Source: Gemmatimonadaceae bacterium (GTDB lineage Bacteria; Gemmatimonadota; Gemmatimonadetes; Gemmatimonadales; Gemmatimonadaceae). Taken from it: a DNA stretch of 35,760 nt. A model generated the notes under the pieces. That model saw only the letters and a program-made list of their open reading frames with translations. It did no database searches and was not told the DNA's origin. Location: positions 1 through 35,760 of the forward strand of contig JADGQS010000017.1 in the NCBI GenBank assembly GCA_017881585.1, read 5' to 3'. Position 1 is the stretch's first letter; each line of letters opens with the position of its first letter. The translations under genes and the position numbers were made by a program. This document shows, piece after piece, positions 1 to 35,760 of this stretch.

Positions 1-1136
1 TCGCCCCGCAGCGGCAGGAACTTGATGTTGAACACATACACCACCACGAGCACGGCGAGCAGGATCAGCTGCGACCACTGCGTCGTGTCGCGGAAGAACA
101 CGCGGATCTCCTTCATGATCAGCTCCTGCTTCAGCACCCCGAGCGGGCGAAGGACCCTCATGATCATCCTCGAAAGGATGCCGCTCCGCGCCCAGCGTTG
201 CGCGCTCTCCTGCGCCTTGCTGAACCCGTTCACATACAGCGCGCGGTGGAGCAGGGCGCCGAGCACCACGAACGCCGCCGCCGTCGTCCACAGCAGGTAT
301 ACCGCGAGCCAGTCGGGCTTCTCGCCGAGCAGCCCCATCACGCTGCGCTGCACCCACTCCGAGGGAAGGAACGGCGAGGTGGGCGTGCGCAGCACCGCCA
401 CGAAATCCACGAGTGACTTGAATCCTTCGGGCCGCGCGAGCTGCTCCGGACGCACGAGCCGGAAGACAAGAACGAGGCCGGCCGCGGCGGCCACGGCTAC
501 CACGCTCAGGATGTCGCGCGTTCGGCGCGCGGGAAAAATGTTCACGAGAGTCAGCGTGATCGCGCTCCCGATCACCGCCGGAATCACGAGGAAGGGAATG
601 AACACGGCCACGGCGAAGAGCCCGAACATCCAGCCGCCCCCATACACCCAGCCGTACGCCGTGAACACCGGGATCGACATCAGCGCGACCATCCAGCTGG
701 ACGCGATCACGGTCTCGATCAGTTTCGCGCCGTACAGCCGCAGCCAGTCCACCGGCCCCGACACCAGCAGGTCGAGATCCTTCGCGAGGAAGAAACTCGA
801 GAGCGCCGTGATGACGTTCGACAGCAGGAGGATCGAGAAGAAGCTCACGAGCATCAGGCCGAGGAGCTTCCCCGAAAGCAGCGGGCCGATTTCCGGAATG
901 CCGCGGAAATACACGAGCAGCTTGTACAGCAGCCCGAATATGAATGCCCAGAACAGCGACCCGATCACCGTCAGCAGCGCGACCCGCACGCCGCGGCCTT
1001 TCTTGTCGCTCACCGATCGCGCCCGCGCCGTGAGCACCTTGGGCACGAGCAGATGCAACAGCCTGGGGTTGGGAAGCGGCTCTGCCGCCCGCACTCCGGC
1101 CGCCGGCGTCATCGACGGGAGGCGGTGGCTAGGCAT
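1..1136 (-). CDS. ABC exporter permease, 3' end cut by window edge
   Basis: I read this frame directly on the minus strand. It opens with ATG at 1136-1134 and stays open to base 1, giving about 378 residues with no stop. It starts 8 nt inside the end of the ABC ATPase gene, so the two are translationally coupled. Hydrophobic segments lie near residues 52-72, 88-115, 140-160, 167-200, 208-227 and about 290-310, with another beginning at the window edge. A loop reads LDLLVSGPVDWLRLYGAKL, the kind of short cytoplasmic coupling segment seen in ABC-2-like exporters with very many membrane spans. By family knowledge it would form the membrane channel driven by the ATPase next door. The substrate is not visible. 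It could belong to the putative ABC exporter family and not to classical ABC-2. The true C-terminus lies outside the window. Confidence 0.8.
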   Translation of the reverse strand, partial: MPSHRLPSMTPAAGVRAAEPLPNPRLLHLLVPKVLTARARSVSDKKGRGVRVALLTVIGSLFWAFIFGLLYKLLVYFRGIPEIGPLLSGKLLGLMLVSFFSILLLSNVITALSSFFLAKDLDLLVSGPVDWLRLYGAKLIETVIASSWMVALMSIPVFTAYGWVYGGGWMFGLFAVAVFIPFLVIPAVIGSAITLTLVNIFPARRTRDILSVVAVAAAAGLVLVFRLVRPEQLARPEGFKSLVDFVAVLRTPTSPFLPSEWVQRSVMGLLGEKPDWLAVYLLWTTAAAFVVLGALLHRALYVNGFSKAQESAQRWARSGILSRMIMRVLRPLGVLKQELIMKEIRVFFRDTTQWSQLILLAVLVVVYVFNIKFLPLRG

Positions 1137-1884
1137 CGAGCACTTCGACCAGGTCGCGGGCCGCGAGCTGGCCGGTGAGCCGCATGAAGATTTCCTCGAG
1201 CCCGCCTTTGTGCTCCGCGCCCGCGCGCAGTTCGTCCATCGTGCCGCACGCGACGATCTTCCCGACCGCGATGATGGCGATGCGGTCGCACAGCGCCTCG
1301 GCGGCGTCGAGTGTGTGCGTGCTCATCAGGATCGTGTGGCCCCGCCGCACGTACTCCTTGAACAGCTCGCGCAGGATCTTGATCGACTTGGGATCGAGCC
1401 CCACGTGCGGTTCGTCCACGACGATCACCTGCGGCCTGTGCACGAACGCCGAGGAGACGATCAGTTTCTGCCGCATGCCGTGCGAATAGCTCTCGACCAG
1501 CTCGTCGCGCCACTCCTCCAGATCGAACAGCGCCATCAACTCGCGCGCACGATGCTCCACCTCGGGGCCCTGCTCGCCGTACAGCCCTGCCACGAAGCGC
1601 AGGAACTCCGCGCCCGTGAGCTTCTCGTAGATGAACGGGCGATCGGGAATGAACCCGAGCTTCGCCTTCGCCGCTATCGGATCCTTCGCGATATCGATCC
1701 CCGCGATCTCCACCTTGCCGCCCGTCGGCTTCAATATGCCGGCGATCATGCGCAGCGTGGTCGTCTTGCCCGCGCCGTTCGGCCCGACGAAGCCGAACAG
1801 CTCGCCCGACGGCACGTGCAGGTCGATCGAATCGACCGCCGTGAAATTCCCGTACTTCTTGGTCAGTCGCGACAGCCGGATCAC
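1129..1884 (-). CDS. ABC transporter ATP-binding protein
   Basis: The protein has 251 residues. I chose the GTG start at 1884-1882, which overlaps the transglutaminase stop as GTGA, because the protein then begins exactly at the ABC fold (VIRLSRLTKKYGNFTAVD). Visible motifs are Walker A GPNGAGKT at about 34-41, a signature written YSHGM at about 137, Walker B VIVVDEP at about 155-161 and the H-loop MSTHTLD at about 188. The YSxGM signature and the D-loop GLDPKS are typical of ATPases of ABC-2-type exporters. It is expected to hydrolyse ATP at the inner face of the membrane to power the permease encoded immediately downstream. All catalytic residues look intact. A longer in-frame reading upstream is only a shadow of the transglutaminase gene. 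Confidence 0.93.
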   Translation of the reverse strand: MIRLSRLTKKYGNFTAVDSIDLHVPSGELFGFVGPNGAGKTTTLRMIAGILKPTGGKVEIAGIDIAKDPIAAKAKLGFIPDRPFIYEKLTGAEFLRFVAGLYGEQGPEVEHRARELMALFDLEEWRDELVESYSHGMRQKLIVSSAFVHRPQVIVVDEPHVGLDPKSIKILRELFKEYVRRGHTILMSTHTLDAAEALCDRIAIIAVGKIVACGTMDELRAGAEHKGGLEEIFMRLTGQLAARDLVEVLDA

Positions 1885-3464
1885 TTCGCCTCCAGCACTT
1901 TGATCTTGAGGTTTCCCATCAGCTGCAGCAGTTCCGCCTGCCGCGAGAGTCCGCCCACCACGAACCGCAGGTGCGCGGCGTCGGCGGGGAACTGGCCGAA
2001 GGTCGGGTCCACCGCCACCCATTCGCCGAGCCACACCTCGGCCCAGGCGTCGTAATAGAACTTGCCGTTCACATACAGGAGACCCGTCGCGATGCGCGCG
2101 GGGATCGCGAGCGCGCGCACCAGCGCCACGTACAACTGCGCGTGCTCGTTGCAGTCGCCCTTCCGAGAGTGCAGTACGGCAAGCGCGTTGGGCACGCTGA
2201 ACGTCACGGCCTTCGTGAGCGAGTCGAAGACCCATTGCTCTAGCTTCTGCGCGACCAATTTCGGGTTGCGCTCGTCGCCGATGATCTTGATCGCGAGCCT
2301 GATGATTTCCGGGTTGTGCGCCTGCAGCAGCGGCTCCTCGGCGAGTTCGTTCCGGAAGCGGGCCCTCAGGTCCTTCATCTGATAATCCTGCCACGCCGGC
2401 GCGTTCGCGCCGATGCTCGCGTCCTTCTCGCGCACCACCTTCAGCGTGTCTCCGCTGAAATGCTGGCGGCCGCCATCGAGGTCGTATCCCTTCAGGTTCG
2501 GCGCGCCGAGCTGAACGGTCATCGAGAGCAGCTTCGACCGCCCGAGCTTCGCGCCCGCCGCGATCGCCGTGCGCTCGAGAATGTCCCCCGTGCCCGCGTT
2601 CGCCGCCGTCGCGCGGTCGCGCGTGATGCGCCAGTTCTCGAACGCGAGCTCGTATGCCGTTCGCTTCAGCGTGATCCCATCGGGCTGCACCGCCTGCACG
2701 ATGCGACCCTGCGCGTCGATCCAGGCGGAGAACCCGCCCTTCGCGTCGGGTGTTCCCACGCGCCACGCGCGCACGGTGTCGGTGAGCGCGCTGACCCACT
2801 CGCCCTTGTCCTCGTTGAACTTCGCGCTGTCCACGAGCGTGAACAGCGACTCGGCGTCGATCGTGAAGGCCGTGACCGCCGAAGTCATTGCCGACGGATC
2901 GAACGTCGGCAGCGCGTACGTGCGCCCGACCTTCGGCTTGTCGCCGAGCGCGATCGCGATCGGAACGACGGCAGGCAGGAGGACGGGGCCGCGCACGCTG
3001 ACGCGCTGGCTGTCCGTCGGTTGCGTGCCCGTGTACTTCACGTAGACGACGGCCGAGTCGCCGTCCGCGCGGCCACCGGTATGCACCGGAGCGCTTCGCG
3101 AATCGACCTGCGTGTCGAACGTCTTGAGCGACAGGCCGCGCGAGAGCTTCACGATGGAGCGTTTCGACGTGCGCTGCTGCGTACCGCCCACCGGAAAATC
3201 GGCGACGAAATAGTCGATGGCGTCGACGCCGTTCGTGAGCGTGTCGATCGTCGTCGACGCGAAGCCGATCACCTTGCCGCCCTGTTCCACCGCGAAATAC
3301 GTGGCGCTCGGATTCAGCCGCAGGGCCGCCTCGGCGAGCCGCTGCGGACGTCCCTGGTAGAACTCGCGTTGGACGAGCATCGTGAGTCCCGCGCCCCACG
3401 CGCCGAGGATCACGACGGCGGCGAGGAGACGGGGTTGGCCGCGGCGCGCGAACTGCGACGGCAC
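1881..3464 (-). CDS. Membrane-anchored transglutaminase-like protein
   Basis: The protein has 527 residues from a GTG at 3464-3462, which sits 4 nt after the TPR stop. An ATG further upstream would lie inside the TPR gene. Residues about 10-30 form one hydrophobic segment (LLAAVVILGAWGAGLTML), probably a signal anchor that places the bulk outside the cytoplasm. The C-terminal part is a transglutaminase-like core: the nucleophile C438 sits in KGDCNEHAQLYVALVRALA, followed by YYDAWAEVWLGEWVAVDPTFGQ in two pieces (YYDAWAEVW, then WVAVDPTFGQ). The family normally has His before AW. Here the codon is GAC, Asp 472, while the third triad residue D486 is present. The activity is therefore uncertain: it may be an altered protease or amidase, or a non-catalytic binding domain. 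It overlaps the ABC ATPase by 4 nt. Confidence 0.85.
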   Translation of the reverse strand: MPSQFARRGQPRLLAAVVILGAWGAGLTMLVQREFYQGRPQRLAEAALRLNPSATYFAVEQGGKVIGFASTTIDTLTNGVDAIDYFVADFPVGGTQQRTSKRSIVKLSRGLSLKTFDTQVDSRSAPVHTGGRADGDSAVVYVKYTGTQPTDSQRVSVRGPVLLPAVVPIAIALGDKPKVGRTYALPTFDPSAMTSAVTAFTIDAESLFTLVDSAKFNEDKGEWVSALTDTVRAWRVGTPDAKGGFSAWIDAQGRIVQAVQPDGITLKRTAYELAFENWRITRDRATAANAGTGDILERTAIAAGAKLGRSKLLSMTVQLGAPNLKGYDLDGGRQHFSGDTLKVVREKDASIGANAPAWQDYQMKDLRARFRNELAEEPLLQAHNPEIIRLAIKIIGDERNPKLVAQKLEQWVFDSLTKAVTFSVPNALAVLHSRKGDCNEHAQLYVALVRALAIPARIATGLLYVNGKFYYDAWAEVWLGEWVAVDPTFGQFPADAAHLRFVVGGLSRQAELLQLMGNLKIKVLEAK

Positions 3465-3468
3465 GGCC

Positions 3469-4437
3469 CTAGCCGCTCTGCGCGTCGCGGGCGCGCCGGT
3501 AAAATGCCGCGGCGTCGGCGGGGCGGCCCATTCGGTCGAGCACGATGCCCACTCCCTTGAGCGCGCGCCAGTTCCCCGGCTCCAGGTCTGACGCCCTCTC
3601 ATAGGCCGCGAGCGCCTCCTTCAGGCGGTCGAGCTTGTTCAGCGCCTCGCCGAGATAGAAGTGCGCCGGCCCCGATTGCGGGCTCAGCTTGGCGACGTGC
3701 GCGAGCGGCTCCACGGCGTCGCGCCATTTCGCGCGGCGGCACGCGAGGATTCCCTGCTGCAGCAGCACCTCGGGATCGTCGCCGCGCAGCTTCGCCGCCC
3801 GTTTGAGTTCCGCTTCGGCGTCGTCGTAGCGAAGGCGGTTCGAAAGAATCGTCGCGCGCGCACAGCGCAGCACCACGCCGTCGGCGCCCGCACCGATCGC
3901 GCGCATCAGCACGCTCAGCGCGCCCTCGATGTTGCCGCGCTTGTCGAGCGCGCTCGCGAACGCGATGGCGGTCTTGACGTCGCCGGGATGCGCCTCGTGA
4001 ATGCTCTTGAGCTCCGCGAGCGCCGGCAGCGGTGTGGGGGGCGTGACCGCACGCTGGATGACCGGCGTCCGCAGCGAGCGCAGCGGCGGTGCCGGCGGCA
4101 TGGGAGCGGCTGGAGCGCCCTCCGGCGCCCCCGTGCGGCGTCTCGCGGCGTTCAGCGTGTTCTCGCGCGGCTGCGCTCGAGCAGACGCGGGCTGCGGCGC
4201 GGTATCGACGAACGTCGCGCCGCCGCGCGACTCGGCGTCATCGCTCAGGTCGAACGACCACTCACCGCAGACGGGCGGCTCGCGAACCGCGAGCGCGGCC
4301 TCGCCGTCACCCGCCTCGCCGTCGTTGCCGCGGCCCCGCTCGCCGACCGGCAGAAAGGGCATGCCCTCGAATACGCCGAGCGGAAGCTGCTCGGGATCGT
4401 TCGCGGGGATGCCCAAGGGTGGAGTGCGCTCCGTCAT
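3469..4437 (-). CDS. TPR-repeat protein
   Basis: The protein has 322 residues from the ATG at 4437-4435 (MTERTPPLGIP). An upstream ATG at 4473 would begin inside a palindromic repeat, so I prefer the later start. Residues 1 to about 140 are low-complexity, rich in Ala, Pro, Arg and acidic residues, and probably disordered. Residues about 145-322 carry at least four tetratricopeptide repeats, for example GPAHFYLGEALNKLDRLKEA and the following WRALKGVGIVLDRMG. There is no signal peptide, so it is probably a cytoplasmic scaffold. It is the first gene of a four-gene minus-strand cluster with transglutaminase, ABC ATPase and permease. The spacing of 4 nt or less implies a shared transcript. The specific partner is unknown. 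Confidence 0.85.
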   Translation of the reverse strand: MTERTPPLGIPANDPEQLPLGVFEGMPFLPVGERGRGNDGEAGDGEAALAVREPPVCGEWSFDLSDDAESRGGATFVDTAPQPASARAQPRENTLNAARRRTGAPEGAPAAPMPPAPPLRSLRTPVIQRAVTPPTPLPALAELKSIHEAHPGDVKTAIAFASALDKRGNIEGALSVLMRAIGAGADGVVLRCARATILSNRLRYDDAEAELKRAAKLRGDDPEVLLQQGILACRRAKWRDAVEPLAHVAKLSPQSGPAHFYLGEALNKLDRLKEALAAYERASDLEPGNWRALKGVGIVLDRMGRPADAAAFYRRARDAQSG

Positions 4438-4445
4438 GACGGGGA

Positions 4446-4473
4446 AATCTACAGCGAGGAGCGACGGTACCAA
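4446..4473 (-). promoter_or_regulatory. Candidate promoter for the TPR-ABC cluster
   Basis: On the minus strand TTGGTA (4473-4468) is followed after 16 nt by TAGATT (4451-4446), and the ATG at 4437 lies only 8 nt after the -10. This would give a leaderless or nearly leaderless mRNA, consistent with the lack of a Shine-Dalgarno sequence. The -35 lies in the left arm of the palindrome. Confidence 0.4.
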
Positions 4474-4582
4474 CAGGAACGAGCGACGGGTGAGGGGCTT
4501 CCAAGAAGCGACGAGCGCCTCTCACCCGTCGCTCGTTCCTGTTGGTACCGTCGCTCGTAGCTGTTCGTCCCGTCGCTCCTCG
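4455..4582. repeat. Palindrome built of 22-bp tandem units
   Basis: A perfect 36-bp inverted repeat is seen at 4459-4494 and 4521-4556, with a 26-nt loop. The right arm is itself part of a tandem array: units at 4526-4547, 4548-4569 and a partial unit at 4570-4582 all begin CCGTCGCTC and are spaced 22 bp apart. The left arm carries the reverse of the same units, including the partial one at 4455-4467. It lies between the divergent TPR gene and uvrA, so it could affect both promoters. It may be related in origin to the 7-bp-period elements elsewhere in the window. Confidence 0.9.
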
Positions 4583-4631
4583 CACCACGGAGCTTGTTTC
4601 AGAGTGCCGCTCCCATCATTTTTATCAGGCT

Positions 4632-7454
4632 ATGCCCGAAGACGCCCTGATCGTACGCGGTGCCCGCGAGCACAATCTCAAGAACATCGACGTCACGATT
4701 CCCCGTGACCGGCTGACGGTCATCACGGGTCTGTCGGGTTCGGGAAAGTCTTCGCTCGCGTTCGACACGATCTTCGCGGAGGGCCAGCGGCGGTACGTCG
4801 AGTCGCTCTCCGCCTATGCACGGCAGTTCCTCGGGCTGATGGAGAAGCCCGACGTCGACGCGATCGAAGGGCTTTCGCCCGCGATCTCGATCGAGCAGAA
4901 GACCGCCGGCCACAACCCGCGGTCCACCGTCGGCACCGTCACCGAGATCTACGATTACCTGCGCCTCCTCTACGCGCGGGCGGGCACCCCGTATTGCGCC
5001 AACTGCGGCCGGCCCGTGGAGCGGCAGAGTGCCGGGCAGATAGCCGACACCGTGCTTGGCTGGCCCGACGGCACTCGCATCGAGATCCTCGCCCCGCTCG
5101 TGCGCGGCCGGAAGGGTGAATTCCGCGAGCTCTTCGAGTCCGCGCGCAAACAGGGATTCGTCCGCGCCGTGGTGGACGGCGCGCTGATCGAACTCGCCGA
5201 ACCGCCGAAGCTCAACCGCAAGGTGAACCACGACGTCTCGGTCGTAGTGGACCGTCTCAGTGTGCGCGCCGACGACCGCGGCCGCCTCACCGACTCGCTC
5301 GAGACCGCGCTGCGCCTTGCCGATGGCTTGGTGCAGGTGAGACGAACCGGTGGCGGCAAGAACGAGACACAGCTCTTCAGCGAGAAGTACGGCTGCCCGA
5401 CCTGCGGCATCTCCATGCCCGAGCTCGAGCCGCGCCACTTCTCGTTCAACTCGCCCTTCGGCGCCTGCCCCGCGTGCAGCGGACTCGGAACCCGCCGCTC
5501 CGCGAGCGCAGAGCTCGTCCTCGGCGATCCGAGCATCTCGCTCCTCGAGGGTGTGGTGCTTCCGTGGGGCGAGCCCGACGGATACCTGCGCCGGGTGATC
5601 CTTCCCGCGCTCGCGAAGCAGCTGAAGTTCGAGCTCAATACGCCCTGGGGAAAGCTCCCCGCGCGCGTACAGGAGGTCCTGCTGTACGGTCTCTCGAAGA
5701 AGCGCGGCGATCCCGAATCGGCGGGAAAGTGGGAAGGAATCCTCTCGAACGTGCAGCGTCGCTACAACGAGACCACGAGCGACTCCGTGCGCAACGAGCT
5801 CGAGGAGTACATGGTCGTCGCCGTCTGCCCCGAGTGCAAAGGGATGCGGCTCAAGCCGGAGTCGCTCGCGGTGACGATCGCCGGCAGGAACATCGGCGAG
5901 TTCGGCGAACTCTCGGTGAGCGACGCGAATGATTTCGTTCTCTCGATTCCGCTTCGCGCGCCCGGACAGCCGGGGCTCGACGCGGACATCGCGGGCCCCG
6001 TGCTGAAGGAAGTGCGCGAGCGACTGCGCTTCCTCATGGACGTCGGGCTCGAGTACCTCACGCTGAACCGCAGCGCGGAATCACTCTCGGGCGGCGAGGC
6101 GCAGCGCATCAGGCTCGCCACGCAGATCGGCTCCCGCCTGGTGGGCGTGCTGTACATCCTCGACGAGCCGAGCATCGGGCTGCACCAGCGCGACAACGCG
6201 CGGCTGCTTGCGACGCTTATGCGGCTTCGCGATCTCGGCAACACGGTGATCGTCGTCGAGCACGACGAGGAAACGATCCGCGCCGCCGACCATTTGATCG
6301 ACCTCGGACCCGGGGCCGGGAAGCACGGCGGCCAGGTGATCGCTGAGGGCACCGTCGCGGAGGTGCTCGCGAATCCCAAGTCGATCACGGCCCAGTATCT
6401 CTCGGGGCGCACGCGCATCGCGATTCCGGCCGAGCGCCGCGCACGCGACGTGCGGCGCACGCTGCGCGTGGAAGGCGCACGCGAGCACAACCTGCGGAAT
6501 GTGACCCTCGAAGTTCCGCTCGGACTCTTCGTTGCCGTCACCGGCGTCAGCGGTTCGGGAAAGTCCACGCTGATCGAGGACATCCTGCACCGCGCGCTCG
6601 CGCGACATCTCTATCGCGCACGAGTCCTCCCGGGCGAGCACACCCGCATCACCGGGCTCGAACATCTCGACAAGGTCATCGACATCGACCAGAGCCCGAT
6701 CGGCCGCACGCCACGCTCGAATCCCGCGACGTACACGGGACTCTTCACGCCGATTCGCGAGTTGTTCGCGGAGATGCCGGAGGCAAAGCTTCGCGGCTAC
6801 GGTCCCGGCCGTTTCTCGTTCAACGTGAAGGGTGGCCGCTGCGAGGCGTGCCAGGGCGACGGCCTCGTGAAGATCGAGATGCACTTCCTCCCAGACGTCT
6901 ACGTCACCTGCGAGACGTGCAAGGGGAAGCGGTACAATCGCGAGACGCTGGAGGTGCGCTTCCGCGGCCTGAGCATCAGCGACGTGCTCGAGCTCACGGT
7001 CGAAGACGCGCTCGCGCTGTTCGAGCACCAGCCGCGCATCGCGCAGAAACTCGCGACGCTCAACGACGTCGGGCTCGGCTACATCCACCTCGGCCAGAGC
7101 GCCACGACACTGAGCGGCGGCGAGGCGCAGCGCGTGAAACTCGCAACCGAACTCTCGAAGCGCGACACCGGCCGCACGCTGTACATCCTCGACGAACCGA
7201 CCACCGGCCTCCACTTCGAAGACGTGCGCATGCTGCTGCACGTGCTCCATCGCCTCGTCGATCGCGGCAACACGGTGCTCGTGATCGAGCACAACCTCGA
7301 CGTGATCAAGACCGCCGACTGGGTCGTCGACATGGGCCCCGACGGCGGAAACCGCGGCGGCACGATCGTCGCCGCGGGAACGCCGGAAGACGTGAGTCGC
7401 GTGAAGGCGTCCTATACCGGGCAGTACCTTTCACCCATGCTCGCCCGAAAGTAG
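4632..7454 (+). CDS. uvrA: Excinuclease ABC subunit A
   Basis: UvrA scans DNA for bulky lesions, loads UvrB and starts nucleotide excision repair. The protein has 940 residues from the ATG at 4632 ([18 protein letters not shown]), the usual family length. An earlier in-frame ATG at 4542 lies inside the palindrome and adds 30 non-family residues. Visible features are Walker A GLSGSGKS at 33-40, a zinc module CPTCG...CPACSGLG at about 255-290, a first LSGGEAQR signature at about 485, a second Walker A GVSGSGKS at about 638, the zinc finger CEACQGDG...CETCKGK at about 737-765, and a second LSGGEAQR at about 825. Both ATPase halves and the zinc sites look intact. It stops directly against the next start codon (TAG then ATG). 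No LexA-type operator was recognised upstream. Confidence 0.98.
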
Positions 7455-8123
7455 ATGGTCTCCCTCCTCGACATCATCGGCCCGGTGATGGTCGGCCCGA
7501 GCAGCAGCCACACCGCCGGCGCCTGCCGGCTCGGGCTGCTCGCGCGCTGCCTCGTCGGCGGCACTCCGCAGAAGGCGCGACTCGAGCTGCACGGATCGTT
7601 TGCCCGGACCGGCGAAGGCCACGGCACCGACAAGGCGCTCGCCGGCGGCCTCATGGGCTTTCGCCCCGACGACGAACGCATTCGCACCGCACTCGAGATC
7701 GCCGAGCGCGAAGGGCTCCAGTATCGCTTCGAGAAGACGACGCTCGGCGAGGAGCTGCATCCGAACAGCGTCCGCCTCACGGTCGAGCGCGGCGCGCATT
7801 CACACGTCATGGTCGGCTCGTCGCTCGGCGCAGGGCGCGTGTTCATCACCGAGATCGACGGGTACCCCGTGGAAGTCCACGGGAACTGCCACACGATCGT
7901 GCTGCTCGCCGAGGACGTGAAGGGCTCGATCGCGCGCATCGCCGCGATCCTCGCGGAAGGCAACTGCAACATCGCCACGCTCCGCCTCACGAGAAAGGAA
8001 CGCGGCGGCGACGCCTTCATGGTGATCGAGGTGGATGAACAGCCCGGCGAGAACGTCAGAGACGATATCAAGAAGCTGGCGTGGGTCCGCTGGACCCATC
8101 GATTGGATAAAGTCTCGGCGTAG
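7455..8123 (+). CDS. sdaAB: L-serine dehydratase, beta subunit
   Basis: The protein has 222 residues and starts with ATG immediately after the uvrA stop, with no gap. The N-terminus SLLDIIGPVMVGPSSSHTAG is the characteristic beta-domain motif of iron-sulfur L-serine dehydratases. The C-terminal third (from about residue 148, VHGNCHTIVLLAEDVKGSIA) is an ACT domain, normally involved in binding a small regulatory ligand or in assembly. With the alpha subunit encoded next it deaminates L-serine to pyruvate and ammonia in the cytoplasm. The two-gene arrangement is the form known from Bacillus; E. coli has the fused version. Co-transcription with uvrA is implied by the abutting codons, which is an unusual functional pairing. 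Confidence 0.95.
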   Translation: MVSLLDIIGPVMVGPSSSHTAGACRLGLLARCLVGGTPQKARLELHGSFARTGEGHGTDKALAGGLMGFRPDDERIRTALEIAEREGLQYRFEKTTLGEELHPNSVRLTVERGAHSHVMVGSSLGAGRVFITEIDGYPVEVHGNCHTIVLLAEDVKGSIARIAAILAEGNCNIATLRLTRKERGGDAFMVIEVDEQPGENVRDDIKKLAWVRWTHRLDKVSA

Positions 8124-8178
8124 AAGCCGGAAGCCGGAAGCCGGAAGCCAAAAACCAACGACCAAGAACCAAATACTT
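8123..8178 (+). repeat. 7-bp-period repeat between sdaAB and sdaAA
   Basis: Starting at 8123, three perfect copies of GAAGCCG are followed by GAAGCCA, AAAACCA, ACGACCA and AGAACCA. This is an unbroken register of 7 bp in which CC(A/G) ends every unit. It fills the whole gap and ends at the TTG start codon of sdaAA. No inverted partner was seen here. The second half matches the ACCAATG word family found at 9070 and 15918. Confidence 0.85.
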
Positions 8179-9062
8179 TGTACTCGTCTTTAGCAGCCGC
8201 AATCAGAGACGCTGAGGCTCAGCGCAAATCTCTCGGCGTCCTCGCGCTCGAGACCGAGTCTCGCGATCAAGCCCGCCCCATAGAGGAAATCCGCGATGCG
8301 CTCGCCCGCGCGCTGCATGTCATGCGCCGCGCCATTGATCAAGGCATGACCGGCGATCTCCACTCCGCGAGCGGACTCGTCGGCGGCGACGCCGCGAAAT
8401 TGCGGCACGGGCCGCCCGGACCGCTCTCCGGCACACCGTTCCGCGACGTGCTCGCCCGCGCGCTCGCGGTCCAGGAAGTGAACGCCGCGATGGGTGTCAT
8501 CGTCGCTGCTCCCACGGCGGGAGGCGCCGGAATCCTCCCGGCGGTTCTCACCGGCCTCGCGACCGCGCGCGGAATTCCTGATGAGCAGGTGATCACCGCG
8601 CTCGCGACCGCCGGGCTCATCGGCGCAGTCGTCGCGGAACGCGCCTCACTCTCCGGCGCCGAGGGCGGGTGCCAGGCCGAGACGGGCGCGGCCGCTGGAA
8701 TGGCCGCCGGCGCGGCGACGGAAATGCTCGGCGGCTCGCCGAGCCAGGTTGGACACGCCGTCGCGCTCGCGCAGCAGGCAACGCTCGGGTTGATCTGCGA
8801 TCCGCTCGGCGGGCTGGTCGAGCTGCCGTGCGTGTTCCGGAACGCGACGGGGAGTGCGATCGCACTCGCGGCCGTGGAGATGGCGCTCGCGGGAATCACC
8901 TTCGCGATTCCGGCGGATGAGGTGATCGATGTGATGGGCGAGATCGGGCGCGAGATGGATGTGCGGTACAGGGAAACAGCCGGTGGCGGGCTGGCGGCTA
9001 CGCCCACCGGGCGCCGGTTGGCGCGGGAGCGGATGGTGCAGATCAAGAGGTCGGGATCGTAA
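8178..9062 (+). CDS. sdaAA: L-serine dehydratase, alpha subunit (4Fe-4S)
   Basis: The protein has 294 residues. The start is TTG at 8178, the only initiator before the conserved SLAAAIRDAE region; no Shine-Dalgarno precedes it, only heptamer repeats. Three cysteines that ligate the 4Fe-4S cluster in this family are visible: C165 in AEGGCQAETG, C207 in GLICDPL and C218 in ELPCVFRN. The spacings of 42 and 11 match the family pattern known from Legionella serine dehydratase (C343, C385, C396). The Gly/Ala-rich stretch around GVIVAAPTAGGAGILPA is also typical. With the beta subunit it converts L-serine to pyruvate and ammonia. Length and motifs are complete and there are no signs of decay. Confidence 0.95.
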   Translation: MYSSLAAAIRDAEAQRKSLGVLALETESRDQARPIEEIRDALARALHVMRRAIDQGMTGDLHSASGLVGGDAAKLRHGPPGPLSGTPFRDVLARALAVQEVNAAMGVIVAAPTAGGAGILPAVLTGLATARGIPDEQVITALATAGLIGAVVAERASLSGAEGGCQAETGAAAGMAAGAATEMLGGSPSQVGHAVALAQQATLGLICDPLGGLVELPCVFRNATGSAIALAAVEMALAGITFAIPADEVIDVMGEIGREMDVRYRETAGGGLAATPTGRRLARERMVQIKRSGS

Positions 9063-9069
9063 TGAAAGC

Positions 9070-9154
9070 GGGTAATCGGTCATTGGTCGTAGGTCATTGG
9101 TTCTAGGCAAGCAGAGCCAATCACCAACGACCAATGACCAAGTACCGATTACCC
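9070..9154. repeat. Inverted heptamer-repeat element after sdaAA
   Basis: The left arm (9070-9108) starts GGGTAATCGG and repeats the word CATTGGT. The right arm (9116-9154) repeats ACCAACG, ACCAATG and ACCAAGT in a strict 7-bp register and ends CCGATTACCC, the reverse complement of the left start. The arms pair imperfectly around a short loop. It begins 8 nt after the sdaAA stop and could fold at the end of that transcript. There is no T tract. Confidence 0.85.
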
Positions 9155-9160
9155 GAAGTC

Positions 9161-9192
9161 TGCAGTCAGGCCTCTATGCAGTCAGGCCTCTA
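9161..9192 (+). repeat. 16-bp perfect tandem duplication
   Basis: TGCAGTCAGGCCTCTA occurs at 9161-9176 and again at 9177-9192 without a mismatch, followed by the AT-rich TTTATAGA. It lies in the gap before the YbjN-like gene. It could be a recent slippage or recombination product. A promoter in the AT-rich part is possible but I could not pair it with a good -35. Confidence 0.85.
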
Positions 9193-9292
9193 TTTATAGA
9201 TGCGCGACTAGCGGTTTCCGAGTGTCGGAGTGAAACTTCGTCATGGCTCCCCGGCGTATTGAACGCTGAAGCCCAACCACCGAGAAACTCCT

Positions 9293-9697
9293 ATGGTTTC
9301 GCACGACGACATCGTCAGCTTCCTCGACCGCCTGTCGGCCGACGGCGCCACGCACACCGAGCTGTCCGAAGGCATCTGGAACGTCAAACCCGCCGGCGCG
9401 CTCGATTTCGGCGTGGTGGTGAACTATTCGCCGCCGGTTGTCGTCCTTCGCATCAAGGTCATGGATCTTCCCGCGGGTGGCCCGCAGCGGGGCGCGCTCG
9501 AGCACCGTCTGCTCGAGCTCAACGGGAACGACTTGTTGCACGGCTCCTACGGCATCCAGAAGGACGAAGTGGTTCTCATCGAAGCCCTCGAGCTCGAGCA
9601 CCTCGACTTCGAGGAATTCCTCTCCGCGTACGAAAGCATCACTCTGGCGCTCGCATCGCACATTCGCGAACTGGCGTCGTTCCGCGAGGCTCGCTGA
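9293..9697 (+). CDS. YbjN-like domain protein
   Basis: The protein has 134 residues from the ATG at 9293; a weak purine run (GAGAAA) precedes it. The sequence VSHDDIVSFLDRLSADGATH followed by a beta-rich middle (FGVVVNYSPPVVVLRIKVMD) and an acidic helical end (HLDFEEFLSAYESITLALA) resembles the YbjN / type III secretion chaperone-like fold. These are small cytoplasmic proteins whose roles are mostly unclear; some act as chaperones or sensory-transduction regulators. Only 2 nt separate its stop from the ATG of pspA, so co-expression is likely and a role in the same envelope response is possible. The family assignment is by pattern and is moderate. Confidence 0.75.
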   Translation: MVSHDDIVSFLDRLSADGATHTELSEGIWNVKPAGALDFGVVVNYSPPVVVLRIKVMDLPAGGPQRGALEHRLLELNGNDLLHGSYGIQKDEVVLIEALELEHLDFEEFLSAYESITLALASHIRELASFREAR

Positions 9698-9699
9698 CG

Positions 9700-10461
9700 A
9701 TGGGCATCTTCGATCGCATCGCCACGCTCTTCAAGTCCAACATCAACGACCTGATCTCCAAGGCGGAGAATCCGGAAAAGATGCTGGACCAGATCCTGAT
9801 CGACATGCGCAACCAGCTTGCGCAGGCCAAGCAGCAGGTGGCCAGCTCGATCGCCGACGAGAAGCGCCTCAAGGACCAGGCCGAGGCCGAGTATAAATCG
9901 GCGCAGGACTGGGAGGCGAAGGCGATGCTCGCCGTGAAGCAAGGACGCGACGACCTCGCGAAGCAGGCGCTGCTCCGCCACACCGAGAGCCTGCAGCACG
10001 CGAATCAGCTCGAGGAGACCTGGCAGACCCAGCAGGCGACCGTCGAGAAGCTCAAGAATTCGCTGCGCGACCTCAACGACAAGATCGAGGAGGCCAAGCG
10101 GAAGAAGAACCTGCTCCTCGCGCGCCAACGGTCCGCGCAGGCGCAGCAGCGCATCGCGCAGACCATGTCGGGCATGTCGGAGAAGAGCGCGTTCGAGGCG
10201 TTCGCGCGGATGGAGGAGAAGATCGCGAACAACGAGCGGCAGATCAAAGCGTCGGTGGAGATCGACGAAGAGTTCTCCGGCGACCGCCTGCAGAGCGATT
10301 TCAAGAAGCTCGAGCGCGTCGCGGGCTCCGCAAGTGCCGACCAGCAGCTGATGGCACTCAAGGAGAAGATGGGACTCCTGCCGCCCGGCAGCTCGTCGCC
10401 CGCGCGCCAGCTCGGCGCCGGTGAAGAGACGGTCAACGCCGAGATCCAGGAGAAGAAGTAG
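9700..10461 (+). CDS. pspA: PspA/IM30 family protein
   Basis: The protein has 253 residues from the ATG at 9700 (MGIFDRIATLFKSNINDLI), the standard PspA N-terminus, which forms an amphipathic membrane-binding helix. An open frame extending further upstream is non-coding sequence. Residues about 25-150 are a long charged coiled coil (for example EKRLKDQAEAEYKSAQDWEA), followed by the helical AFEAFARMEEKIANNE region and a Pro/Ser-rich tail. Members of this ESCRT-III-like family polymerise on the inner face of damaged membranes and preserve the proton gradient. No pspF-type regulator or other psp genes are adjacent. It sits 2 nt after the YbjN-like gene and just before a PerM-type membrane protein. 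Confidence 0.95.
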   Translation: MGIFDRIATLFKSNINDLISKAENPEKMLDQILIDMRNQLAQAKQQVASSIADEKRLKDQAEAEYKSAQDWEAKAMLAVKQGRDDLAKQALLRHTESLQHANQLEETWQTQQATVEKLKNSLRDLNDKIEEAKRKKNLLLARQRSAQAQQRIAQTMSGMSEKSAFEAFARMEEKIANNERQIKASVEIDEEFSGDRLQSDFKKLERVAGSASADQQLMALKEKMGLLPPGSSSPARQLGAGEETVNAEIQEKK

Positions 10462-10472
10462 CGTTGCCCGCC

Positions 10473-11615
10473 ATGGGCGCTGACAGGTTGGTGAATGCCG
10501 GCGCGGTGCGCCGCGTCCAGCTCCTGCCGGGGCTCACGGCGGTCGTCTTTACCATCCTCCTGCTCTGGCTGGCGGGCAGGGTGGCCGGTCTGTTGCTCCT
10601 GCTCTTCATCGCGGTGCTCATCGCGGTCTATCTCGACGCGCTGAACGAATTCATCGCCGCGCGCACCAAGCTCGGGCACAGGTCCGCGTTCGCCCTTGCG
10701 CTCTTCCTCACGCTCGTCGTGCTGACGGGAATCGCCGCGCTGCTCGTTCCGCCGCTGGTGGAACAGACCCGGCAGCTCATCCTGAAGCTTCCGGACTACG
10801 CGATCGCGTGGAAGGACCGGCTCGGCCGGCTCCCGCAGCAGTTCCCGGCGCTCCAGCCGATGCTTGGGCCAGACGCGCAGTCGCAGTTCGTGTCGTCGGT
10901 TCTCGATCAGGCGCGGGGTCTCGTCGGGGGTCTGCTTCCGAAGGTGTTCGACGTCGTGCACGGGTTCATCGATGTCGCCTCGACGCTCGCCATGGCGTTG
11001 TACCTGGCGTTGCATCCCGCGTCGTACCGCGACTTCTTGGTTTCCATCACGCCGCCGCGGCATCGTGACGCCACGCGTGACGTGCTCACGGCGCTCGGCA
11101 AGACGCTCCGCGCGTGGGTGCTCGCACAGCTGCTCACGCTGGCCGTGCTCGGCGCGATGATGGCCATCGGTTTGCGCCTGCTGAACGTCCCGTACTGGCT
11201 TACGTTCGGCATCTTCTGCGGCCTCGCCGCCATCGTGCCGTTCTTCGGCACGTTGATCTCGACCATCGTGCCCGCGCTCTTCGTGCTCGGCGGCGGCGGC
11301 GGCCTCGGGGGCGCGCTGCTCGTTCTTCTCCTCGGCGTACTCGCGCATCTCATCGAAGGCAACGTGATCGCGCCGCTCATCATGCAGCGAGGCGTGAACC
11401 TTCCCCCGGTCTTGTCGATCATGGCGGTGCTGATCTCCGGCACGCTGCTCGGGCCGTTCGGCCTGCTCGTCGCGATCCCTGCGCTTTGCGTCGTGATGGT
11501 GCTCATTCGAAAGGTCCTCATCGAACGCGTGTACGGAGACGTCGCGACTCCGGAAGAGCATCGCGAGGACGCGGAACTCGCGCTCGCGCCCGCCAACCCG
11601 GGTCCGGCGGAGTAG
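10473..11615 (+). CDS. AI-2E/PerM family membrane protein
   Basis: The protein has 380 residues from the ATG at 10473; a TTG at 10464 in the same frame is an alternative start with GGAG at a better distance. It is polytopic: paired helices at the N-terminus (LTAVVFTILLLWLAGRVAGL and the next), a third (FALALFLTLVVLTGIAALLV), a soluble middle region with LLPKVFDVVHGFIDVASTL, and a bundle of C-terminal helices ending GPFGLLVAIPALCVVMVLI. This matches the AI-2E transporter (UPF0118/PerM) family, whose members include autoinducer-2 exporters and Na+/H+ antiporters; the substrate cannot be read from sequence. The last 30 residues are hydrophilic and acidic. It follows pspA by 11 nt and its transcript probably ends at the 11789-11823 hairpin. 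Confidence 0.9.
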   Translation: MGADRLVNAGAVRRVQLLPGLTAVVFTILLLWLAGRVAGLLLLLFIAVLIAVYLDALNEFIAARTKLGHRSAFALALFLTLVVLTGIAALLVPPLVEQTRQLILKLPDYAIAWKDRLGRLPQQFPALQPMLGPDAQSQFVSSVLDQARGLVGGLLPKVFDVVHGFIDVASTLAMALYLALHPASYRDFLVSITPPRHRDATRDVLTALGKTLRAWVLAQLLTLAVLGAMMAIGLRLLNVPYWLTFGIFCGLAAIVPFFGTLISTIVPALFVLGGGGGLGGALLVLLLGVLAHLIEGNVIAPLIMQRGVNLPPVLSIMAVLISGTLLGPFGLLVAIPALCVVMVLIRKVLIERVYGDVATPEEHREDAELALAPANPGPAE

Positions 11616-11640
11616 CGGTAGTCCGTTGGCGGTGGAACAG

Positions 11641-11945
11641 GGATGAGTGGGGAGATTCGACCCGATGCAGGATGCAGAAGAGGAATGCGGAGACAGGGAC
11701 AAGTCGACCCAATGCAGAATGCAGAAGAGGAATGCGGGATGCGGATAAGAGTTGAGACGCGAGTTGGATGCGGGGGTGCCAAACAACGAAGGGCGCGACT
11801 CACTCGAGTTCGCGCCCTTTCTCATGTCTCCCTTCTTGGTACCGCATCCCGCATTCCTCTTCTGCATTCTGCATCGGGTCGAGATCCCGCATCCCGCATT
11901 CCTCTTCCGCATTCTGCATCGGGTCGAATCTCACCACTCATCCCT
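11641..11945. repeat. Long palindrome of 33-bp units with 7-bp period
   Basis: Two near-identical 33-bp units (11658-11690 and 11705-11737) are followed, after a central hairpin, by two reverse-complement copies (11849-11881 and 11894-11926). Inside each unit the words GATGCAG, AAGAGGA and ATGCGG repeat at 7-bp steps. The flanks also pair: GGATGAGTGG at the left end with CCACTCATCC at the right end. The whole gap between the PerM-type gene and the small ABC ATPase (11616-12021) is therefore one composite palindrome of about 305 bp. No open reading frame with coding character was seen in it. Confidence 0.92.
11789..11823 (+). terminator. Intrinsic terminator at palindrome centre
   Basis: A 10-bp stem AAGGGCGCGA / TCGCGCCCTT (11789-11798 with 11810-11819) has an 11-nt loop and runs into TTTCTC. 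It lies at the centre of the long palindrome and is preceded by an A-rich stretch (CCAAACAACG), so it could work in both directions. It probably ends the sdaAA to PerM-type transcript. Confidence 0.75.
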
Positions 11946-12021
11946 CTCCCTCCGCACTCTTTCGCCATCGCGCGCAAAAACTTGGTGACACTCCACGCCG
12001 CCGCCGCGTGCACATTGCCGC

Positions 12022-12744
12022 GTGTCCCCGTTCGCGCTCGAACTCCGCAGCGTTACCCGCCGCTATCGCGCCGGCGTCACCGGTTGCTCCGGTGAAGTCA
12101 CCGCGCTCGACCGGGTCTCGCTGACCGTCGCTCCGGGTGAGTGCGTGGGCGTGGCCGGCGCTCCCGGGTCCGGCAAGAGCACGCTGCTCCTGTGCGCCGC
12201 CGGGATTCTCCGGCCGCACGAGGGCACGGTCCGCGCCGTTCCTGCCGCGTTCGTGGCCCGTCGCGGCAGCAGCGAGGCCCAGCTTGGCTCGCACGCCGCG
12301 CTCACCCACGCGCTGCGCGCCGCGCCGCGGCTGCTCTGTCTCGACGACCCGCTCGCCCTGCTCGACGAGTCCGCTCGCGAGCGCTATGTCACGCTGCTCC
12401 ACAAACTCCGGGGAGCCGGTGTCGCCGTTCTCATCAGCGGGCGAAATCCGCAGACGCTCGATTCCTCCTCGTCGCGCATCGTCACGCTGGAATCCGGCCG
12501 GATTTCGCGGGCAGTCCAGCGGCGTCGCACGCTGGAGCTCGAAGTCGGCATGCCGTCGTACGCGGCGACGGCGCTCGCGAACCGCATCCCGAGCGTCCGC
12601 AGACTCGGGCACGCGCTGCGCGTTGCGCTCGACGACGTCACCGCGGAAGAGGTGCTGAGCGCGTGCCTCGCGCTGGGGATCCGCGTGCACGGGTCGCGCG
12701 TCATTACGACGGCGGCGCCGGGGAGGGTAGCGGAGGCCGAGTGA
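12022..12744 (+). CDS. Shortened ABC ATPase lacking the helical subdomain
   Basis: The protein has 240 residues from a GTG at 12022; no clear Shine-Dalgarno. Walker A GAPGSGKST is at 46-54 and Walker B LLCLDD at 104-109, about 55 residues apart where ABC ATPases normally need about 110. The missing part is the Q-loop and most of the helical subdomain. The signature is degenerate (RGSSEAQ in place of LSGGEAQ), the catalytic Glu after Walker B is Asp 109, and the H-loop His is absent (LISGRNPQ). The last 60 residues (LELEVGMPSYAATALANRI onward) resemble the C-terminal extension of ABC-2 exporter ATPases. The frame is open with strong codon bias, so it is a real gene. No permease is adjacent. 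It may bind nucleotide without efficient hydrolysis. Function unknown. Confidence 0.8.
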   Translation: MSPFALELRSVTRRYRAGVTGCSGEVTALDRVSLTVAPGECVGVAGAPGSGKSTLLLCAAGILRPHEGTVRAVPAAFVARRGSSEAQLGSHAALTHALRAAPRLLCLDDPLALLDESARERYVTLLHKLRGAGVAVLISGRNPQTLDSSSSRIVTLESGRISRAVQRRRTLELEVGMPSYAATALANRIPSVRRLGHALRVALDDVTAEEVLSACLALGIRVHGSRVITTAAPGRVAEAE

Positions 12745-12793
12745 GGGGGTACGAGCAGTGCCGTCCGGCCCCGTACCGCCGTAACTTTCACTC

Positions 12794-14206
12794 GTGCCCG
12801 ACTTCCTCCTCCACAACTCCCTCACGCGCGAGACCGAGGCGTTCGCGCCCGCGGACGGCCGCACCGTGCGGCTGTACACGTGCGGTCCGACGGTCTACAA
12901 CGCGGCGCACCTCGGCAACTTCCGCACGTTCCTCTTCGAGGACCTGCTGCGGCGCGTGCTGCGGCTGCGGGGATGGGGCGTCGAGCAGGTGATGAACCTC
13001 ACCGACGTCGACGACAGGATCATCAAGCGCGCGACCGAGCAGCAGAAGACCATCCGCGAGCTCACGGATCCCGTGATCGAGGTGTTCCACGAGGATCGCG
13101 AGTTCCTGCGCATCCAGCGTGCGGAGCACTATCCGCGCGCGACGGACTTCATCGCCGAGATGATCGAACTCGTGCAGCGCCTCGTGGACAAGGGCGTCGC
13201 GTACAAGGCGGACGACGGATCGGTGTACTTCGCGATCGGCAAGTTCCCCACGTACGGCAGGCTCTCGCGGCTCGACACGCGTGAACTGAAGACCGGCGCG
13301 CGCGTGGCGCAGGACGAGTACGCGAAGGAGAACGCGCAGGATTTCGCGCTCTGGAAAGCGGCGAAGCCCGAAGACGAGCGGTGCGGCGCCGTGTGGGAGT
13401 CGCCGTGGGGGCGCGGCCGTCCAGGCTGGCATCTCGAGTGCTCCGCCATGGCGATGACGATCCTCGGCGAGACGATCGACCTCCACTGCGGCGGCGTCGA
13501 TCTCATCTTCCCGCACCACGAGGATGAGATCGCGCAGAGCGAGGCCGCGACGGGAAAGACGTTCGCGCGCGTCTGGTGCCACGGCGAGTTCCTGCTCACC
13601 GACGGCTCGAAGATGGCGAAGCGCGTCGGCAACGTGAGCACGGTGTCGGACCTGCGCGCGGCGGGCGTGGGCGCCGCGGCGCTGCGGCACTTCGTGTTCT
13701 CGACGCACTATCGCAAGCAGCTGAATCTGTCGGGCGACGCACTCAAGGCATCGTCGGAGGCGGTCCGTCGGATCGGCGATTTCGCCGACCGGCTCGAGCG
13801 CGAGTCGGCCGGAACGCCGGCGCTCGCGGAGGCGGCGGAGACGCTGCTCATCGAGGCGACGACCGCGCTCTCGGACGATCTCAACGCGCCGCGCGCGATG
13901 GGCGCGCTGTTCGAGTTCATCACGGCGGCCAACCGCGAGTTCGATGCCCGTGGAACGTCGGCCGAGGCGGTGTCGCGCGCGCGCGAGGCATTCCGTCAGG
14001 TGAACGCGGTGCTCGACGTCGTGCCGGACCGCGGTCTCGACGACAGCGAGCTGTCGTCGTGGGTCGAGGATCAGTTGCGCGAGCGCGCGGCTGCTCGTCA
14101 GCGGCGTGATTTCGCGGCGGCGGATGCGGTGCGCAAGGCATTGGAAGAGAAGGGGATAGCGATAGAGGATTCGCCTTCCGGGACGCGCTGGAAGAAGCTG
14201 CGCTGA
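12794..14206 (+). CDS. cysS: Cysteine--tRNA ligase
   Basis: The protein has 470 residues, the usual length, from a GTG at 12794 (MPDFLLHNSLTRETEAFAP). It charges tRNA-Cys with cysteine in the cytoplasm. The class I HIGH motif appears as HLGN in CGPTVYNAAHLGNFRTF, zinc ligands are visible at CGPTVY, HLECSAMA and FPHHEDE, and the KMSKS loop is written KMAKR (GSKMAKRVGN). The C-terminal helical anticodon region ends RRDFAAADAVRKALEEKG, as expected. No Shine-Dalgarno is present. TAACTT at 12782-12787 lies 6 nt before the GTG and could be the -10 of a leaderless transcript, though the -35 region is poor. It is followed by the tRNA promoter. Confidence 0.97.
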   Translation: MPDFLLHNSLTRETEAFAPADGRTVRLYTCGPTVYNAAHLGNFRTFLFEDLLRRVLRLRGWGVEQVMNLTDVDDRIIKRATEQQKTIRELTDPVIEVFHEDREFLRIQRAEHYPRATDFIAEMIELVQRLVDKGVAYKADDGSVYFAIGKFPTYGRLSRLDTRELKTGARVAQDEYAKENAQDFALWKAAKPEDERCGAVWESPWGRGRPGWHLECSAMAMTILGETIDLHCGGVDLIFPHHEDEIAQSEAATGKTFARVWCHGEFLLTDGSKMAKRVGNVSTVSDLRAAGVGAAALRHFVFSTHYRKQLNLSGDALKASSEAVRRIGDFADRLERESAGTPALAEAAETLLIEATTALSDDLNAPRAMGALFEFITAANREFDARGTSAEAVSRAREAFRQVNAVLDVVPDRGLDDSELSSWVEDQLRERAAARQRRDFAAADAVRKALEEKGIAIEDSPSGTRWKKLR

Positions 14207-14246
14207 GACTTGTTGGAGGATGGCTAACGCACGGTGAGGCAATGGC

Positions 14247-14275
14247 TTGACTTGCTTCCGGCAGCGGCTTATTCT
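14247..14275 (+). promoter_or_regulatory. Promoter of the tRNA-rpmG-secE-nusG operon
   Basis: TTGACT at 14247-14252 is followed by a 17-nt spacer and TATTCT at 14270-14275. The predicted start is about 14282, roughly 20 nt before the first tRNA. The fit to a sigma-70 type promoter is very good, and no equally good promoter was found between here and rplK. Confidence 0.75.
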
Positions 14276-14300
14276 TATAGGCTCGCGCAAAAAACCTCTC

Positions 14301-14373
14301 GCTGACGTAGCTCAAATGGCAGAGCACCTGATTTGTAATCAGGCGGTTGCGAGTTCGATTCTCGCCGTCAGCT
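14301..14373 (+). tRNA. tRNA-Thr (TGT)
   Basis: This is a 73-nt cloverleaf: acceptor GCTGACG pairs with CGTCAGC, the anticodon stem CCTGA/TCAGG encloses a loop with TGT at 14334-14336 (reads ACA), and the T loop is TTCGATT. Discriminator T; CCA is not encoded, so it must be added after transcription. First of four tRNAs in the same order as E. coli thrU-tyrU-glyT-thrT. Confidence 0.97.
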
Positions 14374-14515
14374 CTGCTGTCTGCGGGAGTTTCGAGAGTT
14401 AAGGCCGATGGGTACGGGTCGGTGAGGGGCGACGAGTGAGGGGAACAGAATCGGGCGTTGCGGCATCGAGCAGGTGATGGGTGAGCGGGAACTTCGTTGG
14501 ACATTGTCGCATCCA

Positions 14516-14598
14516 GGTGGGGTACCCAAGTGGCCAACGGGAGCAGACTGTAAATCTGCCGGCTCACGCCTTCGAAGGTTCGAATCCTTCCCCCACCA
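14516..14598 (+). tRNA. tRNA-Tyr (GTA)
   Basis: This is an 83-nt class II tRNA: acceptor GGTGGGG pairs with CCCCACC, anticodon stem GCAGA/TCTGC with loop CTGTAAA (anticodon GTA), a long variable arm, T loop TTCGAAT and discriminator A. No encoded CCA. The preceding gap of about 140 nt holds G-rich short-word sequence (GGTGAGGGG and GAGTGAGGGG) but no gene. Confidence 0.96.
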
Positions 14599-14682
14599 TA
14601 ACGGAGCGGGATTCGCGGGTCGGTGGAGAGTTCGAGCGACCGCGTGCAGGGAAGCAGGGATGGGCAGCGAAGGGCCGGGTTT

Positions 14683-14755
14683 GCGGGAGTAGCTCAGCTG
14701 GTAGAGCGCAAGCCTTCCAAGCTTGATGTCGCGGGTTCGAGCCCCGTCTCCCGCT
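14683..14755 (+). tRNA. tRNA-Gly (TCC)
   Basis: This is a 73-nt tRNA: acceptor GCGGGAG pairs with CTCCCGC, anticodon stem CAAGC/GCTTG with loop CTTCCAA (anticodon TCC, reads GGA), T loop TTCGAGC. Discriminator T and no encoded CCA. Confidence 0.97.
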
Positions 14756-14775
14756 CTGAAGGACGCACGACGAGT

Positions 14776-14848
14776 GCACGCGTAGCTCAGTCGGTAGAGC
14801 ACCCCCTTGGTAAGGGGGAGGTCATCGGTTCAATCCCGATCGCGTGCT
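14776..14848 (+). tRNA. tRNA-Thr (GGT)
   Basis: This is a 73-nt tRNA: acceptor GCACGCG pairs with CGCGTGC, anticodon stem CCCCC/GGGGG with loop TTGGTAA (anticodon GGT, reads ACC), T loop TTCAATC. Discriminator T and no encoded CCA. In E. coli the gene after this tRNA is tufB; here it is a repeat element and rpmG. Confidence 0.97.
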
Positions 14849-14856
14849 TGTTGTAA

Positions 14857-14976
14857 GACGGCAGGGGACAGACGGCGGACGGCAGTGACCGTGTGTCGAC
14901 CCCTCGGCCGAGGTGACGTAAACAATATTCTGGCGATTCGCCGTTGGCTGCCATCTGCCATCTGCGGTCTGCCGTC
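14857..14976. repeat. Inverted heptamer-repeat element after tRNA-Thr
   Basis: The right arm (14948-14976) runs CTGCCAT, CTGCCAT, CTGCGGT, CTGCCGT at exact 7-bp steps. The left arm (14857-14885) is an imperfect reverse complement (GACGGCAG...GGACGGCAG). Between them lie the 12-bp palindrome CCTCGGCCGAGG (14902-14913) and an AT-rich patch TAAACAATATTCT that could contain a -10 but lacks a clear -35. The element occupies the place of tuf in the tRNA-tufB-secE arrangement. Confidence 0.85.
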
Positions 14977-14985
14977 TGAGGCTCT

Positions 14986-15138
14986 ATGGCGCGCGAAAAG
15001 ATCATCCTGGCGTGCAGCGATTGCAAGAACAGGAATTACTTCACGACCAAGAACAAGCGCGTGCATCCCGAGCGCGTCGAGTGGAAGAAGTACTGCCCGC
15101 GCTGCGACAAGCACGTGCTGCACAAGGAGACCAAGTAA
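14986..15138 (+). CDS. rpmG: 50S ribosomal protein L33
   Basis: The protein has 50 residues, read directly: it begins [19 protein letters not shown] and ends VLHKETK. Basic and short as expected, with a complete zinc ribbon: C10 and C13, then C37 and C40 (YCPRCDKHV). This is the zinc-containing (C+) form, normally linked to zinc-replete conditions when a C- paralog exists elsewhere. L33 sits near the E site of the large subunit. The gene is followed with no gap by secE. In many bacteria a tRNA-Trp gene lies between rpmG and secE; it is absent here. Confidence 0.96.
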
Positions 15139-15369
15139 GTGACCGTCGTTCAGGTCAAGCCGCCGAGCCTTCCTCAGCGCACGATCGCGTTCTACCGCGA
15201 CGTGATGGTCGAGATGAAGAAGGTCACGTGGCCCGATTTCCCGCAGGTGCGGCAGCTCTCGATCAGCGTGATCCTGCTCTCGCTCTTCATCGGCGGGCTC
15301 ATCGCGATCATGGACGTGATCCTGCAGCAGGTGCTCGTCCGTTGGATCCCGTCGCTGTTCGGAGGATGA
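15139..15369 (+). CDS. secE: Preprotein translocase subunit SecE
   Basis: The protein has 76 residues from a GTG that directly follows the rpmG stop. It is the short, single-span SecE typical of most bacteria. The conserved cytoplasmic amphipathic helix is FYRDVMVEMKKVTWPDFPQV at about residues 18-37, followed by one transmembrane helix (ISVILLSLFIGGLIAIMDVI). It clamps the two halves of SecY together in the inner-membrane protein-conducting channel. Its position next to nusG is nearly universal. One base separates its stop from the nusG start. Confidence 0.96.
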   Translation: MTVVQVKPPSLPQRTIAFYRDVMVEMKKVTWPDFPQVRQLSISVILLSLFIGGLIAIMDVILQQVLVRWIPSLFGG

Positions 15370-15370
15370 G

Positions 15371-15913
15371 GTGACGCATCGCTTTTACGCGGTCCAGACG
15401 ACCTCTGGCCACGAGAACAAGGTGCGCAACCTGATCCAGCGGAAGATCGACGCAGACCCGGCTCAGCCGAGTGAGCGTCTGATTCGCCAGGCGCTGGTGC
15501 CGACCGAACAGGCGGTCGAGATCAAGAACGGCAAGAAGGTGACGGTGGAGCGCAAGGTGTATCCCGGGTATGTGCTCGTCGAAATGGTCGTCGATCAGGA
15601 GACGCTGCACACCATCAACGGGATTCAGGGCGTGATCAAGTTCGTCGGCAAGGATCGCGACCCGCAGGCGCTGCGCCCCGATGAAGTGAACCGGCTCCTC
15701 GGCATTGCCGACGAGACGGTCGAGGAAGCACCGAAGGAGGAAATCCCGTTCCTGGTCGGTCAGGCGGTCGCGATCACGGAAGGGCCGTTCACGGATTTCA
15801 ATGGGACGGTGGAAGACGTGATGGCGGATAAGGGGAAAGTCCGGGTGTCGGTTTCGCTGTTTGGGCGGCCGACTTCGGTTGAACTGGATTACTTGCAGCT
15901 GAAGGCTCACTAG
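15371..15913 (+). CDS. nusG: Transcription termination/antitermination factor NusG
   Basis: The protein has 180 residues from a GTG at 15371 (MTHRFYAVQTTSGHENKVRN). The N-terminal NGN domain, about residues 1-115, contacts the RNA polymerase clamp. It includes RKVYPGYVLVEMV and the loop GVIKFVGKDRDPQALRPDEV. The C-terminal KOW domain starts at about 128 (VGQAVAITEGPFTDFNGTVE) and binds Rho or S10. Length and motifs are standard. The gene closes the tRNA-rpmG-secE-nusG block; a repeat element follows at once. Confidence 0.97.
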   Translation: MTHRFYAVQTTSGHENKVRNLIQRKIDADPAQPSERLIRQALVPTEQAVEIKNGKKVTVERKVYPGYVLVEMVVDQETLHTINGIQGVIKFVGKDRDPQALRPDEVNRLLGIADETVEEAPKEEIPFLVGQAVAITEGPFTDFNGTVEDVMADKGKVRVSVSLFGRPTSVELDYLQLKAH

Positions 15914-15917
15914 GGAC

Positions 15918-15989
15918 GTAATAGGTTGTTGATCATTTGTCGTTGGTTTTTAGCAAATGACCAAGAACCAATGACCAAATACTGATTAC
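15918..15989. repeat. Inverted heptamer-repeat element after nusG
   Basis: The left arm starts GTAATAGG (15918) and the right arm ends CTGATTAC (15989). The right arm repeats ACCAAGA, ACCAATG and ACCAAAT in 7-bp register, and the left arm carries imperfect reverse-complement words (CATTTGTCGTTGG). It is a second copy of the ACCAATG-type element found at 9070. It begins 5 nt after the nusG stop. Confidence 0.82.
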
Positions 15990-15991
15990 TC

Positions 15992-16009
15992 GCAGTTGCA
16001 GTTGCAGTT
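15992..16009 (+). repeat. Hexamer tandem repeat, three copies of GCAGTT
   Basis: Three perfect GCAGTT copies follow directly after the inverted heptamer element. The rest of the nusG-rplK gap (16010-16152) has no recognisable gene. An open frame there lacks a start codon. Near 16100-16130 it contains CATTCCGCATCCCGCACTCC, which resembles one arm of the 11.8-kb element. Confidence 0.8.
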
Positions 16010-16161
16010 GCACATGCCCTTGCGCGGGGCAGCTCAGTACGAGCGAGGAGCGCCTCGTCGGCTACCACTACGACGTTAAATACACCGTGGAAGTCAGCGA
16101 CTCATTCCGCATCCCGCACTCCGGATCGGCGATGGTCGCTCTACGTGTCTAGAGGAGTCCA

Positions 16162-16584
16162 ATGGCAAAGAAGGTCATCGGTTTCGTCAAACTGCAGATC
16201 CCTGCAGGAAAGGCGAATCCGGCCCCGCCGGTCGGCACCGCTCTCGGCCCGCAGGGAATCAACATCATGGCGTTCTGCAAAGAGTTCAACGCTCGAACGC
16301 AGGGCCAGGATACGATTCTCCCGGTCGAGATCACGATCTACGGCGACAAATCCTTCACCTTCATCCTGAAGACGCCGCCTGCCGCGGTGCTCATCAAGAA
16401 AGCGGTGGGGATCGAAAAAGGGTCGGGTCAGCCCAATCGCAACAAAGTCGGCAAAATCACGAAGGCGCAGATCCGCACGATCGCGGAGCTCAAGATGCCC
16501 GACCTCAACTGCGAATCGATCGAGTCGGCCATGGCGATGGTCGCCGGCGCCGCGCGCTCGATGGGCGTGGAGGTCGCAGACTGA
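16162..16584 (+). CDS. rplK: 50S ribosomal protein L11
   Basis: The protein has 140 residues with a strong AGGAG ribosome-binding site at 16153-16157. The N-terminal domain [20 protein letters not shown] and the RNA-binding C-terminal domain ([20 protein letters not shown]) are complete. L11 binds the GTPase-associated centre of 23S rRNA and is needed for factor-stimulated GTPase activity and the stringent response. Its stop overlaps the rplA start by one base (TGATG). It heads the rplKAJL-rpoBC block. No clear promoter was found in the 248-nt gap upstream, so transcription may come from the tRNA promoter or an unrecognised site. Confidence 0.98.
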
Positions 16585-17273
16585 TGCGCGCCCACGGAAA
16601 GAAGTACCGCAAGGCCGCCGAGTCCCGGGAGATCTCGTCGTCGTACCAGCCGAAGCAGGCGCTCGAGATCATCAAGACCAAGGCCTTCGCGAAATTCGAT
16701 GAGACCGTCGACGTCGCCATTCGTCTGGGCGTCGATCCGCGTCACGCCGACCAGATCGTGCGCGGCACCGTCGTGCTCCCGGCCGGCTCGGGCAAGACCG
16801 TCCGGGTGCTCGTCATCGCGGTCGGCGACAAGGCGAAGGAAGCCGAAGCGGCCGGAGCCGATTTCGTCGGCACCGAGTACGTCGCGAAGATCAAGGAAGG
16901 ATGGCTCGACTTCGACATCATGATCGCAACGCCGGACCAGATGGGCCAGATCGGCGCCCTCGGACGCGTGCTCGGCCCCCGCGGGCTGATGCCGAATCCG
17001 AAGGCCGGCACCGTCACGTTCGACGTCGCGCGCGCCGTGAAGGAAACCAAGGCGGGCAAGATCGAGTTCCGCGTCGACAAGGGCGGCAACATCCACGCCG
17101 CGATCGGCAAGGTCTCGTTCCCGCTCGAATCGCTCGAAACGAACTTCCAGGCCCTCATGGATACCATCGTCCGCTCCAAGCCGAGCGCGTCGAAGGGCGT
17201 GTATGTGAAGACGGTCGCCGTCTCCAGCACGATGGGCCCTGGCGTGCGGGTCGACATCACACCCTACCGGTAA
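16584..17273 (+). CDS. rplA: 50S ribosomal protein L1
   Basis: The protein has 229 residues, the standard length, from the ATG that overlaps the rplK stop. Typical motifs are [20 protein letters not shown], the [20 protein letters not shown] segment and [15 protein letters not shown]1 binds the mobile stalk of 23S rRNA at the E site and in many bacteria represses its own operon by binding a mimic of that site on the mRNA. I did not identify such a mimic in the leader here. The next gene starts 6 nt after its stop. Confidence 0.98.
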
Positions 17274-17279
17274 CGAGCG

Positions 17280-17864
17280 ATGAAGCGATCCGATAAAGAA
17301 GAGCTCGTCAGAGGGCTCAAGAAGAAGATGGAGGGCGCGGACGCGCTCTACTATACCGACTTCACCGGCCTGAACGTGAAGCGCATGACCGAGTTGCGCC
17401 GCAATTTCCGCAAGGCCGGCGTGGAGTATGTGGTCATCAAGAACTCGCTGGCACTGCGCGCCGTGAACGAAAGCGGCCTTGTGGTGCCGAAGCTCAAGGG
17501 TCCCACCGGCGTCGTCATCGCGAAGGACGCGATCGTCGCCGCGAAGCTCCTGACGGAGTTCGCGAAGAAGAATGAAGAGCGTCCGTCGGTGAAGGGCGGG
17601 CTGTATGAAGGCGCGTCGATCGACGGCGCGCTGGTCAAGAAGCTGGCGCTGATGCCGACTCGCGACGAGGCGCTCGGCCAGTTCCTCGGATATCTGAACA
17701 GCGTGCTCTCGTCGTTCGCCGGCGTACTCGAGGCACGAAAGGTCCAACTCGAAAGCAGCGAACCTGCTTCCGCGACGACCGAATCCGCCGCGCCGAGCAC
17801 CGAAGCGGCTGCCGAACCTGCTGCTCCGAGCACCGAACCGATTCCCCCCCAGGCGTCTGCCTGA
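17280..17864 (+). CDS. rplJ: 50S ribosomal protein L10 with extended tail
   Basis: The protein has 194 residues from the ATG at 17280. L10 anchors the L7/L12 stalk dimers to the ribosome. The core ([35 protein letters not shown]) ends around VLEARKVQ at about 157. The remaining roughly 35 residues are a low-complexity Ala/Pro/Ser/Glu tail with two near-repeats of AAPSTE(A/P). Most L10 proteins are about 165-175 residues, so the tail is an addition beyond the L12-binding helix. The 6-nt gap from rplA leaves no room for the long L10 leader seen in E. coli. Confidence 0.97.
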
Positions 17865-17873
17865 CCAACAACG

Positions 17874-17891
17874 CCCCAGGGACACCTGGGG
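17874..17891 (+). promoter_or_regulatory. Hairpin between rplJ and rplL
   Basis: A perfect 7-bp stem CCCCAGG / CCTGGGG with loop GACA lies in the 49-nt gap. It is followed by ATTACAAGGAG, which contains the rplL ribosome-binding site. There is no T tract, so it is not a terminator. It might protect or expose the rplL start and help set the several-fold excess of L7/L12 over L10. Confidence 0.5.
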
Positions 17892-17913
17892 GATTACAAG
17901 GAGATTTCTGCAA

Positions 17914-18303
17914 ATGGCTAACGCTACGCTGGGCAAAGACGAGATCCTCGACGCGATCGGCAACATGTCGGTCGTCGAACTCGTCGACCTGATCGACACG
18001 TTCAAGACGAAGTTCAACGTCACCATCGCGGCCATCGCCGCGGCTCCGGCCGGTGGCGCCGCGGGCGGTGCTGCTGCCGCCGTCGAAGAGCAGACCGAGT
18101 TCGAGGTCGTCCTCAAGGAAACCGGCCCGAAGAAGATTCAGGTCATCAAGGTCGTCCGCGAGATCACGGGTCTTGGCTTGAAGGAAGCCAAGGACCTGGT
18201 CGACGGCGCACCGCAGGTCGTGAAGGCCGGCGCCACGAAGGACGAGGCGGCGGCCATCAAGGCCAAGCTCGAGGAGCAGGGCGCAGTCGCCGAGATCAAG
18301 TAA
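17914..18303 (+). CDS. rplL: 50S ribosomal protein L7/L12
   Basis: The protein has 129 residues from the ATG at 17914, with AAGGAG at 17898-17903. The N-terminal dimerisation part ([20 protein letters not shown]), an Ala/Gly hinge (about 42-58, [13 protein letters not shown]) and the C-terminal domain ([35 protein letters not shown]) are all present. It forms the flexible stalk that recruits EF-G, EF-Tu and IF2. Length is normal. It is followed by a strong hairpin before rpoB. Confidence 0.98.
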
Positions 18304-18315
18304 GAGCTGGCCTTG

Positions 18316-18346
18316 CCGCCGGTGCGCCAAAACGGCGCGCCGGCGG
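18316..18346 (+). promoter_or_regulatory. Strong hairpin (attenuator or processing site) before rpoB
   Basis: A 13-bp stem (CCGCCGGTGCGCC at 18316-18328 with GGCGCGCCGGCGG at 18334-18346, one T-G wobble) has a 5-nt AAAAC loop. It begins 13 nt after the rplL stop and is not followed by a T run. In E. coli a partial attenuator and an RNase III site lie at this same place. The rest of the 192-nt gap shows no gene. Confidence 0.6.
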
Positions 18347-18495
18347 TGATCCCACCTCTCACTTGGTCCCGACGATGCAGACATTCGCACCGCTTCACAA
18401 CTGAATTTCGTTCCGCCTCACTCCGCCGCGCGAAAAATAATTCGCGTGCCGGAGCGGGGCGGCTTTCGCCTGTCATCGGGTGAGCCCGGGTTGAT

Positions 18496-23073
<4,578 letters not shown>

Positions 23074-23076
23074 CAC

Positions 23077-26000
23077 ATGATCGATTTCCGCAGCGCGCGC
23101 GAGACCCGCGCATCCGCTTTTGACTACATCCAGATCCGCATCGCCTCTCCGGAGGAGATCCGCGGACCCAGGGATTCCAAGGAACGTGAGCGGCTCGAAA
23201 TGGCCGGCTTGCGTTCGTGGTGGTCGTGGGGCGAAGTCACGAAACCCGAGACCATCAACTACCGGTCGTTCAAGCCCGAGAAGGACGGCCTCTTCTGCGA
23301 GCGCATTTTTGGTCCCGTCAAGGACTGGGAATGCCATTGCGGCAAGTATAAGCGCATCCGCTATCGCGGCGTGATCTGCGACCGTTGCGGCGTCGAAGTG
23401 ACCCTGAGCAAGGTCCGTCGCGACCGCATGGGGCACATCGAGCTCGCCGTTCCCGTCGCCCATATCTGGTTCTTCAAGACGCTGCCCAGCCCGATGGGCA
23501 ATCTCCTCGACCTCACGCTGCGTGATCTCGAGAAGGTCATCTACTATTCGAACTACGTCGTCATCGAGCCCGGCGATCAGGAAGTCCACACCAACGAGCT
23601 CCTCGACGAGGAGCAGTTCCTCACGCTGCGCGCCAAGGCGAAGGACGAGGGCGATACCGCGTTCCTCGCCGACATCGGTGCACCCGCGGTTCGCGACCTG
23701 CTCCGCCGGCTCGACGTCGACAAGATCGCCGACGAGCTCCGCGCGCAGGTGATCGTCGAGACGAGCCAGCACAAGAAGAAGCAGCAGCTCAAGCGCCTCA
23801 AGATCGTCGACGCGTTCCGCAACTCGGGCGACAACGGCGACGTGCGCAACAAGCCGGAGTGGATGATCCTGGACGTCGTCCCGGTGATTCCGCCGGACCT
23901 GCGCCCCCTCGTTCCGCTCGACGGCGGCCGTTTCGCGACGTCGGACCTGAACGATCTCTATCGCCGTGTCATCAACCGCAACAACCGCCTGCAGAAGCTC
24001 ATCGTGCATCGCGCGCCGGAAGTCATTCTCCGGAACGAGAAGCGCATGCTGCAGGAGGCCGTCGACGCGCTGTTCGACAACGGCCGGCGCTCCAAGGCCA
24101 TTCGCGGCCGCGGCAAGCGTCCGCTCAAGTCGCTCAGCGACATGCTCAAGGGCAAGCAGGGCCGGTTCCGTCAGAACCTGCTCGGCAAGCGCGTGGACTA
24201 CTCGGGCCGTTCGGTCATCGTCGTGGGTCCCGAACTGAAGCTGCACCAGTGCGGCTTGCCGAAGGCCATGGCGCTCGAGTTGTTCAAGCCGTTCATCATC
24301 CACAAGCTCGTCGAGAAAGGAATCGCCGAGACGGTGAAGCGCGCCAAGAAGATCGTCGAGAAGGAATCGAGCGAAGTGTTCGAGATTCTCGAGGAGATCA
24401 TTCGCGACCATCCGGTTCTGCTCAACCGCGCACCGACGCTGCATCGTCTGGGCATCCAGGCGTTCGAGCCGGTGCTGGTGGAAGGGAAGGCCATTCGTAT
24501 TCACCCGCTCGTTTGTGCGGCTTTCAACGCGGACTTCGACGGCGACCAGATGGCGGTGCACGTGCCGCTTTCATATGAAGCGCAGCTCGAGTGTCGCGTG
24601 CTGATGCTCTCGTCGAACAACATTCTCAAGCCGGCCGACGGGCGCCCGGTGGCGGAGCCCAGCCAGGACATCGTGCTCGGCTGCTATTTCGCCACCAAGG
24701 GATTCGCCGGATTCGACGATATCTCGAAGGATCCGAAGAAAGTTGCGGCGCTGCATTCGTACACGTCGGCCAGCGAAGTCGAGATGGCGCTCGCGCTCGG
24801 CCGCGTGAACACGCACACGCCGCTTCGCTTCCTCGTGGAGCGCGACGGTGCCAAGACGTGGGAAGTCACCACGGTCGGCCGCGTGTTGTTCAACCAGATC
24901 ATCCCCGCGGAACTGCCCTTCCAGAACCGCGACATGAAGAAGAAGGCGCTCTCCGAGCTGGTGTTCGAGTCGTATCGCAAGTCGGGCCTCGCGGGCACGG
25001 TGCAGTTCCTCGACCGTCTCAAGGAGTTCGGCTTCCGCAACGCAACCCGCGGCGGCGTCTCGATCGGAATCGAGGACCTCGAGATTCCGGCGGACAAGGA
25101 GCAGCTGCTCGAAGAAGCGACGACGCGCGTGGAGCGTTTCCAAAAGGCGTACCAGACCGGAAACATCACGAACGGCGAGCGCTACAATAAGGTCATCGAC
25201 ACCTGGACGCATGCGAACAACGACATCGCCGAGGCGATGGTCAAGCGCATGAAGGAATCGCAGAACGGGTTCAACCCCGTGTACATGATGTTCGATTCCG
25301 GATCGCGCGGTTCACGCGACCAGATCCGTCAGCTCGCCGGTATGCGCGGACTGATGGCGAAGCCGCAGAAGAAACTCACCGGCGGTATCGGCGAAATCAT
25401 CGAAAGCCCGATCAAGTCGAACTTCCGCGAAGGCCTGTCCGTGCTCGAGTACTTCATCTCGACGCACGGTGCCCGAAAGGGTCTGGCCGACACGGCGCTC
25501 AAGACGGCCGACGCGGGGTACCTCACGCGCCGCCTCTGCGACGTCGCACAGGACGTGACGATCACCGAGGAGGATTGCGGCACGATCATGGGACTCGAGA
25601 TCTCCGCGCTGAAGGAAGGCGAGGACATTATCGAGCCGTTGGCGGAACGCATTGTCGGAAACGTGGCGGCGGAGGATGTCGAAGATCCGCAGCTGATCGA
25701 CGATTCGGGCCGTCGCGCGCTGCTCGTCGAGTCGGGGTCGATGATCAGTGAAGATGTGGCCAAGCAGATCGAGGATGCCGGCATCGACTCGATCAAGATT
25801 CGCTCCGTGCTGACCTGCGAGGCCAAGCGCGGGCTCTGCCGCATGTGCTACGGCCGCAACCTCGCGACGATGGCGATGGTGGACATCGGCGAAGCGGTCG
25901 GCATCATCGCCGCGCAGTCGATTGGCGAACCGGGCACACAGCTCACGCTGCGTACGTTCCACATCGGTGGCACGGCGGCACGTATCGCCGAGCAGACGGC

Positions 26001-27402
26001 ACGCAAGTCGAAGGTGCAGGGCTTCATCGAGTACGGCGACCGGTTGATTTGGGTCACGAACCCGGAAGGCCAGCAGATCGTGACGTCGTACGAAGGCGAA
26101 GTCTTCATTCGGCCCTCGGCCGACAAGAAGGCGATCGTGTCGGCGCGCCTGGCCGTGCCGCTCGGCGCGGTCCTGATGGTGAAGGACGGCGCCGAGGTGA
26201 AGAAGGAGCAGGTGATCTTCAGCTGGGATCCGTACACCAACCCGATCATCGCCGACGTCACGGGCGAAGTGCGCTTCGTGGATTTGGTGGAAGAAGAGTC
26301 GGTGAGCGAGGAGCTCGACGAACTCACGGGTCTGCGTCAGCGCGTGGTCATCGAAGACCGCGAGAAGAAGCTCCATCCGCACATCGAGATCTGGCAGACG
26401 AAGGGCGGCAAGGAAAAGCGCATCCGCGACTTCGTGATTCCGGTGGGCGCACAGCTCATCGTGGAGCACGGGGCCGAGATCGCAGCCGGTACGATCATCG
26501 CGAAGATTTCGCGTGAAGCGTACAAGACGCGCGACATCACGGGCGGCCTGCCGCGTGTTGCCGAGCTGTTCGAGGCGCGCCGTCCGAAGGATCCGGCGAC
26601 GATTTCGGAAGTCGATGGCATCGTGCGGTTCGGCGAGATCAAGCGCGGCAAGCGCGAGATCTTCGTGCAGTCGCTGAAGCCCGACGGCTCACCGGACGAT
26701 TCGCAGGAAGCCCAGCTGTACGAAGTGGGGGCGGGCAAGCACCTTCGCGTGCACGAGGGCGATCGCGTGCGCGCCGGAGACCGGTTGTCGGAAGGCCCGG
26801 TGAATCCGCACGACATTCTTCGCATCAAGGGCCCGCGTGCGGTGCAGGAGTATCTCCTGAACGAAGTGCAGGAGGTGTACCGTCTGCAGGGCGTGAAGAT
26901 CAACGATAAACACATCGGCGTGATCGTGCGCCAGATGCTGCAGAAGGTTCGCGTGCTCGATCCGGGCGCAGGCGACTCGGAGTTCCTCGAGGGCGAGAAC
27001 GTGGACAAGGCCGTGTTCCGCAACGCGAACGACCGCGCGAAGAAGAAGAAACAGAAGCCTGCGAGCAGCGAACCGCTGCTCCTCGGCATCACGAAGGCGA
27101 GTCTCACGACGCAGAGCTTCATTTCTGCGGCGAGCTTCCAGGAGACCACGCGCGTGCTGACCGATGCGGCCATCCGCGGCGCCAAGGACAACCTCATTGG
27201 CCTCAAGGAGAACATCATCATCGGACATCTCATTCCGGCGGGTACGGGCGTGTACCGGTACCAGGAAGTGGACATGGATGTCGCGCCGCCGCCCATGGCG
27301 GAACTTCCGCAGGGAGCGGAGGCGTTCGCCGGACTTTCGGGGACGCCGATGGCGGCGGAGATCGCCTCACCGTTTGCGGCGTTGCCGGGTGAGGACGCTT
27401 AA
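23077..27402 (+). CDS. rpoC: RNA polymerase subunit beta'
   Basis: The protein has 1441 residues from the ATG at 23077 ([20 protein letters not shown]). The N-terminal zinc site [20 protein letters not shown], the catalytic Mg2+-binding [16 protein letters not shown] at about 482-497, the trigger-loop region ([18 protein letters not shown]), and the second zinc site [15 protein letters not shown] at about 916 are all visible. The C-terminus has the conserved [17 protein letters not shown] and ends in a short hydrophobic tail. Length is within the normal range. It is the last gene of the operon, followed by a strong terminator at 27479-27548. Confidence 0.99.
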
Positions 27403-27433
27403 CCGATAACTGCCGTTGTGAGCGTTCGGTCGT

Positions 27434-27594
27434 CGCAACAAAGGGGATGAGTTAACGGCTGTCGGTCACATGGTAGTGAAAAAACTGCGACGGGACCGGT
27501 CGGTGCGCTGAAGTTTTCGGCGCTCGACCGGTCCCGTCGCAGTTTTTTCAATACCCGAACACCGTCGACTGTTTACTCATCCCCTTTGTTGCGA
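27434..27594. repeat. Outer inverted repeat around the rpoC terminator
   Basis: GCAACAAAGGGGATGAGTTA at 27435-27454 has its reverse complement at 27573-27592 with one mismatch. Flanking bases (TCGGTCGTCG and CGACGA near 27600) pair partly. It encloses the terminator, giving a nested cruciform of about 165 bp. Confidence 0.85.
27479..27548. terminator. Strong bidirectional-type terminator after rpoC
   Basis: A perfect 24-bp arm pair (27479-27502 and 27525-27548) starts with six A and ends with six T. Its core is CTGCGACGGGACCGGTCG, extended by partial pairing toward a loop around GAAGTTTTCG. The A-tract on one side and T-tract on the other mean that it can terminate transcription from either side. 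It ends the rplK-rpoC operon. Confidence 0.92.
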
Positions 27595-27640
27595 GAACCG
27601 ACGACTCGCTTTTGGTGATGATTCCCCTCACATTCTCACG

Positions 27641-28963
27641 ATGCCCGCCCCGACCCGCATCATCCCGCGCCGAGCGGTGATCAGCTGGATCCTGTACGAT
27701 CTGGCGAACGTCATCTTCTCGATGGGCGTGATTTCGCTGTACTTCTCGCTCTTCGTAAGGGCGGAAGTAGGCTCGGAACGCGCCGACAGCCTGCTCGGCA
27801 GGATCAGCGCGTTGTCGATGGGCATCATGTTCTGCCTCAGCCCGCTGCTCGGCGCGATGACCGACCGGGCGCGCAAGCGGATGCCGTTCCTCGTGTGGGC
27901 CACGCTCATCTGTTGCGCGTGCACGGCGCTGATCGCGCGCGGGCCGTTCATGGTGAGCGCGATCCTGTTCATCATCGCGAACGGCGGGTACCAGGCCGGC
28001 GTGCAGTTCTATGACTCGCTGCTGCCCGACGTCACGACGGAAGAGAACCGGGGCCGCATCAATGGCATCGCGGTCGGGCTTGGATATACCGGGTCGTACA
28101 TCGCGGTCGGCGTCGGATTCTGGATGTCCAGGACGCATGCCGCGTTCCCGTTCGCGGACTACTTCCTCTTCGTCGCCCTCGCGTTTCTCGCGCTCGCGTT
28201 CCCCTGTTTCGTGTTCGTCGGGGAGATTGGCAATCCGCATCCGCGCGAGATCTTCACCTGGAGAGCCGTCACCGAGTCGGCGCGGCAAACCCTCCACACG
28301 CTGAAGTCGGGGGACAAGTATCCCGGGCTGCTGCGGTTCCTTCTCGGGCGCGCGTTCTACACCGACGCGATCAACACCGTGATCCTCTTCATGTCGCTGT
28401 ACACGGTGAACGTCGCGATCTCGACCGGCCTCACGAAGGAGAACGGCGAACAGAAGGCGCAGCTCGTGCTGATGTCGGCCATCACCGCCGCGATCTTCGG
28501 CGGCGTCATCTGGGGTTTCGTCGTCGATCGCATCGGGCCCAAGAAGACCCTCACGATCGTGCTCTCGGGCTGGCTTGCCACGTTCGTCCTCGCGTCGTTC
28601 GTCGGATTCCTGCACCTTCACCTCGGATGGCTGTTCGTCGTCGCGTGCCTCGCGGGCATCTGCCTCGGCGGTACCTGGGCGTCGGACCGCCCGCTCATGC
28701 TGCGACTCACACCGCCGGACCGCGTGGGCGAGTTCTATGGCCTGTACGGAATGGTGGGACGTTTTTCAGCTGTGACGGGTCCCCTCCTCTGGGGAGCCAC
28801 GACCTGGCTGACGGTGGAACAGGGGCACATGCCCGTGGTACGAGGCGAAGCGTTCGCGATCCTCTCGCTGCTCGCGATGATGCTGGTGGCGTTCACGATC
28901 CTGCGGCCCGTGTCGGACGAGGCGCGCGACTGGAAGGCGCTCGGCGCGATCGCCGAGGCGTGA
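27641..28963 (+). CDS. MFS transporter, UMF1/Atg22-like
   Basis: The protein has 440 residues from the ATG at 27641. It has about twelve hydrophobic segments, the first WILYDLANVIFSMGVISLYF at about 16-35. The N-terminal YDLAN motif, the loop GAMTDRARKRMPFLVW and the later VVDRIGPKKTL are characteristic of the UMF1 branch of the major facilitator superfamily, related to yeast Atg22, for which export of amino acids from the vacuole has been shown. The bacterial substrate is unknown. The C-terminus (SDEARDWKALGAIAEA) is hydrophilic. It begins after the rpoC terminator, so it must have its own promoter; I found no convincing one. The acyltransferase follows 35 nt downstream. Confidence 0.88.
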   Translation: MPAPTRIIPRRAVISWILYDLANVIFSMGVISLYFSLFVRAEVGSERADSLLGRISALSMGIMFCLSPLLGAMTDRARKRMPFLVWATLICCACTALIARGPFMVSAILFIIANGGYQAGVQFYDSLLPDVTTEENRGRINGIAVGLGYTGSYIAVGVGFWMSRTHAAFPFADYFLFVALAFLALAFPCFVFVGEIGNPHPREIFTWRAVTESARQTLHTLKSGDKYPGLLRFLLGRAFYTDAINTVILFMSLYTVNVAISTGLTKENGEQKAQLVLMSAITAAIFGGVIWGFVVDRIGPKKTLTIVLSGWLATFVLASFVGFLHLHLGWLFVVACLAGICLGGTWASDRPLMLRLTPPDRVGEFYGLYGMVGRFSAVTGPLLWGATTWLTVEQGHMPVVRGEAFAILSLLAMMLVAFTILRPVSDEARDWKALGAIAEA

Positions 28964-28998
28964 GGGCGGCGCTGATCATGCTGCGCCACTAGGCCGTT

Positions 28999-30444
28999 GT
29001 GGTGAACGCACCGGTGATTTGGATCGCCGCCGCCGCGGTCCTGTTCGCAGGCTGGCTCTACTGGCGCTACTTCACGCGCCGCGCCGCGATCCGGGTGGTG
29101 CACCGCTTTCGCGCGCGCATCGACCGCTTCAAGCTCACGAGCAAGGCGTACATCGCCGAGTCGCTGCTCGGCGATGAATCGATCGCCGCCGCGGTCCGCG
29201 ACCATGCGCAGCTGCACGGTATGCCGCAGGCCGCCGTCTGGCGGACGGTGCGCACGTACATCAGCGAGATCGTGCCGGCGTTCAACCTCCTCGCCTACTA
29301 TCAGGTCGGCATCGCGGCGTCGCGAACGCTGCTGAACCTGTTCTATCGCGTGAACGTGTCGTACGTACGTCGTACGAGCTTAGACGAGCTGCCGCGCGAG
29401 AGCATCGTCATCTACCTGATGAACCACCGCTCGAATGCGGACTACGTGCTCGCCGGCTACGCGCTCGCGGGTCAGGTCGCGATCTCCTACGCGGTGGGGG
29501 AGTGGGCGCGCGTCTTTCCGCTCGAGTATCTCTTCAAGAGTTTCGGGTCCTATTTCATCCGGCGCCGTTTCCGCGAGCCGCTCTATCACACGGTGCTCGA
29601 GCGGTACGTCCAGCTCGTGACGAGAAACGGCGTGACGCAGGGGATCTTCCCCGAGGGCGGCCTCTCGCGCGACGGCAAGCTTCGTCCCGCCAAGATCGGC
29701 CTGCTCGACTACGCCCTCGGGGTGGCGCGCGAGCCCGGGTTCGCCGCGCGCATGTATCTCGTGCCGGTCGGGATCAACTTCGACCGCGTGCTGGAGGATC
29801 GCTCGCTGCTGCGCGAACTGCGCGAGAGCGAAGGCAACGCGCGCGCGGGACGCCTCACGCAATTGCGCGAAGTGCTCGGCTACACCGCGTGGAACGCGGG
29901 CCGCCTGCTCTCGCGGCGGTGGAAGCGGTACGGACAGGCCGCGGTGGTGATCGGCGAGCCGGTCCCGCTGGAGGCCTGGTTCGCCGGGCTCGAGCGCGAC
30001 GGACGCGGCCTGTTCACGCTGCCGCGGGCCGACCGCCTCGGGGTGATTCAGGCGCTCGCCGACGATGCCATGCGGCGCGTGGGTGACATCATCCCGGTCA
30101 CATCCGTGCCGCTCGTGTGCGCGTCGATCCAGACGTTCGACGCGGACTTCGTCTCGCGCGCCCAGCTGCTCGAGCGAATGTCCGAGGTCCGTGAATCGCT
30201 CGCACATCACGGCAGGCAGGTCCTGAACGCCGACGAAGAAATCGGCGAGACCCTCGACCGCGCGTACGAGCTGCTCCGTCTGCGCCGCGTGGCGTCGCGC
30301 GAGGGAGCCGGCTACGCCGTGCTCCCGCGCGGCCGCGAGCTGATCAGCTACTATGCGAACTCCATCGCGCATCTCCTCGGCGAGTTCGAGTCCGCCGTGC
30401 GCGCACGCGACGCGCTGCCGGTGCACGCCGTGGTCGATCTCTGA
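28999..30444 (+). CDS. PlsB-like glycerol-3-phosphate/lysophospholipid acyltransferase
   Basis: The protein has 481 residues from the tandem GTG GTG at 28999. One N-terminal hydrophobic segment (VIWIAAAAVLFAGWLYWRYF) anchors it in the inner membrane. The acyltransferase motif HX4D is H143-D148 in MNHRSNADYVLAGYALAG, followed by FKSFGSYFIRRRF and the substrate-binding FPEGGLSRDGK at about 217-227. This pattern is that of the PlsB branch (glycerol-3-phosphate O-acyltransferase), but the protein is much shorter than the roughly 800-residue E. coli PlsB. It is expected to transfer an acyl chain to a glycerol-phosphate backbone in phospholipid synthesis. The C-terminal 200 residues are not recognised. 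Confidence 0.85.
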   Translation: MVNAPVIWIAAAAVLFAGWLYWRYFTRRAAIRVVHRFRARIDRFKLTSKAYIAESLLGDESIAAAVRDHAQLHGMPQAAVWRTVRTYISEIVPAFNLLAYYQVGIAASRTLLNLFYRVNVSYVRRTSLDELPRESIVIYLMNHRSNADYVLAGYALAGQVAISYAVGEWARVFPLEYLFKSFGSYFIRRRFREPLYHTVLERYVQLVTRNGVTQGIFPEGGLSRDGKLRPAKIGLLDYALGVAREPGFAARMYLVPVGINFDRVLEDRSLLRELRESEGNARAGRLTQLREVLGYTAWNAGRLLSRRWKRYGQAAVVIGEPVPLEAWFAGLERDGRGLFTLPRADRLGVIQALADDAMRRVGDIIPVTSVPLVCASIQTFDADFVSRAQLLERMSEVRESLAHHGRQVLNADEEIGETLDRAYELLRLRRVASREGAGYAVLPRGRELISYYANSIAHLLGEFESAVRARDALPVHAVVDL

Positions 30445-30477
30445 GTCGGAGCTAATCGGATCGTAATGCTGGCGGGA

Positions 30478-30507
30478 TTGCAGAGGCCGGCGAAAGTCCC
30501 GTATCGT
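30478..30507 (+). promoter_or_regulatory. Candidate leaderless promoter for secreted protein 1
   Basis: TTGCAG (30478-30483) is followed after 18 nt by TATCGT (30502-30507), and the GTG start chosen for the next gene is 6 nt further on. Transcription would start at or next to the start codon, which agrees with the lack of a Shine-Dalgarno sequence. Confidence 0.45.
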
Positions 30508-30513
30508 GGATAT

Positions 30514-32001
30514 GTGAACTCGCGAATCCGTATTGCCGGCGCGCTCATGGCATCGATGCTCGTGGGCGCCGCCGGACTCGGCGCCCAGACCGTGCGCGGG
30601 ATCGTCATGCTGCCCGACAGTTCGCGGGCGGCGGGCGTGATCGTCATCGCGAACGACGCGAAGGGGACGACGGCCGCGCGCGCGCTGACCGGCGAGAACG
30701 GCGGCTACGAACTGCGGCTCCCCGGCGCCGGCCGCTACGACGTGCGCATGCTGCGCATCGGATTCCGGCCCACGATCGTACCGGCGTTCGACATCGGAGC
30801 CGGCGAGTCGAAAAGTCTGCCGGTGATCCTGCGCGGTGAGGCGATCGTGCTCTCGGCTGTGACAGTGCAGGGCAAGAGCGTCTGTGGCGTGCGCCAGGAT
30901 TCCGGACAGGCGGTCGCGCGGCTGTGGGAAGAGGCGCGCAAGGCGATCACGGCGACGCAGCTCTCGCCCTCGGGGACGAGGCAGACCGTGAAGTGGATGA
31001 CCTACGACCGCAAGACGGACCTCACCGGCAATCGGGTGCTCACGCAGTCGACGACGAGCTACAGCGCCGCGGCCGGGAAGGCATTCGTGAGTCTCCCGCC
31101 GGATTCGCTCGCGAAGGTGGGCTACATGAGCGAGGACGAGAGCGGCACCGTCTATCGCGCGCCCGATGCGGAGGCGCTGCTCTCGGAGGCGTTCACGTCG
31201 CTGCATTGCTTCCGCGAGGAGCCGCCCGCGAAGGACAAGGGCGATTGGGTCGGCATCGGCTTCCGTCCCGCCAAGGATCGCGCCGGCATCGCCGACATCG
31301 AGGGAACGCTCTGGCTCGACCGGACTTCAAGCGAACTCCGGCAGCTCGAGTTCCGCTACACGAATCTTCCCGAGGACTACGCACACGTGAAGGCCGGCGG
31401 CAGCGTCGAATTCCTGCGGCTCTCGACGGGGAGCTGGCTCGTCGGCCGCTGGCAGCTTCGCATGCCGCGGGGCGCGCTGCAGCTGGTCCCCCGCTACACC
31501 GGCAGCCTCGGCGCGCGCGACGAGTACAAGATGGTCGTGGAGGGACTCCAGTTCACCGGCGGCGAAGTGACGGCGGTGAATCGAGGCGCGGAGGTGCTGT
31601 TCAGCAGCGGAGAGTCGACGCACGACTTCTCCCCCACGCTCCTCGCCGAGGACGCGAAGCTCGCGACGTCGTGCGGCGCCGACTCGGCAAGAGGAGACCT
31701 GCTCGCGCTGCTGCGCGGCACCGTGTTCGAAGGGGAACACCAGGGGCTCGCCAACGCCGCGGTCCAACTGACATGGCGTGGCGAGTTCAGGTCGTCCGGC
31801 CAGGGCACCTACTCCTACAAGAACGAACAGCGCGACCTGACATCGGATGCGTCCGGCAACTGGTATCTGTGCGGCGTCCCGCGGGAGCGCGTCATCACGG
31901 TGCGCGCGACGCTGGGCAACCGGAAATCGGCGCCGGTGACGGTCCGCATCACGAAGGAGCGCGCGGCGGCTGGCGTGGACGTCGAGGTGCCTCCAGCTTA
32001 G
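30514..32001 (+). CDS. Secreted carboxypeptidase-regulatory-like protein 1
   Basis: The protein has 495 residues from the GTG at 30514, which places a clean signal peptide at the N-terminus (IAGALMASMLVGAAGLGAQ). An ATG at 30466 would add 16 residues in front of it. After cleavage comes a carboxypeptidase-regulatory-like beta-sandwich (TVRGIVMLPDSSRAAGVIVI, YELRLPGAGRYDV), then a conserved Cys and helix (SVCGVRQDSG...VARLWEEARKAI). A middle domain follows with HCFREEPP and DIEGTLWLDRTSSELRQLEF, and then a second beta-sandwich near the C-terminus (LRGTVFEGEHQGLANAAVQL). It resembles secreted proteins common in Gemmatimonadota and Bacteroidota that look like TonB-receptor N-termini without a barrel. 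Function unknown. A paralog follows 4 nt later. Confidence 0.8.
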   Translation: MNSRIRIAGALMASMLVGAAGLGAQTVRGIVMLPDSSRAAGVIVIANDAKGTTAARALTGENGGYELRLPGAGRYDVRMLRIGFRPTIVPAFDIGAGESKSLPVILRGEAIVLSAVTVQGKSVCGVRQDSGQAVARLWEEARKAITATQLSPSGTRQTVKWMTYDRKTDLTGNRVLTQSTTSYSAAAGKAFVSLPPDSLAKVGYMSEDESGTVYRAPDAEALLSEAFTSLHCFREEPPAKDKGDWVGIGFRPAKDRAGIADIEGTLWLDRTSSELRQLEFRYTNLPEDYAHVKAGGSVEFLRLSTGSWLVGRWQLRMPRGALQLVPRYTGSLGARDEYKMVVEGLQFTGGEVTAVNRGAEVLFSSGESTHDFSPTLLAEDAKLATSCGADSARGDLLALLRGTVFEGEHQGLANAAVQLTWRGEFRSSGQGTYSYKNEQRDLTSDASGNWYLCGVPRERVITVRATLGNRKSAPVTVRITKERAAAGVDVEVPPA

Positions 32002-32005
32002 CGGC

Positions 32006-33724
32006 ATGCGGGGTCGTCTCGTTTCATCGGTAGCGGTCCTCATGGCATCCGTGGCGCTCGCGCAGATCGCGCGGGCGCAGAGGCTGGCCGGCACTGTTCG
32101 CGACAGCGTGAGCCGGCGGCCGATGCCGGGTGTGGTCGTCATCCTCCTCGACTCGGCAGGAGCAACGGTTGCGCGCCGCCTCACGAATGAGCGCGGGGAG
32201 TATCTGGTCGTGCTCCGCGATGCGATGCGGAGCGCGCGATTCGTGCGCATCGGATTCAGGCCGGAAGAAGTGCCGATCCCGCCGCGCGCCGAATCGCTCG
32301 CCCGGTTCGACGTCACGATGTTCGCGCTGCCGAGCATGATGCAGCTCGTCCGCGTCGTCGCGAACTCGCGCTGCTCCGTTCGCAGGGACCGCGCGGCCGC
32401 CATGGGACTCTGGGAGCAGGCGCGAGAGGGGCTGCTCGCCACGATCGTGGCGCGCGAGTCGAATCCCGCGATGTTGCACCGCCTCGGCTTCGAGCGCGTC
32501 ATGGACGGCAACAGCGACCGAATAGAATCGATGCGCGTGCGCGGCGATTCGGCCGACACCGCCGCGACGACCTTCTTCGCGGCGCATACGGCACAGGACC
32601 TGGTGCGCTACGGCTTCTCGACGGACAGCACGAGCGCCGGAACATTCTTCGGCCCCGACGCGGACGTGCTCCTGAACGACTACTTCGCGGGCGCGTATTG
32701 CTTCGAGCTGTCGAGCGGTTCGCACGAACGCCCGAATCAGGTCGGACTGCGCTTCGTTCCGTCGGAACACCGGCGCGGCCGCATCGACATCGACGGCACG
32801 CTCTGGATCGACACCCTCGCGCGTGCGCTGAAGGACATCGAGTTCAAGTACGTGGGCATGTCGGAGGGTGCCGCGCGATTCCGTCCGGGCGGCCGGATCT
32901 CGTTCCGCGCGATGCCGAACGGCGTCGTGCTGATCGATCGATGGTCGCTGCGGCTCGTGAGCGCGCAGCCCGATACGATCGTGAATACCCAGGGCATTCT
33001 CGAGGCGCGAAATTGGCTCTACGCCGACGAGACCGGCGGCGAACTCGCGAGCGCCGCGTGGCCCGACGGCCTCGCGTGGAAGGCGCCGCTCGGCGCGCTT
33101 CGAATTCAGGCGATCAATCACGAGGGAAGACCCGCCGTGGGGAGCGTGGTCGCGCTCGCCGCGACGCACTACTTCGGCATAGCGGACTCGAAGGGTCTCG
33201 TCGAGATCAAGAACCTGCTCCCGGGACCTTACGCGGTGCGCATCATCGATCCGCAAGTCGCCGAACTGGGGATCGGCCTGCCGACATCGCTGAAGTTCGT
33301 CGCGGCCCGCGACACGACTTCGCTCGCGAGGCTCCTGGTGCCGACCGCCAAGCAGTTCGCGGTGGAACGCTGCATGACGGCCGGGCAAAAGGTCAATCAC
33401 AATACGAGCACCGGTGGGACGTTCGCCGTCCTCGGCCGGGTGGTCACGCCGCAGGGGGAGCCCGTGTCAGGCGCCAAGGTCTCCGTTGCGACACGCATGA
33501 TGCTTCCTCAAGGCGACGGTTCGAACCTGCTCTGGCTCAAGGACTTCTGGACGACCGGCTCGGACGGTCTCTTTCAGTCGTGCCACAATTGGGATCTGCA
33601 GAATGAGATCGTGATCCGGGTGCATCGGTACGGGGCCGAGGACGTGCTCGTCGATGGTCAGTTCAAGTCGGACCTCCTGGTCGTCCGGATCCCGGTTCCG
33701 CCTGTCGCACGCGCTGATCCTTGA
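32006..33724 (+). CDS. Secreted carboxypeptidase-regulatory-like protein 2
   Basis: The protein has 572 residues from the ATG at 32006, with a signal peptide (SSVAVLMASVALAQIARAQ). It is a paralog of the preceding gene: both have the N-terminal beta-sandwich with an IGFRP turn, a Cys plus helix (CSVRRDRAAAMGLWEQAREG), YCFE in place of HCFRE, and the block IDIDGTLWIDTLARALKDIE aligned with its counterpart. It carries two further regulatory-like sandwiches (IQAINHEGRPAVGSVVALAA; LGRVVTPQGEPVSGAKVSVA) where protein 1 has one. The pair was presumably made by tandem duplication and later diverged. The likely location is the periplasm or cell surface. Function unknown. Its stop codon overlaps the -35 of the rpsL promoter. 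Confidence 0.8.
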   Translation: MRGRLVSSVAVLMASVALAQIARAQRLAGTVRDSVSRRPMPGVVVILLDSAGATVARRLTNERGEYLVVLRDAMRSARFVRIGFRPEEVPIPPRAESLARFDVTMFALPSMMQLVRVVANSRCSVRRDRAAAMGLWEQAREGLLATIVARESNPAMLHRLGFERVMDGNSDRIESMRVRGDSADTAATTFFAAHTAQDLVRYGFSTDSTSAGTFFGPDADVLLNDYFAGAYCFELSSGSHERPNQVGLRFVPSEHRRGRIDIDGTLWIDTLARALKDIEFKYVGMSEGAARFRPGGRISFRAMPNGVVLIDRWSLRLVSAQPDTIVNTQGILEARNWLYADETGGELASAAWPDGLAWKAPLGALRIQAINHEGRPAVGSVVALAATHYFGIADSKGLVEIKNLLPGPYAVRIIDPQVAELGIGLPTSLKFVAARDTTSLARLLVPTAKQFAVERCMTAGQKVNHNTSTGGTFAVLGRVVTPQGEPVSGAKVSVATRMMLPQGDGSNLLWLKDFWTTGSDGLFQSCHNWDLQNEIVIRVHRYGAEDVLVDGQFKSDLLVVRIPVPPVARADP

Positions 33725-33749
33725 CCAAGGCCCCCCAGCCGGGTAAGTT
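33721..33749 (+). promoter_or_regulatory. Promoter of rpsL-rpsG
   Basis: TTGACC (33721-33726) is followed by a 17-nt spacer and TAAGTT (33744-33749). The -35 overlaps the stop codon of the preceding gene. The expected start near 33756 gives a leader of about 60 nt before rpsL, containing a short GC hairpin (GCCGCCCGCCGGGCG). Confidence 0.7.
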
Positions 33750-33818
33750 GTAAGTCTGTTCCGTGCCGCCCGCCGGGCGATCCACGTATGAATCAGGTGG
33801 ACGAACACCGCAGGGAAG

Positions 33819-34202
33819 ATGCCAACTATCAACCAGCTCGTTCGCCAGAGCCGGCGCGACGTTGCCCGCAAGGACAAGGCGCCCGCCCTCAAGGCGAATC
33901 CGTTCAAGCGCGGCGTCTGCACGCGCGTCTACACCACCACACCCAAGAAGCCGAACTCCGCGCTGCGCAAGGTCGCGCGCGTGCGCCTGACCAACAGCTT
34001 CGAAGTCACCGCCTACATCCCCGGCGAAGGCCACAACCTGCAGGAGCACTCGATCGTGCTCATTCGCGGCGGCCGTGTGAAGGATCTCCCGGGCGTCCGC
34101 TACCACATCGTTCGCGGCAAGCTCGACGCATCCGGCGTCAACGGGCGCAACAAGAGCCGCTCCAAGTACGGCACCAAGAAGCCGAAGGGAGGCGCCAAGT
34201 GA
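33819..34202 (+). CDS. rpsL: 30S ribosomal protein S12
   Basis: The protein has 127 residues from the ATG at 33819 ([20 protein letters not shown]), with AGGGA just upstream. The decoding-centre loop [17 protein letters not shown] has Lys at 43 and 44, and the second loop [13 protein letters not shown] is unchanged, so the protein carries the streptomycin-sensitive residues. S12 sits at the A site and controls decoding accuracy. Its last codon overlaps the rpsG start by 4 nt (GTGA). Confidence 0.98.
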
Positions 34203-34669
34203 GCCGCCGCAAGAAGAGCGTCAAGCGCACGATCCTCGCGGACTCGCGCTACGACAGCCAGACGGTCTCGAAGTTCATCAACGTCCTGATGTACCAGGGC
34301 AAGAAGTCCACCGCCGAGCGCATTTTCTACGCCGCGATGGACTTCGTCGAGAGCCGCACGTCACAGCCGGGCGTGAACGTGTTCAAGCAGGCGCTCACGA
34401 ACCTCAAGCCGGTCGTGGAAGTGAAGAGCCGCCGCGTCGGCGGCGCCACGTATCAGGTGCCGGTCGAAGTGCGCCCCGAGCGCCGCACGGCACTCGCGAT
34501 GCGCTGGCTGATCGAGTATTCGCGCGAGCGCAACGAGAAGTCGATGTCCGAGAAGCTCGCCGCCGAAGTCATCGCCGCCTCGAAGGGAGAGGGCAACGGC
34601 GTGAAGAAGAAGGAAGACACGCACCGCATGGCCGAAGCGAACAAGGCCTTTGCGCACTATCGCTGGTAG
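34199..34669 (+). CDS. rpsG: 30S ribosomal protein S7
   Basis: The protein has 156 residues from the GTG at 34199, with AGGGAGG six nt upstream, which decides the start. An in-frame ATG far upstream at 33788 would run through rpsL and is rejected. Family motifs include [19 protein letters not shown], the [15 protein letters not shown]-type segment ([20 protein letters not shown]) and [15 protein letters not shown], ending [16 protein letters not shown]7 starts assembly of the 30S head and contacts mRNA at the E site. In most str operons fusA follows directly; here a terminator does. Confidence 0.98.
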
Positions 34670-34688
34670 CCGCGACACACGCGTGACC

Positions 34689-34722
34689 AAAACGCCTCGC
34701 CGGTTCGTCGGCGGGGCGTTTT
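34689..34722 (+). terminator. Terminator after rpsG
   Basis: The stem AAAACGCCTCGCCG (34689-34702) pairs with CGGCGGGGCGTTTT (34709-34722) with one G-T wobble and a 6-nt loop, followed by GCGTTTTG. It separates rpsL-rpsG from fusA. Confidence 0.88.
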
Positions 34723-34746
34723 GCGTTTTGGGAGGCTCGGTCTACC

Positions 34747-34927
34747 GAGGGCGAGAATGAGTAGCGATGAGAGGTGAGTACGAGAGCGAGGGTTGAACGC
34801 GCGCGTCAGTTCGCCCACTTCCACTTTACGCCCACTCCCACTTTGCTCCCACTCAAACTCAACGCTACTTTCTCCAACTCATCCCTCCCACTCGTACTCG
34901 TCTCTCCCACTACCCCTCTCCCACAAT
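34747..34927. repeat. Purine/pyrimidine-asymmetric short-word repeat before fusA
   Basis: 34747-34792 is purine-rich (GAGGGCGAGAATGAG, then GATGAGAGGTGAGTACGAG). 34811-34927 is pyrimidine-rich with many CCCACT and ACTCGT words. The purine arm is an imperfect reverse complement of the last part of the pyrimidine arm (ACTCGTACTCGTCTCTCCC). It is the most degenerate of the short-word elements, and the 7-bp register is only partly kept. No gene was seen in it. Confidence 0.65.
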
Positions 34928-34937
34928 TCCTCTGCAG

Positions 34938-34965
34938 TTGACAAAGAGTTCCCCCCAGCTATCTT
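34938..34965 (+). promoter_or_regulatory. Promoter of fusA
   Basis: A consensus TTGACA (34938-34943) is followed after 16 nt by TATCTT (34960-34965). The expected start is about 34972, which would give fusA an untranslated leader of about 380 nt. Confidence 0.75.
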
Positions 34966-35244
34966 CTTAAGGCTCTGGCCGAACTGTACTTAGGCCAGTT
35001 CAGGGTTGATGCTTCACCCGGCGAACTGCGTGCCGGTAATTATGGGTCCGCCAACGTCTTCACGACGCGCGGAGACTGTGGGATCAGTCGTCCGACAGCA
35101 GCCGATTTCGTTCGGCCGCCGAGGCTCCCGAAAAGCAACGCAGGACAATTCAACGTCGGGAGCATTCAGCCCGGCGCGCCGAGGGTCCCCAACCGCGCAG
35201 CAGTGGCGGATGTACCCGGCGAGAGCGGATGGAAACCGGTTCCA

Positions 35245-35262
35245 GCATCGCGAAAGCGATGC
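35245..35262 (+). other. Hairpin with GAAA tetraloop in fusA leader
   Basis: A perfect 7-bp stem GCATCGC / GCGATGC is closed by GAAA, a stable GNRA tetraloop that often serves as a tertiary docking element in structured RNAs. It lies about 90 nt before the fusA start. Confidence 0.7.
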
Positions 35263-35267
35263 ATGGG

Positions 35268-35290
35268 GCGCCTGGTCCAGCCGCGTTTTT
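35268..35290 (+). terminator. Terminator-like hairpin in fusA leader
   Basis: GCG-C-CTG pairs with CAG-C-CGC around a 3-nt loop with one C-C mismatch, followed by G and five T. The stem is short, so this is a weak call, but its position inside a leader suggests possible premature termination. Confidence 0.3.
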
Positions 35291-35353
35291 GCTCCCACCA
35301 GTTCCGAATTTTTGTACAAAACTGCTCGAATACCGACGAGATAAAACCAGACG

Positions 35354-35760
35354 ATGGCTCGCGTTACCGATCTCAAGTTCTACCGCAATATCGGCATCAT
35401 GGCCCACATCGATGCCGGTAAGACCACGACGACTGAGCGCATTCTCTACTACACGGGGAAGTCGCACAAGATCGGCGAGGTCCACGACGGTGCGGCCACC
35501 ATGGACTGGATGGAGCAGGAACAGGAGCGCGGCATCACGATCACGTCCGCCGCGACGACCTGCTTCTGGAAGCGGCACGGCGTCACGCACGACACCGGGA
35601 GCGCGACGGGCCCGGAGTACCGCATCAACATCATCGATACTCCCGGACATGTGGATTTCACGGTAGAAGTCGAGCGCTCGCTGCGCGTCCTCGACGGCGC
35701 CGTGACCCTGCTCGACTCCGTCGCGGGCGTCGAGCCGCAGACCGAGACGGTCTGGCGCCA
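35354..35760 (+). CDS. fusA: Elongation factor G, 3' end cut by window edge
   Basis: The first 135 residues are present, from the ATG at 35354 ([20 protein letters not shown]). EF-G is the GTPase that moves tRNAs and mRNA through the ribosome. The P-loop [10 protein letters not shown] is at 17-26, the switch I region has [13 protein letters not shown], and G3 is [15 protein letters not shown]. Between them a short stretch ([19 protein letters not shown]) is longer than in E. coli EF-G. The end reads [18 protein letters not shown], close to the canonical AVGGVQPQSETVWRQ. The upstream ribosome-binding signal is weak. The remainder lies outside the window, and tuf may follow. Confidence 0.97.

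Follow-up and report, generated by a model that had tools for sequence, protein, structure and literature searches.

MITEs are short, non-autonomous elements with inverted repeats that are dispersed in genomes, and BIMEs have been claimed as gyrase or nucleoid-protein sites. As described in PMC3733652, REPs are units of 20-40 bp, often arranged as inverted dimers, that are located mostly between convergent and codirectional genes, with conv-REPs at up to 20 bp from 3' ends; REPs of the CGTC type have stems of 8-9 bp, loops of 4-5 nt and an unpaired CGTC tag, and are without a dedicated transposase. The heptameric repeats GGGAATC of Xanthomonas and GGGGAYT of Nostoc are likewise dispersed, mostly intergenic, often found as inverted pairs and variable between close species, and inverted heptad pairs capable of forming a stem-loop were counted in 70 and 75 cases in two Xanthomonas (PMC4692102). 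Hairpins can also be made and repaired by template switching, as studied in RNA genes (PMC8794818). The main text of PMC3733652 does not mention Gemmatimonas or Gemmatimonadetes. In the open-licence literature, we found no paper joining Gemmatimonas with repetitive extragenic palindromic elements, and none of those retrieved on intergenic palindromic repeats of Gemmatimonadetes concerned such elements according to its title and the beginning of its abstract.

The element described here is located upstream of uvrA in a window of 35,760 nucleotides (the whole stretch of DNA that was analysed) from a 3.09-Mb draft genome of a Gemmatimonadota bacterium in 240 contigs (the own genome, G000). Results of our analysis indicate that it is probably a rearranged member of F1, as we named a family of non-autonomous hairpin repeats that are dispersed in genomes of a Gemmatimonadota genus. 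F1 resembles MITEs in being short, non-autonomous, dispersed and built of inverted repeats, but no target-site duplication was seen at the one filled/empty pair of F1 sites inspected. With REPs, it shares dispersal, palindromic structure, a mostly intergenic location and the vicinity of 3' ends, while it falls outside their short-stem definition; no unpaired GTAG or CGTC end tag was found in it, and CGTC, as judged by eye, is placed inside the paired arms. A 7-nt period additionally sets F1 apart from REP/BIME. Units of 7 nt, dispersal, intergenic location, inverted pairs and variability between close species are what F1 has in common with the repeats of PMC4692102; the latter, however, are G-rich tandem heptads, 16% of which are between convergent genes, whereas F1 comprises degenerate heptads in long mosaic modules with a shared centre, and 23 of its 42 resolved intervals are convergent. 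The inverse of one arm appears to be written into the other, as in the template switching of PMC8794818, likely at one F1 locus (L130) and possibly at the window element, although F1 is a dispersed repeat without general arm covariation. F1 combines features of REPs, heptameric repeats and template-switch hairpins.

The hairpin element upstream of uvrA

The earlier note, made from the sequence of the window, reported a perfect 36-bp inverted repeat with 22-bp tandem units at 4455-4582 between divergent genes. The structure is real. Positions 4451-4498 and 4517-4564 form an inverted repeat of 48 nt that is 94% complementary, with 18 nt between its halves, and its longest perfect stem (36 bp) pairs 4459-4494 with 4521-4556. 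TRF detected a period of 22 with 2.4 copies at 4526-4578, the units of the right arm being 4526-4547 and 4548-4569. The limits had to be corrected, as self-BLAST places the shared element at 4451-4583. The RNA fold of 4441-4600 has an energy of -113.7 kcal/mol (z -11.6), and none of 200 shuffles was equally stable. The element takes up much of the spacer between the minus-strand TPR gene, which starts at about 4437, and the ATG of uvrA at 4632. The features are as follows:

3469-4437, minus strand: gene of a TPR-repeat protein, divergent from uvrA (TPR_19, 4.9e-13)
4447-4451, minus strand: ATCTA motif, possible -10 region of the TPR gene (ATCTA in 15/16 genus upstream regions)
4451-4583, no strand: whole dispersed element of family F1, common to at least 3 other own loci (self-BLAST coverage among 51 own loci, up to 26 others here)
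4459-4494, plus strand: left arm of the perfect 36-bp stem
4468-4489, minus strand: left-arm 22-bp unit, whose exact inverse is the extra right-arm unit absent in the sister genome G011
4495-4520, no strand: short inter-arm stretch, occupied in G011 by a usual-type F1 centre (alignment with G011)
4521-4556, minus strand: right arm of the perfect 36-bp stem
4526-4578, plus strand: right-arm 22-bp tandem units, 2.4 copies (TRF)
4592-4600, plus strand: GCTTGTTTC motif, possible -35 region of uvrA (GCTTG exactly 40 bp before the ATG in 15/16 genus upstream regions)
4632-7454, plus strand: uvrA (UvrA_inter, 2.3e-36; UvrA_DNA-bind, 2.3e-23)

A consensus scan of 4380-4700, in which 0 sigma-70-like promoters were found, gives no support to the proposal that the left arm supplies the -35 of the minus-strand cluster. 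The same region contains 0 terminator-like sites (a GC hairpin followed by a T-run), and Rfam models at gathering scores gave 0 matches in 3000-13000. A scan of the window for GYGA chains gave no match; its criterion was probably too strict.

A second UvrA-like protein, 51% identical to that of the window, is encoded at G000:C9:4829-7621, and a similar second match is present in most of the 18 genus genomes.

Copy number and anatomy of the F1 family

The earlier note suggested a local operator array and named many copies of the unit in unrelated positions as the observation that would favour a dispersed repeat. The search was run, and many copies at other sites were found. Allowing up to 3 mismatches, an 18-nt pattern derived from the unit matches the genome 113 times in forward and 108 times in reverse orientation, as compared to 20 and 32 times for the reversed control, and BLAST with a 160-nt query yielded 177 matches at E up to 10. 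Fifty loci fetched around the matches and the window, 51 in total, were compared with one another by self-BLAST. Related intervals of at least 45 bp, each common to at least 3 other loci, number 46 in 45 of the 51 loci, and are defined by sharing among loci rather than by individual confirmation as F1. Intervals below 45 bp (L105, the first of L107, the second of L108, and L119) were left out, and four loci (L101, L109, L118, and L140) have no interval. The loci, as well as the shared and own-only sites considered below, were drawn from the search matches and are a non-random sample.

The size of 31 of the 46 intervals is 150-327 bp. Folding far better than that of simple two-base block shuffles (z < -3) characterises 35 intervals; the remaining 11, without unusual folding, are short fragments or other repeats. 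In a typical F1 element, mutually inverse left and right arms of at least 50 nt are separated by almost no loop, and the centre resembles GTGAGGAGYGAGGAGAC/GTCTCCTCRCTCCTCAC. The arms are strings of modules that end in GCGACG and follow each other in steps of 7, 22, 29 or 36 bp. The excess of base identity at lag 7 in 35 F1 elements has a z of +41, with further peaks at 14, 22, 29 and 36, block shuffles of the same simple type being the reference. The remark of the earlier note that 22 equals 3x7+1 was therefore apt. The perfect 36-bp stem does not stand out within the family, as perfect runs of at least 35 bp are present in 4 of 35 scored elements.

In a collection of named genomes, an exact 24-nt module pattern matched two stretches, both in Gemmatimonadetes MAGs, and a scan of viral contigs for the module pattern gave 0 stretches.

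Comparison of the arms

Arms were compared in 28 of 35 elements; the window copy, L130 and the five elements in which fewer than 39 of 55 positions are paired were left out. In these 28, an average of 45 positions of the 55-nt arms are paired. In a first comparison, made before the elements were oriented, arms resembled each other less within elements than between them (a value as high was reached in 9995 of 10000 permutations), which suggests a polarity and was read as a mixture of two orientations. Orienting by a two-profile model yielded two arm types, whose consensus sequences differ at four positions; because the elements were oriented on the data that were then compared, the two types are partly a product of the fitting. 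Two arm types with polarity are what would be expected if one founder was copied.

No arm covariation was detected in the 28 oriented elements: identity is 45.43/55 within elements, as against 45.80 between them (a value as high arose in 9252 of 10000 permutations), and selection on pairing that is visible as covariation was thus rejected. Mismatches of G-T and A-C type between the arms are about equally frequent (83 and 93), and so give no sign of RNA-strand selection. As far as these comparisons indicate, there is no sign that pairing at variable positions would be kept up by selection. This weighs against a strict RNA-structure function and also against common arm-to-arm copying.

Location of F1 copies

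The spacers of the 46 intervals are convergent in 23 cases, codirectional in 12, divergent in 7 and unresolved in 4, with gene calls made by a home-made codon-usage script and overlap cases classed by hand (L123, L133, and L137 as convergent, L121 and L130 as codirectional). The convergent share of the resolved intervals is thus 23/42 and the divergent one 7/42, the window copy being among these seven. Other spacers of more than 60 bp in the same loci and the window, themselves taken near elements, are convergent in 6 of 54 cases (Fisher p 4.7e-6 vs. F1), and spacers of at least 30 bp in the relative G014 in 18 of 139 (p 1.2e-7 vs. F1); these tests are not strictly independent, because two intervals of L093 share one spacer. 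The distance of F1 to flanking 3' ends has a median of 7 bp (34/50 at up to 20 bp), and that to flanking 5' ends of 49 bp (5/24 at up to 20 bp). Since F1 is most often convergent and near 3' ends, the window copy is in an atypical place. The dispersal of the unit and the position of the mapped copies, mainly at gene 3' ends, speak against the local operator array of the earlier note.

The uvrA spacer in related genomes

F1 was found at E 1e-5 or better in 6 of the 61 genomes searched, the own genome included, and 4 of the 18 genus members are among the six. An even draw of 395 genomes of the phylum gave the same six carriers, but weak or diverged copies may be missed in both searches, because only 13 candidates per genome were scored in the former and 2 in the latter.

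The UvrA of sister G011 is 98% identical to that of the window (matched in two pieces), and the flanking DNA is 90.6-92.5% identical. At the same uvrA site, G011 has an F1 copy with the usual centre. This centre is missing from the window copy, in which the stem is separated from the shared outer right-arm unit by an additional 22-bp unit that exactly inverts the left-arm unit. One fold-back template switch would account for both the loss of the centre and the extra unit; deletion of a 22-bp unit in G011 together with deletion of the centre in the window copy would explain them as well. The two pieces in which uvrA of G011 was matched (G011:C127:127151-129920) overlap, which reflects a frameshift or an assembly error.

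Upstream regions of uvrA were usable in 16 of the 18 genus genomes, as the loci L081 and L086 start within the gene. While the own genome and G011 carry F1 there, none was seen by eye in the other 14. GCTTG is present exactly 40 bp before the ATG in 15/16 regions, ATCTA further upstream in 15/16, and both in 14/16; both are retained in 12 of the 14 genomes without F1. The spacing between them is 140 bp in the own genome and 206 bp in G011, and ranges from 9 to 111 bp in the 12 element-free genomes (20-22 bp in five of them, 48 bp in G014). The uvrA spacer of G002 contains a different repeat, of GTGAGGGG type. We infer that F1 landed between two putative divergent promoters, putative because the consensus scan gave no sigma-70-like site.

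Turnover between close relatives

Twelve own loci correspond to 12 of the 21 distinct G011 places examined (26 loci). At these shared sites, the flank alignments are 85-97% identical, some of them running through the element, and F1 units were gained, lost or replaced. At L130, the left centre arm and the right arm of the own copy are the same over 18 nt; the left arm of G011 differs, and the right arms of the two genomes are identical at 55/55 positions. This is the clearest trace of arm-to-arm copying.

Three own elements (L132, L135, and L136) were followed up, chosen for their absence among the G011 loci. The copy at C144:15675 (L132) has no counterpart in G011, G014 and G002, which have short spacers with aligned flanks 13-20 bp apart and no element of any kind. 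No full F1 copy was seen by eye at L136 and L135 in these three genomes. The site of L135 is occupied by another hairpin family, F2, in G011 and G002, and by a short F1-like or GTGAGGGG-type fragment in G014; at the site of L136, G014 has another long hairpin and G002 a short one.

Centres of four of seven shared sites (L097, L103, L115, and L125) are identical to their G011 counterparts at 34-43 of 52 positions, no better than in the same-arm comparison among own paralogues (about 43), although these identities are understated because the comparison was ungapped and L097 has an indel. Inversion of the core between species was considered and is not supported: the flipped orientation exceeds the same orientation by at most 3/52, in 2 of 7 pairs.

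The same module was also seen by eye in genome-specific spellings at the same sites (L099/L053/L064 and L111/L155/L054), namely, GCGACGGGTGAGG in the own genome and G011, GCGAAGCATGAGG in G014 and GCGACTGGTGAGG in G002, which suggests homogenisation within genomes.

Mobility

The Y1 transposase family PF01797 (RAYT), the genomic partner of REPs of the GTAG type only, was represented by 0 proteins in the own genome (90% complete) and in 0 of the 5 other carriers, with a control that was positive in 5 of 14 known genomes. A RAYT-driven REP was therefore rejected, no PF01797 being found in the six F1 carriers. The ends of F1 vary between copies, and inspection by eye of the single filled/empty pair (L132), the spacers of which have diverged, revealed no clean target duplication.

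Other heptad-armed hairpins

Positions 11639-11950 of the window contain a copy of F2, the second dispersed hairpin family, with arms of CCGCATTCCTCTTCNGCATTCTGCATCGGGTCG type and a lag-7 z of +7.1. F2 has 58 matches in the own genome, many of them as a minus arm followed by a plus arm 100-200 bp apart. A GC-rich, terminator-like inner hairpin, AAGGGCGCG..CGCGCCCTT, lies at the centre of the F2 copy in the window and of three others, two from the own genome and one from G011. These inner hairpins are followed by only 2-4 T, and the G002 copy at the L135 site, as judged by eye, is without the GC-rich core.

In 400 kb of G014, a small survey made with a home-made gene caller, long inverted repeats (score of at least 20) are present in 4/18 convergent, 2/86 codirectional and 0/34 divergent spacers of at least 30 bp; of the four in convergent spacers, one is F1-like. 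The lag-7 z is +5.4 in convergent spacers without F1-like motifs (10 spacers) and +5.7 in codirectional spacers with an inverted repeat (8 spacers), and is weaker in divergent spacers (+2.4) and codirectional spacers without a strong inverted repeat (+1.4). Two G014 hairpins, C1:104899-105069 and C6:38577-38835 (L192-L211), have the same arms, of GTTAACC ACTAACT GTTGGTC GGTTAACC type, and different cores, one of which is followed by a T-run and resembles an intrinsic terminator.

A long inverted repeat with GGGGAGTGGCGAGGGTGAG-type arms occurs in the own genome (L018 2762-3031, contig C184 at about 13309-13578) and in L050 3540-3711, i.e., in the own genome and MAG contig PMYN01000024.1. Tandem repeats of 7 bp are present in the window at 8123-8149 (GAAGCCG x3.9) and 14948-14978 (CTGCCAT x4.4).

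Discussion

F1 elements are mostly long, two-armed hairpins of 7-nt-periodic modules that are located mainly in spacers, most often between convergent genes near stop codons. Close relatives differ in which copies they have and in how these are made up, and a copy at the uvrA site is present in the window species and its sister. Multi-copy, mainly in spacers and palindromic, F1 is best filed as a REP/BIME-like dispersed hairpin family. The earlier note had also offered a neutral repeat made by the same process as the heptad elements. We favour a neutral or selfish dispersed hairpin; the lag-7 periodicity of F1 is strong and the second repeat of the window is likewise heptad-armed.

F1 would spread as a unit by means of a trans-acting enzyme or a copying process and would be tolerated where no promoter is hit. 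At gene ends, it may form a bidirectional RNA hairpin, serving at most incidentally as a 3'-end or termination structure. Its arms would change as units of 7, 22, 29 or 36 bp are gained and lost, with fold-back template switching as an occasional further cause. One such switch probably removed the centre of the window copy and added the perfect copy of its left-arm unit, and the main effect of the insertion between uvrA and the TPR gene may have been to push apart two promoter-like motifs.

Of the other explanations, the likeliest is that F1 and the other heptad hairpins are kept by selection as bidirectional terminators or protectors of mRNA 3' ends of converging transcripts. We regard it as possible, though doubtful. 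The convergent enrichment and closeness to stop codons would fit such a role, as would other heptad hairpins at the same spacers in relatives, the terminator-like inner hairpin of F2 in the window and three further copies, and the preference of long inverted repeats in G014 for convergent spacers (4/18, as compared to 2/86 codirectional and 0/34 divergent). However, the arms show no covariation, their G-T and A-C mismatches are about equal, and 4380-4700 contains 0 terminator-like sites. The short T stretches after the F2 inner hairpins, the coreless F2 copy of G002 and the lack of any element at the L132 site in three relatives also argue against it, and convergent spacers are at the same time the safest landing sites.

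A MITE-like origin seems unlikely to us; F1 would then descend from an insertion sequence by deletion, and a DDE transposase recognising the ends of the arms would move it. Such an origin agrees with the inverted-repeat structure, the dispersal and the own-only copy at C144, but F1 ends vary between copies and the filled/empty pair inspected has no clean target duplication. Neutral growth de novo, i.e., formation of each hairpin locally by heptad slippage and fold-back copying with no transposition, is less likely still. The 7-nt periodicity of several hairpin families and the two G014 hairpins with the same arms and different cores are in its favour; F1 copies, however, have long specific modules and polarity in common, which suggests copying of an existing F1 element. 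The very stable stem is what could point to a cruciform-forming switch or a structural DNA site, e.g., for gyrase or a nucleoid protein, which we consider improbable. The perfect palindrome with 22-bp units between divergent genes would suit an operator array at which a dimeric regulator controls uvrA together with the divergent TPR cluster. This reading is very improbable, and a local operator was rejected, since the unit is dispersed over dozens of other sites, most often between convergent genes (23 resolved intervals vs. 7 divergent of 42), and F1 is absent from the 14 other upstream regions of the genus, 12 of which have both promoter-like motifs.

The dispersed hairpin reading of F1 may have a broader form, which is speculative and which we hold rather unlikely. 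Gene 3' ends of this genus would be a nursery of heptad-armed hairpin families (F1, F2, and at least the GTTAACC and GAGCTGA types of G014), some of them built around terminator-like cores, with one family taking the place of another at the same convergent spacers when sister species are compared. Common to them would be a process that adds 7-nt steps to one side of a terminator hairpin, with fold-back synthesis copying them to the other side, and the families would be self-spreading without a transposase.

As a dispersed hairpin with copies at dozens of places, mostly at gene ends, the window element is for that reason probably not a private on/off switch for the adjoining genes, and a tempting regulatory reading of the promoter region of a DNA-repair gene is removed. 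In its place stands a fast-changing hairpin family without the usual Y1 transposase, and comparisons of F1 between sister species make it possible to follow the growth, shrinkage and movement of palindromic repeats in bacteria. The 7-nt period common to different hairpin families is the part worth following, and it can be tested in these genomes.

What the first reader, a model, noticed from the sequence alone, without database searches (positions are those of the whole stretch)
11641..11945. A 305-bp palindrome with duplicated 33-bp units on each arm and a terminator at its centre
Two direct 33-bp copies on the left are mirrored by two inverted copies on the right, with flanking GGATGAGTGG/CCACTCATCC also pairing and a GC hairpin plus T-run in the middle. 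Such a long, near-perfect palindrome is normally unstable in bacteria, so its persistence suggests selection or continuous regeneration. Comparison of the four 33-bp units shows only a few G/A or T/C differences, so they are either young or kept alike by conversion.
Basis: seen in the sequence. Interest (0 to 1): 0.65.

Follow-up and report, generated by a model that had tools for sequence, protein, structure and literature searches.

The report
Dispersed palindromes paired with IVP gene

Summary
The 305-bp palindrome lies in a Gemmatimonadota MAG. Its 25-bp core recurs about 67 times in this genome (56 to 92 in two congeners, 28 in a third, none in 14 others), as inward-facing pairs roughly 100-140 bp apart near gene 3' ends. 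In each of the four carrier species exactly one gene lies between arms of the same core: a PF05635 (23S_rRNA_IVP) four-helix-bundle gene. In one species it sits at the window's own orthologous site, which is empty in another species. The gene occupies three sites in four species. Across the bacterial family, 32 of 40 genes of this IVP subfamily are flanked by inverted repeats, against 0 of 600 random gaps. The arms differ between genomes, and 144 of 145 listed dispersed copies matched their own genome's arm. No Y1/RAYT transposase was found in 18 congeners, and no reverse transcriptase in 11 of 12 genomes. This resembles a REPIN-RAYT pair with an IVP protein in place of the transposase. The association is well supported. 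That IVP causes the movement is inferred. The central hairpin fails a terminator rule. Concerted evolution of the arms is supported by permutation tests in two genomes.

The parts
11641..11656 (+). outer left arm GGATGAGTGGGGAGAT; made of words like the arm of a second IVP gene of this genome (G000:C138)
   Evidence: the C138 arm (GAGTGGCGAG/GAGTGGGGAG) is, its dispersal; the resemblance is by eye
11657..11690 (+). core unit 1 (TCGACCC-GATGCAGGATGCAGAAGAGGAATGCGG)
11704..11744 (+). core unit 2 plus GGGATGCGG; inner left arm
11745..11841 (.). exchangeable centre; in other elements of the family it is a different spacer or an IVP gene
11789..11819 (+). AAGGGCGCG...CGCGCCCTT hairpin, possible weak terminator (rule-based scan negative)
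11842..11882 (-). core unit 3, inner right arm, 98% complementary to 11704-11744
11887..11927 (-). core unit 4
11928..11943 (-). outer right arm ending CCACTCATCC
10464..11615 (+). left flanking gene (AI-2E-type permease by reading, not family-searched); conserved neighbour used to find the orthologous site
12022..12744 (+). right flanking gene (ABC ATPase by its Walker A motif, not family-searched)

Best explanation
The palindrome is a miniature, non-autonomous member of a dispersed hairpin-element family. [quoted passage not shown] Proposed mechanism: the IVP protein recognises the hairpin that the arms form, in DNA or RNA, and helps new copies to form, preferring intergenic spots just after stop codons. 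Homologous arms then let centres (IVP gene, hairpin or spacer) be exchanged between copies and keep left and right arms alike. Shown: dispersal, arm-gene association, presence/absence at orthologous sites, change of gene position, arm co-variation, purifying selection on the protein. Inferred: that IVP acts in trans on the arms, and the chemistry of movement.
For: Core copies (one mismatch): 67 in G000, 92 in G011, 56 in G002, 28 in G014, 0 in the 14 other congeners; one match in the other family members searched. 41 inward pairs against 1 outward. Of 43 inward pairs, the two with a spacer over 600 bp both hold the IVP gene; the rest have spacers of 152 bp or less. Each of the four carriers has one such IVP gene between core arms, Pfam PF05635 (the G000 copy), with flanking copies matching the G002-specific core variant in G002. 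Window site: small element in G000 and G011, IVP element in G002, empty in G014. The G000/G014 gene site is empty in G011 and G002. The G011 gene site holds another palindrome in G000, a core element in G014, nothing in G002. G000 and G011 IVP proteins are 69% identical whereas host proteins at the window site are 93-95%. dN/dS is about 0.2-0.3. Generality: 55 genes in 32 of 179 family genomes; 32/40 of the subfamily flanked by inverted repeats, 9/30 other PF05635 genes, 0/600 control gaps; 144/145 listed dispersed hits fall on their own genome's arm.
Against: No transposition intermediate and no clean target duplication was seen; element borders are ragged. Four-helix bundles have no known nuclease or strand-transfer activity, so a host enzyme or an unseen partner would be needed. 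The four carriers may form one clade, so the co-occurrence of gene and repeats is not four independent events. Arms are G/A-rich and repetitive, which favours chance and slippage-made similarity (the G085 arm is a tandem GCGTGGCT array). In G175, G132, G007 and G012 the listed hits lie only at the IVP gene itself, and in G000 the arms of a third IVP gene (C182) were, in the listed hits, also found only there. In G000 the arms beside the core-type IVP gene differ from the genome consensus.
Confidence: 0.6

Rival explanations
1. The IVP gene is a passenger. The palindromes are MITE-like elements moved by an unrelated transposase, or spread by host recombination, and IVP genes simply settle inside palindromes.
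For: IVP has no known catalytic activity; nested palindromes of different families occur at one site; 9 of 30 other PF05635 genes also have flanking inverted repeats.
Against: IVP is the only gene found between core arms. Arms differ from genome to genome yet each set encloses an IVP, so every such element would have to acquire an IVP separately. No PF01797 transposase in 18 congeners. Other transposase families were not searched.
Confidence: 0.22
2. The palindromes are host structures kept for function at gene 3' ends (termination, mRNA 3'-end protection, supercoiling), with hairpin growth by template switching; the link with IVP is secondary.
For: Outermost units lie a median 44.5 bp from the stop codon of a gene reading into them (49 of 56 within 100 bp); 16 convergent against 6 divergent sites with approximate gene calls. 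AAGGGCGCG hairpins also occur in congeners without the repeats. At one locus host flank sequence seems mirrored on the other side.
Against: Presence/absence and turnover between close relatives; many elements lack the hairpin; no rule-based terminator in the window; does not explain the IVP gene or genome-specific dispersal.
Confidence: 0.13
3. A DGR-like or retro-mechanism: IVP works as Avd does with a reverse transcriptase, and the arms are copied through RNA.
For: The IVP model resembles Avd of the DGR ribonucleoprotein (8ub7_E Z 13.0; 4dwl_D Z 12.7); the arms make a very stable hairpin.
Against: No RVT_1 domain in 11 of 12 element-bearing genomes, including one assembled as a single contig. 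For helical bundles a Z of about 13 may reflect a common arrangement only. Differences between arms are symmetric (G/A 16, A/G 15), with no sign of adenine-directed mutation.
Confidence: 0.04
4. Assembly artefact of palindromes in a short-read MAG.
For: The genome is a MAG of 240 contigs, and some copies lie at contig ends.
Against: Same architecture at the orthologous site in a separate assembly and at many loci in four MAGs; arms are not identical, as a mirrored misassembly would be.
Confidence: 0.01

Closest known systems
REPINs and RAYTs (REP doublets with a Y1 tyrosine transposase, PF01797)
   Same: short units in inverted pairs forming hairpins, mostly between genes, dispersed in tens of copies, single units as remnants, the same unit flanking one gene (PMC3116915)
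   Different: the gene is an IVP four-helix bundle, not a Y1 transposase, and no PF01797 was found in 18 congeners; arms are longer, mosaic and genome-specific; miniature elements about 200-300 bp
23S rRNA intervening sequences (IVS) encoding S23/IVP proteins, e.g. Coxiella burnetii
   Same: PF05635-type ORF inside a hairpin made by terminal inverted repeats; suggested long ago to be mobile with the ORF as mobility component (PMC4990558)
   Different: the elements here lie between protein genes, with many miniature copies; the IVS in that paper lies in helix 45 of 23S rRNA and is cut by RNase III
MITEs
   Same: short non-autonomous elements with inverted ends, full-length relatives carrying a gene
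   Different: no cognate transposase recognised, no clean target duplication, arms evolve in concert and centres are exchanged
Avd of diversity-generating retroelements
   Same: similar four-helix-bundle fold
   Different: no RVT_1 reverse transcriptase in 11 of 12 genomes

Membership tests
REPIN/RAYT | cognate Y1 (PF01797) transposase in the genome | tested here: not met
   0 of 18 congeners, control genomes positive
REPIN/RAYT | units in inverted pairs forming hairpins | tested here: met
   41 '+-' vs 1 '-+'; fold z -22
REPIN/RAYT | same repeats flank one gene in the genome | tested here: met
   met with an IVP gene, not a RAYT
23S_rRNA_IVP protein family (PF05635) | profile match over the curated cut-off, and fold | tested here: met
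   46.7-49.2 bits vs cut-off 33.8 for the G002, G014 and G011 proteins, 45.8 bits for the G000 one; 2gsc Z 16.6 and 2rld Z 15.9
23S rRNA IVS element | located inside a 23S rRNA gene | tested here: not met
   elements lie between protein-coding genes
23S rRNA IVS element | terminal inverted repeats around the IVP ORF | tested here: met
   32 of 40 of this subfamily vs 0 of 600 controls
23S rRNA IVS element | RNase III excision of the hairpin | not testable with these tools
   needs RNA work
MITE | target-site duplication | tested here: inconclusive
   empty sites found, but borders too diverged to read a duplication
MITE | a transposase with matching ends in the genome | tested here: inconclusive
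   only PF01797 and PF00078 were searched; the gene found between matching ends is IVP
Diversity-generating retroelement | reverse transcriptase | tested here: not met
   none in 11 of 12 genomes, including the window's
Intrinsic terminator | GC stem followed by T-run | tested here: inconclusive
   stem present; T-run weak, scan negative

The most novel reading that the evidence does not exclude
IVP four-helix-bundle proteins, known for over 25 years as ORFs of unknown function in 23S rRNA intervening sequences, are the trans-acting factor of a class of mobile palindromes. Each IVP lineage propagates its own arm family, without a recognisable transposase or reverse transcriptase, and seeds dozens of miniature hairpin elements at gene 3' ends.
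Probability: 0.4. Interest if true: 0.88.

Novelty: new variant of a known kind. Interest (0 to 1): 0.72.

Why it matters
The function of S23/IVP proteins and the origin of rRNA intervening sequences are open questions; an IVP ORF acting as a mobility component was proposed in 1993 (cited in PMC4990558) without a system to test it. Here the IVP genes are flanked by arms that in most genomes checked are also dispersed, with empty and filled sites in close relatives, so the proposal becomes directly testable. If true, it adds a two-component class of bacterial mobile palindromes that works like REPIN-RAYT but rests on a different protein fold.

Tried and rejected
RAYT/Y1 transposase: none in the genus. 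Reverse transcriptase partner: none in 11 of 12 genomes. Rfam: only tRNAs in the window. Rule-based terminator: none. Arm differences as a sign of directed mutation: symmetric, rejected. Relatives of the subfamily in another family of the order: 2 of 102 genomes, so no generality test there. Literature searches for IVP with dispersed palindromes, and for palindromes in Gemmatimonadetes, found no report of the association; the library holds no bioRxiv and few subscription papers, so absence there is weak evidence. Target-site duplications: looked for in filled/empty pairs, borders ragged. Structural matches to pectin methylesterase inhibitors and other helical bundles were taken as common-fold matches.

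Full report
OBSERVATION. The structure is as described: two direct 34-bp units on the left, two inverted 41-bp units on the right, pairing outer sequence, and a GC hairpin in the centre. Predicted folding energy is 22 standard deviations below shuffles. It is interrupted by a ~97-nt centre. The hairpin tail is too poor in T for a rule-based terminator.

A DISPERSED FAMILY. The window is G000:C134 of a 3.09-Mb MAG. Named records carrying the same core are all Gemmatimonadetes MAGs, for example fen_1231 and Umea3_bin-3837. Allowing one mismatch, the core occurs 67 times in G000, 92 in G011, 56 in G002 and 28 in G014, in nearly equal numbers on both strands, and not at all in the 14 other congeners searched. 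One match was found in the rest of the family genomes; reversed-pattern controls gave none. Neighbouring units are arranged inward (41 '+-' against 1 '-+'), with spacers mostly of 60-150 bp. The outermost unit is usually within 100 bp of the stop codon of a gene reading into it (49 of 56, approximate gene calls).

THE GENE BETWEEN THE ARMS. The window's two flanking genes are syntenic in relatives. At this site G014 has a short gap without the element, G000 and G011 have a small element, and G002 has five units on one side, two on the other, and a ~560-bp insert with an open reading frame. That frame belongs to PF05635, 23S_rRNA_IVP. Each of the four carriers has exactly one PF05635 gene of this subfamily between core arms: G000:C83, G011:C98, G014:C19, G002:C11. 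Carriers hold 7-11 PF05635 genes in all, non-carriers 0-4. In G002 the copies beside the gene carry the same variant core as copies elsewhere in that genome.

MOBILITY. The gene sits at the same place in G000 and G014, and at two other places in G011 and G002. The G000/G014 place is empty in G011 and in G002. The G011 place carries a different palindrome in G000, a core element in G014 and nothing in G002. The G000 and G011 IVP proteins are 69% identical although host proteins at the window site are 93-95% identical, so these genes are not simple vertical orthologs, or they evolve unusually fast. Their dN/dS of about 0.2-0.3 indicates selection on the protein. The centre of the G011 element at the window site matches a non-orthologous G000 element at 87% over 140 bp and aligns poorly with the window, which points to exchange of centres. 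Left and right arms of one element are more alike than arms of different elements, significantly in G000 and G011, not in G014.

GENERALITY. A profile of the four proteins finds 55 genes in 32 of 179 genomes of the bacterial family. With a fixed test, 32 of 40 subfamily genes, 9 of 30 other PF05635 genes and 0 of 600 random gaps are flanked by inverted repeats. Eighteen different arms joined into one query were searched in 15 genomes. Of 145 listed hits, 144 fell on an arm taken from the same genome, the exception being G012 on the arm of its congener G007. Dispersal away from the IVP gene is clear in G000, G014, G016, G149, G152, G155 and G093, slight in G161 and G002, and not seen among the listed hits of G175, G132, G007 and G012. 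G085's arm is a simple tandem array and should be discounted. Only about 27 candidates per genome were scored and the list was cut, so counts are lower bounds. The control gaps came from contig stretches of carrier genomes, not from every genome tested.

PROTEIN. The predicted structure (mean pLDDT 90.6) matches solved S23/IVP proteins best (2gsc Z 16.6, 1.4 A over 111 residues; 2rld Z 15.9, 2.0 A over 108), then Avd of a diversity-generating retroelement among other helical bundles. No RVT_1 reverse transcriptase was found in 11 of 12 element-bearing genomes and no Y1 transposase in the genus.

MECHANISM. The simplest reading is a two-component selfish system: an IVP protein acting on the hairpin of its own arms, full-length elements carrying the gene, and many miniature copies such as the one in the window. 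Exchange of centres and arm conversion through homologous arms account for concerted arms and for different centres at one site. That the protein causes movement is not shown. A passenger gene in elements moved by another enzyme, and host-maintained 3'-end hairpins, remain open.

COMPARISON. It works like REPIN-RAYT (PMC3116915) but fails that family's defining transposase test. It shares the IVP ORF within terminal inverted repeats with rRNA intervening sequences (PMC4990558) but lies between protein genes and has miniature derivatives. I found no published report of the association in the library searched, which lacks bioRxiv and most subscription papers.

Noticed in passing
G000:C138:10052-10761 (L186): A second IVP gene of the same genome has its own arm family (GAGTGGCGAG/GAGTGGGGAG words), dispersed in about 20 loci, 11 adjacent pairs all inward. 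The window's outer arms look built from the same words.
   Followed up: partly
L020 (G000:C3) and orthologs L261, L274: The outermost bases of one element (TGCAGAAGTGA) look like an inverted copy of host sequence (TCACTTCTGCA) on the far side, as if the palindrome had grown by copying flanking DNA.
   Followed up: partly
L027 (G000:C202) and L053 (G011:C83): A single core unit directly after a stop codon is conserved at the same place in both species, without a partner arm.
   Followed up: no
G085:C2 (L244): The IVP gene of this genome is flanked by arrays of GCGTGGCT, which also occur at several other places in the genome.
   Followed up: no
window 14301-14848: Cluster of four tRNA genes (Thr, Tyr, Gly, Thr).
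   Followed up: no
window 4526-4578, 9161-9193, 34812-34854: Short tandem repeats with periods of 22, 16 and 17 bases, unrelated to the core unit by eye.
   Followed up: no
L255 (G093:C547:3147-3941): The only reverse transcriptase domain found among the 12 element-bearing genomes searched.
   Followed up: no
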